From Betaproteobacteria bacterium (GTDB taxonomy: Bacteria; Pseudomonadota; Gammaproteobacteria; Burkholderiales; SG8-41): DNA of 64,000 nt. Both the position numbers and the translations under genes were made by a program. The DNA is taken from assembly GCA_900299145.1 (NCBI GenBank), contig OMIN01000026.1, positions 1 to 64,000 of the forward strand, given 5' to 3'. This document shows positions 1 to 64,000 of this stretch, piece after piece; within the stretch, counting starts at the first letter, position 1, and every line of letters starts with the position of its first letter. Under the pieces are notes generated by a model. That model did no database searches. It had not been told where the DNA came from and was given only the letters and a program-made list of their open reading frames with translations.

Positions 1-110
1 CGGATCAAAAATGACCGTGCGCGGAATCGCCTGCGGATTGCCATGACTGAATTTGCGTTTGACGCGCTCGTCAGTCGCGCCGCCGCCCGTGGTCAACTCG
101 CCCGCCGACA
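1..110 (-). pseudogene. Inverted middle fragment of maleylacetate reductase
   Basis: Read on the minus strand from about 110 down to 1, this piece encodes LSAGELTTGGGATDE, then VKRKFSHGN, then PRTVIFDP at the window edge. In iron-containing alcohol dehydrogenases of the maleylacetate reductase type this is the stretch just before the LHTPLW segment. That next segment starts at 111 but on the plus strand. The two pieces therefore belong to one gene whose middle has been flipped by at least 110 bp. The left breakpoint lies outside the window. A true micro-inversion or an assembly error would both give this pattern. Confidence 0.75.
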
Positions 111-701
111 GTGCATACACCGTTGTGGGTGTGGCTGTCGACCGGCGTGCGCGCAGTTGATCATGCGGTCGAGGGCCTGTGCTCGCCGCGATCCAATCCC
201 GTCAGCGATGGCCTGTATCAGCACGCGTTGAAGCTGCTGGGTGCGTCGCTGCTCAAAACCAAACGCGATCCTGCGGACCTCGACGCACGGCTGGAAAGTT
301 TTTACGGTATCTGGTTGGCGATTGCCGGGCGCCACGGCGGCGTGGAAATGGGGGCAAGCCACGCCATCGGCCATGCGCTCGGCGGTTCGTGCGGCGTGCC
401 GCATGGCCACACTTCATGTGTGATGCTGCCGCATGTGCTTCGCTACAACCGCAGTGTGAACGCCGAACGCCAGCAGTTGGTGGCCGCGGCGCTGGGCCAT
501 CCCGGTGAAGATGCGGCTGATGTGCTGGATCAATTCATTGGCGAACTGGGGTTGCCTCGCCGTCTGTCGGAAGTCGGCATTGGCCCGGACAAATACTCGA
601 CCATTGCAACCACCGCCATGCACGACCGTGCGCTGCACGCGAACCCGGTGAAAATTACGTCGCCGGAGCAGGTGCTGCAAATTCTGGAAGCTGCTGCCTG
701 A
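111..701 (+). CDS. C-terminal part of maleylacetate reductase-type iron alcohol dehydrogenase (broken gene)
   Basis: The 196 residues match the C-terminal helical, metal-binding domain of iron-containing alcohol dehydrogenases of the maleylacetate reductase group, which reduce maleylacetate to 3-oxoadipate with NAD(P)H in resorcinol and chloroaromatic breakdown. Landmarks are HTPLWVWLSTG near the start, RAVDHAVEGLCSPR, and the metal-ligand region MGASHAIGHALGG. The family is normally about 350 residues, so the Rossmann half is missing in this frame; part of it appears inverted at 1-110. The GTG at 111 has no ribosome-binding site and is probably not a real start. Neighbouring CoA-transferase, luciferase-like monooxygenase and decarboxylase genes fit an aromatic catabolic cluster. 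Confidence 0.7.
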   Translation: MHTPLWVWLSTGVRAVDHAVEGLCSPRSNPVSDGLYQHALKLLGASLLKTKRDPADLDARLESFYGIWLAIAGRHGGVEMGASHAIGHALGGSCGVPHGHTSCVMLPHVLRYNRSVNAERQQLVAAALGHPGEDAADVLDQFIGELGLPRRLSEVGIGPDKYSTIATTAMHDRALHANPVKITSPEQVLQILEAAA

Positions 702-783
702 TTCTGGCCGTATGCTTGCGGTCGTTCGGTCGCCGCGGCTGGAATGCCGAAGCTGTAGGAAGTTGATATACGGTAAATTACGG

Positions 784-801
784 TAAATATTTGATTTATA
801 A
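784..801 (-). repeat. Dispersed A/T-rich 18-mer, degenerate copy
   Basis: Minus-strand TTATAAATCAAATATTTA matches the window-wide motif AATWAAAWCARATASTTA at 14 of 18 positions. It lies just downstream of the stop codon of the CoA-transferase gene at 809, within an A/T-rich spacer. Confidence 0.55.
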
Positions 802-808
802 TGATATT

Positions 809-1954
809 TTACTGTATTACTTTGGCGGTTCGCAACTGCGCTAGCTTCCCTTGATCGTATCCGGGGAGCGCCGACAGCAGTGCTTCGGTGTGTTCGCCTG
901 CCACCGGTACCGGGCCCAGCCGCCCCGGCGTTTTCGAGAGCTTGATACTCAAGCCCGGCACGTGCATTTCGCCGGCGAGCGGGTCTTTCACCTTGACCAG
1001 CATCTCGCGCTCCCACAGGTGCGGGTCTTTCACCACTTGCGGAATTGTCAGTACCGGCGCCACCGGTATGCCTATTGCCACCAGCTTGACGCAGATGTCG
1101 GCAACGGTGTGGCGCTTGCACCATTCGGTTAGCACCGGGTTATTGTGGCCAAACAGCGAGCCTCCCGCGCCTTGCGGCTGATTGGAATCCTTGCCGATCA
1201 ATTCCGCCAGCCGTTCGGTGAGCTTGGCGGTGACGCCACCAGTTACCACCACCCAGCCGTCCCTGGCCTCGTACGGCAGCCGTCCCGATTCACCACCTTC
1301 CTCACCGGTTTCAAGGTAATAACACGCGGGGATTTCCACCATGGTCATGGCGGAGTCGAGCAGGCACACGTCGATAATTTGACCCTCGCCGGTTCGGTCG
1401 CGATGGCGTAGCGCGCCCAGCGCGCCTATGGTGGCATGCAAGGCTGTCGTGCGATCCACCAGTGAAAACGCCGTGCCCACCGGCCGGTTAAGCGGCTTGC
1501 CAGTGAGCGACATCAATCCGCTCATCGCCTGCCCCAGCGGATCAAACGACGGGCGATCCCTGTACGGCCCGTGCTGGCCAAAGCCACTGCAACGCACGAG
1601 GATAATGTCGCGCTTGACCTTGATCAGTTCGTCGTAACCGAGGCCCATGTCCTCGAGCGTGTCGGGGCGGAAATTCTCGATCACGAAATCCGCAGTCTTG
1701 AGCAAATCGAAGAACACGGCTTTGCCTTCGGCCTTGCGCAGATCCAGACAGATGCTTTTCTTGCCACGGTTATAGACGCTGAAATAAACGCTTTGCCCGC
1801 GCACGATGGGAGCCGATTTGCGCGTTTCCTCGCCGCCGAATTTTTCGATTTTGATGACTTCGGCGCCGAGGTCTGAAAGCACCATGCCCGCGCGCGGCCC
1901 CGCCTGAAAGCGTGCCAGTTCCAACACCCTGATTCCGTCGAGACAGCCTGCCAT
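809..1954 (-). CDS. Class III (CaiB/BaiF family) CoA-transferase
   Basis: This 381-residue protein belongs to the formyl-CoA transferase / CaiB-BaiF fold, which moves coenzyme A between carboxylic acids in the cytoplasm. It opens with GIRVLELARFQAGPRAGMVL and LGAEVIKIEKFGGEETR, the family nucleotide-binding start. The segment GQHGPYRDRPSFDPLGQAMSG contains the Asp expected to form the acyl-enzyme anhydride. A ribosome-binding site AAAGGACG precedes the ATG at 1954. It is followed on its 3' side by a broken maleylacetate reductase gene and preceded by a luciferase-like monooxygenase, which suggests activation of a catabolic intermediate. The actual acid substrate cannot be read from the sequence. 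Confidence 0.9.
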   Translation of the reverse strand: MAGCLDGIRVLELARFQAGPRAGMVLSDLGAEVIKIEKFGGEETRKSAPIVRGQSVYFSVYNRGKKSICLDLRKAEGKAVFFDLLKTADFVIENFRPDTLEDMGLGYDELIKVKRDIILVRCSGFGQHGPYRDRPSFDPLGQAMSGLMSLTGKPLNRPVGTAFSLVDRTTALHATIGALGALRHRDRTGEGQIIDVCLLDSAMTMVEIPACYYLETGEEGGESGRLPYEARDGWVVVTGGVTAKLTERLAELIGKDSNQPQGAGGSLFGHNNPVLTEWCKRHTVADICVKLVAIGIPVAPVLTIPQVVKDPHLWEREMLVKVKDPLAGEMHVPGLSIKLSKTPGRLGPVPVAGEHTEALLSALPGYDQGKLAQLRTAKVIQ

Positions 1955-2038
1955 GATGCTCGTCCTTTCGTCCTATGGTTTCTCGTGATTTCGTTTGAGG
2001 AAAGCCGATCGCGGGAACTTCCGAGGATCGATCCCGTA

Positions 2039-3016
2039 TCAACCGGTCGTGCGGATGTGCGTCCGCCGCGGCCAGCGCTGCGCCATGCGCGGCAGCACTT
2101 CTTCCACAAAGCGTCTGGTCTGCGCGAGCATGTCTTCGTCGCCATCCGCCGCCGGGCGCAGGATGAATTTGCTGGCGCCGTTGTCGACGTAACGCGCGAT
2201 GCGTTCGACGATGGCGTCAGCGTCGCCGAACACGAAATGCACACTGGCGTCACGACCGGTGCGGGTCTGAAAATGCTCGATCACTTTCGCCACGGCGGGG
2301 TCGTTGGCACTGCCGAAGCGAAAGGCGAACGCAGCGCCGTAGTGATCTTCGTCGATGGCGCGGCCCGCGGCTGCGCTGGCCGCTTTGATCGCAGCGATGA
2401 CTTCGCCGACGGTTTCCGGTGTCTCGGAGCCTGCCTGCCAGCCCGTGCCGTATTTCGCCGTGCGTTTCACCGCGGCCGCCGACGAGCCGCCGATCCACAT
2501 GGGCAACTCCGTCTGCACCGGCAATGGCGCAATCGACGCGTTGGTGAACTGGAAATGCTTGCCGGCGTAGGTGAGCTTTTCGCCTTTCCACAGCCGTGAG
2601 ATGACTTCCAGCGCCTCGTCCGTCTTGCGCCCGCGTGTGGCGGGGTCAAGGTGCATGGCCTCCCACTCCGGCCCGCGCGGGCTGCCGATGCCGAAGCCCG
2701 GCAGCATACGGCCTTCGGACAAAAAATCGACGGTCGCGCATTGTTTGGCGAGCAGCAGTGGATCGCGCAACGCCGCCCCGACCACGTTGACACCGAATTT
2801 GATGCGCCGCGTGCGCCCGGCGATGGCGGCGAGCGCGGTCATGCATTCCAGTACCGGCGCGCGGCCCGGGCTGACGAGGCGGTCGTTCTGCCAGATCGAA
2901 TCGACGCCGCCGCTTTCGCACAAATCCACCCAGCGCCAGAAGGCCGCCGTGGTGCGAAACGGAAATTCCATCAGGCCGAGACCGGCGGCGATTGTACGTG
3001 CGATGGTGCGTGGCAT
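2039..3016 (-). CDS. LLM-class flavin-dependent oxidoreductase
   Basis: The 325-residue product has the luciferase-like monooxygenase TIM-barrel pattern: an N-terminal strand with AAGLGLMEFPF, SIWQNDRLVSP, then TRRIKFGVNVVG and DFLSEGRMLPGFGIGSPRGPEW, typical of FMN or F420 dependent oxidoreductases. I start it at the ATG at 3016 because AGAGGA lies eight bases upstream, rather than at an upstream in-frame ATG. The start is four bases beyond the stop of the decarboxylase-like gene at 3021, so the two are translationally close and probably co-transcribed. The substrate is unknown; the setting suggests aromatic or alicyclic degradation. Confidence 0.85.
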   Translation of the reverse strand: MPRTIARTIAAGLGLMEFPFRTTAAFWRWVDLCESGGVDSIWQNDRLVSPGRAPVLECMTALAAIAGRTRRIKFGVNVVGAALRDPLLLAKQCATVDFLSEGRMLPGFGIGSPRGPEWEAMHLDPATRGRKTDEALEVISRLWKGEKLTYAGKHFQFTNASIAPLPVQTELPMWIGGSSAAAVKRTAKYGTGWQAGSETPETVGEVIAAIKAASAAAGRAIDEDHYGAAFAFRFGSANDPAVAKVIEHFQTRTGRDASVHFVFGDADAIVERIARYVDNGASKFILRPAADGDEDMLAQTRRFVEEVLPRMAQRWPRRTHIRTTG

Positions 3017-3020
3017 CGAA

Positions 3021-3593
3021 TCAGTCCTCTGCGTTGGCGGGATGTGCCCCATCCGGTGGCCAGGCCACTACGCCATCTTCCAGCGGAATTTTCAGATTGC
3101 GCAGGAAGATGGATGCGAAAATCCAGTTCGCGATGTCGATCACCAGTTCAACCTGCTGGCCGGGCACGGTGACATGCCGCGTGATTGCCGCCCAGGTGGC
3201 ATCGCTGATGGTTTTGCCGGCGAGTGTTTCGTCGGCTGCTTGCAACACCGCGCGGTCGGCCGCGCTCAGGCGCTGTGACGACTGCCAGTCGCGCACCGCC
3301 AGCACGTCTTCAGGCGGGATGCCGAGCTCCATGCAAATGCGCCAGTGAGATGTCCATTCGTAGACCGAGCCGGTCACCCAGCCGATGCGCATGATGACCA
3401 GCTCACGCAGCCGGTGCGGCAGCGAATTCTTGCGAATCAGCGTCTGGATTTGCGTGGCGACCACGTTGAGCACGGTGGGGTTGTGCGCCAGCACGCGATA
3501 CACCGTGCGGCTGGCGGCGGCGGGCGGCAGGCCGGCGGCTTCAACAAGTGGCGCCATTTGTTCGAGCGGCGCGAGGGTTACGCGTTCTGTCAT
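3021..3593 (-). CDS. Carboxymuconolactone decarboxylase family protein
   Basis: This 190-residue protein resembles the AhpD/carboxymuconolactone decarboxylase fold. Segments such as LRELVIMRIGWVTGSVYEWTSH correspond to the helical core, but the usual CxxC of AhpD-like peroxidase members is absent (TGSVYEW at that place), so a redox role is unlikely. I chose ATG 3593, which begins MTERVTLAPLEQ, because the extension before it has no family similarity. It sits directly upstream of the luciferase-like monooxygenase gene in what looks like an operon reading toward the CoA-transferase. Precise substrate unknown. Confidence 0.8.
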   Translation of the reverse strand: MTERVTLAPLEQMAPLVEAAGLPPAAASRTVYRVLAHNPTVLNVVATQIQTLIRKNSLPHRLRELVIMRIGWVTGSVYEWTSHWRICMELGIPPEDVLAVRDWQSSQRLSAADRAVLQAADETLAGKTISDATWAAITRHVTVPGQQVELVIDIANWIFASIFLRNLKIPLEDGVVAWPPDGAHPANAED

Positions 3594-3867
3594 GTGGGCA
3601 TCCCAACGGTTGCAAGTCAGCTGGATAGGCGCGCCATTGTCTCGCGGCCAGTGCCGGGCGGCAATGCAGCCCATGAGGATATGGCGGCCAGAGTAGCCAT
3701 TTCACCCATAGCAGCCGCAGCACCCGCAGCACCCAAGCCGGGCGCTGCAATCCACTTCACGGACACTGCGCCGGGGCGGATACCGCAGCTTGTCCCGGCG
3801 TGCGCGGTCTGCTACGGTGGCACATTCGTCACGAAATGTCCCGCAAACGATAGCGAAAGGAAACCAC

Positions 3868-4206
3868 ATGAGCATCACACGCACCTACACCGGGGCCGAT
3901 GGCCAGTCCCACATCGAAGTGCTGGACCTCGCCGCCCATCCCGAACTGACCAAGCTGCTTGCGACCAAGGGCGTTGTGTTTCGCACCAGCGCGCCCGGCC
4001 ACTTCAGCGATTGGCACAATGCGCCACGGCGGCAGTTTGTCATTACGCTGTCGGGTGAGGCGGAACTGGGCTTTGGCGACGGAAGCGTCTATCGCGCGGG
4101 GCCGGGCCACGCGAATCTGGTGGAGGATTTAACCGGCAAGGGGCATACCACGCGCGTTGTCGGCAGTCAGCCGCGCGTGACAGCCACGATTCATCTGTCG
4201 GATTGA
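3868..4206 (+). CDS. Small cupin-domain protein
   Basis: The 112-residue product is a single cupin barrel. Visible features are FSDWHNAPRRQFVITLSGEAELGFGDG, with the His-containing motif 1 and the G(X)5-like turn, and a glycine-rich second half (YRAGPGHANLVEDLTGKGH). GAAAGGA lies seven bases before the ATG at 3868. It is transcribed divergently from the decarboxylase-monooxygenase-CoA-transferase group and precedes a ThDP enzyme. Small cupins of this kind are often metal-binding isomerases or regulators; nothing here fixes the role. Confidence 0.8.
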   Translation: MSITRTYTGADGQSHIEVLDLAAHPELTKLLATKGVVFRTSAPGHFSDWHNAPRRQFVITLSGEAELGFGDGSVYRAGPGHANLVEDLTGKGHTTRVVGSQPRVTATIHLSD

Positions 4207-4232
4207 AGGCTATTGCCGAATCTAAAAAATGC

Positions 4233-4250
4233 AATAAAAACAGATAGTTA
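4233..4250 (+). repeat. Dispersed A/T-rich 18-mer, perfect copy
   Basis: AATAAAAACAGATAGTTA matches the motif at all positions. It lies between the cupin gene and the ThDP enzyme gene. Its last base begins a 10-base arm (ATATAACCGT, 4250-4259) whose inverted copy is at 4332-4341. Confidence 0.85.
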
Positions 4251-4412
4251 TATAACCGTGAAGATTTCGGGTTTTGAGTAATCGCCGAATCGCGGCGTCA
4301 CAGTGTTCTGGCTGTACGTCGCAGCCCGCGTACGGTTATATCAGGTCATGCAAGGAAAGGCTCATAAGGCAGTCGCGTAAACCATCAATACTTTGACGAA
4401 GGAGAATGCGCA

Positions 4413-6095
4413 ATGGCGGACTTACCGGCAGGGCAGGCGGTTATCGAGGCGTTGGGTGCGGAAGGGGTGGAGTACATTTTCGGACTCACGGGTACCACCA
4501 CCAACAGCATGGTGACGGCGCTATATGGCCGCAGCGACATGCGCTTTCTCGACACGCGTCACGAAGAAGGCGCGGCGTTCATGGCCTATGGCTACGCGCG
4601 CGCTTCGGGCAAACCGGCGGTGTGTATGACGACTTCGGGGCCGGGCAGCATTAATTTGTTGACCGGCATTGCACTCGCCTACAAAGGCCGCGCGCCGGTG
4701 GTGGTGATCGCGGGTGACGTCGAGCGCGCCAGTCTGGATCGCGACGGTGCGCAATCCTTTGATCTGGTGAATCTCTTTAAGCCGGTGACGTATCTCTCGC
4801 GCCACGCGCATCAGACCGAACGCATCCCGCAGATGATCCACGACGCGTTTCGTGCCGCGATGGGAGGCAAGCGCGGCCCGGCATTTATCAACATTCCGCG
4901 AGACTTGCTGGAAAAGCAGACCATCGCATCGGACATCGCGCGGCCATCAGCCTATCGTCCGGTTGAGTGGCGCATCCCAGGCGATCCGGATGCGATACAG
5001 CGCGCAGTGCAATGCCTCGCGGATGCCGAGCGCCCGCTGCTGCTCGCCGGTGGGGGCGTAATCGACAGCGAAGCCAGCGAGGACGCGGTGGCGCTGGCGG
5101 ATTTGCTCGGCATGGCGCTGGTGCCGTCGTATGGCCACAACGACGCGGTGCCGAACAACCACGGGCTGTATGTGGGTGCGCCGGGCAATCGCGGCGCGCC
5201 GGAAGCACTGGAAGCGATCAACCGCGCGGATGTAATTCTGGCGCTGGGCTCGCGGCTGAATCAGCACTCAACGCATTGGGATTACAGCACCATCAGCCGC
5301 AAGGCGAAAATCATTCAGGTCGATCTCGATCCGCAGGAAGTGGGGCGCAACTACGCGGTGGAAGTGGGCATCGTCGGTGATGCCAGGGCCGTGGCGCAAC
5401 AATTATTGCAGGCGATGCGCGCAGCCAGACCAAACACCCGCACGGCGTGGCGCAACGAGATTGCGGTGTTGAAAGCGAAACGCAAAGCCCGTCTGGCGGT
5501 CGAGGAATCGCTACAAGGCGATCCGATGATGCCGCAACGCGTCTACCCGGAACTGCGCAAGGTTTTGCCACGTGATTGCATGGTGACGCTGGATGCCGGT
5601 GTCTCGCCGGGGCTGACGTACGACAGGCTGAATTTCGAGTTGCCGCGTACCTTCTTCAATTATTCAGGTCACGGTGGCTTGGGCATGGGCTACGCCACGG
5701 GGCTGGGCACCAAATTGGGACGGCCGGATAGGCCCGCGATCAGCATCCAGGGTGATGGCGGGTTTCTGTATACGTCGCAGGAAATCAACACGGCGGTGCG
5801 TCACCGCATCCCGCTGGTGAGCATCGTCCTTAACAACAGTTGTCACGGCGCGGAAAAAGCGCAACAGATGCGCAATTACGACAAGCGCTACATCGGTGTT
5901 GATCTGGTAAACCCGCGATTTGACAAGTTGGCGGAAGTCTATGGCGCACGCGGCTATTATGTGACGCGGCCGCAGGACATTGCCGAAACGGTGTCCGCGG
6001 CGCTAAAACACGATGGGCCGAGCGTAATTGAAATTCCAGTCGCGGAACACTTTCCGCTGCCGGCCAAAGTGCCGGGCAGCGCGGGCGGACATTAA
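4413..6095 (+). CDS. Thiamine-diphosphate enzyme, acetolactate synthase-like
   Basis: The 560-residue protein has the three-domain layout of ThDP enzymes of the acetolactate synthase large-subunit group. The N-terminal PYR domain carries the catalytic Glu (E51 in RHEEGAAFMAYGYAR) and TTSGPGSINLLTGI. A central Rossmann-like domain follows, then a C-terminal PP domain with the ThDP-Mg motif GDGGF followed about 25 residues later by NN. AAGGAG sits nine bases before ATG 4413. Such enzymes join or cleave 2-oxo acids or 2-hydroxyacyl-CoAs. No small regulatory subunit (IlvN) is next to it, so a catabolic lyase or carboligase is more likely than branched-chain amino acid synthesis. It converges with, and its stop overlaps, an MFS gene. 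Confidence 0.88.
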   Translation: MADLPAGQAVIEALGAEGVEYIFGLTGTTTNSMVTALYGRSDMRFLDTRHEEGAAFMAYGYARASGKPAVCMTTSGPGSINLLTGIALAYKGRAPVVVIAGDVERASLDRDGAQSFDLVNLFKPVTYLSRHAHQTERIPQMIHDAFRAAMGGKRGPAFINIPRDLLEKQTIASDIARPSAYRPVEWRIPGDPDAIQRAVQCLADAERPLLLAGGGVIDSEASEDAVALADLLGMALVPSYGHNDAVPNNHGLYVGAPGNRGAPEALEAINRADVILALGSRLNQHSTHWDYSTISRKAKIIQVDLDPQEVGRNYAVEVGIVGDARAVAQQLLQAMRAARPNTRTAWRNEIAVLKAKRKARLAVEESLQGDPMMPQRVYPELRKVLPRDCMVTLDAGVSPGLTYDRLNFELPRTFFNYSGHGGLGMGYATGLGTKLGRPDRPAISIQGDGGFLYTSQEINTAVRHRIPLVSIVLNNSCHGAEKAQQMRNYDKRYIGVDLVNPRFDKLAEVYGARGYYVTRPQDIAETVSAALKHDGPSVIEIPVAEHFPLPAKVPGSAGGH

Positions 6096-7351
6096 TGGTG
6101 GCGTTGCACCGGCCTTTTCGCCATCCAGAAAAATAGCGAGCCTATCGCCGCCAGTACGGCGATGATGGTAAAGCCCACGCGATAATTTCCCAGCCAGTCG
6201 GCGAACGCGCCCGCGATCAGCGGGCCGCCGATCTGGCCGATCACCATGATCATGGACGACAGGCCGAGGATCATGCCGATGGCGGTGCGGCCGAAGTAAT
6301 CGGCGCGCATTGCGGAAATAAACGGGCCGCGCAGGCCCCAGCCCATGCCGTGCACCAGCGCTGACAGTACCAGCACCACTGGCCCGGTGGCATAAGTCAG
6401 GAGCAGCATGCCCGAGGCGTGCAGCAGCATGGTAAAGGCAGTGACTTTGCGTTTTTCAATGCGCTCGGGGATGGCCCAGCCGCACATCACACCAACGAAT
6501 TGCCCGGCGGTGGCGATAGTGATGTAAAGCGATGCGATCGCCAGTGAATAACCGAGGCCCTCCTTGATATGCGTGATGGCATGCACGTTGATCGCGGATA
6601 CCACGAACAGCGAGCAGGCGTGACCAATCGACAAATACCAGAATGCGCTGGTGCGCAGCGCCTCGCGCGCGGTAAATTCGCCTTGCGTCGGCCCCGCCGG
6701 GGCAACGCTGGCGGCATGTGCGGAAGCGTTGCCGGCAGTGGTGTTCCCGTCTTCGGGTAGCTGGCCGTCAATGCGCTGGCCGACGTCTTCGGGCCGGCTT
6801 TTCACCATGTTCGCCAGCGGCCAACCGCACGCGATAAGCAGCACGCCCGAAGCAAACGCCGTGATGCGCCAGCCGTAATGCTGGATGACCCACGCCACCA
6901 CAAACACAAAAAGGCCGCCGATGGCGGCGCCGAATTGGGAAGACGATAGCGCCTTCGCGCGGTTTTTCTCAAACCATTGGATGATGGCGACGCTGACCAC
7001 CATGTTGCTGCACATGCTGGCGCCCAGTGCGAGGATTACGAACGCGGCGTAAAACGTCGCCAGTGTATCGGTCTGGCTGAGCAGCATGAAGCCGGAGCCG
7101 AACAGGATCACGCCCGCCCGCACCACGCGCTGCGACCCGTAACGATCCACCAGCCACCCCAGCACGGGGCCGAGCAGTGCCGATTCCGTCGATTTCAGTG
7201 CTGCCGCGCCCGACAGCGCTGTTTTGCTCCAGCCGCGATCCTGCACCAGCGCCGCGAGATACGCGCCGAACGCCTGATTGAGCAGCATGCTTTGAAAGAA
7301 TTGCAGCGTGCCGCCGGCCACCACGACGCGCCAACCGTAAAATTTTTTCAT
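6092..7351 (-). CDS. MFS transporter, oxalate/formate antiporter-like
   Basis: This is a 419-residue major facilitator permease with about twelve hydrophobic segments. It begins MKKFYGWRVVVAGGTLQF, a start typical of the monocarboxylate / oxalate-formate antiporter branch. It contains the loop signature WLVDRYGSQRVV after helix 2 and a hydrophilic central loop (residues near 195-235) with many Ala and Thr. I prefer the ATG at 7351 over an upstream ATG at 7393 because homologues begin at the FYGWR motif. It is convergent with the ThDP enzyme gene, and the stop codons overlap. It probably imports an organic acid; the substrate is unproven. Confidence 0.85.
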   Translation of the reverse strand: MKKFYGWRVVVAGGTLQFFQSMLLNQAFGAYLAALVQDRGWSKTALSGAAALKSTESALLGPVLGWLVDRYGSQRVVRAGVILFGSGFMLLSQTDTLATFYAAFVILALGASMCSNMVVSVAIIQWFEKNRAKALSSSQFGAAIGGLFVFVVAWVIQHYGWRITAFASGVLLIACGWPLANMVKSRPEDVGQRIDGQLPEDGNTTAGNASAHAASVAPAGPTQGEFTAREALRTSAFWYLSIGHACSLFVVSAINVHAITHIKEGLGYSLAIASLYITIATAGQFVGVMCGWAIPERIEKRKVTAFTMLLHASGMLLLTYATGPVVLVLSALVHGMGWGLRGPFISAMRADYFGRTAIGMILGLSSMIMVIGQIGGPLIAGAFADWLGNYRVGFTIIAVLAAIGSLFFWMAKRPVQRHH

Positions 7352-7520
7352 GGCGGGTTGAGCATAACGCAGGTGGCGGTGCGTCACGAGCATTGCGGGA
7401 GGGATGCTGCCTCGCGGCTTTCCACCTCACGCAACGAATCGCTATTCCATGGAATGAGCCGTAAGGGCGAAAATACCCAGCATGCCCGTGCTGCGCACCA
7501 CAAATATGCGCCGCAGCGAG

Positions 7521-7538
7521 TAAGTATTTGTTTTATTT
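7521..7538 (-). repeat. Dispersed A/T-rich 18-mer, near-perfect copy
   Basis: Minus-strand AAATAAAACAAATACTTA matches 17 of 18 motif positions. It begins eight bases beyond the CCA end of tRNA-Val, on the same strand. Confidence 0.8.
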
Positions 7539-7546
7539 AAATATTT

Positions 7547-7621
7547 TGGTGGGCGGTACTGGGATCGAACCAGTGGCTTCCACCGTGTGAAGGTGGCACT
7601 CTACCGCTGAGTTAACCGCCC
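7547..7621 (-). tRNA. tRNA-Val (anticodon CAC)
   Basis: The minus strand folds into a complete cloverleaf. The acceptor stem is GGGCGGT/ACCGCCC, and the D arm runs around ACTCAGCGGTAGAGT. The anticodon stem CCACC/GGTGG holds the loop TTCACAC, giving anticodon CAC for the GTG codon. The T arm is ACTGG-TTCGATC-CCAGT, and discriminator A is followed by an encoded CCA. Nothing suggests a disrupted gene, and no integrase gene is adjacent. Confidence 0.96.
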
Positions 7622-7761
7622 GGAAGAGAGAGCTGCTTGCGTGCACTACGCGCAACTCATACAGCGGCGCGAATTTTACCACTGTTGCTCACGGCTCGAC
7701 AACGCGAGGCACCGGGCATCCTCTATAATTCTTTGCGGTTACATAGTTGATTGACGAACCA

Positions 7762-9015
7762 ATGGCGGAACGCAGCGTGGCCAAAAACATCACCATTATC
7801 GGCGCCGGTATTGTCGGCATTGCCACGGCGAGCTACCTGCGGCGCGACGGCCATGCGGTAACGGTGGTGGACATGCGTCCGCCAGGGGAATACACCTCGT
7901 TCGGCAACGCGGGCATCTTGAGCCCGGGCTCGTGCGTGCCGCAGGCGCTGCCGGGCGTGCTGTCGAAGGTGCCGGGGTATTTGTCCGATCCGCTGGGGCC
8001 GCTGGCGATACGGCCTGCGTATTTTCTGAAAGCATTGCCGTGGTTTTTGCGGCTGGTGGCGGCATCACGGCTTGAGCGTGTCGAGCAGATCGCCGATGCA
8101 CTACGGCCGCTGCTGAAGCAAACGTTTGATGCCTACGCGCCGCTGGTGCAAAACGCTGGAGTCGCCGACATGATCCGGCAACAGGGCTACGTCGTTGCCT
8201 ATTCCACGCGCGCAGCGCTGGAGCGCGACGCGCTGCCATGGAAGCTGCGGCGCGAGCGCGGTGTGGTGATCGAGGAAATCGACGGCGCAGCCATCAAGGA
8301 GAAAGTGCCGCAGCTCGCCGGCAACTACGAAGCCGGGCTGTATTTACCGGAGCAGGGGCATGTCACCAACCCGGAGCGGCTGACCAAGGCGCTGGCTGAA
8401 CAGTTTCAGAAAGACGGCGGTAAAATTTTGCAGCGCAAGGTGCTGGATATCGAGGTGTCGCCCGACGGCCCGCGCGCGCTGGCGACGGACGCGGGAAATC
8501 TGCCGCTGGAATCGCTCGTAATTTGCGCCGGTTCGCATTCCAATGAATTCACCGCGAAATTGGGCGACAACGTGCCGCTGGAAGCGGAGCGCGGTTATCA
8601 CGTGACGTTTTCCGATCCGCGCTACACGCTGCCGATGCCGGTGTTTTTGCCGCAGCACAAGGCGTTTGTGACGCCCATGGAAATGGGACTGAGAATCGCC
8701 GGACAAAGCGAATTTGCAGGCAACGAAGCCGAGCCGAATTATGGCCGTGCCGATGTGTTGTCGAAGCAAATGCAGTCGATATTTCCCGGTATCAGCAACG
8801 TCGACGCGACGAAGTGGATGGGTCGGCGGCCTTCAATGCCAGATTCGTTGCCAGTGATCAGCCCGGCGTCGAGAATGCGCAACGTGTGGTATGCGTTCGG
8901 CCATGGTCACGTCGGGCTGTGCGGCGGTGCGCCGACCGGGCGCCTGATCGCGGAAATGATCGGCGGGCGTTCAACCAACATCGACGCCGCGCCGTTTAGC
9001 GTAAGCCGGTTCTGA
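7762..9015 (+). CDS. FAD-dependent oxidoreductase, D-amino-acid dehydrogenase (DadA)-like
   Basis: The 417-residue protein belongs to the DAO family. It has an N-terminal FAD Rossmann motif ITIIGAGIVGIATASYL, then VTVVDMRPPGEYTSFGNAGILSPGS (the DadA-type FANAG/SFGNAG region), and near the C-terminus GRRPSMPDSLPVISPASRMRNVWYAFGHGHVGL. Such enzymes oxidise D-amino acids to 2-oxo acids and pass electrons to the quinone pool at the inner membrane. I start at ATG 7762; an in-frame TTG lies 15 bases upstream and neither has a strong ribosome-binding site. Length fits the family, about 415-430 residues. Confidence 0.88.
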   Translation: MAERSVAKNITIIGAGIVGIATASYLRRDGHAVTVVDMRPPGEYTSFGNAGILSPGSCVPQALPGVLSKVPGYLSDPLGPLAIRPAYFLKALPWFLRLVAASRLERVEQIADALRPLLKQTFDAYAPLVQNAGVADMIRQQGYVVAYSTRAALERDALPWKLRRERGVVIEEIDGAAIKEKVPQLAGNYEAGLYLPEQGHVTNPERLTKALAEQFQKDGGKILQRKVLDIEVSPDGPRALATDAGNLPLESLVICAGSHSNEFTAKLGDNVPLEAERGYHVTFSDPRYTLPMPVFLPQHKAFVTPMEMGLRIAGQSEFAGNEAEPNYGRADVLSKQMQSIFPGISNVDATKWMGRRPSMPDSLPVISPASRMRNVWYAFGHGHVGLCGGAPTGRLIAEMIGGRSTNIDAAPFSVSRF

Positions 9016-9088
9016 ATCGTTGATCTCACGCAAAGTCTGTGCAATCTGGCCGAGGCACACTCTTTTGCAAACAGAGAGGTCAGCCATA

Positions 9089-10072
9089 ATGAAAAATATG
9101 TTTAAAAACAAATACTTGCAGATATCATTCGCGGTGCTGCTGGGCGCGCTGCCCTGCTGGCCGCTTCCGGCGCTGGCGCAACTGGCGTTCGTGCTGAACT
9201 CCAACGACGACACACTCAGCCTGATCGACGTTAAAACGTACAAGGAAATTTCGCGCACGCGCGTGGGGCGCGAGCCGCACCACTGGGCGATCACGCCGGA
9301 CGACAAATCGCTGATTATCGGCAGCGTGCAGAGCAACGATCTGACATTTGTCGATCCGGTAACGGGCGCGTTTCAAAAGCGCATCGATAAAATCAGCGAT
9401 CCCTATCAGATCGGCTTTTCGCCAGACAAAAAGTGGCTGGTGTAGGCATCGCTGGCGCTAGACCGCACGGATATTTACAGCGCGGGGGATTACAAACTGG
9501 CCAAGCGTATTGCCACGCCGCGCGGGCCGAGCCATATGACTTTCAGTGCGGACAGCAGCACCGTTTACATCACGCTGGAACGCAGCAACGAAGTCGCGTT
9601 TATTGATCTTGGCACGCAAAAGGTCAGTGCGGTGCATCCGGTGGGCAAAGCGCCCGTGGGCATCTGGCTCACGCCCGATGGCAAGCATCTGCTAGTGGGT
9701 CTATTGGGCGAGGATCATGTGGTGGTGATGGACGCAAAGAGCGGCAAAATCATCAAGCGCATTACCACCGCGAAAGGGACGCACAACTTTGCCGCCATGG
9801 GCGACAAGCGGCGCTTGCTGGTGAGCAATCGGGTGGCGAACAGCATTTCAATTATTGATATGAACACGCTGGCCTTGCTGGAAACCTTCCCCGTGACCGG
9901 CGGGCCGGATGACATGGAAGTCACGGCGGACGGCAAGGAGTTATGGGTGACCTCGCGCTGGGCGCAGAAAGTGACTGTCGTGGATCTGGAAACCCGCAAG
10001 GTTAAACTGCAGATTCCGGTGGGCCGCTCGCCGCACGGCATTTATTTGCGCAATCATGCGCCGCGCGAATAA
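9089..10072 (+). pseudogene. YVTN/YncE-type beta-propeller protein, interrupted by an in-frame amber codon
   Basis: One reading frame of 327 codons encodes a secreted seven-bladed propeller. It has a signal peptide ending ALAQ after the start at ATG 9089 (GAGAGGT upstream), followed by repeats of the SNDDTLSLIDVKTYK, GREPHHWAITPDDKSL and GIWLTPDGKHLLVG type. Codon 119, at 9443-9445, is TAG, and propeller sequence resumes immediately after (ASLALDRTDIYSAG). Without readthrough only two blades would be made. A nonsense mutation or sequencing error is the simplest reading. The start region contains a copy of the dispersed A/T-rich motif, encoding FKNKYL. The end overlaps the deacetylase gene by 17 bp. 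Confidence 0.8.
9101..9118 (+). repeat. Dispersed A/T-rich 18-mer inside a signal peptide
   Basis: TTTAAAAACAAATACTTG matches 15 of 18 motif positions and is read in frame as FKNKYL, forming the positively charged start of the propeller protein's signal peptide. Confidence 0.65.
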
Positions 10073-10796
10073 GGTTATCGCGTTCATTCTTGCGCTGGTG
10101 GCGCCGCTCTCGCAGGCGCAAACGTGCAAAGGCACGCTCTACCTGACGATCGACACCGGCTGGATGAACCACGCCGAGTTGATTGCGCAAACGCTGAATA
10201 AGCACAACGTCAAGGCGACGTTTTTTCTTGCCAATGAACGCACCTACCGCGGCGACTGGACACTGGGTGCCGAGTGGGCGGAGTTCTGGCGTGCGCGCGT
10301 GGCCGAAGGGCATGTGTTTGCCACCCACACCTGGCATCACGGCTATTTTCGTGGCGATACTCGTGATGGCCGCACGATCTATGTGCACATGGACGGCAAG
10401 CGCGAGACGCTGGATCGCGAAGCGATGTGCCAGGAACTCAGCCGCGTGGAAGATGTCTTCACCAAAATGACCGGCAAGAAGCTCGAACGCCTGTGGCGCG
10501 CACCGGGTGGCATCACCACGCCACGGGCACTGGAACTCGCTAAACAGTGCGGCTACTCCCGTCACGTGAAGTGGGGGCCAGCGGGGTTCCTCGGCGATGA
10601 ATTGCCGTCGGAAACCTACCCGAATGCCCTGTTGCTCAAGAACGCACTGCGCGACATTCGTGACGGCGAGATTCTGGTAATGCATCTGGGCATCCGCTCG
10701 CGCAAGGATGGTTGGGCGCCAGCCGTTTTTGACCCGCTGCTGACGGGCCTGAAGGCGCGCGGGTTCTGCTTTGACACGCTGAAGGCCGCATCGTGA
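10056..10796 (+). CDS. Secreted polysaccharide deacetylase-family protein
   Basis: The 246-residue product has a signal peptide (MRRANKVIAFILALVAPLSQAQ) and a NodB homology domain. Motif 1 is LTIDTGW (usual TFDDG), motif 2 is the His pair in ATHTWHHGYF (H91 and H95), motif 3 is RAPGG and the end has VMHLG. In motif 1 the second Asp, normally a metal ligand, is Thr34, so deacetylase activity may be altered or lost. It starts inside the end of the propeller gene, and its stop overlaps the GTG start of the next gene, so translation is probably coupled. Family members act on N-acetylated or O-acetylated cell-surface sugars in the periplasm. Confidence 0.85.
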   Translation: MRRANKVIAFILALVAPLSQAQTCKGTLYLTIDTGWMNHAELIAQTLNKHNVKATFFLANERTYRGDWTLGAEWAEFWRARVAEGHVFATHTWHHGYFRGDTRDGRTIYVHMDGKRETLDREAMCQELSRVEDVFTKMTGKKLERLWRAPGGITTPRALELAKQCGYSRHVKWGPAGFLGDELPSETYPNALLLKNALRDIRDGEILVMHLGIRSRKDGWAPAVFDPLLTGLKARGFCFDTLKAAS

Positions 10797-11758
10797 TTGA
10801 CGTGGTCAAGCAGCCGTTTATCGCCGTGCAAAGCTGGCTGTTTGAGCAGGCATTGCAACCGCTACTGTTCGCGCTGGAACTGATGCCGTTCGCCGAGAAT
10901 GTTTACGACGGCCTCGGTGTGGCGATGCTGGGTGTCCTGGAAATCGCCGTGCTGTGTCTGCTGCTAAAGCCGCTGGAAGCATGGCGTCCTGTTGAACGCT
11001 GGAACGAGAAGCGGGCGGTGCGTGCGGATGTGATTTACACCTGGCTGAACCGACTCGGCGTGCTGCCGCTGCTGATCTTTTTCCTGCTGGTGGTTCCCGT
11101 GGATGAAATCGATGCGTGGTTGCGCATGCACGATATCGTGCGTCCGAACATCGAGGATTTAATCCCTGGGCTTGAGCGCAATTCCCTGGGTGCGTTTGTT
11201 GTCATGTTGCTCATCCTGGATTTTGTCGAATATTGGCTGCATCGCGGGCAACACCGTTTTAACTGGTGGTGGGCGCTGCACAGCCTGCATCACAGCCAGC
11301 GGCAGATGACGTTCTGGACCGATGATCGCAACCATGTTGTCGATGACCTTATCACCTCTGCAGCGGTGGCGCTGGTGGCGCTGGCCATTGGCGTGCCGTC
11401 GAATCAGTACGTAACCATCATCATTGCCGGGCGCATGGTTGAAAGTCTGTCGCACGTTAATGCGCGCGTGAGCTTTGGTTGGCTTGGCGAGCGGTTGCTG
11501 GTCAGCCCACGGTTTCACCGCGCGCATCACGCCATTGGCGTAGGGCACGAAGGCCAGTATCGGGGCTGCAACTTTGCCACGCTGTTCCCCGTGTGGGATG
11601 TACTTTTCCGCAGCGCAAACTTTACCTCTGCTTGGGAGCCCACCGGCATTCGCGATCAACTTGAAGGGCGCGACTACGGGCTGGGCTTCTGGCGTCAGCA
11701 GTGGCTGGGTCTGTTGCGCATGAAAAATGCGCTGTCAGGCAGGCCCGCTAGCCCTTAG
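10793..11758 (+). CDS. Sterol desaturase / fatty acid hydroxylase family membrane enzyme
   Basis: This 321-residue integral membrane protein carries the three histidine clusters of the di-iron hydroxylase family: HRGQH, HSLHH (in WALHSLHHSQ) and HRAHH (in SPRFHRAHHAIGVGH). Hydrophobic segments lie around residues 40-60, 85-102 and 135-150 and in the middle of the chain. These enzymes hydroxylate or desaturate lipid C-H bonds at the cytoplasmic face using two irons and O2. The GTG start overlaps the stop of the deacetylase gene (GTGA), so the two are probably co-translated. The lipid substrate is unknown. Confidence 0.9.
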   Translation: MIDVVKQPFIAVQSWLFEQALQPLLFALELMPFAENVYDGLGVAMLGVLEIAVLCLLLKPLEAWRPVERWNEKRAVRADVIYTWLNRLGVLPLLIFFLLVVPVDEIDAWLRMHDIVRPNIEDLIPGLERNSLGAFVVMLLILDFVEYWLHRGQHRFNWWWALHSLHHSQRQMTFWTDDRNHVVDDLITSAAVALVALAIGVPSNQYVTIIIAGRMVESLSHVNARVSFGWLGERLLVSPRFHRAHHAIGVGHEGQYRGCNFATLFPVWDVLFRSANFTSAWEPTGIRDQLEGRDYGLGFWRQQWLGLLRMKNALSGRPASP

Positions 11759-11799
11759 AATGACGGGTCACGTCACCCTCGTCACCAGCCGGGAACATC

Positions 11800-13446
11800 A
11801 TGTACGTCAAATCCATAGCGGACAACGCGGAATTCGATTATGTGGTCATCGGCGCGGGCTCTTCCGGCTGCGTGATGGCCGCCAAGCTTTCCGAGGCAGG
11901 GCACAGCGTGTTGCTGCTGGAAGCCGGTGGGCGTGATACCAGTTTCAATATCAAGGTGCCGCTGTTCGTAGCCCACGTGCTGAACGATGAAAACCTGATC
12001 TGGCCTTACATGACTGAGCCACAGGTTCATTTAAATGGTCAACCCCAGCGCTGGACACGCGGCCGCGTGATTGGTGGTTGCAGCTCCATCAACGGCAATC
12101 TGTTCGTACGGGGTGATCCGAAGGAGTACGACAACTGGCGAGCTGCCGGCTGCGAAGGCTGGGGCTACAACGACATGCTGCCGATTTTCAAACGGTTGGA
12201 GGATTTTCCCGAGGGCGATCCATCGATTCGCGGCAGCGGCGGGCCGATCCATTGCACGCCGTTGACGAATTTTGACCCGTTGTCCGATGCCTTCATACAG
12301 GCCTGTGGCGAAGCCGGTTACAAAAAGCCCGCTGATTACAACGACGGCAACTACGAAGGCGCATTTTATTTGCAGTACTCCACGCGCAATGGCTGGCGTA
12401 ACAGCACGCCGGTGGGCTATCTCAATCCGGCGTTGAAGCGCTCGAACCTGACGGTGTTGCCCAACGCGATAGTCACGCGGCTTTTGCTTGAGGGTGAGCA
12501 GAAAAAGCGCGCAACGGGTGCGGAGTTTCGCCTGGGTAATTCCGGTGAAACCACGCTCAAGGTAAAAGCGCGGCGCGAGGTGATTCTGTCGGCAGGGCCG
12601 CTGGCCTCGCCAAAAATTCTGGAACTGTCGGGCATCGGCAATAGAGACGTGCTGCAAAAATTTGGTATCGCCACGCAGCATCATTTGCCCGGCGTGGGTG
12701 AGAATCTGCGTGATCATCCGAATACGCGTATCACCTATGAATGCGCGAAGCCCATCACGATTAACGACGTGCTGCGCAGTCCGTGGCTGAAGTTGAAGGA
12801 AGGTCTGCGCTTTGTGTTCAAGCGCGAAGGCTTGCTGACAATTTGTTCGGCGACCGCACAAATGAATTACCGCAGTAGCGACAAGGTGGAGCAGCCTGAT
12901 CTTGTGTTGCGCCTGCTGCCGCTGTCGGGCCGCGACCGGTACGCGCGTACGCCGGACAAGGGCCTCGATCCGCATCCGGGATTCACTTTCGGCATTACCG
13001 TGTTGCAGCCGTTTTCGCGCGGCACGGTCCACCTGAAATCCACCGATCCGCTGGCGCAGGCGGCGATGGATCCGAGGTATCTGTCGCACGAGGCTGATGT
13101 GCAGACCTTCCTCGATGGCATGCGTGTCGCGCGCAAGGTGGCGTCGCAGCCGGGGCTGAAGGATTTGATTGTGCGCGAAACGCGGCCCGGCCCGGAGGTC
13201 AATGACGACGCGGGGCTGATCGATTACATGAAAGGCACCATTCAGACCAGTTGGCACATGGTTGGCACCTGCAAGATGGGCGTGGACGACATGGCGGTGG
13301 TCGATCCGCAGTTGCGCGTGCGCGGGCTCGACGGTTTGCGCGTGGTGGATTCGTCGATTTGCCCGACCATTCCGTCATCGAACACGAACATTCCGTCTAT
13401 TGCGATTGGGGAGAAGGGTGCGGATATGGTGTTGGCGGCGGGCTAA
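11800..13446 (+). CDS. GMC-family FAD oxidoreductase (alcohol/choline dehydrogenase-like)
   Basis: The 548-residue protein shows the GMC fold. FAD-binding FDYVVIGAGSSGCVMAAKL lies near the N-terminus, and GRVIGGCSSINGNLFVRGDPKEYDNW matches GMC signature 1. REVILSAGPLASPKILELSGIG matches signature 2. A C-terminal SWHMVGTCKMG...VVDSSICPTIPSSNTN carries the active-site His and Asn region. Such enzymes oxidise alcohols to aldehydes. It heads a plus-strand block with a Bug receptor, the UGSC selenoprotein and an enolase-superfamily enzyme, which may form one catabolic route. Substrate not determinable. Confidence 0.92.
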   Translation: MYVKSIADNAEFDYVVIGAGSSGCVMAAKLSEAGHSVLLLEAGGRDTSFNIKVPLFVAHVLNDENLIWPYMTEPQVHLNGQPQRWTRGRVIGGCSSINGNLFVRGDPKEYDNWRAAGCEGWGYNDMLPIFKRLEDFPEGDPSIRGSGGPIHCTPLTNFDPLSDAFIQACGEAGYKKPADYNDGNYEGAFYLQYSTRNGWRNSTPVGYLNPALKRSNLTVLPNAIVTRLLLEGEQKKRATGAEFRLGNSGETTLKVKARREVILSAGPLASPKILELSGIGNRDVLQKFGIATQHHLPGVGENLRDHPNTRITYECAKPITINDVLRSPWLKLKEGLRFVFKREGLLTICSATAQMNYRSSDKVEQPDLVLRLLPLSGRDRYARTPDKGLDPHPGFTFGITVLQPFSRGTVHLKSTDPLAQAAMDPRYLSHEADVQTFLDGMRVARKVASQPGLKDLIVRETRPGPEVNDDAGLIDYMKGTIQTSWHMVGTCKMGVDDMAVVDPQLRVRGLDGLRVVDSSICPTIPSSNTNIPSIAIGEKGADMVLAAG

Positions 13447-13463
13447 AATTATCAGAGAAAATA

Positions 13464-14426
13464 ATGAATAAAATCAAATGCTTATGCATACCTTTCTTGC
13501 TGGGGACAGGTGGCGCGCAAGCCCAGCAATATCCGGTTAAACCCGTGCGCGTCATCGTCGGCTTCACCGCCGGCGGGCCGTCGGACATCGTCGGGCGTAT
13601 TGTTGCCACGCAGCTCTCCGAGCGCATGGGGCGCCAATTCGTGGTGGAAAACCGCGCGGGCGCCACCGGCATGATCGGCGCGGAACTGGTTGCCAAAGCG
13701 CCGCCCGACGGCCACGCGCTTTATATCGCCAGCCAGACCACACACGCGGTCGCGCCGTATATGTATGCCAAGCCGCTCTACGATCCGGTGAAGGAGTTCG
13801 CCACGGTGTCGCTGGTGGCGCACAACCCGCTGCTGATGGTGGTGCATCCATCAATGAATGTTAAGACGGTAAAGGATTTGATCGCGATTGCTAGGGCTCA
13901 GCCCGGCGCAGTAAATTTTGCCACCGGTGGGATCGGCTCATCGCCGCACATGTCGATGGAGCTGTTGAAAAGCATGGCCAAAATCGACATGGTACCGGTG
14001 CATTACAAAGGGGACGGCGCGGCGATCATCGATCTGGTGGGCGGACAAGTGTCATTGTTTACCGCGAGCATCGCCGGGCTGGTGCAACACGTGAAAAGCG
14101 GCAAGCTGCGCGGTATTGCAGTGACGGGCGCCAAACGCTCGGCGATCGCGCCGGAGTTCCCGACCATCGCTGAAACGGGTCTGCCGGGTTATGAGGTGGT
14201 GACGTGGTTCGGCTTGCTTGCCACGGCAGGCACGCCCGCGGATGTGATCAACAAACTCTACAATGATTTGGGGCAGTCACTAACACAACCGGCGGTGAAG
14301 GATCAGTTCACCAAACTGGGACTGGAGGTCGTGGGCAGTTCGCCGGATAACTATGCGCAGTTCCTGCGTGCGGAGAACACGCGCTGGGGGAATATGGTGC
14401 GGCAGTTGAAGTTGAAGGCGGACTGA
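13464..14426 (+). CDS. Bug/TctC-family periplasmic tripartite tricarboxylate receptor
   Basis: The 320-residue protein has a signal peptide ending GGAQAQQ and the receptor core: YPVKPVRVIVGFTAGGPSDIVGR, the domain I pattern AGATGMIGAELVAKAPPDGHALYI, and a C-terminal AGTPADVINKLYNDL. The family binds carboxylates or amides in the periplasm for TctAB-type transporters. The start is placed at ATG 13464 because it opens a proper signal peptide. The first codons (NKIKCL) are formed by a copy of the dispersed A/T-rich motif. It sits 18 bp after the GMC oxidoreductase and just upstream of the selenoprotein gene, suggesting uptake of their substrate. Confidence 0.9.
   Translation: MNKIKCLCIPFLLGTGGAQAQQYPVKPVRVIVGFTAGGPSDIVGRIVATQLSERMGRQFVVENRAGATGMIGAELVAKAPPDGHALYIASQTTHAVAPYMYAKPLYDPVKEFATVSLVAHNPLLMVVHPSMNVKTVKDLIAIARAQPGAVNFATGGIGSSPHMSMELLKSMAKIDMVPVHYKGDGAAIIDLVGGQVSLFTASIAGLVQHVKSGKLRGIAVTGAKRSAIAPEFPTIAETGLPGYEVVTWFGLLATAGTPADVINKLYNDLGQSLTQPAVKDQFTKLGLEVVGSSPDNYAQFLRAENTRWGNMVRQLKLKAD
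13467..13484 (+). repeat. Dispersed A/T-rich 18-mer inside a signal peptide
   Basis: AATAAAATCAAATGCTTA matches 17 of 18 positions and begins directly after the ATG of the Bug receptor, coding for NKIKCL. Confidence 0.8.
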
Positions 14427-14444
14427 CGAACTTGGGTGAGCAAC

Positions 14445-14558
14445 ACCGTCGTTCCAGCGAAGGCTGGAACCCAGCTGGTAACTCGCGCCGCAGGCGCATT
14501 AATCAGTTGCTTCGCAACAGGAAACGCACTGGATTCCAGCTTTCGCAGGAATGACGGT
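14445..14558 (+). repeat. Inverted-repeat element, REP-like
   Basis: The ends ACCGTCGTTCCAGCGAAGG and CTTTCGCAGGAATGACGGT are imperfect inverted copies flanking about 75 bp of stem and spacer sequence. Relatives occur at 19846-19929 and 35950-36048. It lies in the gap between the Bug receptor and the selenoprotein gene, so a hairpin could attenuate or stabilise that transcript. Confidence 0.75.
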
Positions 14559-14611
14559 GGTGGTAAGTGGATATCCCGATTCTTGGATGTGGTTGAAGTA
14601 AAGGAAATCAA

Positions 14612-16300
14612 ATGAACGAAAAACTGGGCGTAATCAGCCCCGAAGGTCTACAACTCAAACCTGCCGGCGGCGTCAGCCGGCATCTGGACACGCTGGCCGG
14701 CAAAACCATCGGCGAGGTCTACAACAATCACTTCAAGGGCGAACAGATGTTTCGCGCCTATCGCCGGCTGCTGACGGAAAAATTTCCAGGCGTCAAAATC
14801 ATTTCCTACGACAAGTTCCCGACGATTTATGTCGGGGGCGATCCGGTGTCGCAAAAGGCGGATGCCGAAAAGGCCGCTGCACTGGCGAAGGAATGGGGCT
14901 GCGACGCCATCATCACCGGCAACGGGGGATGAGGCACCTGCACTCCGGCCTCGGTGAGGCCGGCGGCAGCGGCGGAAAAGTTGGGCATACCCAGCGTGGT
15001 GGTGACGACGACGGGCTTTACTGCCATCGCCAAGGCGGCCGGCAAGGCTCAGGGCATCACGGGCCTGCGCGTGGCGGAATATCCCGGCGCGGTGGGCGTG
15101 CACAATGAAGCGTTGGTGGAAAAAAATGTCGAGACGGTACTGATCGATCGCATCATCAGCGAACTGACGGCGCCGCGCAGAGCCGATGGCGAAGAACCTT
15201 CGTCAACTGAACGTCGGCCCGACGCCATCGTGTTCGAAGGCAGCTTCGATGAAATCAACGAACACTTCCGCGAACAACTGTGGTCAGACGAATTGCCGGT
15301 GGTGCCGCCCACGCCCGCGCGCGTGGAAGCGTTTTTGAAGCACACGAAACGCGCGCCCGACGAGCATATTGCCATTTTGCCGCAGGCGAATCTGGCGGCC
15401 ACGCCGCGCAACATCGCCGCCAACGCGGTAATGGCCGGCTGCAAGCCCGAATTGATGCCGGTGCTGATCGCGGCGGTTGAAGCGCTGGCCGATAACCGCT
15501 ACAACCTGAACAACATCGGCAGCACGTGGGGCGTGCTGCCGTTTTTGCTGGTCAACGGCCCGGCGATGCGGCGGCTGGGCATCGAATGCGGCGCGCAGCT
15601 CGTCAACAAGGGCGCCAATCCGTCGCTGGGGCGCGCGTTGGGTCTCATCATCAAGAACATCGCGGGCTATAAATACAGCCGCAATTACATGGGCACGTTT
15701 GGCTATCCGCTGAATTTTGTCATCGCGGAAAACGAGGCCGAAAATCCGTGGGAGCCGTTCCATGTTGAACACGGCTTTAACCGCAACGACAACACGGTGA
15801 CGGCGTGCGGCACGGTGACATGGGGTTGGGCGCCGGCGATTTACGGTATCGAGGAAAAAAATGCCGCGCAGGCCGCGTTGGAGTTTCTCGCCCTTGAAGT
15901 CACAAAAAAGCCATGCCTCGCGCGGCTGGTGGAGCGCGGCCCCAATGGCTTTCAGAACATGATTACCTTCATGATAGCGCCGCCGGTGGCGCGGGCGCTG
16001 GCGGCGGCGGGGTTCACCAAGCAGAAAATCCGCGACTACGTTTACGAGCACGCGCGCGTGCAGCGGCGCGAGCTGGAATTCCTGATTCAGTACGGCCACT
16101 CAGAGGCATTCCGCTTTCCCGACATGGTCGAGCGAGGGCTGATCCCGAAGGACTATCTGGTGAACGAAACCGAGCTGGTACGCGTGCTGCCGAGCGCCGA
16201 TGTCATCAACATCGTGGTGTGCGGCGACCCGGATCGCAACCGGCTGATGGTGCTGTGGGGCGGTTACGTGAAGCCAGTGACGAAGAAAATTGAGTTGTAA
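14612..16300 (+). CDS. UGSC-family selenoprotein (selenocysteine encoded by in-frame UGA)
   Basis: One frame runs 563 codons if the UGA at 14930-14932 (codon 107) is read as selenocysteine. The context is NGG-U-GTCT, a redox-type UxxC motif matching the UGSC of the UGSC (seleno)protein family with Ser replaced by Thr. Coding similarity continues on both sides without a gap: KEWGCDAIITGNGG before, AAEKLGIPSVVVTTTGF after. An 8-bp hairpin with loop GGT follows at SECIS distance. AAGGAA precedes ATG 14612. Residues 1-180 form the UGSC domain. The rest, including LPVVPPTPARVEAFLKHT and a long region I do not recognise, is fused to it. It lies between a Bug receptor and an enolase-superfamily gene. 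Function unknown; a thiol/selenol redox role is inferred. Naive gene calling would split it. Confidence 0.85.
14930..14963 (+). promoter_or_regulatory. UGA selenocysteine codon with bacterial SECIS hairpin
   Basis: TGA (14930-14932) is followed by CCGGCCTC (14945-14952), loop GGT (14953-14955) and GAGGCCGG (14956-14963), a perfect 8-bp stem. Counting the U of UGA as 1, the loop bases are 24-26, close to the conserved loop GU at positions 23-24 in E. coli fdhF. SelB would bind here during translation. Confidence 0.8.
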
Positions 16301-16307
16301 TAAAGTC

Positions 16308-16325
16308 AATTAAATCAAATACTTA
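16308..16325 (+). repeat. Dispersed A/T-rich 18-mer overlapping a start codon
   Basis: AATTAAATCAAATACTTA is a perfect match. Its final A is the A of the ATG start codon of the enolase-superfamily gene. Confidence 0.85.
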
Positions 16326-17497
16326 TGAAGATAGAGCGTATCGAGATTTTCGTTACAGAACTGCCGGTTCGCGTGCGGCGCATTTTTTCCAGCGGCTCGT
16401 ACGACACTGGCCCGGCGAACCAGATTCTTGGCAAACCGGTAATGGTGAAAATTTTCGCCGAAGGCGTGGTGGGGTACGGGCAGATACGACCGATCACGCC
16501 GGGGCATTTTCTGGCGGATACCACGCAGGGCATGGTGGCGGCGATCAAGGAAATTTACGGCAAGAATCTCATCGGCAAATCGATTTTCGACATCGAGTCG
16601 GCGAACGAAATGTTCGATCTGCGGCTGGCGGGAAACCCGTGCTCGCGCGCGGCGCTCGATATCGCGCTGTATGACGCCGTGGGCAAGGCACTGAACGTAC
16701 CCGTGCACAAACTCATCGGCGGCGCTTGCCAGCCACGCATTCCGCTGGAGTGGTCGGTGAGCCTCGCCAACGACGTGCAGACCATCGTCAACGAAGCCAA
16801 ACGGGCGGTAGACGAATTCGGCATCAAGGTGCTGTGCATCAAGGCCGCTGACCGCCGTGGCTGGAAGCAGGACGTGAAACATTTCGCCGCCGTGCGCAAG
16901 GCGGTGGGCGACGATGTGGTGATTGGTGTCGATCCCAATACGGGCTGGAGCATGGCCGATGCGCTGGCCGCAACCCACGCGCTGCGCGAATACGATCTCG
17001 GTTACATCGAGCAGCCGATAGACCGGCGCGATCTCGCGGGCATGGCAGAAATCCGCCGTCAGGCGATGGGCATCCCGGTGATGGCTGATGAAGCGCTCTT
17101 CACCGTACAGGACGCCTACGCCATTGCCGAAACCCGCGCGGCCGACGCCTATTGCATCAAGCTCTACAAGATTGGCGGCCTCACGCCGGCAAAAAAAATA
17201 GCCGGCATCGCACAGGCGGCGAACATTCAACTCAACTGCGGCGGTCTGGCGGTGCAGTGTCAGCTGGAGGCCGCCGCCGGCGCGCATTTCTACGCCAGCA
17301 CGCCGGAAAAACGCATGATGGGGGCGGCCGAGTTTGTGTTTGGCCTTAACACCATCGGGCCCGACCCGATAGTGCCGGTGACGGATTTTGTGGTGAAGGA
17401 TGGCCACGTCAACGTGCCCACCGGGCCAGGGCTGGGCATTACGGTGGATGAAGCGGCCCTGAAAAAACATATGTTGCTGCATGAAGTGATTTCGTAG
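16325..17497 (+). CDS. Enolase-superfamily enzyme (mandelate racemase/muconate lactonizing type)
   Basis: The 390-residue protein has the MR/MLE N-terminal capping domain followed by a TIM barrel. Likely metal ligands are D203 (IGVDPNTGW), E229 (GYIEQPIDRRD) and the D255-E256 pair (VMADEALF); K279 is a candidate general base. The usual KxK on strand 2 is C171-I-K173, so one of the two lysines is replaced by Cys, arguing for a reaction other than classic muconate cycloisomerisation. It follows the selenoprotein gene by 24 bp, with a dispersed-motif copy in between, and precedes a secreted cupin. There is no clear ribosome-binding site, which is unusual next to well-spaced neighbours. Confidence 0.88.
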   Translation: MKIERIEIFVTELPVRVRRIFSSGSYDTGPANQILGKPVMVKIFAEGVVGYGQIRPITPGHFLADTTQGMVAAIKEIYGKNLIGKSIFDIESANEMFDLRLAGNPCSRAALDIALYDAVGKALNVPVHKLIGGACQPRIPLEWSVSLANDVQTIVNEAKRAVDEFGIKVLCIKAADRRGWKQDVKHFAAVRKAVGDDVVIGVDPNTGWSMADALAATHALREYDLGYIEQPIDRRDLAGMAEIRRQAMGIPVMADEALFTVQDAYAIAETRAADAYCIKLYKIGGLTPAKKIAGIAQAANIQLNCGGLAVQCQLEAAAGAHFYASTPEKRMMGAAEFVFGLNTIGPDPIVPVTDFVVKDGHVNVPTGPGLGITVDEAALKKHMLLHEVIS

Positions 17498-17518
17498 CGT
17501 ACCCAAACGGAGGACATC

Positions 17519-17986
17519 ATGAAAACAGGCTTGATTTCGCATGCAATGGTGGGTGGTGTGGCGGCGGCAGTGGCATCCGGCGTCACGTGGTTCGCGTTGA
17601 GCGGCTCGCCACAACTCTTTGCGCCAGCGCATGCCCAGACGCCGCCGCCAACGGGGCTCAAGCAAATCGACCTGATGAAGGTCGAAATGAAAGACGTAAT
17701 GGGACGCGTTGTCACCATCCGCCGCACCGAGCGCGACCCGGGCAATGGCAGCGATCCGCATCGCCATCCCGGGGCACACACCTTCGGTTACGTACTCGAA
17801 GGCACCTACGAATTTCGCCTGAACGACGGCCCGATCCAGCAACTGAAACCGGGCGATACGTTTTACGAGCCGCTCGGTTCGCTGCACGCCGTATCACGCA
17901 ACCCGAGCAAGAGCGACGTGGTCAAGTATCTGGTGATACAGGTAACCGACCCCACCAAACCCGCGACCGTACCCGAGAAAAAGTGA
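17519..17986 (+). CDS. Exported cupin-domain protein
   Basis: The 155-residue product has an N-terminal hydrophobic signal (residues about 8-40, ending AHAQ). A single cupin follows, with motif 1 HRHPGAHTFGYVLEGTYEF (three His plus a later Glu for a metal) and motif 2 around PGDTFYEPLGSLHAVSRNPS. GGAGG lies seven bases before ATG 17519. It is 22 bp downstream of the enolase-superfamily gene and 4 bp upstream of a GNAT gene, hence likely in the same transcript. Periplasmic cupins of this type have no settled function. Confidence 0.87.
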   Translation: MKTGLISHAMVGGVAAAVASGVTWFALSGSPQLFAPAHAQTPPPTGLKQIDLMKVEMKDVMGRVVTIRRTERDPGNGSDPHRHPGAHTFGYVLEGTYEFRLNDGPIQQLKPGDTFYEPLGSLHAVSRNPSKSDVVKYLVIQVTDPTKPATVPEKK

Positions 17987-17990
17987 CGGC

Positions 17991-18449
17991 ATGGTGGGCA
18001 TTGTTATCCGAAAGATAGAGCCGCGCGACGAGGGCCGCTGGCGAGTACTGTTCGACGGCTATACGCGCTTTTATGAACGCGAGCCGGATGAGGCCATCAC
18101 GCGCCATGCGTGGGCACGCATCATGGATGCGGCAAAACCCGTATACGCCATCGTTGCCGAGGATAGTGAACGGGGCGTCATTGGTATCGCCAATTACATC
18201 CTGCACGAAAACATGTCGGCGCTGACGCCGGTGTGTTACCTGCAGGATTTGTTCGTGGAGCCGGGCCTGCGCGCGCACGGCGTGGGCGAGCAAATGATCG
18301 ACTGGCTGGTGGCTGAAATGCAGTCGCAGGGCTGGGCGCGGCTTTACTGGAACACCAAAGAGAATAACTATCGGGCGCGCGGCCTTTACGACAAATACAC
18401 GCCGCGCGATCCGTTTGTGCGGTACGTGATTCCGCGCAAGGCGGGTTAG
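17991..18449 (+). CDS. GNAT-family N-acetyltransferase
   Basis: This 152-residue protein has the GNAT fold, with motif A seen as CYLQDLFVEPGLRAHGVGEQMIDWLVAE (the acetyl-CoA pyrophosphate loop region R-x-x-G-x-G/A) and the C-terminal WNTKENNYRARGLYDKY typical of this family. It transfers an acetyl group from acetyl-CoA to a small-molecule or protein amine in the cytoplasm. It starts four bases after the cupin stop and ends eight bases before the MFS start, so it belongs to the same operon. Acceptor unknown. Confidence 0.87.
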   Translation: MVGIVIRKIEPRDEGRWRVLFDGYTRFYEREPDEAITRHAWARIMDAAKPVYAIVAEDSERGVIGIANYILHENMSALTPVCYLQDLFVEPGLRAHGVGEQMIDWLVAEMQSQGWARLYWNTKENNYRARGLYDKYTPRDPFVRYVIPRKAG

Positions 18450-18457
18450 CGCCACCG

Positions 18458-19729
18458 ATGGAGGAACGCACAACGGCATCGGCGCCGGCGCAGGGCGCGC
18501 GGCTTGGTTTCCTTGCGCCGTTTCACTTTCGCAATTTCCGTTTCCAGTGGCCGGCGGATGTTGCCGCCTCGTGGGCTTACGAGATGGAAACCATTGTGCT
18601 CGGCTGGTATGTGCTGGTCGAGACGAAATCGGTTTATCTGCTGACGGCGTTCGCGGCCATTCAATACATCGGCACTCTGCTTTCGCCCATGTTCGGCGTA
18701 ATGGGCAACCGCATCGGCAACAAGCGGCTTTTGTGCGGCATGCGCGGGCTGTATGCGGTGCTGGCGATCATCATGACCGCGCTCACGGTGACGCAGCAAT
18801 TGACGCCCACGTATGTGTTTATCTGCACCACGCTGTTGGGGCTGGTGCGGCCGTCCGACCAGGTGCTGCGATACGCGCTGATCGGCGAAACCATGCCCGC
18901 AAGCTATATGCTGCCGGCGGCCAGCATTTCGCGTACTACGCAGGATTCGGCGCGCATCATGGGCGCGCTGCTGGGCGCGGGGCTGGTGGCGGCGTTTGGC
19001 ATGGGCTCGGTGTATACGGTTGTGGCGTCGTTCTACGTGATGAGTTTTGTGCTGACGCTGCGCGTGAAGGGTGTGCGGCGCGAGGCGGCCGAACTGGAGC
19101 AGACATCGCCATGGCGTGACCTGAAAGAGGGCGTGGCCTACAGCTGGACTACGCCGCAGATTCTGGCGGCGATGTGGCTGGCATTGCTGGTGAACCTGAC
19201 CGCGTATCCGCTGACGCATGGCCTGCTGCCTTATGTGGCGAAAGAGGTGCTGCACACCACGCAGACCGGGTTGGGATATCTCTCGGCAGGTTTTGCCGTG
19301 GGCGCGGTTTTTGGCGCGGTGGGCATCAATCACGTGAGCCGCGTGATTTTGCCTGCGCGCTGCATGGTCATTTTCTGCGCGGGCTGGTACGTCGCCCTGC
19401 TGATATTCAGCCAGATGGGCGGCCTCACGCTGGCGGTGGCCGCCATGGTGTTCACCGGCTGCATGCAGAGCCTGGGCATGGTGTCGATGTCGGCGCTTCT
19501 GCTGCGCACTGCCAGCGGCCCGCTCAGAAGCCGCGTGATGGGGCTGCGCATGCTGATGATTTACGGCCTGCCCGTCGGGCTGATGGCGGCCGGGCCGCTG
19601 GTTACGCGGCTGGGGTATCACGCCACCGTGTGGCTGTATTGCGTCATCGGCATTGCACTAACGGTGTTGATCGCGTGGCGCTGGCGCGCGCATTTGTGGC
19701 GGCACGATGCGCTGGCGAACCGGCGGTAG
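18458..19729 (+). CDS. MFS transporter, EntS/MFS_3-like exporter
   Basis: The 423-residue membrane protein begins with a short hydrophilic stretch and LAPFHFRNFRFQWPADVAAS, the typical start of MFS_3 (enterobactin-exporter-like) permeases. About twelve hydrophobic helices follow, with a loop GVMGNRIGNKRLL between helices 2 and 3. It is the last gene of the co-directional block that starts at the GMC oxidoreductase and probably exports or imports a metabolite of that pathway. Start ATG 18458 is directly followed by GAGGAACG; no strong upstream ribosome-binding site, consistent with coupling to the GNAT gene. Confidence 0.85.
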   Translation: MEERTTASAPAQGARLGFLAPFHFRNFRFQWPADVAASWAYEMETIVLGWYVLVETKSVYLLTAFAAIQYIGTLLSPMFGVMGNRIGNKRLLCGMRGLYAVLAIIMTALTVTQQLTPTYVFICTTLLGLVRPSDQVLRYALIGETMPASYMLPAASISRTTQDSARIMGALLGAGLVAAFGMGSVYTVVASFYVMSFVLTLRVKGVRREAAELEQTSPWRDLKEGVAYSWTTPQILAAMWLALLVNLTAYPLTHGLLPYVAKEVLHTTQTGLGYLSAGFAVGAVFGAVGINHVSRVILPARCMVIFCAGWYVALLIFSQMGGLTLAVAAMVFTGCMQSLGMVSMSALLLRTASGPLRSRVMGLRMLMIYGLPVGLMAAGPLVTRLGYHATVWLYCVIGIALTVLIAWRWRAHLWRHDALANRR

Positions 19730-19845
19730 TATTTGAATGCCATCCTATTCCTGATCTCACATAATGTGCGGAAGAAGAACGGAAGGGCATTCATAGAAAA
19801 AATGTGTGAGTGGCGCAAGGCTGCACAAGGCATGCAATATAACCC

Positions 19846-19929
19846 CTGTCATTCCCGCGAAGGCGGGAATCCATAAGCCTTTCTCAGGTGGCAATGTGTT
19901 ATGGGTTCCCGCCTGCGCGGGAACGACAG
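19846..19929 (+). repeat. Inverted-repeat element, REP-like
   Basis: CTGTCATTCCCGCGAAGGCG and CGCCTGCGCGGGAACGACAG form imperfect inverted ends, each arm itself able to fold. Same family as 14445-14558 and 35950-36048. It occupies the spacer between convergent MFS and Bug genes, where it could act as a bidirectional end-of-transcript structure. Confidence 0.8.
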
Positions 19930-19973
19930 TATTGGTTTTTCTGCTTTTCGATTTACTGTAAGAGTGCTGAAAA

Positions 19974-20948
19974 TCAGTCCAACTTGACCTTTGCCTTTTT
20001 CACGACGCCGCTCCAGCGGCCGATTTCTTCTATCACGTAGCGGTGATAGTCAGCAGGGCCCAGGTAATCAATGTCGGCCCCTTCGTTGATGAGGCGCTTT
20101 TTCACCTCGTCCTGCGCCAGCGCCCATTTCACTTCATTGCTGACGCGTTCGACAATCGCGGCGGGCGTGCCAGCTGGAGCGAACATGCCCCACCACTGCA
20201 CGGATTCAAAGCCGGGCAGGGTCTCCGTGATGGCAGGCACATCCGGCACCTGCGGGTTACGTTTCGGGCTGCCCACGCCCAGCATGCGCATGCTGCCCGC
20301 ACGCACGTGCGGCAGGTTTTGCACCAGCGTGCCGAACAGCGCCTGGCTCTCGCCGCCGATGGTGGCCATCACCGCCGGGCCGCCGCCGCGATATTGCACG
20401 ATCACGGCGTCAATGTTGGCCATCAGCTTGAAAAGCTCCGCCGCCAGATGCGTTGACGTGCCCACACCCGCCGCGCCGAAGTTGAACTGGCGTGGCTTTT
20501 GTTGCGCGAGTGCGATGAATTCCTTCACCGTTTTCGCGGCAATGTTGTTGTTGACTACCAGCGCGTTGGGCGAGGTGCCAATGCGCGCAACGGCTGCGAA
20601 CGCCTTCACCGTGTCAAACGGCAGCTTTTGCAGCGCGGGCAGCACGGCATGCGGCGTGGAGATGAACATCAGCGTGTAGCCATCGGGCACGGCGCGCGCG
20701 ACGATTTCACTGCCGATGATGCCGCCCGCGCCGCCGCGATTGTCGACAACGACCTGCACACCGAGGCGCTCGGCGATTTTTGCGGAGATTAATCGCCCGA
20801 CGATGTCCGGGCTGCCGCCGGGCGGGAAGGGCACGACCATGCGGATGGGTTTGGCCGGCCACGCCTGCGCCTGCGCCTGCATGGGCGCAGACATCCCGGC
20901 AAGCAGGCAAAAAATACTTAATAAAAACAAATAGTTACGATAGATCAC
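19974..20948 (-). CDS. Bug/TctC-family periplasmic receptor
   Basis: The 324-residue receptor shows AWPAKPIRMVVPFPPGGSPDIVGR, GGAGGIIGSEIVARAVPDGYTLMFI and a C-terminal WGMFAPAGTPAAIVERVS, all standard for the family. I chose GTG 20948, with AGGAAG six bases upstream, over a TTG at 20969. The signal peptide (IYRNYLFLLSIFCLLAG...) is partly encoded by an antisense copy of the dispersed A/T-rich motif. It is immediately downstream of a second Bug gene, with which it is probably co-transcribed. Ligand unknown. Confidence 0.88.
   Translation of the reverse strand: MIYRNYLFLLSIFCLLAGMSAPMQAQAQAWPAKPIRMVVPFPPGGSPDIVGRLISAKIAERLGVQVVVDNRGGAGGIIGSEIVARAVPDGYTLMFISTPHAVLPALQKLPFDTVKAFAAVARIGTSPNALVVNNNIAAKTVKEFIALAQQKPRQFNFGAAGVGTSTHLAAELFKLMANIDAVIVQYRGGGPAVMATIGGESQALFGTLVQNLPHVRAGSMRMLGVGSPKRNPQVPDVPAITETLPGFESVQWWGMFAPAGTPAAIVERVSNEVKWALAQDEVKKRLINEGADIDYLGPADYHRYVIEEIGRWSGVVKKAKVKLD
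20920..20937 (+). repeat. Dispersed A/T-rich 18-mer, perfect copy, within a gene start
   Basis: AATAAAAACAAATAGTTA matches all positions. A partial second copy, AAAAAATACTTA, abuts it at 20909-20920, making a short tandem. On the opposite strand it is part of the signal peptide of the Bug receptor (NYLFLLSIF). Confidence 0.85.
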
Positions 20949-20958
20949 GCTGCGCTTC

Positions 20959-21936
20959 CTATCGATCAATTTTGATGCCGGCCGACTTGATCACCTTACC
21001 CCAGCGGTCCGACTCCGCGCGCATGTGCGCGGCGAGGCCAGCCGGCGTGCTGGACTGCGGCTCGGACCCCATGTCGAGCAGCTTTTGCGCGAACGGCGGA
21101 TCGGCGATCATTTTCACCATTTCCGCGTTGATCTTGTTAATGATGGGCGCGGGCGTGCCCGTTGGCGCCAGCATGGCGTACCAGTTGATGCACACAAAGC
21201 CGGGCAGCGTTTCCGCAATCGCGGGCACATCCGGCGCCACTGGTGAACGCTTGGGCCCGCCCACGCCCAGCGCGCGCAATTTGCCGGTGCGCGTGAGCGG
21301 CAACACGGCCGGAATGCTGTTGAACATGAACTGCGCCTGCCCGCCCGCGACATCCGTCACACCGGGGCCGGAGCCTTTGTACGGCACATGCACGAAATTG
21401 ATGCCGCCGAGGGCCTTTAACAACTCGCAGCCGAGGTGATTGGGCGTGCCCGTGCCCGCCGAGGCGCAATTCAACTGGCCGGGCTTGGCCTTCGCCAGCG
21501 CGATGAGCTCCGGCACGTTCTTCGCAGGGACGCCCGGGTGGGAAAACAGCATCTGCGGGTTGATCGACCCCAGCGACACGGGCGCCAGATCACGAAACGG
21601 ATCGTACGGCGTTTTCGACAGCAGCGGATTCAGAATCAGCCCGGCGGACGTCGAAAAAATCAGTGTGTAACCATCCGGCGCGGCCTTGGCCACGATCTCA
21701 TGCGCGATCACCCCGCCCGCGCCAGAGCGGTTATCGATCACGATCTGCTGGCCCCACGCCTCGGTAAAGCGCGGCGCCATGGCACGCACCGTGAAATCGT
21801 TGGAGCTGCCAGCCGTGCCCGGCACGATGACGCGGATGGGGCGGATGGGGTAGGTGGAACTCGTCGTACTCTGGGCGCAAACAGCATGGATTTGAAGAGA
21901 TGCAACGACTGCAGCGATAAGGACGGATTTTTTCAT
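20959..21936 (-). CDS. Bug/TctC-family periplasmic receptor
   Basis: This 325-residue protein has a signal peptide (MKKSVLIAAVVASLQIHAVCAQ) and receptor motifs YPIRPIRVIVPGTAGSSNDFTVR, GAGGVIAHEIVAKAAPDGYTLIF and APTGTPAPIINKINAEM. ATG 21936 is preferred to GTG 21945 because it starts a normal signal peptide. Domain I has AGSSND instead of the usual PGGSxD, a family variation that may reflect ligand choice. It lies between the aconitase-family gene and another Bug gene on the same strand. Confidence 0.88.
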   Translation of the reverse strand: MKKSVLIAAVVASLQIHAVCAQSTTSSTYPIRPIRVIVPGTAGSSNDFTVRAMAPRFTEAWGQQIVIDNRSGAGGVIAHEIVAKAAPDGYTLIFSTSAGLILNPLLSKTPYDPFRDLAPVSLGSINPQMLFSHPGVPAKNVPELIALAKAKPGQLNCASAGTGTPNHLGCELLKALGGINFVHVPYKGSGPGVTDVAGGQAQFMFNSIPAVLPLTRTGKLRALGVGGPKRSPVAPDVPAIAETLPGFVCINWYAMLAPTGTPAPIINKINAEMVKMIADPPFAQKLLDMGSEPQSSTPAGLAAHMRAESDRWGKVIKSAGIKIDR

Positions 21937-21981
21937 GGAAACCACGGAAAGCGGGAGGAAGCGGGATGCTACAGCAAATTT

Positions 21982-24654
21982 CTACGCCGCCAACCCCTCC
22001 AGCACATACGGCAATATCCCGCCCCGCTTCACATAAGCAATCTCAGCCTGCGTATCCAGCCGCAGGGTCAGGGCAACACTTTCTGTCTTGCCATTCGCAC
22101 GCCGGATCACCAGCGTCACCGGCTGGCGCGGCTGCGCGGATTCGTTAAGCCCCAGCACATCAAACTGTTCCGTGCCGTTCAGGCCCAACGTGGTAACGGT
22201 GACGCCTGCGGGCAACTGGCACGGCACGACGCCTAGGCCGACGAGGTTGCTGCGGTGAATGCGTTCAAAGCTGTTGGCGATGACCACGCGCACGCCGAGC
22301 AGGCGCGTGCCCTTGGCGGCCCAGTCGCGCGCGCTGCCGGTGCCGTATTCTTCGCCAGCGATGACGATCAACGGGGTTTGCTCTTTGGCGTAGCGCATCG
22401 CGGCATCGTAGATGGGCATTTGTTCGCCGCTGGGTTGATGCACGGTGACGCCGCCTTCGATGCCGGGGGTCATGATGTTGCGCAGGCGAATGTTGGCGAA
22501 GGTGCCGCGCGCCATCACTTCGTGATTCATGCGGCGCGAGCCGTAGTTGTTGAAATCCTTTTCTGTAACTAATTGATTTTTAAGATAAATTCCAGCGGGC
22601 AGCGATGCCTTGATACTGCCGATGGGGCTGATGTGATCGGTGGTAATGCTGTCGCCCAGCAGCGCCAGCGAGCGTGCGCCGTGATATTCACGCAGGCCCG
22701 ATTGGGTGAGCGCCTTGTCCGCAAGCCACGGCGGCTCTTTGATGTAGGTTGAATTCGCCTGCCACGAGAACAATTCGCCGCTGCTCTGCGCGATATTTTT
22801 CCACAGCGGGTTCATTTCATCGGCGCTCATGCCGTAGACCGCGCGGTAGCGGGCGGGATTCATAGCGGTGGCCATCAGCGCGGCAATTTCATTATTGCCG
22901 GGCCAGAGGTCTTTGAGATACACCGGCTCGCCGTTGCTGCCGGCGCCGAGCGGTTCAGTGCGCATATCAATATCCACGCGCCCGGCGAGCGCAAACGCCA
23001 CCACCAGTGGCGGGCTGGCGAGAAACGCCGCGCGCACGGCCTGATGGATGCGCGCTTCAAAATTGCGATTGCCCGAAACGACGGCGCAGGTGACGGCATC
23101 GCTGTCGATGATGGCGTTTTCAAGCGCGGCATCGATGGGCCCGCTTGCGCCGAAACAGGTGGCGCAACTGTAACCGGCGATGTGGAAACCGAGTTGATCG
23201 AGATACGGCTGTAGCCCGGCCTCGGCGAGATATTTGCCGACGGCCATCGAGCCGGGCGTGAGCGAGGTTTTGACCCACGGCTGCGTTTTCAGTCCGCGTG
23301 CGACGGCATTTTTCGCCAGCAGGCCGGCGGCCAGCATCACGCCGGGGTTGGAGGTGTTGGTGCACGAAGCGATGGCGGCGATGACCACGTCGCCGTCGCG
23401 CGGGCCGCGGGTGCGAGTCATATCATTGTGCAACGATGTTTTGGTGTAGCCACCCTCGGCAATGGGTGCGGTGAGCAGCGCGTCGAAACGGGGCTTTAAT
23501 TGCGCCAGTGGCACGCGATCCATCGGCCGCTTGGGGCCGGCGACATTGGGTTCGATGGTGGTGAGATCAAGCTCAATGACTTGTGAGTAATCGACTTGCC
23601 CGGGCTGGGCCGCGCCAAACAGTCCCTGCGCCCGGTAGTAGGCTTCGGTGGCAGCGATTTGTTTTTCGTCGCGGCCGGTCTGGCGAAGATACTTTATGGT
23701 TTGTTCGTCCACCGGGAAGTAACCGATGGTCGCGCCGTACTCCGGCGACATGTTGGCGACTGTTGCGCGGTCGGGCACCGTAAGGCTTGCGACGCCTTCG
23801 CCAAAAAACTCAACAAACTTGCCCACCACTTTGTGTTTGCGAAGCAGTTCGGTGACGTGCAGCACCAGATCGGTGGCGGTGACGCCGGGTGAGAGTTGCC
23901 CGGTGACATGCACGCCCACCACATCGGGCGTGAGCATGTAGACGGGCTGGGCCAGCGTAGCGGCCTCGGCCTCAATGCCACCCACGCCCCAGCCCACGCA
24001 GCCCAGCCCAGCGATCATGCCGGTGTGCGAATCAGTGCCGACCAGGGTATCGGGGAAATATGCGCCGTCGCGTTCCAGCACGCCGGGCGCCAGATATTCA
24101 AGATTCACCTGATGCAGAATGCCGCTGCCCGGCGGTAGCAGGCGTATGCCCTTATACGCCTGCATCGCCCATTTGACGAAGCGAAAGCGCTCGGCATTGC
24201 GTTCGATATCAAGTGCGTTGTTCTTCGCAGCGGCGTCGGGCGTGCCGTGATAATCGACGGTCAACGTGTGATCGAGCACCATGTCCACCGGCACTTTGGG
24301 CTCGGCCAGTGACAGCGGCAAGCCGCGCTTCGCGACTTCGCCGCGTATCGCCGTCAAGTCACCAAGCAACGGAATGCCCGCCATGCAGTTCAACACCACG
24401 CGCCCGACGATGAAGGGAATTTCAGCGGTGCGTGGCGCGTTCGGTTGCCATGCCGCCAGCTCGCGCACGTTGTCGTCACTGACCAAGTCGCCGCCACTAT
24501 TGCGCAGCAACGATTCCAGCACGACGCGCAACGACACCGGCTGGCGGGAAATTTTGCCCAGCCCTTGTTGCTCCAGTGCGTGCAGCGAATAGTAGTGGCC
24601 GGGCTTGCCGTTCTTAAGGTCGATGGGGCGTTTGCAAGTGTCTTGGAGTGACAT
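21982..24654 (-). CDS. acnA: Aconitase-family hydratase (AcnA type), with unusual active-site residues
   Basis: The 890-residue protein has the full AcnA/IRP layout. Three cluster ligands are visible: C431 (SCTNTSNPG), C497 and C500 (YSCATC). PDTLVGTDSHTGMIAGLG and the C-terminal swivel domain GEEYGTGSARDWAAKG...SFERIHRSNLVG are present. It should interconvert citrate and isocitrate in the cytoplasm. Several positions differ from typical AcnA: GTGSSRDW is GTGSARDW, CTTCIGNSGP is CATCFGASGP, and DSHTTMINGLG is DSHTGMIAGLG. The first removes a serine next to the catalytic Ser. Another (iso)citrate-like substrate is therefore possible. A dispersed-motif copy is read in frame as LKNQLV. Flanking Bug receptors support a role in organic-acid use. 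Confidence 0.88.
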   Translation of the reverse strand: MSLQDTCKRPIDLKNGKPGHYYSLHALEQQGLGKISRQPVSLRVVLESLLRNSGGDLVSDDNVRELAAWQPNAPRTAEIPFIVGRVVLNCMAGIPLLGDLTAIRGEVAKRGLPLSLAEPKVPVDMVLDHTLTVDYHGTPDAAAKNNALDIERNAERFRFVKWAMQAYKGIRLLPPGSGILHQVNLEYLAPGVLERDGAYFPDTLVGTDSHTGMIAGLGCVGWGVGGIEAEAATLAQPVYMLTPDVVGVHVTGQLSPGVTATDLVLHVTELLRKHKVVGKFVEFFGEGVASLTVPDRATVANMSPEYGATIGYFPVDEQTIKYLRQTGRDEKQIAATEAYYRAQGLFGAAQPGQVDYSQVIELDLTTIEPNVAGPKRPMDRVPLAQLKPRFDALLTAPIAEGGYTKTSLHNDMTRTRGPRDGDVVIAAIASCTNTSNPGVMLAAGLLAKNAVARGLKTQPWVKTSLTPGSMAVGKYLAEAGLQPYLDQLGFHIAGYSCATCFGASGPIDAALENAIIDSDAVTCAVVSGNRNFEARIHQAVRAAFLASPPLVVAFALAGRVDIDMRTEPLGAGSNGEPVYLKDLWPGNNEIAALMATAMNPARYRAVYGMSADEMNPLWKNIAQSSGELFSWQANSTYIKEPPWLADKALTQSGLREYHGARSLALLGDSITTDHISPIGSIKASLPAGIYLKNQLVTEKDFNNYGSRRMNHEVMARGTFANIRLRNIMTPGIEGGVTVHQPSGEQMPIYDAAMRYAKEQTPLIVIAGEEYGTGSARDWAAKGTRLLGVRVVIANSFERIHRSNLVGLGVVPCQLPAGVTVTTLGLNGTEQFDVLGLNESAQPRQPVTLVIRRANGKTESVALTLRLDTQAEIAYVKRGGILPYVLEGLAA
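22566..22583 (-). repeat. Dispersed A/T-rich 18-mer inside acnA, degenerate
   Basis: Minus-strand TTAAAAATCAATTAGTTA matches 14 of 18 positions and is followed by CAG as in the copy at 62558. It is read in frame in the aconitase gene (LKNQLVTE), making an A/T-rich island in GC-rich coding sequence. Confidence 0.55.
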
Positions 24655-24676
24655 GGCTTTTCCGTGGTGGGCCAGG

Positions 24677-25636
24677 TTATTTCGCGAACCCTAATTCCCG
24701 TAACAGCTTGCCGGTGACTTCACGCTCCGCCATCAGTTCTTTTTTGAATTGCGTGGAATCGGCGAAGGCGTCTGCCCAGCCGTATTGCGCCAGCGCTTTT
24801 TTCCAGGCGTCGGTTTTCATCAGTTTGCCCAGACGATCATCCCAGAACGCGATGACCTCGGGCGGCGTGCCCGGCGGCGCGAACAGGCCGCGCCAGTGCA
24901 GGATTTGCATTTCGATGCCCAGGCCGCGCCAGTGCGGCACGCCGGCGAGGTCGCCACCTTGGGGGGAGGGCGCAGACGTCGCAAGCAGCCGTGCCTTGCC
25001 GGCCTTGACGTGCTCCATGGCCTCGGACGCTGTGGTGGATATCACCTGTACGTGGCCGCCGAGCAACTGGATATTGAGATTGCCGCGAAACGCCGCGATG
25101 CGAAGTTTTTTGTAGTCCGCGCCGTGCTGCATCGCTGGCCGTACCACGTTGAAGTAATCGTTGCTCGGCATGGAGCCGACGCCGAACGCGACCGACGCAG
25201 GGTCGGCCTTGATCTGATCGAGAATGTCTTTCGCGCTGCGTTGGGGCGAATCGGTACGTACCACCCACACCAGATATTCGGTGATGAGGCGCGCGAGCGG
25301 CACAAAGTTGTCGAAATCAAGCTGCGTGGTACCGACGATTTTATTCTGGTAAATGCGATTGCTTTCAAGGTAGAGGACGTGGGGATCGCCCTTTTTTTGA
25401 TGCACGTAGGCCTTGGCGGCATCGCCCGCTGCGCCACCCATGTTGTTAATGATCATGGGTTGCGTGATGAGTTTCGCCTCGTGGATGGCGTTGTCCAGCG
25501 CGCGGGCAGCAGCATCGAGGCCGCCGCCGGCATTGCCTGCCGGCACGACTTCGATGCGGCGCGAAGGGTAAGCCGCCTGAACATGGGCAGAGGCGAGGAT
25601 CCAACTTGAGATCAGCAGGCAGAAGATGGTTTTCAT
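24677..25636 (-). CDS. Divergent Bug/TctC-family periplasmic receptor
   Basis: The 319-residue protein has a signal peptide (MKTIFCLLISSWILASAHVQA) and a weaker version of the family pattern: YPSRRIEVVPAGNAGGGLDAAAR, then MIINNMGGAAGDAAKAYVH where others have the NRxGAGGxxG motif, and APPGTPPEVIAFWDD near the end. It belongs to a more distant branch of tripartite tricarboxylate receptors than the other copies. Start ATG 25636 is chosen for the signal peptide. It ends 22 bp before the aconitase-family gene on the same strand, so the two are likely an operon. Confidence 0.82.
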   Translation of the reverse strand: MKTIFCLLISSWILASAHVQAAYPSRRIEVVPAGNAGGGLDAAARALDNAIHEAKLITQPMIINNMGGAAGDAAKAYVHQKKGDPHVLYLESNRIYQNKIVGTTQLDFDNFVPLARLITEYLVWVVRTDSPQRSAKDILDQIKADPASVAFGVGSMPSNDYFNVVRPAMQHGADYKKLRIAAFRGNLNIQLLGGHVQVISTTASEAMEHVKAGKARLLATSAPSPQGGDLAGVPHWRGLGIEMQILHWRGLFAPPGTPPEVIAFWDDRLGKLMKTDAWKKALAQYGWADAFADSTQFKKELMAEREVTGKLLRELGFAK

Positions 25637-25785
25637 GTTGGGAAATCTCAGTGTGTCTCGAAAGGCGAGGAGGACGATGATGCGCATCGCGATTTTAGCG
25701 GTGGGCGTGCCGCAAGGTAAGCCGTGCGCACGCGGCGTGGCGATTGTGCGATCATCGCGGCTCTTGTCAGTGAAGGAAAAATTCC

Positions 25786-26217
25786 ATGGGCCAACAACCG
25801 GTCGTCACCGTCGACGACATTACCCAAATTGCTTTTGATACGCGCCGCCCGGGGTGCGAGAAAGGGGTGATGCACGAAGATGGCCCCGTGCAAACGGCGG
25901 TGTTTCGCGTGGCGCCGGGTTCGGGCGTGCCGCGCCATTTGCATTCCCGGGTTTATGATCTATTTGTCGGCGTGAAGGGCTTGCTGGAGATCCGTTATGA
26001 AGGCCAGCATGGCCACGGCATTTTTCAGCTCAAGCCCGGCGCGTTTTGCGCCATGCCGCCCGGTGTGCGGCACGAAGTGTTTAATCCCAGCCTGACCGAC
26101 GAGGCGTTTTTCCTGATCGTGCATGCGCCGCACAACGGCTACGATTTCGTGCCGGTGGAGTTCAAGCACCTGCAGCCGATGCTGAATGATCCCAAATACC
26201 GCGTGCCCGCTGCCTAG
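25786..26217 (+). CDS. Cupin-domain protein
   Basis: The 143-residue protein has a single cupin barrel: PRHLHSRVYDLFVGVKGLLEI for motif 1 and LKPGAFCAMPPGVRHEVFNP for motif 2 with its His. AAGGAA lies seven bases before ATG 25786. No signal peptide is present, so it is cytoplasmic. It is divergent from the Bug/aconitase operon and starts a plus-strand run with two TauE/SafE exporters. Function unknown. Confidence 0.82.
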   Translation: MGQQPVVTVDDITQIAFDTRRPGCEKGVMHEDGPVQTAVFRVAPGSGVPRHLHSRVYDLFVGVKGLLEIRYEGQHGHGIFQLKPGAFCAMPPGVRHEVFNPSLTDEAFFLIVHAPHNGYDFVPVEFKHLQPMLNDPKYRVPAA

Positions 26218-26232
26218 CGCGCGGTCGAGCAA

Positions 26233-26979
26233 ATGATGAATTTCAGCGCGTGGGAATGGGCGCTGTTCACGGCGGCGATCCTGCTCGCGTTTTGCGTGCG
26301 TGGTGGGGCGGGATTTGGCGGCGGCGTGGTGATCGCGCCGCTGTTCGCGCTTTTCATGCCGTTGCAAACGGTGGTGCCGCTGGTGGCGGGCATGAATACG
26401 CTGACTTCCATTGCGCAGGGCGTTGCTGATTGGCGCCAGGTGGCATGGCGCGAAATCGCGCGTCTTGTGCCGTTCTCGATGATTGGCGTAGCGATGGGGA
26501 TTTATTTTCTGGCGAACATCGACGCCAGGCCGCTGTACCGTGCGTTTGGCGTGTTCATTACCGCTTATTCAATTTATGTACTTGTTTTTAAAGGAAAAAC
26601 CCCATCGATTCCGCAGCGCTGGCTGACCCCGGTGGCGGCCATCATCAGTTTTTTTGGCGGCGCCGTCGGGTCACTGTTCGGCGGCGGGGTGGGACCGGTG
26701 TTTGTTATTTATCTCAATTCAGTGGGTGTTGATAAAGACACGTTTCGCGCCACCATGAACATGCTGATGTTGACCATGGGGGGCACGCGCATCGCGGGTC
26801 TGCTGGTGGCGGGCATGGTGACGCAAGAGGTGCTGATATTGATTGCCATTGCGCTGCCGCTGGCGTACGTGGCGGGGCGCGTTGGAACACGCATCGCACA
26901 ACGTTTCGATCAGGAAGCCTTTACGCGCATGGTTGGCGCAGTGCTGCTGGCGAGCGGCGTACTGTTGATATTGAAGTAA
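26233..26979 (+). CDS. TauE/SafE-family membrane transporter
   Basis: The 248-residue protein has about eight hydrophobic segments and both family glycine-rich repeats: RGGAGFGGGVVIAPLFALFMP near residue 25 and GGAVGSLFGGGVGPVFVIYLNSVG near 145. Such proteins are thought to export sulfite, sulfoacetate or other small organosulfur or carboxylate anions. It starts 15 bases after the cupin stop. The segment IYVLVFKG around residue 117 coincides with a degenerate antisense copy of the dispersed A/T-rich motif. Substrate unproven. Confidence 0.85.
   Translation: MMNFSAWEWALFTAAILLAFCVRGGAGFGGGVVIAPLFALFMPLQTVVPLVAGMNTLTSIAQGVADWRQVAWREIARLVPFSMIGVAMGIYFLANIDARPLYRAFGVFITAYSIYVLVFKGKTPSIPQRWLTPVAAIISFFGGAVGSLFGGGVGPVFVIYLNSVGVDKDTFRATMNMLMLTMGGTRIAGLLVAGMVTQEVLILIAIALPLAYVAGRVGTRIAQRFDQEAFTRMVGAVLLASGVLLILK
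26575..26592 (-). repeat. Dispersed A/T-rich 18-mer, degenerate copy inside a gene
   Basis: Minus-strand TTTAAAAACAAGTACATA matches 14 of 18 positions. It lies antisense within the first TauE/SafE gene; the assignment is tentative. Confidence 0.35.
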
Positions 26980-27005
26980 TCCCACCGTAACGCAAATGTA
27001 GTGTC

Positions 27006-27593
27006 ATGAGTTTTCTCGATGCATTCACGCTGGTGCAACTGGCGCTCGCCGCCGGTATTGTGTTCGGCGCCTATGTCATTCGCGGCATGTCGGGTTTCGG
27101 CGCGGGGCTGGTGGCGACACCTTTGCTCGCATTCGTGTTCCCGATGGCGGTGGTGGTGCCGACCACGGCGCTGATTGTGTTCATGCTGTTTATCGTGCTC
27201 ACCATCCGTGATCATCGGCTGGTGCTGTGGGACGAATTCCGGCGCTTGCTGCTGCCCACGCTGGTGGGTGTGGCCGCCGGATTGTTGTTGTTTACCGCGC
27301 TCGATAATCGCCTCTTGCTGAAGCTCCTCGGCGGTTTTTTGATGGCGTACTCGGCGTACATGCTGATTACGCAATGGATCGGCACGCGGCAACTGACACT
27401 ATCCACACGCTGGGCGTGGCCGCTGGGTTTTCTGGGGGCGTTTATCGACGCGCTATTCGGCGGCGGCGGCGGAATGCTGGTGGTGATTTACATGCATGCG
27501 CGCGGTGTCGGCAAGACGGAATTTCGCGCGACGCTGGCGGTGCTGTGGTTTGTAGAAATGCTGGCGCGTATCGGCGGCTACGCGACGGCGTAG
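27006..27593 (+). CDS. Short TauE/SafE-family membrane protein, probably C-terminally truncated
   Basis: The 195 residues hold the first family repeat (RGMSGFGAGLVATPLLAFVFP) and the second (GAFIDALFGGGGGMLVVIYMHARG), but the chain stops at RIGGYATA. Homologues, including the neighbour at 26233, continue for about 50 residues and two helices. No continuation is visible in any frame of the following 100 bases, so this looks like a deletion-truncated paralogue rather than a simple frameshift. It follows the first TauE/SafE gene by 26 bp. Confidence 0.78.
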   Translation: MSFLDAFTLVQLALAAGIVFGAYVIRGMSGFGAGLVATPLLAFVFPMAVVVPTTALIVFMLFIVLTIRDHRLVLWDEFRRLLLPTLVGVAAGLLLFTALDNRLLLKLLGGFLMAYSAYMLITQWIGTRQLTLSTRWAWPLGFLGAFIDALFGGGGGMLVVIYMHARGVGKTEFRATLAVLWFVEMLARIGGYATA

Positions 27594-27708
27594 AAGATGT
27601 AAAAACCCATGAAAACTCTCCCTGGCTCGCCATTGTGGTGACAAGGCTATGATATCGCAACCTATGGTGAAATGTGTAAATTATTTGCAACTTTGGCGGA
27701 TGACGACT

Positions 27709-28458
27709 TCATTCCCGCCAGATGAAGGCGGCCATGCGTCCGGTGTCCCTGTCACGGCGATAGGAGAAAAAGCGACTGGGATCGCTGTAAGTGCAATCGC
27801 CCCCGCCAAACACCCGCGTGACGCCTGTGCGTGACAGGGCGCGGCGGGCAAGTGTAAACAAATCAGCCAGCCATTTGCCGGGGGCATGCGGTTTGAAGGC
27901 CGCGGCCGCAGCGGCATCGCGCGCGGTGAAAGCGTCGTAAACATCTGCACCGACTTCAAATGCGCCGGGGCCGATGCCGGGGCCGATGTAGGCCAGCAAG
28001 TCTGCCGGATCATCGCCGGCTTCGCGCATTGCCTGCACCGTATTGTCAATTACGCCGCCCGACAGGCCGCGCCAGCCCGCGTGCGCTGCCGCCACGCGTG
28101 TGCCGGCCTGGTTGGTGAACAACACCGGCAAACAATCCGCGATCATTACCGCACACACCGTGCCGCGTTGATGCGCCACGCTGGCATCGGCAGCCGTAGG
28201 CTGTTCTTGGGTGCCGGGAATGTCATCGGCGGTGACGACGCGCGTGCCGTGCATTTGCGCCAGCCAGCGTGGCGCTTGCGGCATCACGGTTTGCACAATG
28301 GCGCGGTTTTGAGTCACCGCTGCCGGGTCATCGCCGGCCTTGTAACCGAGATTGAGCGAATCGCGCGGCGCCACACTGACGCCGCCACTACGCGTGGTGA
28401 TCAGCGCCTTGACGTTGGCGGGCGCGGGCCACTCGGGTGTGATCCAGTCGTGCTTCAT
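27709..28458 (-). CDS. pgeF: Peptidoglycan editing factor PgeF (laccase-domain, YfiH family)
   Basis: The 249-residue protein has the multicopper-oxidase-like DUF152 fold: TTRSGGVSVAPRDSLNLGYKAGDDP, MHGTRVV, DCLPVLF and the conserved VAAAHAGWRGLSGGVIDNTV with the metal-binding His. PgeF removes wrongly incorporated L-serine muropeptide precursors in the cytoplasm and was formerly called polyphenol oxidase. It overlaps the end of rluD by 4 bp (28455-28458). The order bamD / rluD-pgeF is common in betaproteobacteria. Confidence 0.9.
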   Translation of the reverse strand: MKHDWITPEWPAPANVKALITTRSGGVSVAPRDSLNLGYKAGDDPAAVTQNRAIVQTVMPQAPRWLAQMHGTRVVTADDIPGTQEQPTAADASVAHQRGTVCAVMIADCLPVLFTNQAGTRVAAAHAGWRGLSGGVIDNTVQAMREAGDDPADLLAYIGPGIGPGAFEVGADVYDAFTARDAAAAAAFKPHAPGKWLADLFTLARRALSRTGVTRVFGGGDCTYSDPSRFFSYRRDRDTGRMAAFIWRE

Positions 28459-29429
28459 GCATTTTCCAGTGTTGCAATCAGTTTTTTCATATCAGCGGGC
28501 AGGGCCGCGCTCCAGCTCCGCCGTCGGCCCGTGGCCGGGTGGGTGAGGGCGAGTTTTTGCGCGTGCAGTGCCTGCCGTGCGAAGGAGGGCAATTTTTTGT
28601 GCGCGCCATACACCGGGTCGCCCACCAGCGGATGACCGATTGACATGAGATGAACGCGGATTTGATGCGTGCGGCCGGTTTCAAGTTCACATCGAACGAG
28701 CGTGGCGTGCAGATAATGTTCCTGCGCTTCGTAGTGGGTGATCGCAGATTTGCCGCCGGGCACCACGGCCATGCGCGTGCGTTGGGTTTTGTGGCGGCCG
28801 ATGGGGGCATCCACCGTACCGGCGCTTTGCAAGAAGCCATGTACCACGGCCAGGTACTCGCGGGTGACGCTGTGTTCCTGCAACTGGCGCACCAGCGCGG
28901 TCTGCGCCGCCAGTGTTTTTGCGACGACCAACAGGCCGCTGGTGTCCTTATCGAGCCGGTGCACGATGCCGGCGCGCGGAATTTGCGCAAGTTGCGGCGC
29001 GTGTTGCAGCAGCGCGTTGAGCAGCGTGCCCTCCCAATTGCCGCTGCCCGGATGCACCACCAGCCCGGCGGGCTTGTTGATGACGATTATGTGTGCGTCT
29101 TCGAACACCACGTTTATGGGGATGTTTTCTGCGCGAAATGCGGTGGTTTGCGGATCGGCGGCGGCCTCAAGCCGCACCTTTTCGCCACCCCAAACCTTGT
29201 CTTTAGGCGCTGGCGAAGCCCCATCAAGCGTGACGCGCCCAGCCTTGAGCCACGCAGTGAGGCGGCTACGCGAGTGTTCGGGAAACATTTGCGCCAGCGC
29301 CTGGTCTACCCGTTGTCCGGCGCAATGTGCCGGCACCTGTGCATGTACGGGCACCGGCAGGGCGGCAGCGTCCGCCGCCGGTGGCGTGTTTACGTTATAA
29401 TTTTCGGCGACTTTTCTGGTGGTGCCCAT
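28455..29429 (-). CDS. rluD: 23S rRNA pseudouridine synthase RluD
   Basis: The 324-residue protein has an N-terminal S4 RNA-binding domain (RVDQALAQMFPEHSRSRLTAWLKAG) and the RluA-family catalytic domain with HRLDKDTSGLLVVAK, which contains the active Asp, and GRTHQIRVHL. It modifies uridines of helix 69 in 23S rRNA. The ATG at 29429 directly abuts the divergent bamD start (CATATG). Since E. coli RluD begins close to the S4 domain, the first 25-30 residues here may not be translated and a later start is possible. It is followed by pgeF. Confidence 0.92.
   Translation of the reverse strand: MGTTRKVAENYNVNTPPAADAAALPVPVHAQVPAHCAGQRVDQALAQMFPEHSRSRLTAWLKAGRVTLDGASPAPKDKVWGGEKVRLEAAADPQTTAFRAENIPINVVFEDAHIIVINKPAGLVVHPGSGNWEGTLLNALLQHAPQLAQIPRAGIVHRLDKDTSGLLVVAKTLAAQTALVRQLQEHSVTREYLAVVHGFLQSAGTVDAPIGRHKTQRTRMAVVPGGKSAITHYEAQEHYLHATLVRCELETGRTHQIRVHLMSIGHPLVGDPVYGAHKKLPSFARQALHAQKLALTHPATGRRRSWSAALPADMKKLIATLENA
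29396..29401 (+). promoter_or_regulatory. Candidate -10 box for bamD
   Basis: TATAAT lies 28 bases upstream of the bamD ATG, inside the 5' end of the divergent rluD reading frame. No good -35 is seen at the usual distance, so this is a weak prediction. Confidence 0.3.
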
Positions 29430-30245
29430 ATGATTCTGCGTTTGCTGCGGCGTATTTTAACGGTATTCGTTGCGCTCTCCGTTGGCTGGTTGATGGCGGC
29501 CTGCGGCATGCTCGACGACAAAAATGATGAAACCAAGGGCTGGAGCGCGCAAAAACTTTACGCCGAAGCACGCTCAAACCTGGATTCACGAAACTACGAA
29601 AAGGCCATCAGCTACTACCAGAAGCTCGAAGGCCGGTATCCCTATGGCCGTTTCGCGCAACAGGCACAGATGGAACTCGCCTACGCGTATTACAAGGACA
29701 AAGACCCCCCAGGCGCTATTACCGCCGCCGAGCGTTTTATCAAGAATCACCCAAATCACCCCAACGTCGATTATCTGTATTACCTGAAGGGGGTTGCCAA
29801 CTTCAACGACGATCTGGGCATCATGGGTTTTGTCAGCGGGCAGGATATGAGCGAGCGCGATCCCAAGGCTGCGCGCGACGCTTTCGATGCCTTCAAGGAG
29901 CTTGTGGTTAAGTTTCCCGATAGCAAATACACGCCCGATGCCGTCGAACGCATGAAGTATCTTGTCAATGCGCTGGCAGCAAGCGAGATCCATGTTGCCC
30001 GCTACTACCTGACGCGCGGCGCATATGTGGCGGCGGCCAACCGCGCGCAATATGCTTTGAAAACTTATCCCACAGCGCCTGCCAACGAAGAAGGGTTGCT
30101 GCTGCTGGTCAAAGCTTATGACGCTTTGGGCATGAAGGATCTTCGTGCCGATGCGGAGCGCGTGATGCTGAAGAATTTTCCAGACAGCAAGTATTTGCGT
30201 GGTGGTGGCGGTCGTGAAAAGTCCTGGTGGCAGATTTGGAATTAA
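29430..30245 (+). CDS. bamD: Outer-membrane assembly lipoprotein BamD
   Basis: The 271-residue protein has a lipoprotein signal (MILRLLRRILTVFVALSVGWLMAACG, lipobox LMAAC) and tetratricopeptide-type helices: YAEARSNLDSRNYEKAISYYQ, PYGRFAQQAQMELAYAYYKD, and HPNVDYLYYLKGVANFN, the BamD signature. It is an essential part of the BAM complex that inserts beta-barrel proteins into the outer membrane, acting from the periplasmic side. Start ATG 29430 immediately follows the complement of the rluD start codon. A dispersed-motif copy lies 6 bases after its stop. Confidence 0.95.
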   Translation: MILRLLRRILTVFVALSVGWLMAACGMLDDKNDETKGWSAQKLYAEARSNLDSRNYEKAISYYQKLEGRYPYGRFAQQAQMELAYAYYKDKDPPGAITAAERFIKNHPNHPNVDYLYYLKGVANFNDDLGIMGFVSGQDMSERDPKAARDAFDAFKELVVKFPDSKYTPDAVERMKYLVNALAASEIHVARYYLTRGAYVAAANRAQYALKTYPTAPANEEGLLLLVKAYDALGMKDLRADAERVMLKNFPDSKYLRGGGGREKSWWQIWN

Positions 30246-30251
30246 AATGTC

Positions 30252-30269
30252 AATAAAAACAATAAGTTA
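30252..30269 (+). repeat. Dispersed A/T-rich 18-mer after bamD
   Basis: AATAAAAACAATAAGTTA matches 16 of 18 positions and starts six bases downstream of the bamD stop codon. Confidence 0.7.
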
Positions 30270-30405
30270 TATGGGTATCTGACGAGCATCGCTGGCGTGG
30301 CGCCGCAGTTTGCCGTTCGTCGGAAAGTTGCTATATAAAGCCTCGAATTAGTCCAAACGGGCTATTGTGTCTTGAGAATGGCTTGCCTAAACTAAAGCCG
30401 GATTA

Positions 30406-30429
30406 CGTTAAAACAGGTAGCTGTTTAAC
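30406..30429 (+). repeat. Imperfect palindrome overlapping a degenerate A/T-rich motif
   Basis: CGTTAAAACAG and CTGTTTAACG form a 10-bp inverted repeat around GTAG with one extra A. The left part resembles the dispersed 18-mer (13 of 18). It lies about 50 bases upstream of the PEP-CTERM gene, where a regulator site or hairpin is plausible. Confidence 0.4.
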
Positions 30430-30476
30430 GTGAAGGATTATATAAAGGCTTGTGTTTATTCTCAAGGAGGCCATTC

Positions 30477-31166
30477 ATGGCATTTACCCGTACACTGGTT
30501 GCCGCCGCCGTTGTTGCAGCCTGCACCGCACCTGCCGCATCGGCAGCCACCATTTCTTGGGCCGACTGGACTAACGCCAGTGCCGGTATCGTGGGTGGCA
30601 CGCTTTCGGTCGGCATGACCTCGGTGGGTGTGACTTATACCGGCCCGTATTCATTCGCTCAAACCAGCGGCGGTACCAACTATTGGATACCGAATTCGCC
30701 ATATCTCAGCGGCACGGTGTCTAACGGGCCGGGCGATTCGGGCAATAGCGACATTATCGGATTAAGTGCTGCAGGAACCCATACCATCTCGTTTTCGTCC
30801 ACGGTACACAACCCGCTGATTGCGCTGGTCAGCTTTAACGGGGCCAACATTACGTTTGCGCCCGGCAGCAATCTGAACTATTTGAGTTCCGGCTGCGGAT
30901 ATTGGGGGTGTGGCAGCTTTGGCAGCCCGACCAGCACTTCGTTCACTGGAAACGGCGAGTTGCACGGTGTTGTTCAACTGCAAGGTGATTTTGACTCCAT
31001 CAGTTTTTCCAATACATTTCCCGAGAACTGGCACGGCATAACCGTGGGTGTGGAAGGTTTGGCCGTCACGGCTGTACCTGAACCTGAAACCTACGCCATG
31101 ATGCTGGCCGGCTTGGGCCTGCTGGGTTTTGCCGCGCGTCGCCGAAAAAAGGCTGGGGCAGCCTGA
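30477..31166 (+). CDS. PEP-CTERM sorting-domain surface protein
   Basis: The 229-residue protein has a signal peptide (MAFTRTLVAAAVVAACTAPAASAA) and a body rich in Gly, Ser, Thr and Asn (for example YTGPYSFAQTSGGTNYW). The C-terminal sorting signal is VPEPETYAMMLAGLGLLGFAARRRKK: a PEP motif, one hydrophobic helix and a basic tail. Such proteins are processed by exosortase and linked to exopolysaccharide export. One CGYWGCG segment could form a disulfide. AAGGAGG precedes ATG 30477. No exosortase gene is in the window. A terminator hairpin follows at 31196. Confidence 0.92.
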   Translation: MAFTRTLVAAAVVAACTAPAASAATISWADWTNASAGIVGGTLSVGMTSVGVTYTGPYSFAQTSGGTNYWIPNSPYLSGTVSNGPGDSGNSDIIGLSAAGTHTISFSSTVHNPLIALVSFNGANITFAPGSNLNYLSSGCGYWGCGSFGSPTSTSFTGNGELHGVVQLQGDFDSISFSNTFPENWHGITVGVEGLAVTAVPEPETYAMMLAGLGLLGFAARRRKKAGAA

Positions 31167-31195
31167 TTTTCCGCCGAGTTTTTTTGAGGTCAAAG

Positions 31196-31224
31196 CAAAC
31201 CCCGCCCCGGCGGGGTTTGTGTTT
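31196..31224 (+). terminator. Rho-independent terminator after the PEP-CTERM gene
   Basis: CAAACCCCG (31196-31204) pairs with CGGGGTTTG (31211-31219) around CCCCGG, followed by TGTTTT. It may also serve the convergent copZ-like gene. Confidence 0.75.
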
Positions 31225-31241
31225 TGCGGAGCAACCGAGCC

Positions 31242-31448
31242 TTACGCCGCGTCGTAACCGGCGTCTTCGACGGCTGTTTTCAGTTTGTCTTTGCTGGTCA
31301 GCGCGCCGTCAAACTGCACGCGCGCCTGCGGCGGCGTCAGTGTCACTTGCGCATCAGCAACGCCCGGCGCGGCCTTTAAGACGCGGGTCACGCTGGCGAC
31401 GCAGCCCATGCAGGTCATGCCGCCGATTTTCAGGGTGGTGGTTTCCAT
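31242..31448 (-). CDS. Heavy-metal-associated domain protein (CopZ-like copper chaperone)
   Basis: The 68-residue protein is a single HMA domain with the metal-binding motif GGMTCMGC near residue 10 and the usual beta-alpha-beta spacing ending VEDAGYDAA. It would carry Cu(I) in the cytoplasm to the P-type ATPase encoded just upstream. AAGGAA lies seven bases before ATG 31448. It is 12 bp downstream of copA on the same strand, so they form an operon. The only doubtful point is whether the metal is copper rather than another soft metal. Confidence 0.92.
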   Translation of the reverse strand: METTTLKIGGMTCMGCVASVTRVLKAAPGVADAQVTLTPPQARVQFDGALTSKDKLKTAVEDAGYDAA

Positions 31449-31460
31449 GTTTAGTTTCCT

Positions 31461-33671
31461 TTAAGGTTTGTGAAGGTTGTGCAGCGGTTGCCAGCGCCTG
31501 AGCAGCAGGGCATTGCTCACTACTGACACCGACGACAGCGCCATCGCCGCGCCCGCAATCATCGGGTTGAGCAGCCCTGCCGCCGCCAGCGGGATGCCCA
31601 GTGCGTTGTAAAAAAACGCGAAGAACAGATTCTGGCGGATCTTGGCGAGCGTGGCGCGCGAGAGGCGTATGGCGTCCACCACGCCCATCAAATCATTGCG
31701 CATCAGCGTGATGCCGGCTGCCTGCACGGCCACATCCGCGCCACCACCGATGGCGAAACTGACATCAGCCGCCGCCAGCGCCGGCGCGTCGTTGACGCCG
31801 TCACCAGCCATGCCAGTGGTTTGCCGGGTTGATTGCAAGTATCTGATTTTATTGAGTTTATTTTCTGGCAATTGATTGGCCTCCCACTGCGCAATACCGG
31901 CTTCGCGCGCGATGGCGGCAGCGGTGAGCGCATTGTCACCGGTCAGCATTAGCGGCGTAATGCCCAGCCCCCGTAACGCACGTATCGCGGCGGGCGTGCT
32001 CTCGCGTAAACGATCGGCGATTGCGATCAAGCCGAGCACACGATCTGCGCGCGCGACAAACACCACCGTTTTGCCGGCTTGCTGATGCGAGACGACCGTG
32101 CTTTCCGGGAGCGCGAAACCCAGTGTCGTGGCGTAAGTCGGCGATCCCAGCACAACGGTCACGCCATCAAGAACGCCGCGCGCACCCTTGCCGGCAATGG
32201 CTTCAAATCCGCAGATGTTGCCTGCGGTAATGTGGCGTTCGCGCGCGTACGCCACTACTGCCAGTGCCAGCGGATGACGCGAACCCTGCTCCAGCGCCGC
32301 AGCTGCGGCAAGCAATTCAGATTCGGTCGCGCCAGGCATCACCACCACATCGGTGACCGCAGGCTTGCCCTCGGTCAGGGTGCCGGTCTTGTCGAGCACC
32401 AGCGTGGTAAGTTTGCCCGCGCTTTCCAGCGCCTGCGCGTCGCGCATCAGGATGCCTGCGCGCGCGCCCATGCCGCTGCCGACCATGATCGCGGCGGGCG
32501 TGGCGAGCCCCAGTGCGCAAGGGCATGCGATCACCAGCACCGCCACGGCGTTGATCAACCCGGTGCTGAAATTGCCGCCGATCAGCCACCAGCCCAGAAA
32601 AGTGGCCAGTGCCAATGCCATGACCACGGGAACAAAAATACCGGAAATCGTATCTGCCAGCCGCTGGATGGGCGCCTTGGAGCCTTGCGCCGCTTCCACC
32701 AGCCGCACGATCGCGGCGAGCGCGGTTTGCTCGCCCACGCCGGTGGCTGCACAGCGCAACAGCCCCTGCTGATTGATCGCACCCGCATAGACCCGCGCCC
32801 CCGCGCGCTTGGCCACCGGCAGGCTTTCACCGGTGAGCAGCGATTCATCCACGCTCGATTCACCGTCGAGCACCTCGCCGTCCACCGGCACGCTGTCGCC
32901 GGGGTGCACGATGAACACGTCCTGCAAGCGGATTTCCGCCACCGGAATTTCGACGCGTTCGCCGTGGCGTTCCACTGTCGCGGTTTTGGGCTGCAGGCGC
33001 AGCAGCTCCTCAATGGCGGACGAAGCCTTGGCGCGCGCGCGCATTTCCAGCACTTTGCCCAGCAGCACCAGCGTGATCACCATGGCGCTGGCTTCAAAGT
33101 AGACATGCAGCGGCAGTTGTAACCCCATCACGATCGCGCTATAGCCGTAAGCCATGGACGTGCCCAGCGCCACCAGCACGTCCATATTTGCCGTGCCGCC
33201 GCGGAGCGCATGCCACGCGCCCTTGTAGAACCGCGCGCCAGCCCAGAACTGCACCGGGGTCGCGAGCGCACATTGCAACCACAGCGGCAAAAAGTCGTGC
33301 CGGCCCATCACCATGGCGGCCATTTGTGTCATGAAGGGCAGCGTCAACAGCGCGGCGATGACGAAGCGCCGAAACTCGGTTTGATACACAGCGTCATGGA
33401 GCTGCTTTTCGCTCTCGCGCGAGGCGGCGGTTTTGACATGCGCGCCGTAACCGGCTTTTTCGATGGCTTTGATCAGCGCGTCCGGTGATGTGCTGGCCGG
33501 TGTGTAATCCACACGCGCTGTTTCACTGGCGAAATTCACACTCGCCGCCACGCCTGGCAGCCGGTTCAAAACCTTCTCGATGCGCGCAGCGCACGCAGCA
33601 CAGGTCATGCCGGTGAGGGCGAGGTCGACGTGCAGCGGCGGATGGGTAGAGGTAAGGGCAGCGGTGTCCAT
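31461..33671 (-). CDS. copA: Copper-exporting P1B-type ATPase CopA
   Basis: The 736-residue protein has one N-terminal HMA domain with GMTCAAC (C24, C27), eight transmembrane helices and the transport-site CPC (C383, C385). DKTGTLT carries phosphorylated D427. SRHPLA and the hinge GDGVNDAP (623-630) are also present. It pumps Cu(I) out of the cytoplasm using ATP. Residues NKIRYL (607-612), just before the hinge, are encoded by a near-perfect copy of the dispersed A/T-rich motif. An 31-bp palindrome lies 58 bases upstream of the start. It is followed by the CopZ-like gene. Confidence 0.95.
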   Translation of the reverse strand: MDTAALTSTHPPLHVDLALTGMTCAACAARIEKVLNRLPGVAASVNFASETARVDYTPASTSPDALIKAIEKAGYGAHVKTAASRESEKQLHDAVYQTEFRRFVIAALLTLPFMTQMAAMVMGRHDFLPLWLQCALATPVQFWAGARFYKGAWHALRGGTANMDVLVALGTSMAYGYSAIVMGLQLPLHVYFEASAMVITLVLLGKVLEMRARAKASSAIEELLRLQPKTATVERHGERVEIPVAEIRLQDVFIVHPGDSVPVDGEVLDGESSVDESLLTGESLPVAKRAGARVYAGAINQQGLLRCAATGVGEQTALAAIVRLVEAAQGSKAPIQRLADTISGIFVPVVMALALATFLGWWLIGGNFSTGLINAVAVLVIACPCALGLATPAAIMVGSGMGARAGILMRDAQALESAGKLTTLVLDKTGTLTEGKPAVTDVVVMPGATESELLAAAAALEQGSRHPLALAVVAYARERHITAGNICGFEAIAGKGARGVLDGVTVVLGSPTYATTLGFALPESTVVSHQQAGKTVVFVARADRVLGLIAIADRLRESTPAAIRALRGLGITPLMLTGDNALTAAAIAREAGIAQWEANQLPENKLNKIRYLQSTRQTTGMAGDGVNDAPALAAADVSFAIGGGADVAVQAAGITLMRNDLMGVVDAIRLSRATLAKIRQNLFFAFFYNALGIPLAAAGLLNPMIAGAAMALSSVSVVSNALLLRRWQPLHNLHKP
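31836..31853 (-). repeat. Dispersed A/T-rich 18-mer inside copA
   Basis: Minus-strand AATAAAATCAGATACTTG matches 17 of 18 positions and is read in frame as NKIRYL, an A/T-only patch in an otherwise GC-rich, conserved part of the ATPase gene. Confidence 0.8.
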
Positions 33672-33728
33672 GGCGGCTTACTCTACTGCTATATGGGGAC
33701 GCCGCGTTGAGTTAAAACAAGGGAGGCC

Positions 33729-33759
33729 TTATTTGGCGTTCACAGTGACCGCTAAATAA
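33729..33759. promoter_or_regulatory. 31-bp near-perfect palindrome upstream of copA
   Basis: TTATTTGGCGTTCAC and GTGACCGCTAAATAA are inverted copies (13 of 15 pairs) around a central A at 33744. It lies between the acyl-CoA synthetase stop and the copA start, both on the minus strand. An operator for a dimeric regulator of copA and a 3' hairpin of the synthetase mRNA are both possible. The minus-strand side has no T-run, which weakens the terminator reading. Confidence 0.5.
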
Positions 33760-33777
33760 CCCTTTTTATAAAATATT

Positions 33778-33795
33778 AATAAAAACAAATACTTA
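33778..33795 (+). repeat. Dispersed A/T-rich 18-mer overlapping a stop codon
   Basis: AATAAAAACAAATACTTA is a perfect match. The terminal TTA is, on the minus strand, the TAA stop codon of the acyl-CoA synthetase gene. Confidence 0.85.
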
Positions 33796-35919
33796 CGATA
33801 CTTTCTGACTTTCACGCAACACCACCAGCGCATCAGCCGCCACGACGCCCTTACCCTTGGCCCTGGCAAACAGCGGATTGATATCGATTTCAGCAATCTG
33901 GCCGCGGTGATCGTTGATGAGCCACGACAGGCGTACCAGCACGTCCGCAATGGCGTCCGTGTCCACCGGCGGTGCGCCGCGGTAGCCGTCGAGGATTTTC
34001 GCCCCCTTGAGTTCGGCCAGCATGTCTTGCGCGGTGGCGGCAGTGACGGGCGCAAAGCGGTGTGAAACGTCGTGCAGCACTTCGGTCAGCACGCCGCCCA
34101 GGCCCACCATCACGTAAGGGCCGAAGTGCGGGTCGTTGACTGCACCGACGATCAGCTCGACGCCGCTGGCCATTTCCTGCACCGAAATGCCGTCGATGCG
34201 CGCATTGGGGGCGAATTTCTTGCCGCCGGCCGTGACAGCCTTCGCTGCGGCCTTCAATTCGTCCAGCGTTTTCACATTCAGGCGCACGGCGTCAGCTTCA
34301 GTCTTATGGGGGATATCCGCCGAGGCAAGTTTTACCGCTACCGGAAAACTCACCGGACTTTGTTCCAGTGCGAGGATCGCATCCAGCGGCATCAGCACTT
34401 CGCGGGTTACGGGAACGCCGTAGCGGGCGAGGCATTGCTTGGAGACATGTTCGGCGAGCGCTCCTGTGCCGCCTGCGAAATCAAGCGCTGGTTTTTCGAC
34501 AGGCCGTGCCGCCGCACTATCGCCTTGCGCCAGCAGCTTTTGCCGTTTCATCGAAAAATCGGTGAAGAGGCCCACCGCGCGGCCGGCATCGGCGGCGAAA
34601 CTCGGGCAGTAGATGCCATTTTTTTCGAGTTCAGTTTTGATGTCCAGATCCAGTCCGGGGGAGGGCGCCCAGCCGACGATGATTGGCTTTTCACTGCGCT
34701 TTGCAATATCCAGAAACTTTGGCAACCATTCCTTCAGCACCGGGCCGCCGGCGCTGCGCACATGCAGCATGTCCCAGTTCGGTTCGTTGACTATGATTTC
34801 GAGCACGGTGTGCTGCTGGCCGTAAACTGGCGTGGTGTCGATGGGGTTGCCGCGTGAGCCATAATCGGCGACTACTGCTTTCAACTTCTCCGCGGTTTCC
34901 ACGGAGGGCAGCGGCAGTTGCAAGCCGTTGCGCTCATACGCCTCAGCGGCCATCACGCCCCAGCCGCCGGAGCCGGTCAGCACGCCGATGTTGCGCCCTT
35001 TGGGATAGCGCCCGCCGAGCACCAGCTTGGCAACGTCGGCGAGTTCATTCAGATCATGCACTTCGATAAAACCGCCTTCACGGAATGCCGCTTTGAATAG
35101 CGTGTAATCCGCGGTGAGTTTGCCGGTATGCGACCCGGCCGCGCGGCGGCCCGCACCGCTGTTGCCGACCTTGAGCAGAATAATCGGCTTACCCACTGCT
35201 AGCGCGCGTTTGCCGAGTTCGCGCAGTTTCGCCCCTTCGGTGCTGGATTCCAGATAGGCGGCGATGACTTTTACGTCGTCCATGCCGAGCAGCGTGTGCG
35301 CGAAATCGAAAAAATTCAGATCGGCTTCGTTGCCGCACGATACCAGGTAGCGCGTATCGACGCCGCGCGCGTGTGCATGTGCCACGATGCTCAAACCCAC
35401 GCCGCCGCTTTGCGATACCACTGCCACCGGGCCGGGTTCGAGCGACTTGTCGTAGAGCGCCCCGCCGAACGCGCAGAAGGCGCGCGTGGCGATGTTGGCT
35501 ACTCCGATGCAGTTGGGGCCGACCACGCGCACGCCACTTTCCTTGATGGCGGCATCGAGTTCCTTTTGTGCGGCCGCACCGAGCTCACCGGTTTCCGCGA
35601 AGCCGCCGGCCAGCACCACGGCAAACGGTATACCCGCCTTGCCGCAATCGCGCAGCGCATTGGGCACGTTCGCGGCGGACACGGCGACCAGCGCCACGTC
35701 AACCGCGCCGGGAATCGCTTGCGCGTTCGGATACGCTTTCAGGCCCTGTACCTCGGGCCGGTTGGGATTGACCGGATAGAGTTTCCCGGCATATCCGGAA
35801 TCGAGCATCAGGCGCAGCGGCTGGCCGCTGATGGCGGAAAGGTTGGTGGATGCGCCAATGATGGCGATGGATTGCGGGGTGAGGAGCCGGGTGAGGTCGA
35901 TGTGGTGTTGCGTGGTCAT
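33793..35919 (-). CDS. Acetate--CoA ligase family protein (ADP-forming acyl-CoA synthetase)
   Basis: The 708-residue protein fuses the alpha and beta parts of ADP-forming acyl-CoA synthetases. An N-terminal CoA-binding Rossmann domain (SIAIIGASTNLSAISG) leads. A succinyl-CoA ligase-like domain follows with the phosphohistidine region (AAGSHTGKLTAD, His in GSHTG), and then a C-terminal ATP-grasp domain (VKLASADIPHKTEADAVRLN). These enzymes make acyl-CoA from an acid, ATP and CoA. The stop codon is provided by a copy of the dispersed A/T-rich motif. Substrate range unknown; this family often serves aromatic or short-chain acid catabolism. Confidence 0.9.
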   Translation of the reverse strand: MTTQHHIDLTRLLTPQSIAIIGASTNLSAISGQPLRLMLDSGYAGKLYPVNPNRPEVQGLKAYPNAQAIPGAVDVALVAVSAANVPNALRDCGKAGIPFAVVLAGGFAETGELGAAAQKELDAAIKESGVRVVGPNCIGVANIATRAFCAFGGALYDKSLEPGPVAVVSQSGGVGLSIVAHAHARGVDTRYLVSCGNEADLNFFDFAHTLLGMDDVKVIAAYLESSTEGAKLRELGKRALAVGKPIILLKVGNSGAGRRAAGSHTGKLTADYTLFKAAFREGGFIEVHDLNELADVAKLVLGGRYPKGRNIGVLTGSGGWGVMAAEAYERNGLQLPLPSVETAEKLKAVVADYGSRGNPIDTTPVYGQQHTVLEIIVNEPNWDMLHVRSAGGPVLKEWLPKFLDIAKRSEKPIIVGWAPSPGLDLDIKTELEKNGIYCPSFAADAGRAVGLFTDFSMKRQKLLAQGDSAAARPVEKPALDFAGGTGALAEHVSKQCLARYGVPVTREVLMPLDAILALEQSPVSFPVAVKLASADIPHKTEADAVRLNVKTLDELKAAAKAVTAGGKKFAPNARIDGISVQEMASGVELIVGAVNDPHFGPYVMVGLGGVLTEVLHDVSHRFAPVTAATAQDMLAELKGAKILDGYRGAPPVDTDAIADVLVRLSWLINDHRGQIAEIDINPLFARAKGKGVVAADALVVLRESQKVS

Positions 35920-35949
35920 GTCGATTGTGAAGAGGTGTGTTTACCAAAG

Positions 35950-36048
35950 CCGTCATTCTGGCGAAAGCCAGAATCCAGTACGTAAGAAATTACCGGCGCG
36001 TAACGCCGCAAGTTACAACCTGGGTTCCAGCTTTCGCTGGAACGACGG
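35950..36048 (+). repeat. Inverted-repeat element, REP-like
   Basis: CCGTCATTCTGGCGAAAGCC at the left and GGGTTCCAGCTTTCGCTGGA followed by ACGACGG at the right form inverted ends, related to 14445-14558 and 19846-19929. It fills the spacer between two minus-strand genes, the carboxylase and the acyl-CoA synthetase. Confidence 0.75.
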
Positions 36049-36089
36049 GGAGGGGTGTGGATGAGTTTGGCTGAGGAAAAAATTGACTA

Positions 36090-37649
36090 TCAAGGCCGCA
36101 TCGTAAACGAAGCCACTCCCGGCGTCAGCAGCGGTTCCGCCAGACGGACAAACTCGCACAGCAACTTTCGCGAGTCGCGCGGATCAATGATTTCCTCGAC
36201 CCAGAACGTTTCCGCCGATCGAAACGGCGAGCGCAGTTTGTTCAGCCGGTCTTCGATCTCGGCAAGTTTCGCCTTGGGGTCGGGCGCGGCGTCAATGTCG
36301 GCGCGGTACGCGGCTTCGATGCCGCCTTCCAGCGGCAATGATCCCCAGTGTGCTGACGGCCATGCATACCGCAGCGCGAGCCTGCTGGGGGGCTGATGCA
36401 GTGCACCGGCAACGCCGAATACATTACGCACGATGATCGAACACCACGGCACGGTGCATTGATCCAGTGCCGTCATCACGCGCACGCCGGCGCGAATGGT
36501 GGCGGTTTCTTCGGCTTGCAGGCCGACCAGAAAGCCGGGGCAATCCACAAGGTGCACCACGGGAATGTGAAACGTCTGTGCAAGATCAACAAAGCGGATG
36601 ATCTTGGCGCAGGCATCCGCCGTCCACGCGCCGGCGTAGTGATAGGGATCACCAGCCATCACCGCCACGCCGCGCCCTTCGATGCGCGCAAGGCCGGTAA
36701 TAATGGAGCGGCCGAACAGCTGCCCCATTTCAAAAAAACTGCCGGCATCCACCAGCGCTTCGATAATGGGGCGCATTTTGTAGACGCGGCGCTTGTCGCG
36801 GGGAATGGCTTTCAACAATGCTTCGTCGTTGCGCGGCGCGCTGTCCGTGTACGGCGCCAGCGGCGGCGTGGCATGCACTGACGAAGGCAGGTACGACAAA
36901 AAGCGCCGCGCGCAGGCGAAGGCTTCTGCCTCGGTATCGACGGCGTGATCCACCGCACCGGCCTTGCATTGGATTTGCCAGCCGCCGAGTTCCAGCTTGC
37001 TGAGTTTCTGGCCGATGCGTTCCACCACCGGCGGCCCGGCTACAAACATCGCTGAGGTGGATTTGGTCATTACCGAATAATGGCTCGCCGCCAGCCGCGC
37101 GGCGCCCAGGCCCGCCACCGACCCCAGCCCCAGCGCCACCACCGGCACCACGCCCAGATTCATGGCCGCATAGTGATAGCCTGCCGCGCCCGCGACGCGC
37201 CCCGGCAGATTGGCACGTCCCGTGGTTTCGATGGTTTTTACCGAGCCTCCACCGCCGGAGCCTTCGATGATGCGGATGATGGGCAGGCGAAATTCGTTCG
37301 CCATCTGCTCCGCCATGATGGTCTTTTCCTTGATCGTGGCATCCGCCGAGCCGCCGCGCACGGTGAAATCGTCGCCGCACACCACCACCGGCCGTCCGTC
37401 GATCATGCCACGGCCGAAAACACAATTGGCGGCCTGCAACCCGGTCAGATTGTTCGCCGCGTCGTAGCTCGCCTTGCCCGTGATGGCGCCGACTTCGTGA
37501 AAGCTGCCGGCATCCAGCACGCCGGTGATGCGTTCGCGTACGGTCAGACGGCCGCCGTCGTGCTGGCGTTTTACCTTGTCCGCGCCGCCCATTTGTTGGG
37601 CCAGCGCTTCGCGCGTGCGCAGTTCGTCGAGTTCGGGTTGCCAGGTCAT
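36090..37649 (-). CDS. Acyl-CoA carboxylase carboxyltransferase (beta) subunit
   Basis: The 519-residue protein has both halves of the carboxyltransferase fold. The N-terminal half has GADKVKRQHDGGRLTVRERI and IRIIEGSGGGGSVKT, and the C-terminal half has FFEMGQLFGRSIITGLARIEG and PVVHLVDCPGFLVG. Family members move CO2 from carboxybiotin to propionyl-, methylcrotonyl- or another acyl-CoA. No biotin carboxylase/BCCP alpha subunit is adjacent, so its partner is elsewhere or it acts differently, as in decarboxylases. It lies between the acyl-CoA synthetase and a divergent glutathione peroxidase. No ribosome-binding site is evident. Confidence 0.88.
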   Translation of the reverse strand: MTWQPELDELRTREALAQQMGGADKVKRQHDGGRLTVRERITGVLDAGSFHEVGAITGKASYDAANNLTGLQAANCVFGRGMIDGRPVVVCGDDFTVRGGSADATIKEKTIMAEQMANEFRLPIIRIIEGSGGGGSVKTIETTGRANLPGRVAGAAGYHYAAMNLGVVPVVALGLGSVAGLGAARLAASHYSVMTKSTSAMFVAGPPVVERIGQKLSKLELGGWQIQCKAGAVDHAVDTEAEAFACARRFLSYLPSSVHATPPLAPYTDSAPRNDEALLKAIPRDKRRVYKMRPIIEALVDAGSFFEMGQLFGRSIITGLARIEGRGVAVMAGDPYHYAGAWTADACAKIIRFVDLAQTFHIPVVHLVDCPGFLVGLQAEETATIRAGVRVMTALDQCTVPWCSIIVRNVFGVAGALHQPPSRLALRYAWPSAHWGSLPLEGGIEAAYRADIDAAPDPKAKLAEIEDRLNKLRSPFRSAETFWVEEIIDPRDSRKLLCEFVRLAEPLLTPGVASFTMRP

Positions 37650-37665
37650 GGTTGTATAAAAAGTT

Positions 37666-37683
37666 AATTAAATCATATACTTA
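37666..37683 (+). repeat. Dispersed A/T-rich 18-mer between divergent genes
   Basis: AATTAAATCATATACTTA matches 17 of 18 positions. It sits 16 bases upstream of the carboxylase start codon and 88 bases upstream of the glutathione peroxidase. Confidence 0.78.
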
Positions 37684-37771
37684 AAATGAACCCTATGCGG
37701 TCGCAGTAGCTGCACCCCGCGTCGGGTAAACTGCGAGCCGTGTTACGCCAAAACCGAATCGGAATATCGCC

Positions 37772-38305
37772 ATGAAAATCATTCAGCTTCTGCTGGCTGC
37801 TGTTGCCGGGTTGGCCGCGCCGTTGGCCTGGAGTTGTTCACCGCTGCTGGATCACAAGTTTACGTCACTGCAGGGTCAACCGGTGAATCTGTGCGCGTAC
37901 GCCAACCGGCCGATACTGGTGGTGAATACCGCCAGCAAGTGCGGCTATACCGGCCAGTTTGAAAAGCTCGAGGCACTGAACACGTCGTATGAAAAACGCG
38001 GGCTGGTGGTGCTGGGGTTTCCGTCGAATGATTTTAATCAGGAACTTGCCACCAACAGGGAAATTGCCAATTTCTGCCGGCTGACATATGCCATCGAGTT
38101 TCCGATGATCGAGCAGGGCGCTGTGACGGGCGCGAAGGCGTCGCCGTTTTTCAAACAATTGGCCAGCGCCGCGGGCGAAGCGCCGCAGTGGAATTTCCAC
38201 AAATACCTGATCGCGCCGGACGGTAAAACGGTTTATGGGTTTCGCAGCGCGGTCGAGCCCGACAGCCCGGAAATCATGAAGCGGCTAAAACCGATGCTCA
38301 AGTAG
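37772..38305 (+). CDS. Exported glutathione peroxidase family protein (Cys type)
   Basis: The 177-residue protein has a signal peptide (MKIIQLLLAAVAGLAAPLAWS) and the thioredoxin-like GPx fold: VVNTASKCGYTGQFEKLEAL with a peroxidatic Cys where selenoprotein versions carry Sec, VLGFPSNDF with the Gln-region equivalent, and WNFHKYLIAPDG with the catalytic Trp and Asn. It would reduce peroxides in the periplasm, probably with thioredoxin-like donors. A plain TGC codon encodes the active Cys, so this is not a second selenoprotein. Confidence 0.9.
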   Translation: MKIIQLLLAAVAGLAAPLAWSCSPLLDHKFTSLQGQPVNLCAYANRPILVVNTASKCGYTGQFEKLEALNTSYEKRGLVVLGFPSNDFNQELATNREIANFCRLTYAIEFPMIEQGAVTGAKASPFFKQLASAAGEAPQWNFHKYLIAPDGKTVYGFRSAVEPDSPEIMKRLKPMLK

Positions 38306-38335
38306 CACGCGGCTGAATCACAAGAAATAAAAATT

Positions 38336-38353
38336 TTTAAAAACAGATAGTTA
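38336..38353 (+). repeat. Dispersed A/T-rich 18-mer between convergent genes
   Basis: TTTAAAAACAGATAGTTA matches 16 of 18 positions and is followed by CGATAT, an extension shared with other copies. Confidence 0.75.
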
Positions 38354-38377
38354 CGATATTCCCCAGCGGGCTGAGCG

Positions 38378-40630
38378 TTAGGGCGCAGGCGTGGGTGTGG
38401 ACGCGCCTTCGCCTGCCGCCTGCTGCGGCGCTGTCCACTTTGCCAACATGTCGCGCAGCTTGCCAAGGTTTACCGGTTTTGCGAGATAGTCGTCCATGCC
38501 AGCATCGAGACACTGCTGGCGGTCATCGGCCAGCGCGTTTGCTGTCAGTGCAACTATCGGTACGCGTGTGCCGCCGGACTGATCATGCCGGATGGCCGCC
38601 GCCGCCTGGTAGCCGTCCAGCACCGGCATTTGGCAATCCATGAGTATCAGATCGAACGTGGCCTGCCGTGCCGCCTCGACCGCCAGTTGTCCGTTTTCCA
38701 CGATGGTGGAGGTTGCACCCAGGCGCTGGAGCATGGCGCGGATGACTTCCTTGTTGACGGCGTTGTCTTCGGCGACCAGCACGCGCACGGGAAAGGTCGC
38801 GGCCGCTGATTGTGGCGCTTTGACCGCAGGCGCTGCCGTTGTTGCCGGAATGCCGAAGGGCAGATCAAACCACAGTGATGTGCCTTTTCCCAACGTGCTT
38901 TCAAGGTGGAGATCGCCACCCATTAATTCGACCAGATGCTTGCATATCACCAGTCCCAGACCGGTGCCCCCGAAATTGCGCGTGGTCGAACTGTCCGCCT
39001 GCGTGAAAGGCTGGAACAGTCGCGCCTTTGCCGCGTCGTCGATGCCGATGCCGGTGTCTCGAACGGTAAAGCGCAGCCAGAGTTTCCCGCTGGTGCGGTC
39101 GCGGCGGTCATTGACATACACCCCAACGGTGATTTCCCCATGTTCCGTGAATTTCACCGCGTTGCCAGCCAGATTGGACAACACCTGGCGCAGCCGCGTC
39201 GGGTCGCCGGCGAGTTGCGCAGGCAGCGTAGGGTCGATCTTCACGGTAAGTAGCGTGCCGCGGTTTGCCGCAAGCTCGCGGTAGGCGTCGCCAATGTCGG
39301 TGACCATCGCTACCGGATTGAAGGCGATGTCTTCCAGCTTGACTGCGCGCGCCTCGATCTTGGCAAGGTCGAGTATGTCGCTCAGCAATTCATGCAGCGT
39401 GCGGCCCGAGGCGGTAATCGCACGCGTGTATTTGCGCTGTTCCTCGCTTAGCGGCGTACCTTGCAGCAACTCGGCCATGCCCAGCACGCCATTGAGCGGC
39501 GTGCGGATTTCGTGGCTCATGTTTGACAGAAATTGCGACTTGGCGTCGCTCGCGGCTTCGGCGGCGGCTTTTGCTTCTGCCAGCTCGCGATTGCGCGTCA
39601 ACAGTGCTGCAGTCAGTTCATCGAGCACGCCCACCACCGAAGTCACCTCATTGCCGGTGCGTTCTTCCGTCGGTGCGACACCAGTCAACTTGTTGACTGA
39701 TCGTTCGGCACGCTGCCGCAGTGACCGCAGAGGCTGCATCAACAGCGCCACCAGTATTATTCCCGCGATGACGCTGGCTATCAGAATCGCCAGAGCGGAT
39801 AACACCATTTGCTGCCGGGTTTTCTCAAGCCCCTTATAGACGGCACTACTGTCGATTTCGGCCAGCACGACAAACCCTTCATCGACAATCAGCACCGGGA
39901 GGTACACGCGTGTTACTCGTGTCGCGGCGTCTTCCCGGTAAATCGGAATTTTCTGCTCGAACGCCTCGCGTATTGCAGTCGCGTCCAGTGATTCCAGCAT
40001 ACCAGGCGCCGAGGTTGCCACCGGTTTGGAACGCGACACCAGTACGAGATTTGCACCTATCTGGCGGCTCAGGTTCGCCAGATAATTGCTGTTCATATAA
40101 ATGCCGGTCATCAACGTGCCGGTGATTCTGCCGTTTTGCCTCAGCGGTTCGATTGCGCGCACGGTGACGCCTTTGGCTTCGATAGTGGTGGCGATTCCGC
40201 TTGCACCGGTCAGGGCCTCGGTGACACCCCACACAGCGGAGCGCTCGCCCACCGCAGCATTGCTTCCCGCGCGGTAAACAATTGTTTCACTGGCGTCGGT
40301 AATTTCCAGCAGATCGATCTGCCTGCCTGAAAAAAGCTGTTTGAGCGTATCGTCGAGCAACTGCTCGCGGCTGGCGACGTTGCCCGTTGCTGCCGTGGCC
40401 AGCGTGGGGTTGGACGCCAGCAGCTTCGCCAATTCGCGCGTTCGCGTCGTTTCCCGCTGCAATAGTTGCTCGATGATATTGCCCAGCGTTTTGACCTTGT
40501 CAATCTCGCGTTCGCGCACGGTTTGCCGCAATTGCTCGCTCGTTGTCAGATAGGCACTGCCCTGTGACAACAGGATGACCATCACCAGCAACGCTGTTAG
40601 CGAAGCCGTAATGCCATAGCGAAATTGCAT
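38378..40630 (-). CDS. Membrane hybrid sensor histidine kinase/response regulator
   Basis: The 750-residue protein has TM1 (about 7-27), a periplasmic Cache-like sensor region (about 30-270), TM2 (about 277-297) and a HAMP-like linker. A HisKA domain follows with phospho-acceptor H373 (SNMSHEIRTPLNG), then an ATPase domain with NAVKFT, DTGIG and GGTGLGL. A C-terminal receiver has E621-D622, phospho-acceptor D665 (LILMDCQMP) and K718. It is 33 bp downstream of a PstS-like binding-protein gene on the same strand. That protein may present the signal, suggesting a ligand-sensing unit for phosphate or another oxyanion. No complete output regulator is adjacent. Confidence 0.92.
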   Translation of the reverse strand: MQFRYGITASLTALLVMVILLSQGSAYLTTSEQLRQTVREREIDKVKTLGNIIEQLLQRETTRTRELAKLLASNPTLATAATGNVASREQLLDDTLKQLFSGRQIDLLEITDASETIVYRAGSNAAVGERSAVWGVTEALTGASGIATTIEAKGVTVRAIEPLRQNGRITGTLMTGIYMNSNYLANLSRQIGANLVLVSRSKPVATSAPGMLESLDATAIREAFEQKIPIYREDAATRVTRVYLPVLIVDEGFVVLAEIDSSAVYKGLEKTRQQMVLSALAILIASVIAGIILVALLMQPLRSLRQRAERSVNKLTGVAPTEERTGNEVTSVVGVLDELTAALLTRNRELAEAKAAAEAASDAKSQFLSNMSHEIRTPLNGVLGMAELLQGTPLSEEQRKYTRAITASGRTLHELLSDILDLAKIEARAVKLEDIAFNPVAMVTDIGDAYRELAANRGTLLTVKIDPTLPAQLAGDPTRLRQVLSNLAGNAVKFTEHGEITVGVYVNDRRDRTSGKLWLRFTVRDTGIGIDDAAKARLFQPFTQADSSTTRNFGGTGLGLVICKHLVELMGGDLHLESTLGKGTSLWFDLPFGIPATTAAPAVKAPQSAAATFPVRVLVAEDNAVNKEVIRAMLQRLGATSTIVENGQLAVEAARQATFDLILMDCQMPVLDGYQAAAAIRHDQSGGTRVPIVALTANALADDRQQCLDAGMDDYLAKPVNLGKLRDMLAKWTAPQQAAGEGASTPTPAP

Positions 40631-40663
40631 GACGGGGAAACCGGCCAGATAGTTGCCGCGCCG

Positions 40664-41509
40664 CTAGCGGGGTGCAGCCGGCAGCACGCCGTATTCGCGC
40701 AGGATGCGTGCGCCAGCGGGTGAGCCGATGTAGGCCATAAATTGCCGTCCGGCATCGGTGAGCGTGATGGCCTTGTAGGCCAGGCCAAACTCCAGCACGA
40801 TGGGGTAACGCCCGGATTCAACGTTGTCAGCTGTGGGCTCAACGCCACCCAAAGCCAGCAGTGTGAGCTTGGACTTGGCGGCATAGAGCGCCGAGCGGTT
40901 CAGAAACCCGAAGCTGGTTGGATACCGGTCGAACAACTCGATCATCTGCGGATCGAGGTTCACCACCTTGACGCCCTCGTGATATTTCATCGTGCCAAAT
41001 GACTTGATCACGCGCGAAATCGACTGTCGCGAGGTGTCGGTTTCCTCACGGCCAATGGCGCGTATCGGGCCGGCTGAGCCGCCCAGCTCGCGCCAATCCC
41101 TGATCTTGCCGGCATAGACATCCAGCAGCTGCGCATCGGTGATGGTTTTTGCGCTGACACCCTTACCACCGGCAAACACCACCGGATCACGGCCCATTGA
41201 AAAATAAGTCAGGCCCTTGGCCGTTTCGGCTTCGCGCAGTGGGCGGCCGACGCGGCCGATGGTGGCTTTATCATCATTCAAATCGCGCAGCGCACCAGCC
41301 GTGCCGGTGGACGGCGGCACCGAAACGCGATGGCGGTTCTGGCTGGCGTTAAACGCTTTCGCCAACTGCGCGAGCACGAATTCGCAATTGCCAGAGCCGG
41401 GGATGCTGATGTCTTCGGCGCGGACAGCCGTGACAGCCAGTACACAACCCAGAATAAGGAATTTAAGGAAAATGCCTGCCGATATGCGAAATGCCAAGTG
41501 ACGATTCAT
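40664..41509 (-). CDS. PstS-like phosphate/oxyanion-binding periplasmic protein
   Basis: The 281-residue protein has a signal peptide (residues 1-31, ending VRA) and the PBP-like fold of the PstS group: ISIPGSGNCEFVLAQLAKAFN, PSTGTAGALRDL with the Ser/Thr-rich anion-binding loop, and IGREETDTSRQSI. It would bind phosphate or a similar oxyanion. It is immediately upstream of the hybrid kinase gene and not near pstCAB, which points to a sensing partner rather than transport. Its ATG overlaps (ATGA) the stop of a response-regulator remnant at 41506. Confidence 0.85.
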   Translation of the reverse strand: MNRHLAFRISAGIFLKFLILGCVLAVTAVRAEDISIPGSGNCEFVLAQLAKAFNASQNRHRVSVPPSTGTAGALRDLNDDKATIGRVGRPLREAETAKGLTYFSMGRDPVVFAGGKGVSAKTITDAQLLDVYAGKIRDWRELGGSAGPIRAIGREETDTSRQSISRVIKSFGTMKYHEGVKVVNLDPQMIELFDRYPTSFGFLNRSALYAAKSKLTLLALGGVEPTADNVESGRYPIVLEFGLAYKAITLTDAGRQFMAYIGSPAGARILREYGVLPAAPR

Positions 41510-41661
41510 GCCGGTTTCCGAAACTTGATTGGGCTCCGATGGGGGACTTTTGCGAGCCGGATAACTTCTGCAAGGTTATCATTGCTGAAAGGCTTGGTAT
41601 AGAAACTGCAACCTTTGTTTTGCAAATAGATTGTTACGTCTTGAATCAGGGAATACTTTAG
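41506..41661 (-). pseudogene. Remnant of a response-regulator receiver domain
   Basis: A 51-codon minus-strand frame, bounded by TGA at 41662-41664, ends GCSFYTKPFSNDNLAEVIRLAK followed by a short tail. KPF with the following D/L/V helix is the C-terminal hallmark of receiver domains. The stop overlaps the PstS-like ATG as ATGA, the usual spacing of a functional operon. The upstream part (phosphorylation Asp, switch Thr) is absent in every frame. So this is the decayed end of a regulator that once preceded the binding-protein and kinase genes. Confidence 0.5.
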
Positions 41662-41759
41662 TCACGGTGTTTGCCTCAGGCCTACCGGCACCCCCCAAGG
41701 CCAACGTCCTGTGTTTCTTGATATGAGGTAAAGTTATTCTCAGTTCAATGGAGACCACC

Positions 41760-42002
41760 ATGTCAGATGAAGATTTGAAAGCGGAAATCGAACGCCTGCG
41801 CAGCGAAAACGCCGCGCTGAAAAAGGGCGCGGCCAGCGGCATCAGCATGAAAGTCAGCGAAAAAGGCGCGCTGTCGGTGTATGGCATGGGGCGCTTTCCG
41901 GTGACCTTGTACAAAGAGCAGTGGCTAAAGCTGCTGGATATGTCAGCGGATATCCGTGCGTTTATTGACGCGAATGAAAGTCGTTTAAAAACAAAGAGTT
42001 AG
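41760..42002 (+). CDS. Small conserved-looking cytoplasmic protein, function unknown
   Basis: The 80-residue protein begins with a charged coiled coil (DEDLKAEIERLRSENAALKKG, about residues 3-23) and continues with a compact region containing KVSEKGALSVYGMGRFPVTLYKEQWLKLLD. The ATG at 41760 has GGAG six bases upstream. An earlier ATG at 41748 overlaps that ribosome-binding site and is less likely. The last codons and stop (LKTKS*) are formed by a dispersed-motif copy. It is four bases upstream of a Bug receptor. I do not recognise the family well enough to name it. Confidence 0.7.
   Translation: MSDEDLKAEIERLRSENAALKKGAASGISMKVSEKGALSVYGMGRFPVTLYKEQWLKLLDMSADIRAFIDANESRLKTKS
41984..42001 (+). 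repeat. Dispersed A/T-rich 18-mer overlapping a stop codon
   Basis: TTTAAAAACAAAGAGTTA matches 15 of 18 positions. The TAG stop of the small protein lies across its 3' end, and the next gene's ATG follows at 42007. Confidence 0.65.
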
Positions 42003-42006
42003 AGTT

Positions 42007-42990
42007 ATGGTCTGGCGAGGAATAAAGGGTAGTGCCGGACGGCTGGCGGTCGCGTTGCTGGCGGTATTTGCGGGCGCGGCCACGGCTCAAAGCTGGCCCG
42101 CAAAACCGCTGAAATTCGTCATGACTGCGCCGGCGGGCAGCTCCATTGATGTTATCGGCCGCATCCTCGGCGATAAATTGAAAGACACGCTGCGCCAGCC
42201 GGTGGTGGTTGAAAACCGCGCGGGCGCGGGCGGTACGCTGGCGACGGATTACGTGGCGAAAAGCGCGCCGGATGGTTACACGCTGGTGCTGTCGTTCAAC
42301 GGGCCGCTGTCGTTCGGGCCGCATTTATATGCAAAGCTGCCGTACGATCCGTTCAGGGATATGCTGCCGGTGATTACCACCACCAGCCAGCCCAATGTGC
42401 TGGCGGTAAACGCCGCGTTGCCGGCGGCGACATTGAAGGAATTCATTGCACATGCGAAGGCCAATTCGGGCAAGCTGTCATATGCCTCGGTGGGCAACGG
42501 CAGTTCCTCGCACCTGTCGATGGAGCTGCTGAAATCCATGGCTGGCATTGAACTCACGCACGTGCCATACAACGGTTCGCCACCGGCGATAACCTCGGTG
42601 GCGGGCAATGACACGCAGTTGCTGTTCGCGGTGCCCACCGCGATTACGCCGATTGCCAAGGCGGGCAAGGTAAAACTGCTCGCGGTATCCGGCGCGACGC
42701 GTTACGCGCTAACGCCGGAATTGCCGACGGTGGCGGAAGCGGGCTTGCCGAAATTCGAGGCATTGGCGTGGAACGGCGTGCTGGTGCCGGCGGGCACGCC
42801 GGCGGAGGTTGTTGCGCGGCTGAATCGCGAGTTGAATGCGGCGCTAAAAGACGCCGACGCACGGGCCAAATTAAACGCGGCGGGGCTCGACCCGATGGGT
42901 GGCACCGCAGAGGCGTTTCGCGATCTGATTCAGGGCGAAAGCGACAAGTGGGGGCCGATTATCCGGCGCATCGGCGCGCGCATCGACTAG
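42007..42990 (+). CDS. Bug/TctC-family periplasmic receptor
   Basis: The 327-residue receptor has a signal peptide (ending AGAATAQS) and motifs SWPAKPLKFVMTAPAGSSIDVIGR, GAGGTLATDYVAKSAPDGYTLVL and GVLVPAGTPAEVVARLNREL. The PAGSS loop replaces the common PGGSxD. It starts four bases after a small unknown gene and is convergent with an acyl-CoA dehydrogenase gene 27 bp downstream. No ribosome-binding site is visible, so translation may depend on the upstream gene. Ligand unknown. Confidence 0.88.
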   Translation: MVWRGIKGSAGRLAVALLAVFAGAATAQSWPAKPLKFVMTAPAGSSIDVIGRILGDKLKDTLRQPVVVENRAGAGGTLATDYVAKSAPDGYTLVLSFNGPLSFGPHLYAKLPYDPFRDMLPVITTTSQPNVLAVNAALPAATLKEFIAHAKANSGKLSYASVGNGSSSHLSMELLKSMAGIELTHVPYNGSPPAITSVAGNDTQLLFAVPTAITPIAKAGKVKLLAVSGATRYALTPELPTVAEAGLPKFEALAWNGVLVPAGTPAEVVARLNRELNAALKDADARAKLNAAGLDPMGGTAEAFRDLIQGESDKWGPIIRRIGARID

Positions 42991-43017
42991 CGCGCAGATT
43001 GACCAAACGCGAAGCGA

Positions 43018-44253
43018 TTAGCCGCGCCGTGCCCGCGGCATTTCCAGCCCGCGCCGCGCCACCTGATCGCGCATCACCTGCACGCTGCCGTGATTGATGC
43101 CCGACTGGAACGCCCCCATTACGTTGTGCGCGAACAAGCCACTGCGCACCGCGTGCTTTGAGCCGTTCAGTAACTGGCCGTAGCTGCCGAGCATTTGCGT
43201 AATGGCCTCGGTGGTGCGAACGCCGTGCTCGGGCGCCCACACTTTTTCAGCGGAGCCTTCGTAAGTGAACTTGCCGCCGCGTTCGACAATCGACATGCTG
43301 CGCATGGTCATCAGGCGGCACACCTGCGCTTCCGTCCAAAGCTCCGCAATTTTGTCGCGCATGGCTTCGTCATTGGCGGGGCAATAGTCGCCCATGTCAC
43401 GCGTGCTTTTCACGTAATTGACGATATCTTCGTCACGCCGCACGGAAATCAGATATCGCGCCGCGCCCACGCGATCGAGGTTCAGGCCCATCGAGCCCAC
43501 GCGCCAGCCCTTGTTTTCTTCGCCGAGCAGCGTGGATTTGTGCACGCGCACGTTGTCGTAAAACGTTTCGTTGGTGCGCGAGTGGCCATAGGTGGTCGTT
43601 TGTGGCGGCCGCGGATTGTTCTGAATCGTCCACAACGGCCGGATGGTGATGCCCGGCGTGTTCATCGGGATCAGGAAAATCGAAATTCCTTCGTGCTTGG
43701 GCGCTTCCTTGTTGGTGCGCGCCATCAGATAAATGTGCGTGGCCGATTCGGCGTTCGAGGTGTAAATCTTCTGCCCGTTGATGACATATTCGTCACCTTC
43801 CCGGATGGCGCGGCATTGCAGCGACGCCAGATCAGCGCCACCGCGCGGTTCGGTAAAGCCCTGCGCGAACATGATCTCGCCGGTAATGAGCTTGGGAATG
43901 AAGTAGCGCTTTTGCTCCTCCGTGCCCGCCGCCATGATCGCGGGCGCGCCGCTGCCGCCGAGCGAAATCGAAATATTGATGCGGTAAAACTCTTCCTCGA
44001 CGATGTACTGCGAAATGCGGTCGCCGCCTTGCCCGCCATATTCCTTCGGATAGCTGATGCCTACCCAGCCGCGATCCGCAATTTTCTGAAAAAACGCACT
44101 GAAGTGCGGCGTGTTGATCGCCGTGCGGTGATAGGGCCGGCCCTCGTTGTGCTCCTCCATCTCCGCGTAAACTTCCGGCGTGAATTCCTTGGCGATGAAG
44201 TTGCGCACTTCCTGGCGCAGCGCTTCCTGTTCGGGGGTGTAGGCGAAGTTCAT
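43018..44253 (-). CDS. Acyl-CoA dehydrogenase
   Basis: The 411-residue flavoprotein shows the ACAD layout: N-terminal helices (MNFAYTPEQEALRQEVRNFI), the FAD/substrate loop FAQGFTEPRGGADLASLQCRA, INGQKIYTSNAESATHIYLM, and C-terminal helices with YGQLLNGSKHAVRSG. It would form a 2,3-double bond in an acyl-CoA, passing electrons to ETF in the cytoplasm. ATG 44253 is preferred because GGAG lies eight bases upstream and the chain then begins as homologues do. Together with the CoA-transferases and enoyl-CoA hydratase in this region it could act in acid beta-oxidation. Confidence 0.9.
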   Translation of the reverse strand: MNFAYTPEQEALRQEVRNFIAKEFTPEVYAEMEEHNEGRPYHRTAINTPHFSAFFQKIADRGWVGISYPKEYGGQGGDRISQYIVEEEFYRINISISLGGSGAPAIMAAGTEEQKRYFIPKLITGEIMFAQGFTEPRGGADLASLQCRAIREGDEYVINGQKIYTSNAESATHIYLMARTNKEAPKHEGISIFLIPMNTPGITIRPLWTIQNNPRPPQTTTYGHSRTNETFYDNVRVHKSTLLGEENKGWRVGSMGLNLDRVGAARYLISVRRDEDIVNYVKSTRDMGDYCPANDEAMRDKIAELWTEAQVCRLMTMRSMSIVERGGKFTYEGSAEKVWAPEHGVRTTEAITQMLGSYGQLLNGSKHAVRSGLFAHNVMGAFQSGINHGSVQVMRDQVARRGLEMPRARRG

Positions 44254-44410
44254 GGTGGGGGCTCCGTTACGTTGGGCTACACAGCATGAGACCAGCTCAC
44301 GCTGCATTCAATACAAAGAATTATCACACGGCGCGCGGTGATGCGCACTCTCTCACTTGCTCAAAAGCCGCCAAGGAATTGCAGATCGTGGACATCATTA
44401 GAGCCTTTTG

Positions 44411-44683
44411 TCATTGCGATTTACAGAATTGAGGAACATCGACTGTTTTTTGCAAAAATCCACAGCCTCTTTGAATTTCGTCTCGAATAAGCCTGCATGA
44501 ATTTGCGGCATTGCACGGTGGGCGTGTCGCGGGTGACACTCGAATGCATTGCTGCAACAGACGAGCAGCCTCTTTCTCGCCGATTTCTGACCGACACGAC
44601 AAACCTTCGGCTAACGAAGGAACAGGCGTAATGAAAAGGCAACCTAGGATCGTTGCAATTGCAGCTTTTGAAAGCTCTGACAT
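44411..44683 (-). CDS. Small secreted cysteine-containing protein, function unknown
   Basis: The 90-residue product has a signal peptide (residues 1-25, ending SLAEG) and six cysteines in the mature part, in the pattern C-x(15)-C-x(10)-C-x5-C-x10-C followed by a C-terminal FC, which suggests up to three disulfides in the periplasm. The segment PPCNAANSCRLIRDEIQRGC looks conserved in character. No ribosome-binding site precedes ATG 44683, and the neighbourhood is A/T-richer than average. Function not recognisable. Confidence 0.6.
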   Translation of the reverse strand: MSELSKAAIATILGCLFITPVPSLAEGLSCRSEIGEKEAARLLQQCIRVSPATRPPCNAANSCRLIRDEIQRGCGFLQKTVDVPQFCKSQ

Positions 44684-44700
44684 CAGAATGCTAAAAGAAC

Positions 44701-44718
44701 AATAAAATCAGATAGTTA
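44701..44718 (+). repeat. Dispersed A/T-rich 18-mer, perfect copy
   Basis: AATAAAATCAGATAGTTA matches all positions. It lies between two minus-strand genes, 18 bases upstream of the small secreted protein's start. Confidence 0.85.
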
Positions 44719-44770
44719 TAAAACAATTTCAAGTGCGGAAAGAAAGCATGCCTTTTGTTCTGTCGCTTTG

Positions 44771-45739
44771 CTATTCCGCCTTAGCCCCCGAAGCCTTAAC
44801 CACTTTCCCCCACTTGGCGATCTCGCGTTTTACAAACGCCGCGAATTCCGCTGGCGGCATGCTGCGGGCTTCCATGCCGGCGGCGGCGAAGCGGTCGCGC
44901 AGTTCCGGCGATTGCAGCAGTTTGCTCAAGTCGCCGTGGATTTTTTCCGCGATGGGCGCGGGCAAACCGGCGGGCGCGAACAGGCCGTACCAGTTGCTGG
45001 CTTCGTAACCCGGCATGCCTTGTTCAGCGAGCGGCGGAACGTCGGGCGCAACGGGTGAGCGTTGCAGCGAGGTGACGCCGATGGCGCGTAAACGGCCCGC
45101 GCGGGTGTGCTGCAGGGTGACATTGATGGTGGGCATGGCCATCTGGATTTGCCCGCCGAGTACGTCGACCAGCGCGGGCGCCATGCTTTTGTAGGGGATG
45201 TGAATGATGTCGACACCCGTGGTGACCTTCAGCAGCTCCATGCCCAGATGACTGCTCGGCGCGCCGGAACCGGAAGAGCCGTACGACAGCGAGCGTGGTT
45301 TGGCCTTGGCCAGCGACACCAGGTCCTTGAGGTTTTTCACCTGCAGAGAAGGGTGGGTGACCAGCATGCTGGGGCCGAAGGTGACGGAGGTCACCGGCGT
45401 GAAATCGCGTATGAGGTCGAAAGGCAGTTTGGCGTACAACGTGGTGTTGATGGTGATGCCGGCCGAAGGCAGCACCAGTGTGTAACCATCGGGCGCGGCG
45501 CGCGCGGCGATTTCGCTACCGACAATGCTGTTGGCGCCGGCACGATTGTCGATGACAACCTGCTGCCCCCAAATTTCGCCAAGGCCCGGCGCGATCAGCC
45601 GGCCAACTGCGTCACCGGGCCCGCCGGCGGCAAACGGCACGATCAGTCGCACCGGGCGGGTGGGAAAGGTTTGGGCGTGCAGGCTGGTTGTCGCGACCAG
45701 CAGCACGGCAGCCGTGGCGGCCGGCAAACGCGGCATCAT
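44771..45739 (-). CDS. Bug/TctC-family periplasmic receptor
   Basis: The 322-residue receptor begins at ATG 45739, giving a signal peptide (MMPRLPAATAAVLLVATTSLHAQ), then TFPTRPVRLIVPFAAGGPGDAVGR, GANSIVGSEIAARAAPDGYTLVL and APAGLPAPIAEKIHGDL. A much longer frame exists upstream but it overlaps the cupin gene. It follows that cupin gene by 31 bp, which itself follows the TauD-type dioxygenase gene, so the three form a likely operon for uptake and oxidation of one substrate. Confidence 0.88.
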   Translation of the reverse strand: MMPRLPAATAAVLLVATTSLHAQTFPTRPVRLIVPFAAGGPGDAVGRLIAPGLGEIWGQQVVIDNRAGANSIVGSEIAARAAPDGYTLVLPSAGITINTTLYAKLPFDLIRDFTPVTSVTFGPSMLVTHPSLQVKNLKDLVSLAKAKPRSLSYGSSGSGAPSSHLGMELLKVTTGVDIIHIPYKSMAPALVDVLGGQIQMAMPTINVTLQHTRAGRLRAIGVTSLQRSPVAPDVPPLAEQGMPGYEASNWYGLFAPAGLPAPIAEKIHGDLSKLLQSPELRDRFAAAGMEARSMPPAEFAAFVKREIAKWGKVVKASGAKAE

Positions 45740-45770
45740 CCACGAAGGCAAATACAGCGCAGGCACTCGA

Positions 45771-46235
45771 TTAAGGATTTTCGTTGCTAACCGCGCGCAG
45801 TTTTTCCGGCAGATGCGCCGGCCGTTCGCAGTTGACAGTTTCAATCTTGCCTGGCACCGAGACTTCAAGGGCTTCCTTGTCTTCAGACACGTAAATCTCG
45901 TTGTGGCGCACGCCGCCGGGCACGAAAAACGCGTCACCCGCCTTGAACGTGCCGACGGTGCCGTCTTCAAACTCGATGGTGAGTTCGCCCTTCAACACGT
46001 ACACGAACTGCATTTCGCAGATGTGATAGTGCCAGCCGGTGGGTTCCGTCATGCCGACAATGGAACTGTTTTGATAAGCGCGCATGCGCCCGCCAGTGGC
46101 GGCCTCGAGGCCCAGATCGCGGTATTTGAAAAACGAGCGGCGACCGGGGGCGTAGGGCGTCACGCTAACAAAGGATTTTTGTACGCGCATGCCTTTTTGC
46201 ACGGTGTTGGCGGTGACTTGTTCTATGGTATCCAT
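45771..46235 (-). CDS. Cupin-domain protein
   Basis: The 154-residue protein has a cupin with TGWHYHICEMQFVYVLKGELTIEFEDG (HxH and Glu ligands of motif 1) and FKAGDAFFVPGGVRHNEIYVSED (motif 2 with its His). The start at ATG 46235 opens MDTIEQVTANTVQKG; a longer in-frame start overlaps the neighbouring dioxygenase. It lies 25 bp after the TauD-type gene and just before a Bug receptor. It may be a dioxygenase or isomerase acting on the same compound, but no specific activity is visible. Confidence 0.84.
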   Translation of the reverse strand: MDTIEQVTANTVQKGMRVQKSFVSVTPYAPGRRSFFKYRDLGLEAATGGRMRAYQNSSIVGMTEPTGWHYHICEMQFVYVLKGELTIEFEDGTVGTFKAGDAFFVPGGVRHNEIYVSEDKEALEVSVPGKIETVNCERPAHLPEKLRAVSNENP

Positions 46236-46260
46236 AATGTTTTCGCTGGTGCGTTGGCAA

Positions 46261-47097
46261 TCAGTAGGTCTGTTCGCCTTCAATGGTTATGCGATGCATT
46301 ACCCGGCGATAGCCGTAATAATCATTCACCGGATAATGCAGCGTGCGGCGGTTGTCCCACACGGCAAGCGAACCTACCTGCCAGCGGAAGCGGCAGGTAA
46401 ATTCGGGCCGCGTGGCGTGATCGAGCAGGTATTTCAGCAGCGGGGCGCTTTCTTCCTCGCTCATGCCAACGATGTGGCGCGTGATGCCGGGGTTGCACAG
46501 ATAAAGGGCCTTCTTGCCGGTTTCCGGGTGCGTGCGTACCAGCGGGTGTTCGGCGGGTTCAGGGTCTTGCTCCGGCGCGGTGGGGGTCATGGCGGCGGGG
46601 CGCTTTTTCTTTTTGTTGTAAAGATTGACCGTGCGCAAGTTGGCGATCATGGCTTTCATGCCGTCGGACAACGTGTCGTAGGCCATGTAAAGATTCGCAT
46701 ACATCGTGTCGCCACCGACCGGCGGGATTTCCTTCGCGTAGAGCAGGGTGACGCGCGCGGGCGTGGGCGTGAACATCTGATCGGTGTGCCAATTCTGGCC
46801 GAAAACCGTGGTGTCGGTTTCCTTTTTCAGGATTTCGATCACGCCCGGTTGTTCCGGCAGGCAGGCCATGTGCGGATGCAGATGCACGCTGCCCCAATGC
46901 CTGGCGAAAGCCATTTGCTGCTGGGGTGTGATTTTCTGGTCGCGGAAAAAAATGGCGCCGTGATCCAGCAAGACTTGATTGATGGCGCGAAAGCCTTCGG
47001 CATCCAGTGGTTGTGCGAGATCGATACCGAAAATTTCCGCGCCAAGGCCGCCGGTAAGCGGACGCACATCAAAGGCAATTTGGGGTCTGGCCGTCAT
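46261..47097 (-). CDS. TauD/TfdA-family alpha-ketoglutarate-dependent dioxygenase
   Basis: The 278-residue protein contains the facial triad region: GQNWHTDQMFTPTPARVTLLYA (HxD) and, near the C-terminus, WDNRRTLHYPVNDYYGYRRVMHRI (distal His and the 2-oxoglutarate-binding Arg). It hydroxylates an organic substrate using Fe(II), O2 and 2-oxoglutarate in the cytoplasm, often splitting off sulfite or glyoxylate. GGGAGG lies five bases before ATG 47097, which decides the start. It heads the operon with a cupin and a Bug receptor and is divergent from a CoA-transferase. Confidence 0.9.
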   Translation of the reverse strand: MTARPQIAFDVRPLTGGLGAEIFGIDLAQPLDAEGFRAINQVLLDHGAIFFRDQKITPQQQMAFARHWGSVHLHPHMACLPEQPGVIEILKKETDTTVFGQNWHTDQMFTPTPARVTLLYAKEIPPVGGDTMYANLYMAYDTLSDGMKAMIANLRTVNLYNKKKKRPAAMTPTAPEQDPEPAEHPLVRTHPETGKKALYLCNPGITRHIVGMSEEESAPLLKYLLDHATRPEFTCRFRWQVGSLAVWDNRRTLHYPVNDYYGYRRVMHRITIEGEQTY

Positions 47098-47293
47098 TAG
47101 AACCTCCCGGAGTGAAGTTTCACGGTGGCAATGTAGACCTGCCATGGGCCAGCGTCAACTGCGCACCGGCACTACTCACTTTGTGGAAGTCGCGAAGCAC
47201 GCGGTGTTTCGGCTTGCATCCACGCCCGCCGCCGGACTATGCTCTTGCGCCAGAAATCAGCACTTAACCGCAAACAGACATCGGGAAGCAGAC

Positions 47294-48556
47294 ATGGCGA
47301 ATGCAGCAAGCAGCACAAACAGCAAACAGGCACTGCCGCTAAAGGGCGTGCGCGTTCTGGAGTTAAGCCACATCGTGGCGGGGCCGAGCGGTGGCATGAT
47401 GCTCGGTGACATGGGCGCCGACGTGATCAAGATCGAGCATCCGTCCACCGGCGACACCGCGCGCAGTCAGGCCAATCAGGGCAATACGTTCTACACCTAT
47501 AACCGCAATAAGCAGTTTCTGGCGCTGGATCTGCGTCAGGCCAAGGGCAAGGCGATCTTCGAGAAGCTTGTTGCACGCTCGGACATTGTGCTCGACAACT
47601 TTGCACCCGGCGCAATGAAGCGGCTGGGACTGGATTATTCCTGGGGCAGCAAGGTAAACCCGCGCATTATTTATTGCTCGGTGAAAGGCTTTTTGCCAGG
47701 GCCGTACGGCGACCGCCCCTTCCTCGATGAACTCGCCCAAATGGCCGGGGGCATTGCCTATCTCACCGGCTACGAAGGCAAGCCGATGCGCGCGGGCGCG
47801 TCGATTACGGACATCGGCGCGGCGACCTACGGCGTGATGGGTATCCTCGCGGCGCTCTACCGGCGCGAACAAACGGGCGTGGGCGATTGCATCGAAGCGG
47901 GCCTTTATGAAACCGTGGTTTTCTGGATCAGCCAGTACATCACCGGCGCACAGTTGAGCGGCAAAAACCCGCCGCCGCGTGGCGAGCAAACCAGCGGCAT
48001 GGGCAAGGCGATGGGCTGGGGCGTGTATCAGTTGTTCCCGACCAAGGACGGCACGCAGGTGTTCATTGCGGTCACCGGCAACCGGCATTGGGCTGGCCTG
48101 TGCGACGTGCTCGGGTTCGATGACTGGAAGAACGCGCCGGAATTCAACAACAACCGCAAGCGTACTGCCGAAAAGTGGCGTATCGCCGAACGCATCACTG
48201 AAGCGGTCAAGCAGCTTACATACGATGAAATCACCTCACGGCTTTATAAGGCACTGGTGCCGTATTCGCCGGTCGGCACGCCGCTGGGCATTCTCGCCGA
48301 CAAACACATGAATGAAGCCGGACGCTGGATGCAGTTGAAGGTGGGCGACAAGGCATTCAACGTCCCGAAAATGCCGTTCGCCATGAGCGGCACGCAGGAT
48401 TTCGAGGCGGCGAAACAGCCGGCGTTTCTGGGAGAGCACACAGATGACATCCTCGCTTCCCTCGGCTACGCGCAGGCGGACATCGACGCACTGAAAGCCG
48501 AGAAGGTGGTGTTGCGTTCGAAGCAAATGCTGAATATCGACGGGCCGGCGGAGTAG
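47294..48556 (+). CDS. Class III (CaiB/BaiF family) CoA-transferase
   Basis: The 420-residue protein has LKGVRVLELSHIVAGPSGGMML, GADVIKIEHPSTGDTARSQ and GPYGDRPFLDELAQMAGG with the predicted catalytic Asp. GGGAAG precedes ATG 47294. It is divergent from the dioxygenase-cupin-Bug operon and 110 bp upstream of an Ldh-family oxidoreductase gene. The spacer holds a dispersed-motif copy. It would activate a carboxylic acid by CoA transfer; the acid is unknown. Confidence 0.9.
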   Translation: MANAASSTNSKQALPLKGVRVLELSHIVAGPSGGMMLGDMGADVIKIEHPSTGDTARSQANQGNTFYTYNRNKQFLALDLRQAKGKAIFEKLVARSDIVLDNFAPGAMKRLGLDYSWGSKVNPRIIYCSVKGFLPGPYGDRPFLDELAQMAGGIAYLTGYEGKPMRAGASITDIGAATYGVMGILAALYRREQTGVGDCIEAGLYETVVFWISQYITGAQLSGKNPPPRGEQTSGMGKAMGWGVYQLFPTKDGTQVFIAVTGNRHWAGLCDVLGFDDWKNAPEFNNNRKRTAEKWRIAERITEAVKQLTYDEITSRLYKALVPYSPVGTPLGILADKHMNEAGRWMQLKVGDKAFNVPKMPFAMSGTQDFEAAKQPAFLGEHTDDILASLGYAQADIDALKAEKVVLRSKQMLNIDGPAE

Positions 48557-48578
48557 CGTTTGTGAACACGAGTGAATT

Positions 48579-48596
48579 TAAGTATATGTTTTAATT
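48579..48596 (-). repeat. Dispersed A/T-rich 18-mer between co-directional genes
   Basis: Minus-strand AATTAAAACATATACTTA matches 17 of 18 positions and lies antisense to both flanking genes. Confidence 0.78.
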
Positions 48597-48666
48597 GATA
48601 TTTTTATTCTTTAGAAACACGGTTGCGACCAGCGCACCTAGCTCATAGCCACTTCGCGGAGCACGC

Positions 48667-49752
48667 ATGAACATCCAGCACGAACGTGTCCATCAGCAAA
48701 TTCTCAACATCCTCTACGCTTGGGGCATGGGGGATGACCTCGCCAAAACCACCGCCGAGGCGATGGTGGAAACCGATTTGCTGGGTGTCGATTCGCACGG
48801 CATTTCGATGCTAATGGCTTACGAGCAGCGCAAGATCGAAGGCAAGCTGAATTTGAAAGCCAAGCCCACCATTCTGCATGAAACGCCGGCGATGGCTGTG
48901 GTTGACGGGCAGGCTGGCTTGGGGCATCCGGTGTCGGTTTTTGCAATGAACCTCGCGGTGGACAAGGCATTGAAAATCGGCATCGGCGGCGTGGGGGTGC
49001 GCAACTCGCATCACTTTGGCGCGACGGGTGTGTATGCGCGCATAGCCAGCAAACGCGGCGTAATCGGCATGGTGACGAGCGCCACGCGTGGCATCACCAT
49101 GGTACCCACGCGCGGCAAGATTCCTGTGCTCGGCACCAATCCGATTGCGTTTTCCGCGCCGGCCAAGCGCAACCGCCCATTCACGCTCGACATGGCAACC
49201 ACCACCTCGGCTGCCAACAAGGTCAAGGTTTATGATCTGAACGACAAGACGCTGCCTTCCGGCTGGATGATGGACGGCGAAGGCAACCCCATCACTGACG
49301 CGCGACGTGGCATGGAAGTGATGCAGGATGGCAAGAAATCCGGCGGCCTGACGCCGGTGGGTAGCGCCGAATCCACCGCGAGCTATAAGGGCTACGGCCT
49401 AGCGATGATGGCGCACATCCTCGGTGGCACGTTAAATGGCGGCAGCTTTTCACCGATCCGCGAAAAGACGCAGGGTGATAAAGAACCGGACAACATCGGC
49501 CACTTTTTTCTCGCCATTGACCCGAAGGCGTTTCGCGGCGCGGGTGAATTCGAGAATGATCTCGATGACGTGATCGACATTCTGCACGCCACGTCACCGC
49601 TTGACCCTTCGCGGCCGGTGCTGGTGGCGGGCGACCCCGAGGCGGCCGAGCGCGAGCGCCGCCTGAAATCGGGCATTCCGATTCCGGAAAGGCTCGACAA
49701 ACACATTCGGGATATTTGCGGGCGCTGCGGCGCCCAGTATGTGCTGACGTAA
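48667..49752 (+). CDS. Ldh-family (malate/L-lactate dehydrogenase type) oxidoreductase
   Basis: The 361-residue protein belongs to the NAD(P)H-dependent Ldh2/YlbC family, unrelated to Rossmann-type lactate dehydrogenases. Features are LLGVDSHGISMLMAYEQRKIEG, VGVRNSHHFGATGVYARIASKRG with the catalytic His, and TNPIAFSAPAKRNRPFTLDMATT. It oxidises a 2-hydroxy acid, or reduces a 2-oxo or cyclic imino acid. GGAG lies six bases before ATG 48667. It is convergent with an HpcH-type aldolase gene only 7 bp away. Confidence 0.9.
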   Translation: MNIQHERVHQQILNILYAWGMGDDLAKTTAEAMVETDLLGVDSHGISMLMAYEQRKIEGKLNLKAKPTILHETPAMAVVDGQAGLGHPVSVFAMNLAVDKALKIGIGGVGVRNSHHFGATGVYARIASKRGVIGMVTSATRGITMVPTRGKIPVLGTNPIAFSAPAKRNRPFTLDMATTTSAANKVKVYDLNDKTLPSGWMMDGEGNPITDARRGMEVMQDGKKSGGLTPVGSAESTASYKGYGLAMMAHILGGTLNGGSFSPIREKTQGDKEPDNIGHFFLAIDPKAFRGAGEFENDLDDVIDILHATSPLDPSRPVLVAGDPEAAERERRLKSGIPIPERLDKHIRDICGRCGAQYVLT

Positions 49753-49759
49753 CGCCGCG

Positions 49760-50551
49760 TTACCCCAGCTGCTTACGCATTTCGTCGGCTTGCGCCTGGA
49801 GCGATTTCATCAGCCGCACTTCGGGCGCGGGCGCGCAATTGGCGTAGGCACAGCCCATGGCCTTGAGTTCTGCGGCGTTGCGCGGCAGCGCGGGGTGGTT
49901 GATCGGCAGCGCGAGTTTCGCGCCGGCGCCGTTGGCGAGTGCCTTTTGCAGCCGCTCGATCACTGCCAGCAGTTTCGGGTGATTCGGTGTGCCGGTGACG
50001 CCCAGCGTGCGCGACATGTCGGCGGGGCCGACAACGATCAAATCAACACCTTCGACTTTGGCGATTTCATCCATCTGGTCTAGCGCCTGCTGATCTTCGA
50101 TCATCAGTGCCAGCGTGATTTCGCGGTTGGACTGTTCGATGTGCTGCATCATTGGCACCTTGCCATAGTTGGTGGCGCGCGAAGCGCCCGCCATGCCGCG
50201 GTCTCCCAGCGGCGGGTAGCGCACGGCCTGCACGGCGGCGCGCGCGGCTTCAACGTTGCTGATATGGGGAATCTGCACACCCTGCACGCCCATATCGAGC
50301 AGACGCAGCAAAAATGCCGGGTCAAAACCGGGCGGGCGAACGATAGGCGAAATGCCCACGCGCTCGGCGGCCATCACCATCAGCTGCACGTCGCGCAAAT
50401 CGAAGCTGGTGTGCTCCATGTCGATAAAGGCGGCGTCGAAACCGGCGTGGCCGATGATCTCGACAATCTGCGGATCGGCAATGCCGCCAACGTAGGTGCC
50501 GAGTGCGAGACCGCCTTCGCGGATGATTTTTTTGACGCGGTTGGTTTGCAT
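49760..50551 (-). CDS. HpcH/HpaI-family class II aldolase
   Basis: The 263-residue protein has the pyruvate-dependent aldolase barrel: GFDAAFIDMEHTSFDLRD (catalytic His region and Asp), IVRPPGFDPAFLLRLLDMGVQGVQIPHI, PPLGDRGMAG and MIEDQQALDQMDEI (Glu metal ligand). It would cleave a 4-hydroxy-2-oxo acid to pyruvate and an aldehyde with a divalent metal. AAGGAAC precedes ATG 50551. A Bug receptor lies upstream on the same strand (50699-51679), suggesting uptake of its precursor. Confidence 0.9.
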   Translation of the reverse strand: MQTNRVKKIIREGGLALGTYVGGIADPQIVEIIGHAGFDAAFIDMEHTSFDLRDVQLMVMAAERVGISPIVRPPGFDPAFLLRLLDMGVQGVQIPHISNVEAARAAVQAVRYPPLGDRGMAGASRATNYGKVPMMQHIEQSNREITLALMIEDQQALDQMDEIAKVEGVDLIVVGPADMSRTLGVTGTPNHPKLLAVIERLQKALANGAGAKLALPINHPALPRNAAELKAMGCAYANCAPAPEVRLMKSLQAQADEMRKQLG

Positions 50552-50698
50552 GAGTTGAAGTTCCTTTGGTGAATGGGTTTTAGCGTTGCGTTCCGTATGC
50601 CGTTGACCATGAGTAATGGGTCACTTGGCGCCACGGAAACTTGGGTTGCCAGAGAAGCGCAGTAGTCGACCGTCTGATTCGCCCCGGAGCGGGGAAAT

Positions 50699-51679
50699 TT
50701 ATTCAGCCGTGACGCCCGCCAGTTTGATGATTTTGCCGTACTTCTCGTGGTCGGCGCGCATGCGCGCGGCTGTTTGTTCGGGTGTCATGGTCCAGGGCTC
50801 GAGTGCTTCCATGCGCTTTTTGGTGTCGGCGCTTTCAATGGACTTGATGATTTCCGCACTGAGACGCTCAACCACGGGCCGCGGCAAATTCGCCGGCGCC
50901 CACACCGCAACCCAGCCGCGAAATTCATAGCCGGGGATGCCGGATTCCGCCACCGTCGGGGTTTGAGGAAATTGCGCGAGGCGCGTGTCTGATGTCACTG
51001 CCATCAGGCGTAGCCGGTTGCTGTTCAGGTGCGTCAGCAGCGCAGCGGGCGTGCCCGCGATCAACTGCGTTTCGCCAGAGACAATGGCCGTGGTTGCCGG
51101 GCTGCCGCCCTTGTAATTCACGTTGACCATTTTGGTACCTGTCATGAAGTCGATCAGCACCATCGCCAAGTGCGAGAACGAGCCGGTGCCGGAGGTGGCA
51201 TAGGTCAACTGCCCCGGCCGCGCCTTGGCGAGCGCCACGACATCCTTGATGCTCTTGACCGGCAGTGATGGGTGGGCGCTGATCAAGCCGGTTTGCGCGG
51301 CCAGCAGGCCGATCGGTGTGAAATCCTTGAGGGCATCGTACGGCAGTTTCTTGACGATATGGGGGCTGGCGATGTGGCTCGCCGAATGCAGCAACAGGGT
51401 GTAGCCGTCAGCGGGCGCGCGCGCCACCATCTCTGCACCGATCACGCCGATGGCGCCAGGCCGGTTGTCCACTACGAACTGTTGCCCGGTGTTCTCGGCG
51501 AGTTTCTGAAAAACGATACGTCCCACGACGTCGACCAGCCCGCCCGTCGGCGCCGCGCAAATCACGCGCACCGTTTTCGAAGGGTAGACCTGTGCCCAAC
51601 TGATTGCAGGGGCAATCGTCAGGATGAACAGCAGGTACGGCCTGCAGCAGGCGAACGTGGTACTTTCGGATTGGGACAT
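50699..51679 (-). CDS. Bug/TctC-family periplasmic receptor
   Basis: The 326-residue receptor has a signal peptide (ending AISWAQ) and motifs VYPSKTVRVICAAPTGGLVDVVGR, GAIGVIGAEMVARAPADGYTLLL and WAPANLPRPVVERLSAEI. GGAG lies eight bases before ATG 51679. The gap of 147 bp to the HpcH-type gene contains a short GC-rich hairpin (CCCCG/CGGGG at 50682-50694) but no clear T-run. Ligand unknown. Confidence 0.88.
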   Translation of the reverse strand: MSQSESTTFACCRPYLLFILTIAPAISWAQVYPSKTVRVICAAPTGGLVDVVGRIVFQKLAENTGQQFVVDNRPGAIGVIGAEMVARAPADGYTLLLHSASHIASPHIVKKLPYDALKDFTPIGLLAAQTGLISAHPSLPVKSIKDVVALAKARPGQLTYATSGTGSFSHLAMVLIDFMTGTKMVNVNYKGGSPATTAIVSGETQLIAGTPAALLTHLNSNRLRLMAVTSDTRLAQFPQTPTVAESGIPGYEFRGWVAVWAPANLPRPVVERLSAEIIKSIESADTKKRMEALEPWTMTPEQTAARMRADHEKYGKIIKLAGVTAE

Positions 51680-51798
51680 GGCCTATCTCCAGTCGGAATT
51701 CCAATTTAACGTATCATAGCGGGATTGCATGCGTGCAGTGAACGGCAGCGCAAAGCGATCGCATGAGCGGGATTTTTTTCAATATCTAGGAGATTCGC

Positions 51799-52233
51799 AT
51801 GCCCAAATTATTGGTTATCCACGGCGCCGGTATGAACATGCGCGGCAAGGTGCAACTGGATGTGTTTGGCCCGATGCTGTTGCCGGAATACGACGAGCAC
51901 ATTCGCAAATACGCCGCTGAACATGGCTTCGACGTGGAGATTTTTCACTCGAATATCGAAGGCGAAGTCATCAACAAGTTTTACGCAGCGAACGATGCCG
52001 GCTTTGACGCCTGCATCATCAACCCGGCGGGCTACAGCAGCGGCTATCGCGCACTGTATGCGGCAATGTCGCAGGTGAAATTTCCCTGCATCGAGCTGCA
52101 TATTTCCAACCCGATGCGGCGCGGCAATCAGTCGGAAGTGGCCAAGGTGGCGCGCGGCGTGATCGTCGGCTTTGGGATATTTGGTTATTCGCTGGCGATG
52201 CGCGGGTTGAAGGATATCTTGGCGAAGAAATAG
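51799..52233 (+). CDS. AroQ-fold protein (type II dehydroquinase-like) lacking key catalytic residues
   Basis: The 144-residue protein is a full-length match to the type II 3-dehydroquinate dehydratase fold: KLLVIHGAGMNMRG in place of VLNGPNLNLLG, then HSNIEGEVIN, IINPAGYSSGYRAL (N75), ELHISN (H101) and GVIVGFGIFGYSLAMRGL. The essential Tyr and Arg of the REPxxYG lid are F23 and V18, and the first-loop Asn is G11. The Arg of FRHHS is also missing. A genuine shikimate-pathway function is therefore unlikely, and another hydratase or lyase role is inferred. AGGAG precedes ATG 51799. It stands alone between a divergent Bug gene and a convergent carboxypeptidase. Confidence 0.8.
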   Translation: MPKLLVIHGAGMNMRGKVQLDVFGPMLLPEYDEHIRKYAAEHGFDVEIFHSNIEGEVINKFYAANDAGFDACIINPAGYSSGYRALYAAMSQVKFPCIELHISNPMRRGNQSEVAKVARGVIVGFGIFGYSLAMRGLKDILAKK

Positions 52234-52271
52234 CAGCATTGGTTCACAGCGCTGGGTTTTTTAAAAAATAC

Positions 52272-52289
52272 AATAAAAACAAATACTTA
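52272..52289 (+). repeat. Dispersed A/T-rich 18-mer, perfect copy
   Basis: AATAAAAACAAATACTTA matches all positions; it lies between the convergent AroQ-like and carboxypeptidase genes, just after a T-run. Confidence 0.85.
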
Positions 52290-52322
52290 GGATTTCCCGT
52301 GCCGCTATAGCCTTGCGCCGGT

Positions 52323-53807
52323 TCAGGCGTAGCGCGCTTCGAGATGCGCGCGAAAGTGCGCGGGGTTCAGCGCCTCGCCGCTGGCGCGCCGTACCAGTTC
52401 CGGCGTGTCCCAGCGGCTGGCTTGTGACCATACATTCGCGTTGAGCCACTCGAACACCGGCGTGAAATCCCCCATGGCGATGCGCGTATCGAGATCGGGC
52501 GATGAGCGCCGCATGGCTGCAAACCATTGCGCGGCGTACATCGCGCCCAGCGTGTAACTCGGAAAATAGCCGAACGAACCATCGCTCCAGTGCACGTCCT
52601 GCAGGCAGCCGTCTTTGAAATTGCCGCGCGTGTCGATGCCGAGCAAGGATTGCATTTTTTCATCCCACAACTTGGGGATATCGGCTGCTTCGATATCGCC
52701 TTCAATTAACGCACGCTCAATCTCATGGCGCAGGATGATGTGCGCGGGGTAGGTCACTTCATCGGCGTTGACACGGATGAAACCCGGCTTTACGCGCGTG
52801 AGCAGCTGGCAAAAATTGTCTGGCTCGAAAGCAGGTTGAGTGCCGAAGTGTTCGCGCAGCAGCGGCGCCAGCACGCCGCTGAAGGCGCGGCTGCGTGCGA
52901 GCTGCATCTCGAACGACAGGCTCTGGCTTTCGTGGATGCCATAGGAGCGCGCGTGGCCGACGGGCTGGCCTAGCCACACGCGCGGCAAGTTTTGCTCGAA
53001 TCGCGCGTGGCCGGTTTCGTGAATGGTGCCCATCAGGCTTTGTACGAAATCGTCCTCACGGTAGCGCGTGGTCAGGCGGATGTCTTCTGGCACGCCGCCG
53101 GTGAACGGGTGCGCGCTTTCGTCGAGACGCCCGCCGTCGAAATCAAAACCGAGCAGCGTCATCACGGCGTGATTGAGCGCACGTTGTTTTTCCACCGGAA
53201 ATGGGCCGGCGGGTGCGATCACTTTTTCATCGCGCTGCTTTGTTTGTATTCTAGAAATCAGCCCCGGCAACCACTGTTTTACCTCGCTGAAGATGCGGTC
53301 GATATCGGCTGCGCGCACGCCGGGTTCATAGCGATCCATCAGCGCGTCGTAGCGTGAAAGGCCGCTGTCGGCGGCGAGCAGCCGCGCCTCCTCGCGTGAG
53401 AGCTTTACTACCTCGCGAAAGTTTTCGAGAAAGCCGGGCCAGTCGTTGCCCGCGCGTTGCGTGCGCCATGCGTGCTCGCACCGGGCGCCCGCCAGCGATT
53501 TCGCCTGCACCAGTGATTCGGGCAATGCATTGGCCTCGCGCCAATCGCGGTGCATTTCGCGCAGGTTGGCGCGCTCGATGTCGGTGAGCGTTTCGTCTTC
53601 CGCCGCGCGCAGCAATTCCTTCAGCTGGGGATCGATGCGCTCGCGGTGCATCAGCGCCTGCAGCTCCGCTTCAGCGGCGGCGCGCGCGTCGTTGCCGTTG
53701 GCAGGCATCATGGCATTGCGATCCCAGCCGAGGATGGAGGCGGCGTGGCTGTAGTGATAGAGGCGTTGCCAGGTCTTGCACAGGGCGGTGTAGTGGGGCG
53801 TGGTCAT
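52323..53807 (-). CDS. M32-family metallocarboxypeptidase
   Basis: The 494-residue protein contains the zinc motif GTIHETGHARFEQN (HExxH), followed by ESQSLSFEMQLARS with the third ligand Glu and a C-terminal YFPSYTLGAMYAAQ, all hallmarks of thermostable carboxypeptidase 1 / M32 enzymes. It trims C-terminal residues of peptides in the cytoplasm. The N-terminal helical cap (residues 1-120) is complete. Length matches the family (about 490-500). It lies downstream of, and is separated by a terminator from, the enoyl-CoA hydratase gene. Confidence 0.93.
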   Translation of the reverse strand: MTTPHYTALCKTWQRLYHYSHAASILGWDRNAMMPANGNDARAAAEAELQALMHRERIDPQLKELLRAAEDETLTDIERANLREMHRDWREANALPESLVQAKSLAGARCEHAWRTQRAGNDWPGFLENFREVVKLSREEARLLAADSGLSRYDALMDRYEPGVRAADIDRIFSEVKQWLPGLISRIQTKQRDEKVIAPAGPFPVEKQRALNHAVMTLLGFDFDGGRLDESAHPFTGGVPEDIRLTTRYREDDFVQSLMGTIHETGHARFEQNLPRVWLGQPVGHARSYGIHESQSLSFEMQLARSRAFSGVLAPLLREHFGTQPAFEPDNFCQLLTRVKPGFIRVNADEVTYPAHIILRHEIERALIEGDIEAADIPKLWDEKMQSLLGIDTRGNFKDGCLQDVHWSDGSFGYFPSYTLGAMYAAQWFAAMRRSSPDLDTRIAMGDFTPVFEWLNANVWSQASRWDTPELVRRASGEALNPAHFRAHLEARYA

Positions 53808-53832
53808 GGCAAGCGTGATGGACTCTTTCGGC

Positions 53833-53867
53833 CAAAAAAGAAGGCCACGCTACCTTCGCGTGGCCTT
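53833..53867 (-). terminator. Rho-independent terminator of the enoyl-CoA hydratase gene
   Basis: AAGGCCACGC (53841-53850) pairs perfectly with GCGTGGCCTT (53858-53867) around TACCTTC. Read on the minus strand the stem is followed by CTTTTTTG. It lies between the hydratase stop at 53913 and the carboxypeptidase start at 53807. Confidence 0.88.
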
Positions 53868-53878
53868 CATAAATAATC

Positions 53879-53896
53879 AATTAAAACAGATAGTTA
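53879..53896 (+). repeat. Dispersed A/T-rich 18-mer, perfect copy
   Basis: AATTAAAACAGATAGTTA matches all positions and is followed by CGATTA. It is located 12 bases from the end of a terminator hairpin and 17 bases from the hydratase stop codon. Confidence 0.85.
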
Positions 53897-53912
53897 CGAT
53901 TAATATTGAGAG

Positions 53913-54710
53913 TTACTTACCTTGCCACACGGGCTTGCGCTTTTCCATGAACGCGCGGCGGCCTTCGATGTAATCCTGGCTGGTGAAGCAGGCGGCGACG
54001 GCTTTATCGGCGCGTGCCTGATCGCGGTTGGCCGGATCTTTGACGTATTCGTTGATTACCGTTTTGGCGGCGATGATCGCCAGCGGCGCGTTATCGGCGA
54101 TGGTGTCGGCGTATTGCTGCACAAAGGGTTCGAGCATGCCGACTTGCAGCACGTGATTAACGAGGCCAATGCGGTGCGCTTCCCACGCCGTATAGCGGCG
54201 TGCGGTGAACATGATTTCCTTGGCGACCGAGGGGCCAACCAGATCCACCAGTTGCGCCAGTGAATCCGCGCCGTAGCCGATGGAAAGCCGCGCCGCCGGA
54301 ATGCTGAACTGCGAATCCTCCGAGCAGATGCGCATGTCACAGCGCAGCGCGATGGCAAGGCCGCCGCCCATGCAGTAGCCGCGAATCATTGCGATGGTGG
54401 GCTTTGTCGCCTGGTTCAGTGCATCGCGAAAGCCCGACGACATCGCGTTATACGCGGCGACCTGTTCCGGCGTGGCGCGATTTTTTTCATACTGCGAAAT
54501 ATCGCCGCCCGACACAAACGCCTTGCTGCCCGCGCCTTTGAGAACGATCACGCGTACCGCGGGGTCAGCCTCGAAATCCTTGATGACGGCAGCCGCGGCC
54601 ATCGCCATTTCAGGCGACATCGCGTTGTGCTTTTCGGGGTAGTTGAAGGTGAGAGTGCCGATGGCGCCTTTCTTGGTGCCAAGAATTTTGTCGGTTGGAG
54701 TGGAGTCCAT
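53913..54710 (-). CDS. Enoyl-CoA hydratase/isomerase family protein
   Basis: The 265-residue protein has the crotonase fold: GTLTFNYPEKHNAMSPEM, the oxyanion-hole segment GAGSKAFVSGGDISQYE, PTIAMIRGYCMGGGLAIALRCDMRI and SIGYGADSLAQLVDLVG. The first catalytic-loop Glu position (usually GLExxL) is replaced by GADSLAQL, so it may be a hydratase with one Glu or an isomerase or decarboxylase. AAGGC precedes ATG 54710. It follows a CoA-transferase gene by 123 bp containing a repeat, and is ended by a strong terminator. Confidence 0.88.
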   Translation of the reverse strand: MDSTPTDKILGTKKGAIGTLTFNYPEKHNAMSPEMAMAAAAVIKDFEADPAVRVIVLKGAGSKAFVSGGDISQYEKNRATPEQVAAYNAMSSGFRDALNQATKPTIAMIRGYCMGGGLAIALRCDMRICSEDSQFSIPAARLSIGYGADSLAQLVDLVGPSVAKEIMFTARRYTAWEAHRIGLVNHVLQVGMLEPFVQQYADTIADNAPLAIIAAKTVINEYVKDPANRDQARADKAVAACFTSQDYIEGRRAFMEKRKPVWQGK

Positions 54711-54744
54711 GAGATGCCTTGTAGTGAGGGATACGTTAAAACCT

Positions 54745-54820
54745 TTGACGCAGATTTACGCAGATGAACGCGGATTAACCGCGAAAAAATCTGTGTAAAT
54801 CTCCGTTCATCTGCGCCAAA
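54745..54820. repeat. Short inverted/direct repeat of the CGCAGAT-type
   Basis: CGCAGATTTACGCAGATGAA and, inverted, TTCATCTGCG with TGTAAATCT frame a spacer of about 30 bases. Sequences of this ACGCAGATGAACGCGGAT type are dispersed intergenic repeats seen in many bacteria. It occupies the gap between a CoA-transferase and an enoyl-CoA hydratase gene. Confidence 0.65.
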
Positions 54821-54833
54821 ATGCCTTTGACTT

Positions 54834-56042
54834 TTAGATAACGCCCTTCGCCCGCAAATCCGCCAGCTGCTCCTTGGTGTAACCCACCGACGCCAGCACT
54901 TCTTCGCTGTCATGGCCCAAGTCCTGCGTGGCGCGGCGCAGCTTTTTGCTGGTGCCGACCATGTTGATGGCCGAACCGAGCAGGTTGAGCTTGCCGAGTT
55001 TTTCGCTGATGAGTTCCTGTGCGATGCCCACGTGCTGCACTTGCGGGTCGGCGAACACTTTGTCGATGGTGTTGATCGGGCCGCACGGTACACCGGCGGC
55101 TTCCATTACTTCCACCCAATGCGCGGTCGGTTTGTGTTTGGTGATTTCGGAAATGGCGGCATTGATGTCGGCGCGAACCTTGCTGCGCTTTTGCTGGGTG
55201 TCCCATTCCGCTTTGGTTTTCCACTCGGGCTTGCCAAGTGCATCGCAACAGCGGTGAAACACGCGAGCCGACGATGCCGCGATATTGAAGAGGCCATCGC
55301 TTGCCGGAAACACGCCGGTGGGCACACTGGTGGGGTGATCGTTGCCGGCTTGACCTGCCACTTCACCGGCGACGAGGTAACGCGTGGCCTGAAAATCGAG
55401 CATGAAAATAATCGATTCGAGCAGGCTGGTATGCACCCAACGGCCGACGCCGGTGACTTCACGATCGAAAAGGGCCATCATGACGCCCAGTGCCAGCAGG
55501 TTGCCGGCGGTGAGATCGGCGATAGCAACGCCCACGCGCACGGGGCCTTGCCCCGGCAGGCCGGTAATGCTCATCAGGCCGCCCATGCCCTGTACGATCT
55601 GATCCACGCCGGCGCGCTTGCCATAAGGGCCGGTCTGGCCGAAGCCGCTGATGCTGCCGTAGACGATGCGCGGATTGACCTTTTTCACGTCGTCGTACGA
55701 CACCTTGAGGCGATGTTTTACCTCGGAGCGCATGTTTTCGATCACCACATCGGCTTTTTCCGCGAGCTTCATGAACGCGGCGTGGCCTTCGGGCGATTTG
55801 AGATTGAGCTTCACGTATTTTTTGTTGCGATGCAGGTTCTGAAAGTCAAACCCGTCGCGGCGGCCGGAGACATCCTCGCCGCCGGTGTCGGGCGGCTCGA
55901 TGCGGATGATGTTCGCGCCCCAGTCGGCAAGGTGGCGCACGCAGGTGGGGCCCGCGCGCGCGAGCGTCAGATCCAGTACGGTGATACGGGAGAGCGGCAG
56001 GCCGGTGGTCTGCGCGGCGGGGGCTTCTGCGGGATGATTCAT
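54834..56042 (-). CDS. Class III (CaiB/BaiF family) CoA-transferase
   Basis: The 402-residue protein shows LSRITVLDLTLARAGPTCVRHL, GANIIRIEPPDTGGEDVSGRRDGFDFQNLHRNKKY and GPYGKRAGVDQIVQGMGG with the predicted catalytic Asp. The start at ATG 56042 has GAGG nine bases upstream; the longer frame from 56135 encodes an implausible extension. It lies upstream of the enoyl-CoA hydratase gene on the same strand. The pair would activate an acid and hydrate or isomerise its enoyl-CoA. Confidence 0.9.
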   Translation of the reverse strand: MNHPAEAPAAQTTGLPLSRITVLDLTLARAGPTCVRHLADWGANIIRIEPPDTGGEDVSGRRDGFDFQNLHRNKKYVKLNLKSPEGHAAFMKLAEKADVVIENMRSEVKHRLKVSYDDVKKVNPRIVYGSISGFGQTGPYGKRAGVDQIVQGMGGLMSITGLPGQGPVRVGVAIADLTAGNLLALGVMMALFDREVTGVGRWVHTSLLESIIFMLDFQATRYLVAGEVAGQAGNDHPTSVPTGVFPASDGLFNIAASSARVFHRCCDALGKPEWKTKAEWDTQQKRSKVRADINAAISEITKHKPTAHWVEVMEAAGVPCGPINTIDKVFADPQVQHVGIAQELISEKLGKLNLLGSAINMVGTSKKLRRATQDLGHDSEEVLASVGYTKEQLADLRAKGVI

Positions 56043-56369
56043 GCTGAACCTCGTGGTTTGTTGAGTGGGTGTAAGAAGGCGTGGCGAATGCGTAAGGAAC
56101 GATAAGCAGCAAAAAGAGACAGCGAAACGTAGCACAGGGCGCGCGTTTGCCGCAATCGCGACGCTGCGTTTGTCGCTGCCGAAGGTGGTCTGGCGGTGAA
56201 ATAGAAAATAACGATATAAAACAGATAGTTAGTGATTGTGGGCCTTCGCTCGCCCGCAGGTATTGCAGTGGCCAGCCGCAGTTTCGCCGCTTCACGCAAT
56301 GCGCTATGCTACGCGCCGATTTGTAGCGATCCAAACCATATTCGAAACATCAACCGCTGGAGGAAGGTC
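56043..56369. other. Intergenic region between divergent genes
   Basis: This 327-base spacer separates the CoA-transferase (minus) from the molybdenum hydroxylase operon (plus). It contains a dispersed-motif copy at 56214-56231 and a TATGCT hexamer near 56302 that could be a -10 box for the plus operon. I see no gene remnant. Confidence 0.6.
56214..56231 (+). repeat. Dispersed A/T-rich 18-mer between divergent genes
   Basis: ATATAAAACAGATAGTTA matches 16 of 18 positions. Confidence 0.75.
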
Positions 56370-56864
56370 ATGGCAACACTGAATATCAATGGCAAGTCGT
56401 ACGAAGTCAACGCGGAACCGGATACGCCGCTGTTGTGGGTAATCCGCGAACAGGTCGGGCTGACCGGCACCAAGTTCGGCTGCGGCATCGCGCAGTGCGG
56501 TGCGTGTTCGATTCACCTGAACGGCGCGGTGACCCGTTCGTGTGTATTGCCACTGGCGGCGGTGGGGCCCAACGACAAGATCACCACCATTGAGGGCCTG
56601 TCGTCCAATGCCTCGCACCCGGTGCAAAAAGCGTGGAAAGAAATCGATGTGCCGCAGTGCGGTTACTGCCAGTCGGGGCAAATCATGGCGGCGGCTTCTC
56701 TGCTCGCCAACAACCCGCGCCCGACCGACGCACAGATCGATGCTGCGATGACCAACGTCTGCCGTTGCGGTACGTACCAGCGTATCCGCGCGGCCATTCA
56801 CACGGCCGCCGGCGACACCGCGCGCGCCGCCGAGATCATGAAAAACGAAGTCACCGTGGTTTAA
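56370..56864 (+). CDS. [2Fe-2S] small subunit of a molybdenum hydroxylase (IorA/CoxS-like)
   Basis: The 164-residue protein has the two-cluster layout of xanthine-oxidase-family small subunits. An N-terminal plant-type ferredoxin domain has [15 protein letters not shown] and a further Cys in TRSC. A C-terminal four-helix domain has [10 protein letters not shown] and CRCGTY. It carries electrons from the molybdenum subunit to an external acceptor. GGAGGAAGG precedes ATG 56370. The large subunit gene follows 27 bp downstream. Confidence 0.94.
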
Positions 56865-56891
56865 GCCGAGAGAGCCAGAGGAGAGCACAAC

Positions 56892-59135
56892 ATGAACGAC
56901 ATCACCGATATCACCAAAGCGATGCATCTGGAAAACTCGCAGTTGGAAAATCCTTCGCGCCGCGATTTTATTGTCAAATCTGCGGTGGCGGGTGGCGGTC
57001 TCGCGCTGGGCCTGGCGGGCTGTGCCACGGGCACCGAGGGCAACGCACCGTACACCGGGCCGGTTACGGAAATCAATTCCTGGGTGCTGGTGCGCCCGAA
57101 CGACGACGTGGTGATCCGCATCGCCCGCTCGGAAATGGGGCAAGGCACGCTGACGGGTCTCGCGCAGCTGGTGGCTGAAGAACTCGACGCTGACTGGAGC
57201 AAGGTGCGTACCGAGCACGTGTTGCCGGGGCAAAACCTCGCCAACAAGCGCGTTTGGGGCGATATGTCCACCGGCGGCAGCCGCGGCATCCGCACCTCGC
57301 ATGATTACGTGCGGCGCGCCGGCGCGGCGGCAAAAATCATGCTGGTGCAGGCGGCGGCCAATGAATGGAAGGTGCCGGCCGGTGAACTGACCGTCGACAA
57401 GGGCGTCATCACGCACAAGGCCTCGGGCCGCAGCACCACGTATGGCAAGGTGGCCGACGCCGCGGCGAAAATCACGCCGCCGGAACTGAAAACGATCAAG
57501 CTGCGCGATCCGCGCCAATGGAAGATCGCCGGCAAGCCGGTGAAGCGCCTGGACACCGATGACAAGCTCGACGGCAGCAAGAAATACGCGGTGGACGTCA
57601 CGCTGCCCGGCATGGTGCACGCGGCGATCATGGATTGCCCCGTGTTCGGCGGCAAACTGGTGAGTTTCGATCAATCGCAAATCGCCAGCATGCCCGGCAA
57701 TCCGCGTGCGCTGCGCGTGAACGAAACTACCGTAGCGGTCGTGGCCGACACGTGGTGGCGTGCCAAGAAGGCCCTCGAAGCGCTGCCGAAAGTGTGGGAC
57801 GAAGGCCCCAATGCCAAGGTGCAGCAGAGCGACATCATGAAGCATCTGGCGACGGGGTTGACGGGCAACGAAAACGTCTTCGCCGACACCAACGACGGTG
57901 ACGCGCTGAAAGCCATCGCCGGCGCGGCCAAAAAGCTGGAGGCTGTTTACGAAGTGCCGTTCATCCCGCATGTGTGCATGGAGCCGATGAACGCCACTGT
58001 GCGGCTGTCGCCGGGCAAGGCCGAATGCTGGGTGGCGACGCAGAATGCCGAGGCCTCAATGGCCACGCTGTCGCAAACCTCGGGCGTGCCGCTCAATCAG
58101 TGCGAAGTGTACAAGATGGATCTGGGCGGCGGTTTCGGGCGGCGCGGCGGCAATCAGGATTTCGTGCGCCAGGCGACGCAAATTGCCATGCAGTTGCCGG
58201 CGGGCACGCCGGTGAAAATGTTGTGGACGCGCGAGGAAGATCTCGGCCACGATTTCTTCCGCCCGATACAGCACGCGCGCTGCTCGGCGGGGCTGGATGC
58301 GAATGGCAACCTCGTCGGCTTGCACATCCGCGTGTCGGGGCAGTCGATCAATGCCTTTGCCGCACCCGCTGCCATCAAGAATGGCCGCGATATCCGTCAG
58401 CTTCAAGGCTTGTGGAAAGAAGCCAACATGTTCCCGAACGACGCACAGTTCGGCTACACGCTGCCCAACCTGCGCATCGAATACGCCATGCGCAATACGC
58501 ATGTGCCGGTGGGCGCGTGGCGCGGCGTCAATACCAACCACAACGGTATTTTCGCGGAGTGTTTTATCGAGGAATGCGCGCGCGCGGCGGGCAAGGATTC
58601 GCTGGAGTTTCGGCGCGCCCTGCTCGGCAAGCACAAGTATCACCTCGGCGTGCTCAATGCGGCGGCCGCCAAGGGCGATTGGGGTAAACCCCTGCCCGCC
58701 GGGCGTCATCGCGGCATTGCGCAGTTCATGGGCTATGGCAGCTATTCGGCGGCGGTGGCGGAAGTCTCGGTCAACGGCAACGACGTCAAGATTCATCGCA
58801 TGGTGCTCGCCACCAACTGCGGCCACGCGGTCAGCCTTGAGCAAATCGCCGCGCAGGTACAGGGCGGCGTGGGCATGGGCATCAGCACGCTGATGAGCGA
58901 ATGCTCGGTGCGCGATGGCCGTATCTATGAGATCAATCTCGACAAGCTGGCGTTGCCCAAAGTGCAGCATATGCCCAAGGTCGAAACGGTGATTGCGCCG
59001 ACTTTCGACTTCTGGGGTGGTGTGGGCGAGCCGACGATCTGCGTGGTGGTGCCGGCAGTGTTGAATGCCATTCATGCCGCCACCGGCAAGCCGGTGCGCC
59101 ACATTCCGTTTAACAACGGGATGCGGTTGGTTTGA
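56892..59135 (+). CDS. Molybdopterin-binding large subunit of a molybdenum hydroxylase (IorB-like)
   Basis: The 747-residue protein has a twin-arginine signal (RRDFIVKSAVAGGGLALGLAGC) and the aldehyde-oxidase/xanthine-dehydrogenase fold of the isoquinoline 1-oxidoreductase beta branch: VLVRPNDDVVIRIARSEMGQGTL, KMDLGGGFGRRGG, VPVGAWRGVNTNHNG and GVGEPTICVVVPAVLNAI with the catalytic Glu. It hydroxylates an aromatic heterocycle or oxidises an aldehyde in the periplasm with water as oxygen source. No FAD subunit follows, as usual for this branch, which donates to cytochromes. GAGGAG precedes ATG 56892. A terminator follows. Confidence 0.93.
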   Translation: MNDITDITKAMHLENSQLENPSRRDFIVKSAVAGGGLALGLAGCATGTEGNAPYTGPVTEINSWVLVRPNDDVVIRIARSEMGQGTLTGLAQLVAEELDADWSKVRTEHVLPGQNLANKRVWGDMSTGGSRGIRTSHDYVRRAGAAAKIMLVQAAANEWKVPAGELTVDKGVITHKASGRSTTYGKVADAAAKITPPELKTIKLRDPRQWKIAGKPVKRLDTDDKLDGSKKYAVDVTLPGMVHAAIMDCPVFGGKLVSFDQSQIASMPGNPRALRVNETTVAVVADTWWRAKKALEALPKVWDEGPNAKVQQSDIMKHLATGLTGNENVFADTNDGDALKAIAGAAKKLEAVYEVPFIPHVCMEPMNATVRLSPGKAECWVATQNAEASMATLSQTSGVPLNQCEVYKMDLGGGFGRRGGNQDFVRQATQIAMQLPAGTPVKMLWTREEDLGHDFFRPIQHARCSAGLDANGNLVGLHIRVSGQSINAFAAPAAIKNGRDIRQLQGLWKEANMFPNDAQFGYTLPNLRIEYAMRNTHVPVGAWRGVNTNHNGIFAECFIEECARAAGKDSLEFRRALLGKHKYHLGVLNAAAAKGDWGKPLPAGRHRGIAQFMGYGSYSAAVAEVSVNGNDVKIHRMVLATNCGHAVSLEQIAAQVQGGVGMGISTLMSECSVRDGRIYEINLDKLALPKVQHMPKVETVIAPTFDFWGGVGEPTICVVVPAVLNAIHAATGKPVRHIPFNNGMRLV

Positions 59136-59160
59136 TGGGGTAGTTAGCCGTTGCAATAAG

Positions 59161-59188
59161 AAACGCCGCTTCGTGCGGCGTTTTTTAT
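59161..59188 (+). terminator. Rho-independent terminator of the molybdenum hydroxylase operon
   Basis: AACGCCGC pairs with GCGGCGTT around TTCGT and is followed directly by TTTTATT. Confidence 0.9.
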
Positions 59189-59247
59189 TGGGTGCGGCGG
59201 TATTCGTGCTGACTGTGTTGGCAGGCCGCGCGCTACGGATGGTAATT

Positions 59248-59265
59248 TAACTATTTGTTTTTAAA
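59248..59265 (-). repeat. Dispersed A/T-rich 18-mer between convergent genes
   Basis: Minus-strand TTTAAAAACAAATAGTTA matches 16 of 18 positions, seven bases downstream of the chrA stop codon. Confidence 0.75.
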
Positions 59266-59271
59266 GGTATT

Positions 59272-60651
59272 TTAACCAAGTATCGGCCGCGCAAACGAAA
59301 TCGCCAAACCCAGTCCCGCGCACACGGCAATCAGTTGAATGATGCCCACCTTGAACTTGAACAACGCGATTCCCGCCGCGATGCCGATTACCGCCGACAT
59401 CCAGTCGAAAGGACCGCTCAAGCCTTTTACCCAAAGCACGTGATAGGCGAAGAACACCGCGAGGCTGAGGATCACGCCCACCACGGCGGCGGTGATGCCG
59501 GTCAAGGGGGCGGTGAATTTGAGTTCGCCGTGGGTGGATTCCACCACCGGGCCACCGATCAGGATGAACAGAAACGACGGCAGGAACGTAAAGAACGTTG
59601 CCACGGTTGCTGCAGCCGCGCCCGCCAGCAGCAGCGCATCCGGGCCGAACAACGCCTTGGTCCAGCCGCCGACAAAACCCACGAACGCCACCACCATGAT
59701 GAGCGGCCCCGGTGTGGTTTCGCCCAGCGCCAGACCGTCGATCATTTGCGTGCCGGTGAGCCATTGATAGTGATCGACAGCGCCCTGATACACATAGGGC
59801 AGCACCGCGTATGCGCCACCGAAGGTCAGCAGTGCCGCCTTGGTGAAGAACCAGCCCATCTGCGTCAGCGCGCCATCCCAGCCGTAGCGCGCGGCCAGTA
59901 GTCCCATTGCCACGCCCCAGATGACGAGACCGATTACGGTGAGCGTGCCGATGCGCGCCCATGAAAAGCGCGCGTGCGCCGGCGTGGGCGTGTCGTCATC
60001 GATCATGGCCGGGCCGAAGTGCTTCTTCGCCGCGCCATGCCCGCCACCACTGCGGAATTTATCCGGCGCGATGCGGCTGCCGATATAGCCAATCAGGCCC
60101 GCCGCCAGAACGATCAGCGGGAATGGCACGGAGAAGGCAAATATCGCCACGAACGCTGCCGCAGCGATGGCCCACAGCACGCTGTTGTTCAGCGCGCGCG
60201 AGCCGATGCGATACGCGGCAAACACCACAATAGCCGTCACCGCCGGCTTGATGCCATACAAAACACCCGCCACCGCTGGCGCGTTGCCGTAAGCCATGTA
60301 AATCCACGTCAGACCGATCAGTATGAACAGCGAGGGCAATACAAACAGGCCGCCCGCGACAATGCCACCCCACGTGCGATGCATCAGCCAGCCGATGTAC
60401 GTGGCGAGCTGTTGCGCTTCCGGCCCCGGCAGCACCATGCAGTAGTTGAGCGCATGCAGATAGCGTTTCTCGGAAATCCAACGGCGTTTTTCCACCAGCT
60501 CCTGATGCATGATGGCGATCTGCCCGGCCGGGCCACCGAAGCTGATAAAGCCGAGCTTTAGCCAGAACCAGAAGGCTTCGGCGAAGGCGATGTTGGGTGC
60601 CGTTTCGGCGGGGGGAACGGTGTTTGGGGTGCTTTGGGTATTGTCGCTCAT
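59272..60651 (-). CDS. chrA: Chromate efflux transporter ChrA (two-domain form)
   Basis: The 459-residue membrane protein contains two homologous halves of the CHR family. The first has FISFGGPAGQIAIMHQELVEKRRW and MVLPGPEAQQLATYIGW. The second has LLTFGGAYAVLPYVYQGAVD and LALGETTPGPLIMVVAFVG. It exports chromate across the inner membrane using the proton gradient. Upstream on the same strand are a secreted domain protein and a rhodanese/ChrB fusion, forming a chromate-resistance operon. Length and domain order are complete. Confidence 0.93.
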   Translation of the reverse strand: MSDNTQSTPNTVPPAETAPNIAFAEAFWFWLKLGFISFGGPAGQIAIMHQELVEKRRWISEKRYLHALNYCMVLPGPEAQQLATYIGWLMHRTWGGIVAGGLFVLPSLFILIGLTWIYMAYGNAPAVAGVLYGIKPAVTAIVVFAAYRIGSRALNNSVLWAIAAAAFVAIFAFSVPFPLIVLAAGLIGYIGSRIAPDKFRSGGGHGAAKKHFGPAMIDDDTPTPAHARFSWARIGTLTVIGLVIWGVAMGLLAARYGWDGALTQMGWFFTKAALLTFGGAYAVLPYVYQGAVDHYQWLTGTQMIDGLALGETTPGPLIMVVAFVGFVGGWTKALFGPDALLLAGAAAATVATFFTFLPSFLFILIGGPVVESTHGELKFTAPLTGITAAVVGVILSLAVFFAYHVLWVKGLSGPFDWMSAVIGIAAGIALFKFKVGIIQLIAVCAGLGLAISFARPILG

Positions 60652-60678
60652 GATATTGAATCGTTCAAAAAGGTGTTG

Positions 60679-61320
60679 TTACCGTGCCGCACCAGCGGCC
60701 ACGCTTGCCGCATAGGTAAAGTCGTCAAACAGCGTCACGCTGTCCGCCTTGGTCCACATGCCCACCATGCCGGCGCCGGTGATGCGGGAGTCTTCGAGGT
60801 CTATGTATTGCTTGCCGTTGAGCGACACGCGGATGTGCTTGCCGGCGAATTCCACGCGCAACGTATGCCAAGTGTTGCGCGGCACCGGCGCATCCACGTA
60901 TTTCAGCGTGCGGCGGCTGCCGTTTTGCGTGTAGTAGAGCGAAACATTGTTCTCCAGTGCGTTGGCGCGCGCCACGTAGTAGTTGTTGCCGTCCTTGAAA
61001 CGCCACACCAGCCCGCCAGCCTGATCTTCCCGCCCGGCAACAGGTTTGAATTTGACCTCCAGCACGCCGTCGGTAATCGCCGTGTCTTTCACCACGCACC
61101 ACGGAAACGGCGCATCGCCCGACTGCTTGAGCACATTGGGTTTGCTCGGTGCACTGGCGTCGGCCTCGACGCTCCACTTGGGCGTGCCGCCTCCGGTTGC
61201 ACCCGCCATGCAACCTTTGGGTAACGCGCCCGTGGCATCCTGATCAAAGTTTAGCGTGGCGGCTTGTGAGGGATTGATGGACATGATGAGCGTCAGGACA
61301 AGGACGTTAACGATACGCAT
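60679..61320 (-). CDS. Secreted LamG/DUF1080-like beta-sandwich protein in the chromate operon
   Basis: The 213-residue protein has a signal peptide (MRIVNVLVLTLIMSINPSQA) and a jelly-roll domain resembling 3-keto-disaccharide hydrolase / concanavalin-like folds: TLNFDQDATGALPKG, DQAGGLVWRFKDGNNYYVARAN, NTWHTLRVEFAGKHIRVSLNG and GMVGMWTKADSVTLFDDF. I start it at ATG 61320, which overlaps the end of the rhodanese/ChrB gene by 14 bp; an in-frame ATG at 61344 is possible. Its place between chromate genes suggests a periplasmic accessory role, but no activity is visible. Confidence 0.78.
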   Translation of the reverse strand: MRIVNVLVLTLIMSINPSQAATLNFDQDATGALPKGCMAGATGGGTPKWSVEADASAPSKPNVLKQSGDAPFPWCVVKDTAITDGVLEVKFKPVAGREDQAGGLVWRFKDGNNYYVARANALENNVSLYYTQNGSRRTLKYVDAPVPRNTWHTLRVEFAGKHIRVSLNGKQYIDLEDSRITGAGMVGMWTKADSVTLFDDFTYAASVAAGAAR

Positions 61321-62104
61321 CCGGATTCCACGTGTGCGTTTCATCCTGCCCGTCCCTGCACCACAGGTACAAGGCATCGTACATCACCATGCCGTGCCTG
61401 AGCATTTCATGGTCGTCGGCATAAAGGCGTGACAGGCCCAGCGACATCGCCAGCAGGCCCGGCGCCTCGGGCGCAAGGTCCAGCTCACCCGTATCGGCGC
61501 CGCGCACGATGGCGGCCAGCCGCGTGAGCGCCGGATCAGCGCCCAGACGATAGGTCTTGATAAAGGCATCGAAACTGCATTGTTCGCCGACGTGGGTGAA
61601 GGCCACATCCGGAACATCGTAGGCCACGGCCTCGCGCTCGGCGGCCACGCGCCGCACGTCGGTCGTGGGCACATACAGGAATTCCGTGCCTCGGTCGATA
61701 AAGCGCGCGATCAACCACGGGCACGCGATGCGGTCGATCTTGGGCCGCTCGCGCGTCACCCAGCGCGTGTGCGCATTGACGGGCTTCGCGCCGATGGCGC
61801 CGCCGTCTTCCGCCCAGTGCGCGATGCCGCCTTCGAGAAATTGCGCGCGGATGCCATACTCATTCAAGGCCTTGGCCGCGCCCTGGCTAACCTGATGGCC
61901 GTGCACGCAATACACCACTACGCTGGAGGCCTTGGGTAGCGATGCCGCCCATTGCCCGATTTGCGCGGGGTCACGATAAAGCGCGCCCGTGATAACCTGG
62001 TTCGATTCCAGAAACGGCGGCTCGCGGCGCACGTCGATGACGAGCGGCGGCTCGGCGGATTGCAACGCGGATTTGAGTTGTATCGTGGTAATAGCAGTGT
62101 CCAT
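61307..62104 (-). CDS. Rhodanese-ChrB domain fusion protein, chromate resistance
   Basis: The 265-residue protein has an N-terminal rhodanese domain (residues about 5-105) with active-site loop CVHGHQVSQGAA, and a C-terminal ChrB-like domain beginning RWVTRERPKIDRIACPWLIARFIDRG, followed by the acid-rich VAFTHVGEQCSFDAF. ChrB proteins sense or help detoxify chromate; the rhodanese part may transfer sulfur or reduce oxyanions. AGGAG precedes ATG 62104. It heads the operon leading to chrA. Known ChrB regulators have a different N-terminal region, so this is the exported/rhodanese variant rather than the repressor. Confidence 0.88.
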   Translation of the reverse strand: MDTAITTIQLKSALQSAEPPLVIDVRREPPFLESNQVITGALYRDPAQIGQWAASLPKASSVVVYCVHGHQVSQGAAKALNEYGIRAQFLEGGIAHWAEDGGAIGAKPVNAHTRWVTRERPKIDRIACPWLIARFIDRGTEFLYVPTTDVRRVAAEREAVAYDVPDVAFTHVGEQCSFDAFIKTYRLGADPALTRLAAIVRGADTGELDLAPEAPGLLAMSLGLSRLYADDHEMLRHGMVMYDALYLWCRDGQDETHTWNPDAYR

Positions 62105-62553
62105 AGCATCTCCTGGCAGTTACGAGCAACGAGTACGTGTGCATGCCCAGGCAGATCTTGGACACCTGGCACGGTAGCGCGTGACTACAAGCCACACCAT
62201 GCTGGAAGTGTCTGAAGACGGGGAGTCTGCGGGTTCCCCGTAACGAACGCGGTGAGTTTGCCGGTGGCGCAACCAAATGTCAATTTCATTGCGCTCACAC
62301 AAGCAGGCGTATGGCATAAGGCTGCACTCGTGCACTCGTGTCGCGCCTTTCCTATTGCACCGGGACACGCCAACTTGTCGGCACTTGCCTGCGACGACGG
62401 CTGGCTGGCCTTATGCGTGCGCATCGGCAAGCCTTACGCCGGTTTTTGTTTGACAAGCATGCGGCTGCTGTTGCAAGGTTCAGCAGCAGCGCTTTCACCA
62501 GCAGGCAACGGCGTTTTCCAATGTCTTGTTGGGTAATTCGAGGTAATTTAAAA
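62105..62553. other. Intergenic region between divergent operons
   Basis: The 449-base spacer lies between the chromate operon (minus) and two Bug genes (plus). It contains a tandem GTGCACTC repeat near 62330 and a TTGACA at 62449 without a matching -10. A 94-codon plus-strand frame here has no signal, motif or ribosome-binding site, so I do not call it a gene. Confidence 0.5.
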
Positions 62554-63525
62554 ATGCATATAAAACAAATAGTTACAGTTGTTCTCAGCAGCGGTGGGTT
62601 GGCAGCTTCGGCGCAGGCCGCGAACTTGGTTGAATGGCCGACGCGCCCCGTTCGCGTGGTGATTCCTTACGCGCCGGGTGGCAGTTCGGATTTGCTTGGG
62701 CGTCTGCTTGCGCAAAAACTTGGCGACACGTTGAAGCAGAATTTCATTTCCGACAATCGCCCTGGCGCCACGGGCGCCATCGGCTCCGAACTGGTGGCGA
62801 GGGGAACGCCCGATGGCCACACGCTGCTGATCTCTGGCGTGGGGTCGCATGTGTATGCACCCGCGATGACCAAGCTCGCCTACGACGGTCTTGAAGACTT
62901 CACGCACATCGCCTTGCTCGGCGGGCCGCCGGGCGTGCTGCTGGTCAACAGCAGCTCCAGCGTGCGAGACGTGCCGGGCTTGATCGCGCAGGCGAAAGCG
63001 CAGCCACTGGTGTTCGGCTCGGCCGGCACCGGCAGCAGCGGGCATCTGGCCATCGAATTTTTCAAGCAGCTTGCCAAGGTCAACATGCAGCACGTGCCGT
63101 ATAAGGGCGCGGGTCCGGCGGTGATCGACTTGCGCGCCGGGCACATCCCCGTGGCGGTGGCGACACTGGTGGCCGCCGCGCCGCAGATGAAGGCTGGTGC
63201 GTTGCGTGCCGTGGGCATCACCTCAGAAAAGCGTGTGCGCGGCTTTCCCGACGTGCCCACTTTCGTGGAAAGCGGCTTCCCCACGCTGGTAGCCACGACG
63301 TGGTTTTCCCTGTCGGGGCCGCCCAAAATGCCTGGCGCGCTGGCCGCGCGCATCAATCAGGAAACGCGTAAAGCCCTGCGCACGCCGGAATTAAGCCGGC
63401 GGCTGGGTGACGAAGCGATTGAAGCAAACGATCTCGATCCGCAGCAATTTACGAATTTCATGCGCACGGAAATTTCGCGCTGGGGGCCGGTGGTGAAGGC
63501 GGCGGTGAGTGTGCAGGTCAAGTGA
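62554..63525 (+). CDS. Bug/TctC-family periplasmic receptor
   Basis: The 323-residue receptor has a signal peptide (MHIKQIVTVVLSSGGLAASAQA) and motifs EWPTRPVRVVIPYAPGGSSDLLGR, GATGAIGSELVARGTPDGHTLLI and MPGALAARINQETRKAL. The start at ATG 62554 gives this signal peptide, whose first codons (HIKQIVT) are formed by a dispersed-motif copy. A second Bug gene begins seven bases after its stop, a tandem arrangement that suggests duplication or a paired-ligand system. Confidence 0.9.
   Translation: MHIKQIVTVVLSSGGLAASAQAANLVEWPTRPVRVVIPYAPGGSSDLLGRLLAQKLGDTLKQNFISDNRPGATGAIGSELVARGTPDGHTLLISGVGSHVYAPAMTKLAYDGLEDFTHIALLGGPPGVLLVNSSSSVRDVPGLIAQAKAQPLVFGSAGTGSSGHLAIEFFKQLAKVNMQHVPYKGAGPAVIDLRAGHIPVAVATLVAAAPQMKAGALRAVGITSEKRVRGFPDVPTFVESGFPTLVATTWFSLSGPPKMPGALAARINQETRKALRTPELSRRLGDEAIEANDLDPQQFTNFMRTEISRWGPVVKAAVSVQVK
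62558..62575 (+). repeat. Dispersed A/T-rich 18-mer inside a signal peptide
   Basis: ATATAAAACAAATAGTTA matches 16 of 18 positions and starts one base into codon 2 of the Bug receptor gene. Confidence 0.75.
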
Positions 63526-63532
63526 GCACGTG

Positions 63533-64000
63533 ATGCGTGGCTTGGCTGCGAGGGCGGGACGGACATCGATGGCCGCGGTTGCGATTACGGCCATCGGGCT
63601 GTTATACGGTGCAGTGGCGGCGGGTGCTTATCCGGATAAACCGGTGCGCTTTGTCGTGGCCTATCCGCCCGGCGGCAGCGCTGATTTGATAGCCCGTGTT
63701 ATCGGGCAGAGGCTGGCCGATGCGTTGCAACAGCCGTTCGTGATCGACAATCGCGGCGGCGCGGGTGGCATGATCGGCGAGGAATTGGCCGCGCGATCCG
63801 CGCCGGACGGTCACACGCTGCTGCTGGTGTCAATTTCCCATGTAGTAAATCCGTATCTGCAAGCGGGCATGAGTTATGACCCGATGAGGGATCTCGCGCC
63901 CGTTTCGCTGCTGGTGTCAGTGCCCAATGTGCTGGTGGTGCACAACTCGGTGCCGGTGAAATCGGTGCCTGAGCTGATTACGCTCGCCAAAAGCAAACCG
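63533..64000 (+). CDS. Bug/TctC-family periplasmic receptor (partial, runs off the window)
   Basis: The first 156 codons encode a signal peptide (around MAAVAITAIGLLYGAVAAGA) and receptor motifs YPDKPVRFVVAYPPGGSADLIAR and GAGGMIGEELAARSAPDGHTLLL, followed by VLVVHNSVPVKSVPELITLAK at the window edge. ATG 63533 lies seven bases after the upstream Bug stop; an internal ATG at codon 13 would give a more standard signal peptide. The C-terminal half lies beyond the window. Confidence 0.87.
   Translation, partial: MRGLAARAGRTSMAAVAITAIGLLYGAVAAGAYPDKPVRFVVAYPPGGSADLIARVIGQRLADALQQPFVIDNRGGAGGMIGEELAARSAPDGHTLLLVSISHVVNPYLQAGMSYDPMRDLAPVSLLVSVPNVLVVHNSVPVKSVPELITLAKSKP

Follow-up and report, generated by a model that had tools for sequence, protein, structure and literature searches.

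The closest described relatives of the gene analyzed here are the UGSC family (PF24696; NF041046, which NCBI names "UGSC family (seleno)protein"), in which selenocysteine (Sec) stands first in a UxxC motif, and the Sec subunits of the clostridial reductases, namely PrdB of D-proline reductase (TIGR04483) and GrdB, GrdF, and GrdH of glycine, sarcosine, and betaine reductase (TIGR01917, NF040794, and NF040795). According to the accessible part of one study, UGSC made up 8.2% of the selenoprotein genes in a marine set and was among the most abundant environmental selenoprotein families (PMC9402790). The available portions of two articles group the family with thioredoxin-like proteins (PMC2398784, PMC13188914), and the same portion of one of them reported in 2008 its fusion to an unknown domain called "Unknown_1" (PMC2398784). 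No specific function is given for UGSC in the available sections of the reviews. On the reductase side, a GrdB/GrdE-like pair, FarB and FarE of Cloacibacillus porcorum, has been proposed for fluoroacetate reduction in the available text of that report (PMC10838667).

The gene in question lies at 14612-16300 on the plus strand of the window, by which is meant the whole stretch of 64,000 nucleotides that was analyzed, and would encode a two-domain UGSC selenoprotein of 562 residues, including a UGA that is read through. As a UGSC member it is ordinary; its interest lies in the reclassification proposed here, in the two-part architecture, and in the expansion of the family in a lineage with cytochrome oxidase. 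The original prediction, made from the sequence alone, had missed both the expansion to 19 copies and the link to GrdB/PrdB. Its assignments of a selenoprotein, of UGSC, and of a long C-terminal extension stood; the Thr variant it pointed out is not special, a fusion had been reported before, and its argument from gene context is weak.

The frame contains a single internal TGA at codon 107 (14930-14932, plus strand; context GGUGTC). The standard code splits it into ORFs of 106 and 448 amino acids, the two truncated genes that had been foreseen, and since gene callers using that code split UGSC genes in this way, the class is easily missed in annotation. That the UGA sits inside one continuous protein, as was originally claimed, agrees with frame, domain, and selection alike. 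PF24696 was matched as one Pfam domain across the TGA, covering residues 8-186, and TGA was found at codon 107 in all three orthologues (loci L068, L069, and L070). Identity to these three was 65 to 75% on the 5' side of the codon and 71 to 79% on the 3' side, with dN of 0.17-0.24 and dS of 0.73-1.29 upstream and dN of 0.16-0.21 and dS of 0.91-1.05 downstream, values indicating that purifying selection acts on both sides of the UGA.

Among 110 long homologue rows, a set that includes the copies from the source genome and the window copy itself, the Sec column held TGA in 87, Cys in 20, and another residue (Ser, Thr, or Gly) in 3. At least five changes between Sec and Cys were placed on a tree of 108 rows, and a single Bacteroidota/Verrucomicrobiota clade, which adjoins a Pirellulaceae Sec row, holds 16 of the 20 Cys rows. 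The search for Cys homologues that had been recommended yielded CGTC in 2 and CGSC in 1 of these 20 rows. The literal U-G-S-C motif is absent from the window gene, which has U-G-T-C. The Thr variant is thus present as described and is not special, being found in 13 of the 110 long rows (window copy counted) and in the PrdB of Geosporobacter; among the Sec rows S, T, A, G, V, L, and N were all seen at the third motif position. The Cys of the motif, Cys110 (14939-14941, plus strand), is invariant in the nine long copies of the source genome and at least 90% conserved across 86 aligned proteins, and it is probably the resolving residue. Two long homologues in an Acidobacteria MAG (L098:8185-9843 and 18276-19952) have Ser or Thr in place of Sec, with a Sec copy in the same locus, and one short copy of the source genome (L027, G000:C110:32769-33266) has the motif UGSS and lacks the resolving Cys.

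The bacterial SECIS-like hairpin proposed in the original prediction was found at 14945-14963 on the plus strand with position, arms, and loop as claimed: 8 bp between arms 14945-14952 and 14956-14963, closed by the loop GGU. The 48 nt following the UGA folded at -27.5 kcal/mol, a z score of -3.03 against dinucleotide shuffles (2 of 200 equally good) and of -2.57 against synonymous recodings of the peptide (p 0.025). When a single position-tolerant hairpin search was applied to 160 distinct but mutually related rows, identical 90-base stretches having been merged, a stem of at least 6 bp was found in 66 of 85 long Sec rows, in 53 of 55 short Sec rows (some of them long genes seen only in part at the end of a locus, e.g., L001), and in 1 of 20 Cys rows, 16 of which come from one clade. 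The median z against synonymous recodings was -1.37 for long Sec rows and -0.18 for Cys rows (Mann-Whitney p 2.7e-5); taken singly, 29 of the 85 long Sec rows and 12 of the 55 short ones passed p 0.05. The pairs also covary. Across 41 distinct sequences of short copies, pair 21-27, in which each base occupies a third codon position, appears as C-G 23 times and as G-C 17 times. Among the eight sequences of the window clade, five have T-A and three G-C at pair 22-28, and at pair 17-33 seven have C-G and one T-A, so that two of the eight pairs show two-sided changes; the paired fraction was 0.984, a value also reached by the best shuffle, and the L069 hairpin has one mismatch.

The source genome (5.5 Mb, 99.7% complete) carries the selenium genes for which a search had been advised, with selA, selB, and a tRNA-Sec of UCA anticodon together on contig 110 and selD on contig 129 (L015, G000:C129:8959-9888). 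A single in-frame TGA within selD makes SelD a probable selenoprotein as well. A two-domain UGSC gene (L031, G000:C110:61188-61718) lies in divergent orientation about 200 bases from selA and adjoins selB and tRNA-Sec. The sole tRNA found in the window is a tRNA-Val (cac) at 7547-7621 on the minus strand. Because one domain crosses the UGA, the TGA is conserved under selection, Cys homologues exist, the hairpin covaries, and the sel machinery is present, the reading of UGA107 as Sec, by the organism's SelB system acting at the 3' hairpin, is strongly supported at the sequence level. The interrupted gene is therefore very probably a real selenium-containing enzyme, as the selenoprotein claim of the original prediction had it.

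The Sec domain (14633-15169, plus strand; residues 8-186, PF24696 E 1.9e-25) scored 90.4 bits against a Pfam cut-off of 25, which supports the UGSC assignment, and 58 bits against the cut-off of 125 for the equivalog NF041046, which was not reached. The PrdB model TIGR04483 also matched the window protein weakly (E 0.0002), with 20.8 bits against a cut-off of 300, a score that is taken to mean kinship with PrdB and not membership. A protein of Geosporobacter ferrireducens that is a bona fide PrdB (412 bits against the same cut-off of 300) has UGTC at Sec152, and BLASTP aligned it to the window protein with E 4e-7 as a single comparison and 34% identity over 82 residues, placing Sec on Sec and UGTC on UGTC; about 100 columns are aligned between the two families. 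The same UGTC occurs in three GrdB-like proteins of Geosporobacter. In profile comparison by hhalign, the long and the short UGSC alignments each matched a five-member PrdB/GrdB set at 96.6% probability. Within the alignment of long proteins, made up of the window protein and 85 of 98 candidate homologues after removal of near-copies and one partial sequence, 56 of 86 matched the PrdB model with an E of at most 0.1, and 20 to 24 gave weak matches to the GrdB-type models at the same threshold. A literature search outside bioRxiv and most subscription journals found no stated kinship between UGSC and GrdB/PrdB in the parts of the sources available.

AlphaFold2 modeled the whole chain from the 86-row alignment with a pLDDT of 92.8 and a pTM of 0.91. 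In VIA-align, residues 26-190 of the model matched PurE and short-chain dehydrogenases at a Z of about 10, a Rossmann-like alpha/beta arrangement that is very common, as opposed to the thioredoxin-like fold of the accessible literature. Thioredoxin-fold proteins were absent from the 50 top rows for the whole model, an absence that does not exclude such a fold. PDB sequence searches with UGSC gave weak, unrelated matches only, and those with PrdB/GrdB found no PrdB or GrdB structure; the single PrdB row under 0.001 was a designed protein with no stretch passing alone. Taken together, the Sec-on-Sec BLASTP alignment to PrdB, the profile matches, and the matches of 56 of 86 proteins to the PrdB model argue for kinship with the Sec reductases, and UGSC looks like a distant branch of the GrdB/PrdB selenoproteins rather than a thioredoxin-like family. 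A further GrdB/PrdB-like selenoprotein was seen in the source genome (L188, G000:C134:28779-29363), with UPNC in place of UGTC and with an enolase-superfamily gene and a DHDPS-like gene within the same 14 kb.

These data also bear on two other functions, which we consider about equally unlikely. A general thiol redox or peroxide defense protein, with the Sec/Cys pair working like thioredoxin or peroxiredoxin, would suit the UxxC motif, the listing of UGSC with thioredoxin-like proteins in the available text of PMC13188914 and PMC2398784, and the TrxB-like neighbors at 18 of 80 loci; it is disfavored by the Rossmann-like model and the sequence matches to PrdB/GrdB, and the 19 paralogues, 15 to 64% identical and several of them beside varied catabolic genes, fit substrate diversity better. 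The second is a non-redox enzyme, whether isomerase, lyase, or hydrolase, whose Sec and Cys would serve as acid/base or nucleophile, as do the two cysteines of Asp/Glu/hydantoin racemases. Hydantoin racemase was indeed matched weakly by profile (E 0.97) and by structure (rank 43), the C-terminal domain is weakly like cyclic amide hydrolases (E 0.28), and an enolase-superfamily gene is a neighbor; the racemase and hydrolase matches are nevertheless at or near chance, and those to PrdB/GrdB are far stronger. Selenium, moreover, offers little advantage as an acid/base.

No kinship with the reductases was recognized in the second half of the protein (15206-16297, plus strand; residues about 199-562). 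This is the long C-terminal extension of the original prediction, and it is present as claimed; a UGSC fusion to an unknown domain had already been reported, in the available part of the 2008 article (PMC2398784), and the two domains are likely the same. A Pfam/NCBIfam scan of 102 members of the C-domain alignment, comprising 101 of 118 candidates and the window protein, matched no family in more than one member. The model of the domain reached a pLDDT of 93.1. Its best matches in the PDB were a Foldseek E of 0.28 and a VIA-align Z of 4.2, which does not show a new fold, and the PDB sequence search returned weak, unrelated matches only. Cys277 (15440-15442, plus strand), in a MAGC motif, is 90% or more conserved. 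Homology to GrdE/PrdA was considered and rejected by profile comparison (hhalign probability 0.8%), so the window C-domain is unlike PrdA, the partner of PrdB, and unlike the GrdE of the GrdB-type reductases, and the chemistry on the substrate side may differ.

The C-domain is nonetheless the standing partner of UGSC, in a near-constant pairing. Of the 19 UGSC genes of the source genome, 9 are fused to it and 8, all short, have it next to them as a gene of its own, in either order (the C-domain gene leads in L148 and L149, the UGSC gene in L150, L151, L154, L157, L158, and L159); no C-domain was found within the fetched stretch for the short copies in L152 and L156. In relatives it was present in 29 of 30 loci (L038-L067); the one locus without it is a shorter stretch, of 2186 bases. 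It is on these counts, 17 of 19 and 29 of 30, that a two-part enzyme was deduced.

The gene is flanked on the same strand by a GMC-family flavin oxidoreductase (11800-13446; PF00732, E 3e-46) and a Bug/TctC periplasmic receptor starting at an internal ATG (13464-14426; PF03401, E 1.6e-65) on one side and by an enolase-superfamily enzyme (MR_MLE; 16325-17497; PF13378, E 9.8e-51) and a cupin-domain protein (17519-17986; PF07883, E 1e-14) on the other. As a conserved operon these enzymes held only partly: an MR_MLE gene was found in the orthologous locus L069, in which a 390-residue ORF follows the UGSC gene, the GMC gene stands beside the orthologue in L070 and L072 (70% and 68% identity), and L068 and L071 have neither. 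The Bug receptor and the enolase context had been read as the sign of a specific catabolic route, and this reading is weak. Bug genes number 201 per Mb near the UGSC genes of the source genome (18 loci, of which two overlap and were counted twice) versus 162.5 per Mb in 20 other regions of it that were hand-chosen at arbitrary coordinates, many on contigs from the Bug match list. At 1.24 times this background, Bug adjacency was rejected as a functional clue; a Bug neighbor is almost expected because such genes are nearly as dense elsewhere in the genome. Of 80 named loci, which represent the 80 best among at least 565 relatives, 3 have an enolase-superfamily neighbor like that of the window.

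Bug/TctC receptors numbered 65 in 400 kb sampled from the source genome (L167-L186) and 9 in the window, where they fall at 13206-14423, 19977-25804, and 41989-63522 and on; a family search matched all 150 of the 150 scored, i.e., at least 150 of 707 candidates. A short repeat was also seen in the window at 14444-14461, 14542-14559, 19844-19861, and 36033-36050, with 0 to 3 mismatches and four copies against 0.08 expected. The first two copies lie in opposite orientation just 5' of the UGSC gene, and the repeat is possibly a dispersed palindromic element; an inverted-repeat search ahead of the gene found no inverted pair.

Among 20 chosen neighbors of UGSC genes in the source genome, those of catabolic type comprised a 2-hydroxyacid dehydrogenase, MmgE/PrpD (found also in 12 of the 80 named loci), two acyl-CoA dehydrogenases, a CoA transferase III, an acetyl-CoA hydrolase-like protein, an amidohydrolase, a Rieske oxygenase, a TPP enzyme, and a PQQ-type dehydrogenase. 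Others of the 20 were unassigned or had housekeeping or unrelated roles, such as the genes for histidine and glycolysis and for EAL/GGDEF proteins. Thioredoxin-reductase-like (TrxB-like) flavoproteins with a CxxC occurred in 18 of the 80 named loci, or 14 per Mb, versus 0 in 400 kb of background from the source genome, a single genome unmatched to those loci, and in six (L081, L106, L111, L118, L134, and L135) the gene directly adjoins UGSC. In the source genome itself, none was found in the 64-kb window and one among the 18 UGSC loci. The fused gene of Geosporobacter has around it transporters for 2-hydroxycarboxylates and citrate, AtuA, a gene of the aconitase family, and one that is TrxB-like.

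From these data, the explanation we favor by a modest measure is that the protein is a Sec enzyme of the UGSC branch of the GrdB/PrdB superfamily that combines a Rossmann-like Sec domain with an unclassified partner, and whose chemistry would be reductive and whose substrate would be a carboxylate. The redox partner is suggested by the TrxB-like genes of the named loci, six of them directly adjoining, and the carboxylate by the transporters, aconitase-family gene, and AtuA beside the Geosporobacter gene. In the model, Sec is predicted to lie in the loop that connects beta strand 99-105 to helix 110-123. The selenolate would attack a substrate of carboxylate type bound where the two domains meet, and a polarized bond of the substrate would be broken or reduced. 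Sec would then be released via Cys110 as a selenenyl sulfide, which the thioredoxin-reductase-like flavoprotein may reduce. Paralogues with differing neighbor enzymes would perform the same chemistry on different substrates. The reductase link, the fixed partner domain, and the recurrent TrxB-like neighbor together give UGSC a testable mechanism. In the available text on FarB/FarE (PMC10838667), the likeness is that of a Sec protein with a substrate-side partner, a proposed bond cleavage, and a small carboxylate; FarE is GrdE-like, and the window C-domain is not.

Several observations count against this explanation: the low PrdB model score, a partner unlike GrdE/PrdA, the scarcity of TrxB in the loci of the source genome, the three long rows with neither Sec nor Cys, the UGSS copy, the two short copies with no C-domain, and the housekeeping neighbors. 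A further one is that no GrdA was found, the search giving no match in the source genome and none over the cut-off in 14 control genomes either, so that it had no positive control.

Slightly less probable than the two functions weighed above is a related Sec reductive enzyme whose substrate bears sulfur, selenium, or a halogen instead of being a plain carboxylate. The cleavage of a C-F bond proposed for FarB/FarE (PMC10838667, in its available part) is a precedent, and the present data fix no substrate; the carboxylate transporters that adjoin the Geosporobacter gene speak for the plain carboxylate. That the UGA is a true stop between two separate genes or within a decayed one is highly improbable, for although the standard code gives two ORFs, the second of which may start at GTG 14954 just 3' of the UGA, the domain, the selection, the orthologous TGA, and the Cys homologues span the codon, and the sel machinery and the hairpin are present.

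The source genome has 19 UGSC matches over the cut-off, each with exactly one internal TGA, and a twentieth that is below the cut-off and has no TGA. Nine of the 19 are long (two-domain) and ten are short, and their pairwise identities of 15 to 64% imply old divergence rather than recent duplication. Matches were found in 82 of the 149 genomes searched, including all 74 of the same family (G000-G073) with 1 to at least 21 each. Four genomes searched singly, three of that family and one of another family in the order, gave 35, 58, 40, and 26 matches; those listed include fragments and sequences with an additional stop. The genomes are drafts, probably metagenomic, with room for mixed assemblies behind the high copy numbers. 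For comparison, the largest published selenoproteomes have 57 and 63 genes in the available part of a 2026 review, which also holds that aerobic bacteria rarely retain selenoproteins (PMC13188914). Counts of 19 to 58 UGSC matches per genome, with cytochrome oxidase present in the source genome, run counter to that statement. A literature search of titles and abstract openings, with bioRxiv and most subscription journals outside its scope, found no UGSC or selenoprotein expansion in Betaproteobacteria.

More tentatively, and with less confidence than for the enzyme itself, UGSC and its partner may constitute a separate class of Sec-dependent reductases, the counterpart in respiring bacteria of the clostridial glycine and proline reductases. 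In an uncultured family that is rich in Bug receptors and, judging from its named relatives, betaproteobacterial, the class would have radiated to reach 19 copies here and as many as about 58 matches in one relative, with every copy directed at a different imported carboxylate. If so, one enzyme family would lie behind some of the largest known selenoproteomes, outside the strict anaerobes. UGSC genes were also seen in MAGs titled Bordetella parapertussis (L070, L092, L096, L101, L117, L120, L124, L134, and L141), assemblies that are probably misnamed.
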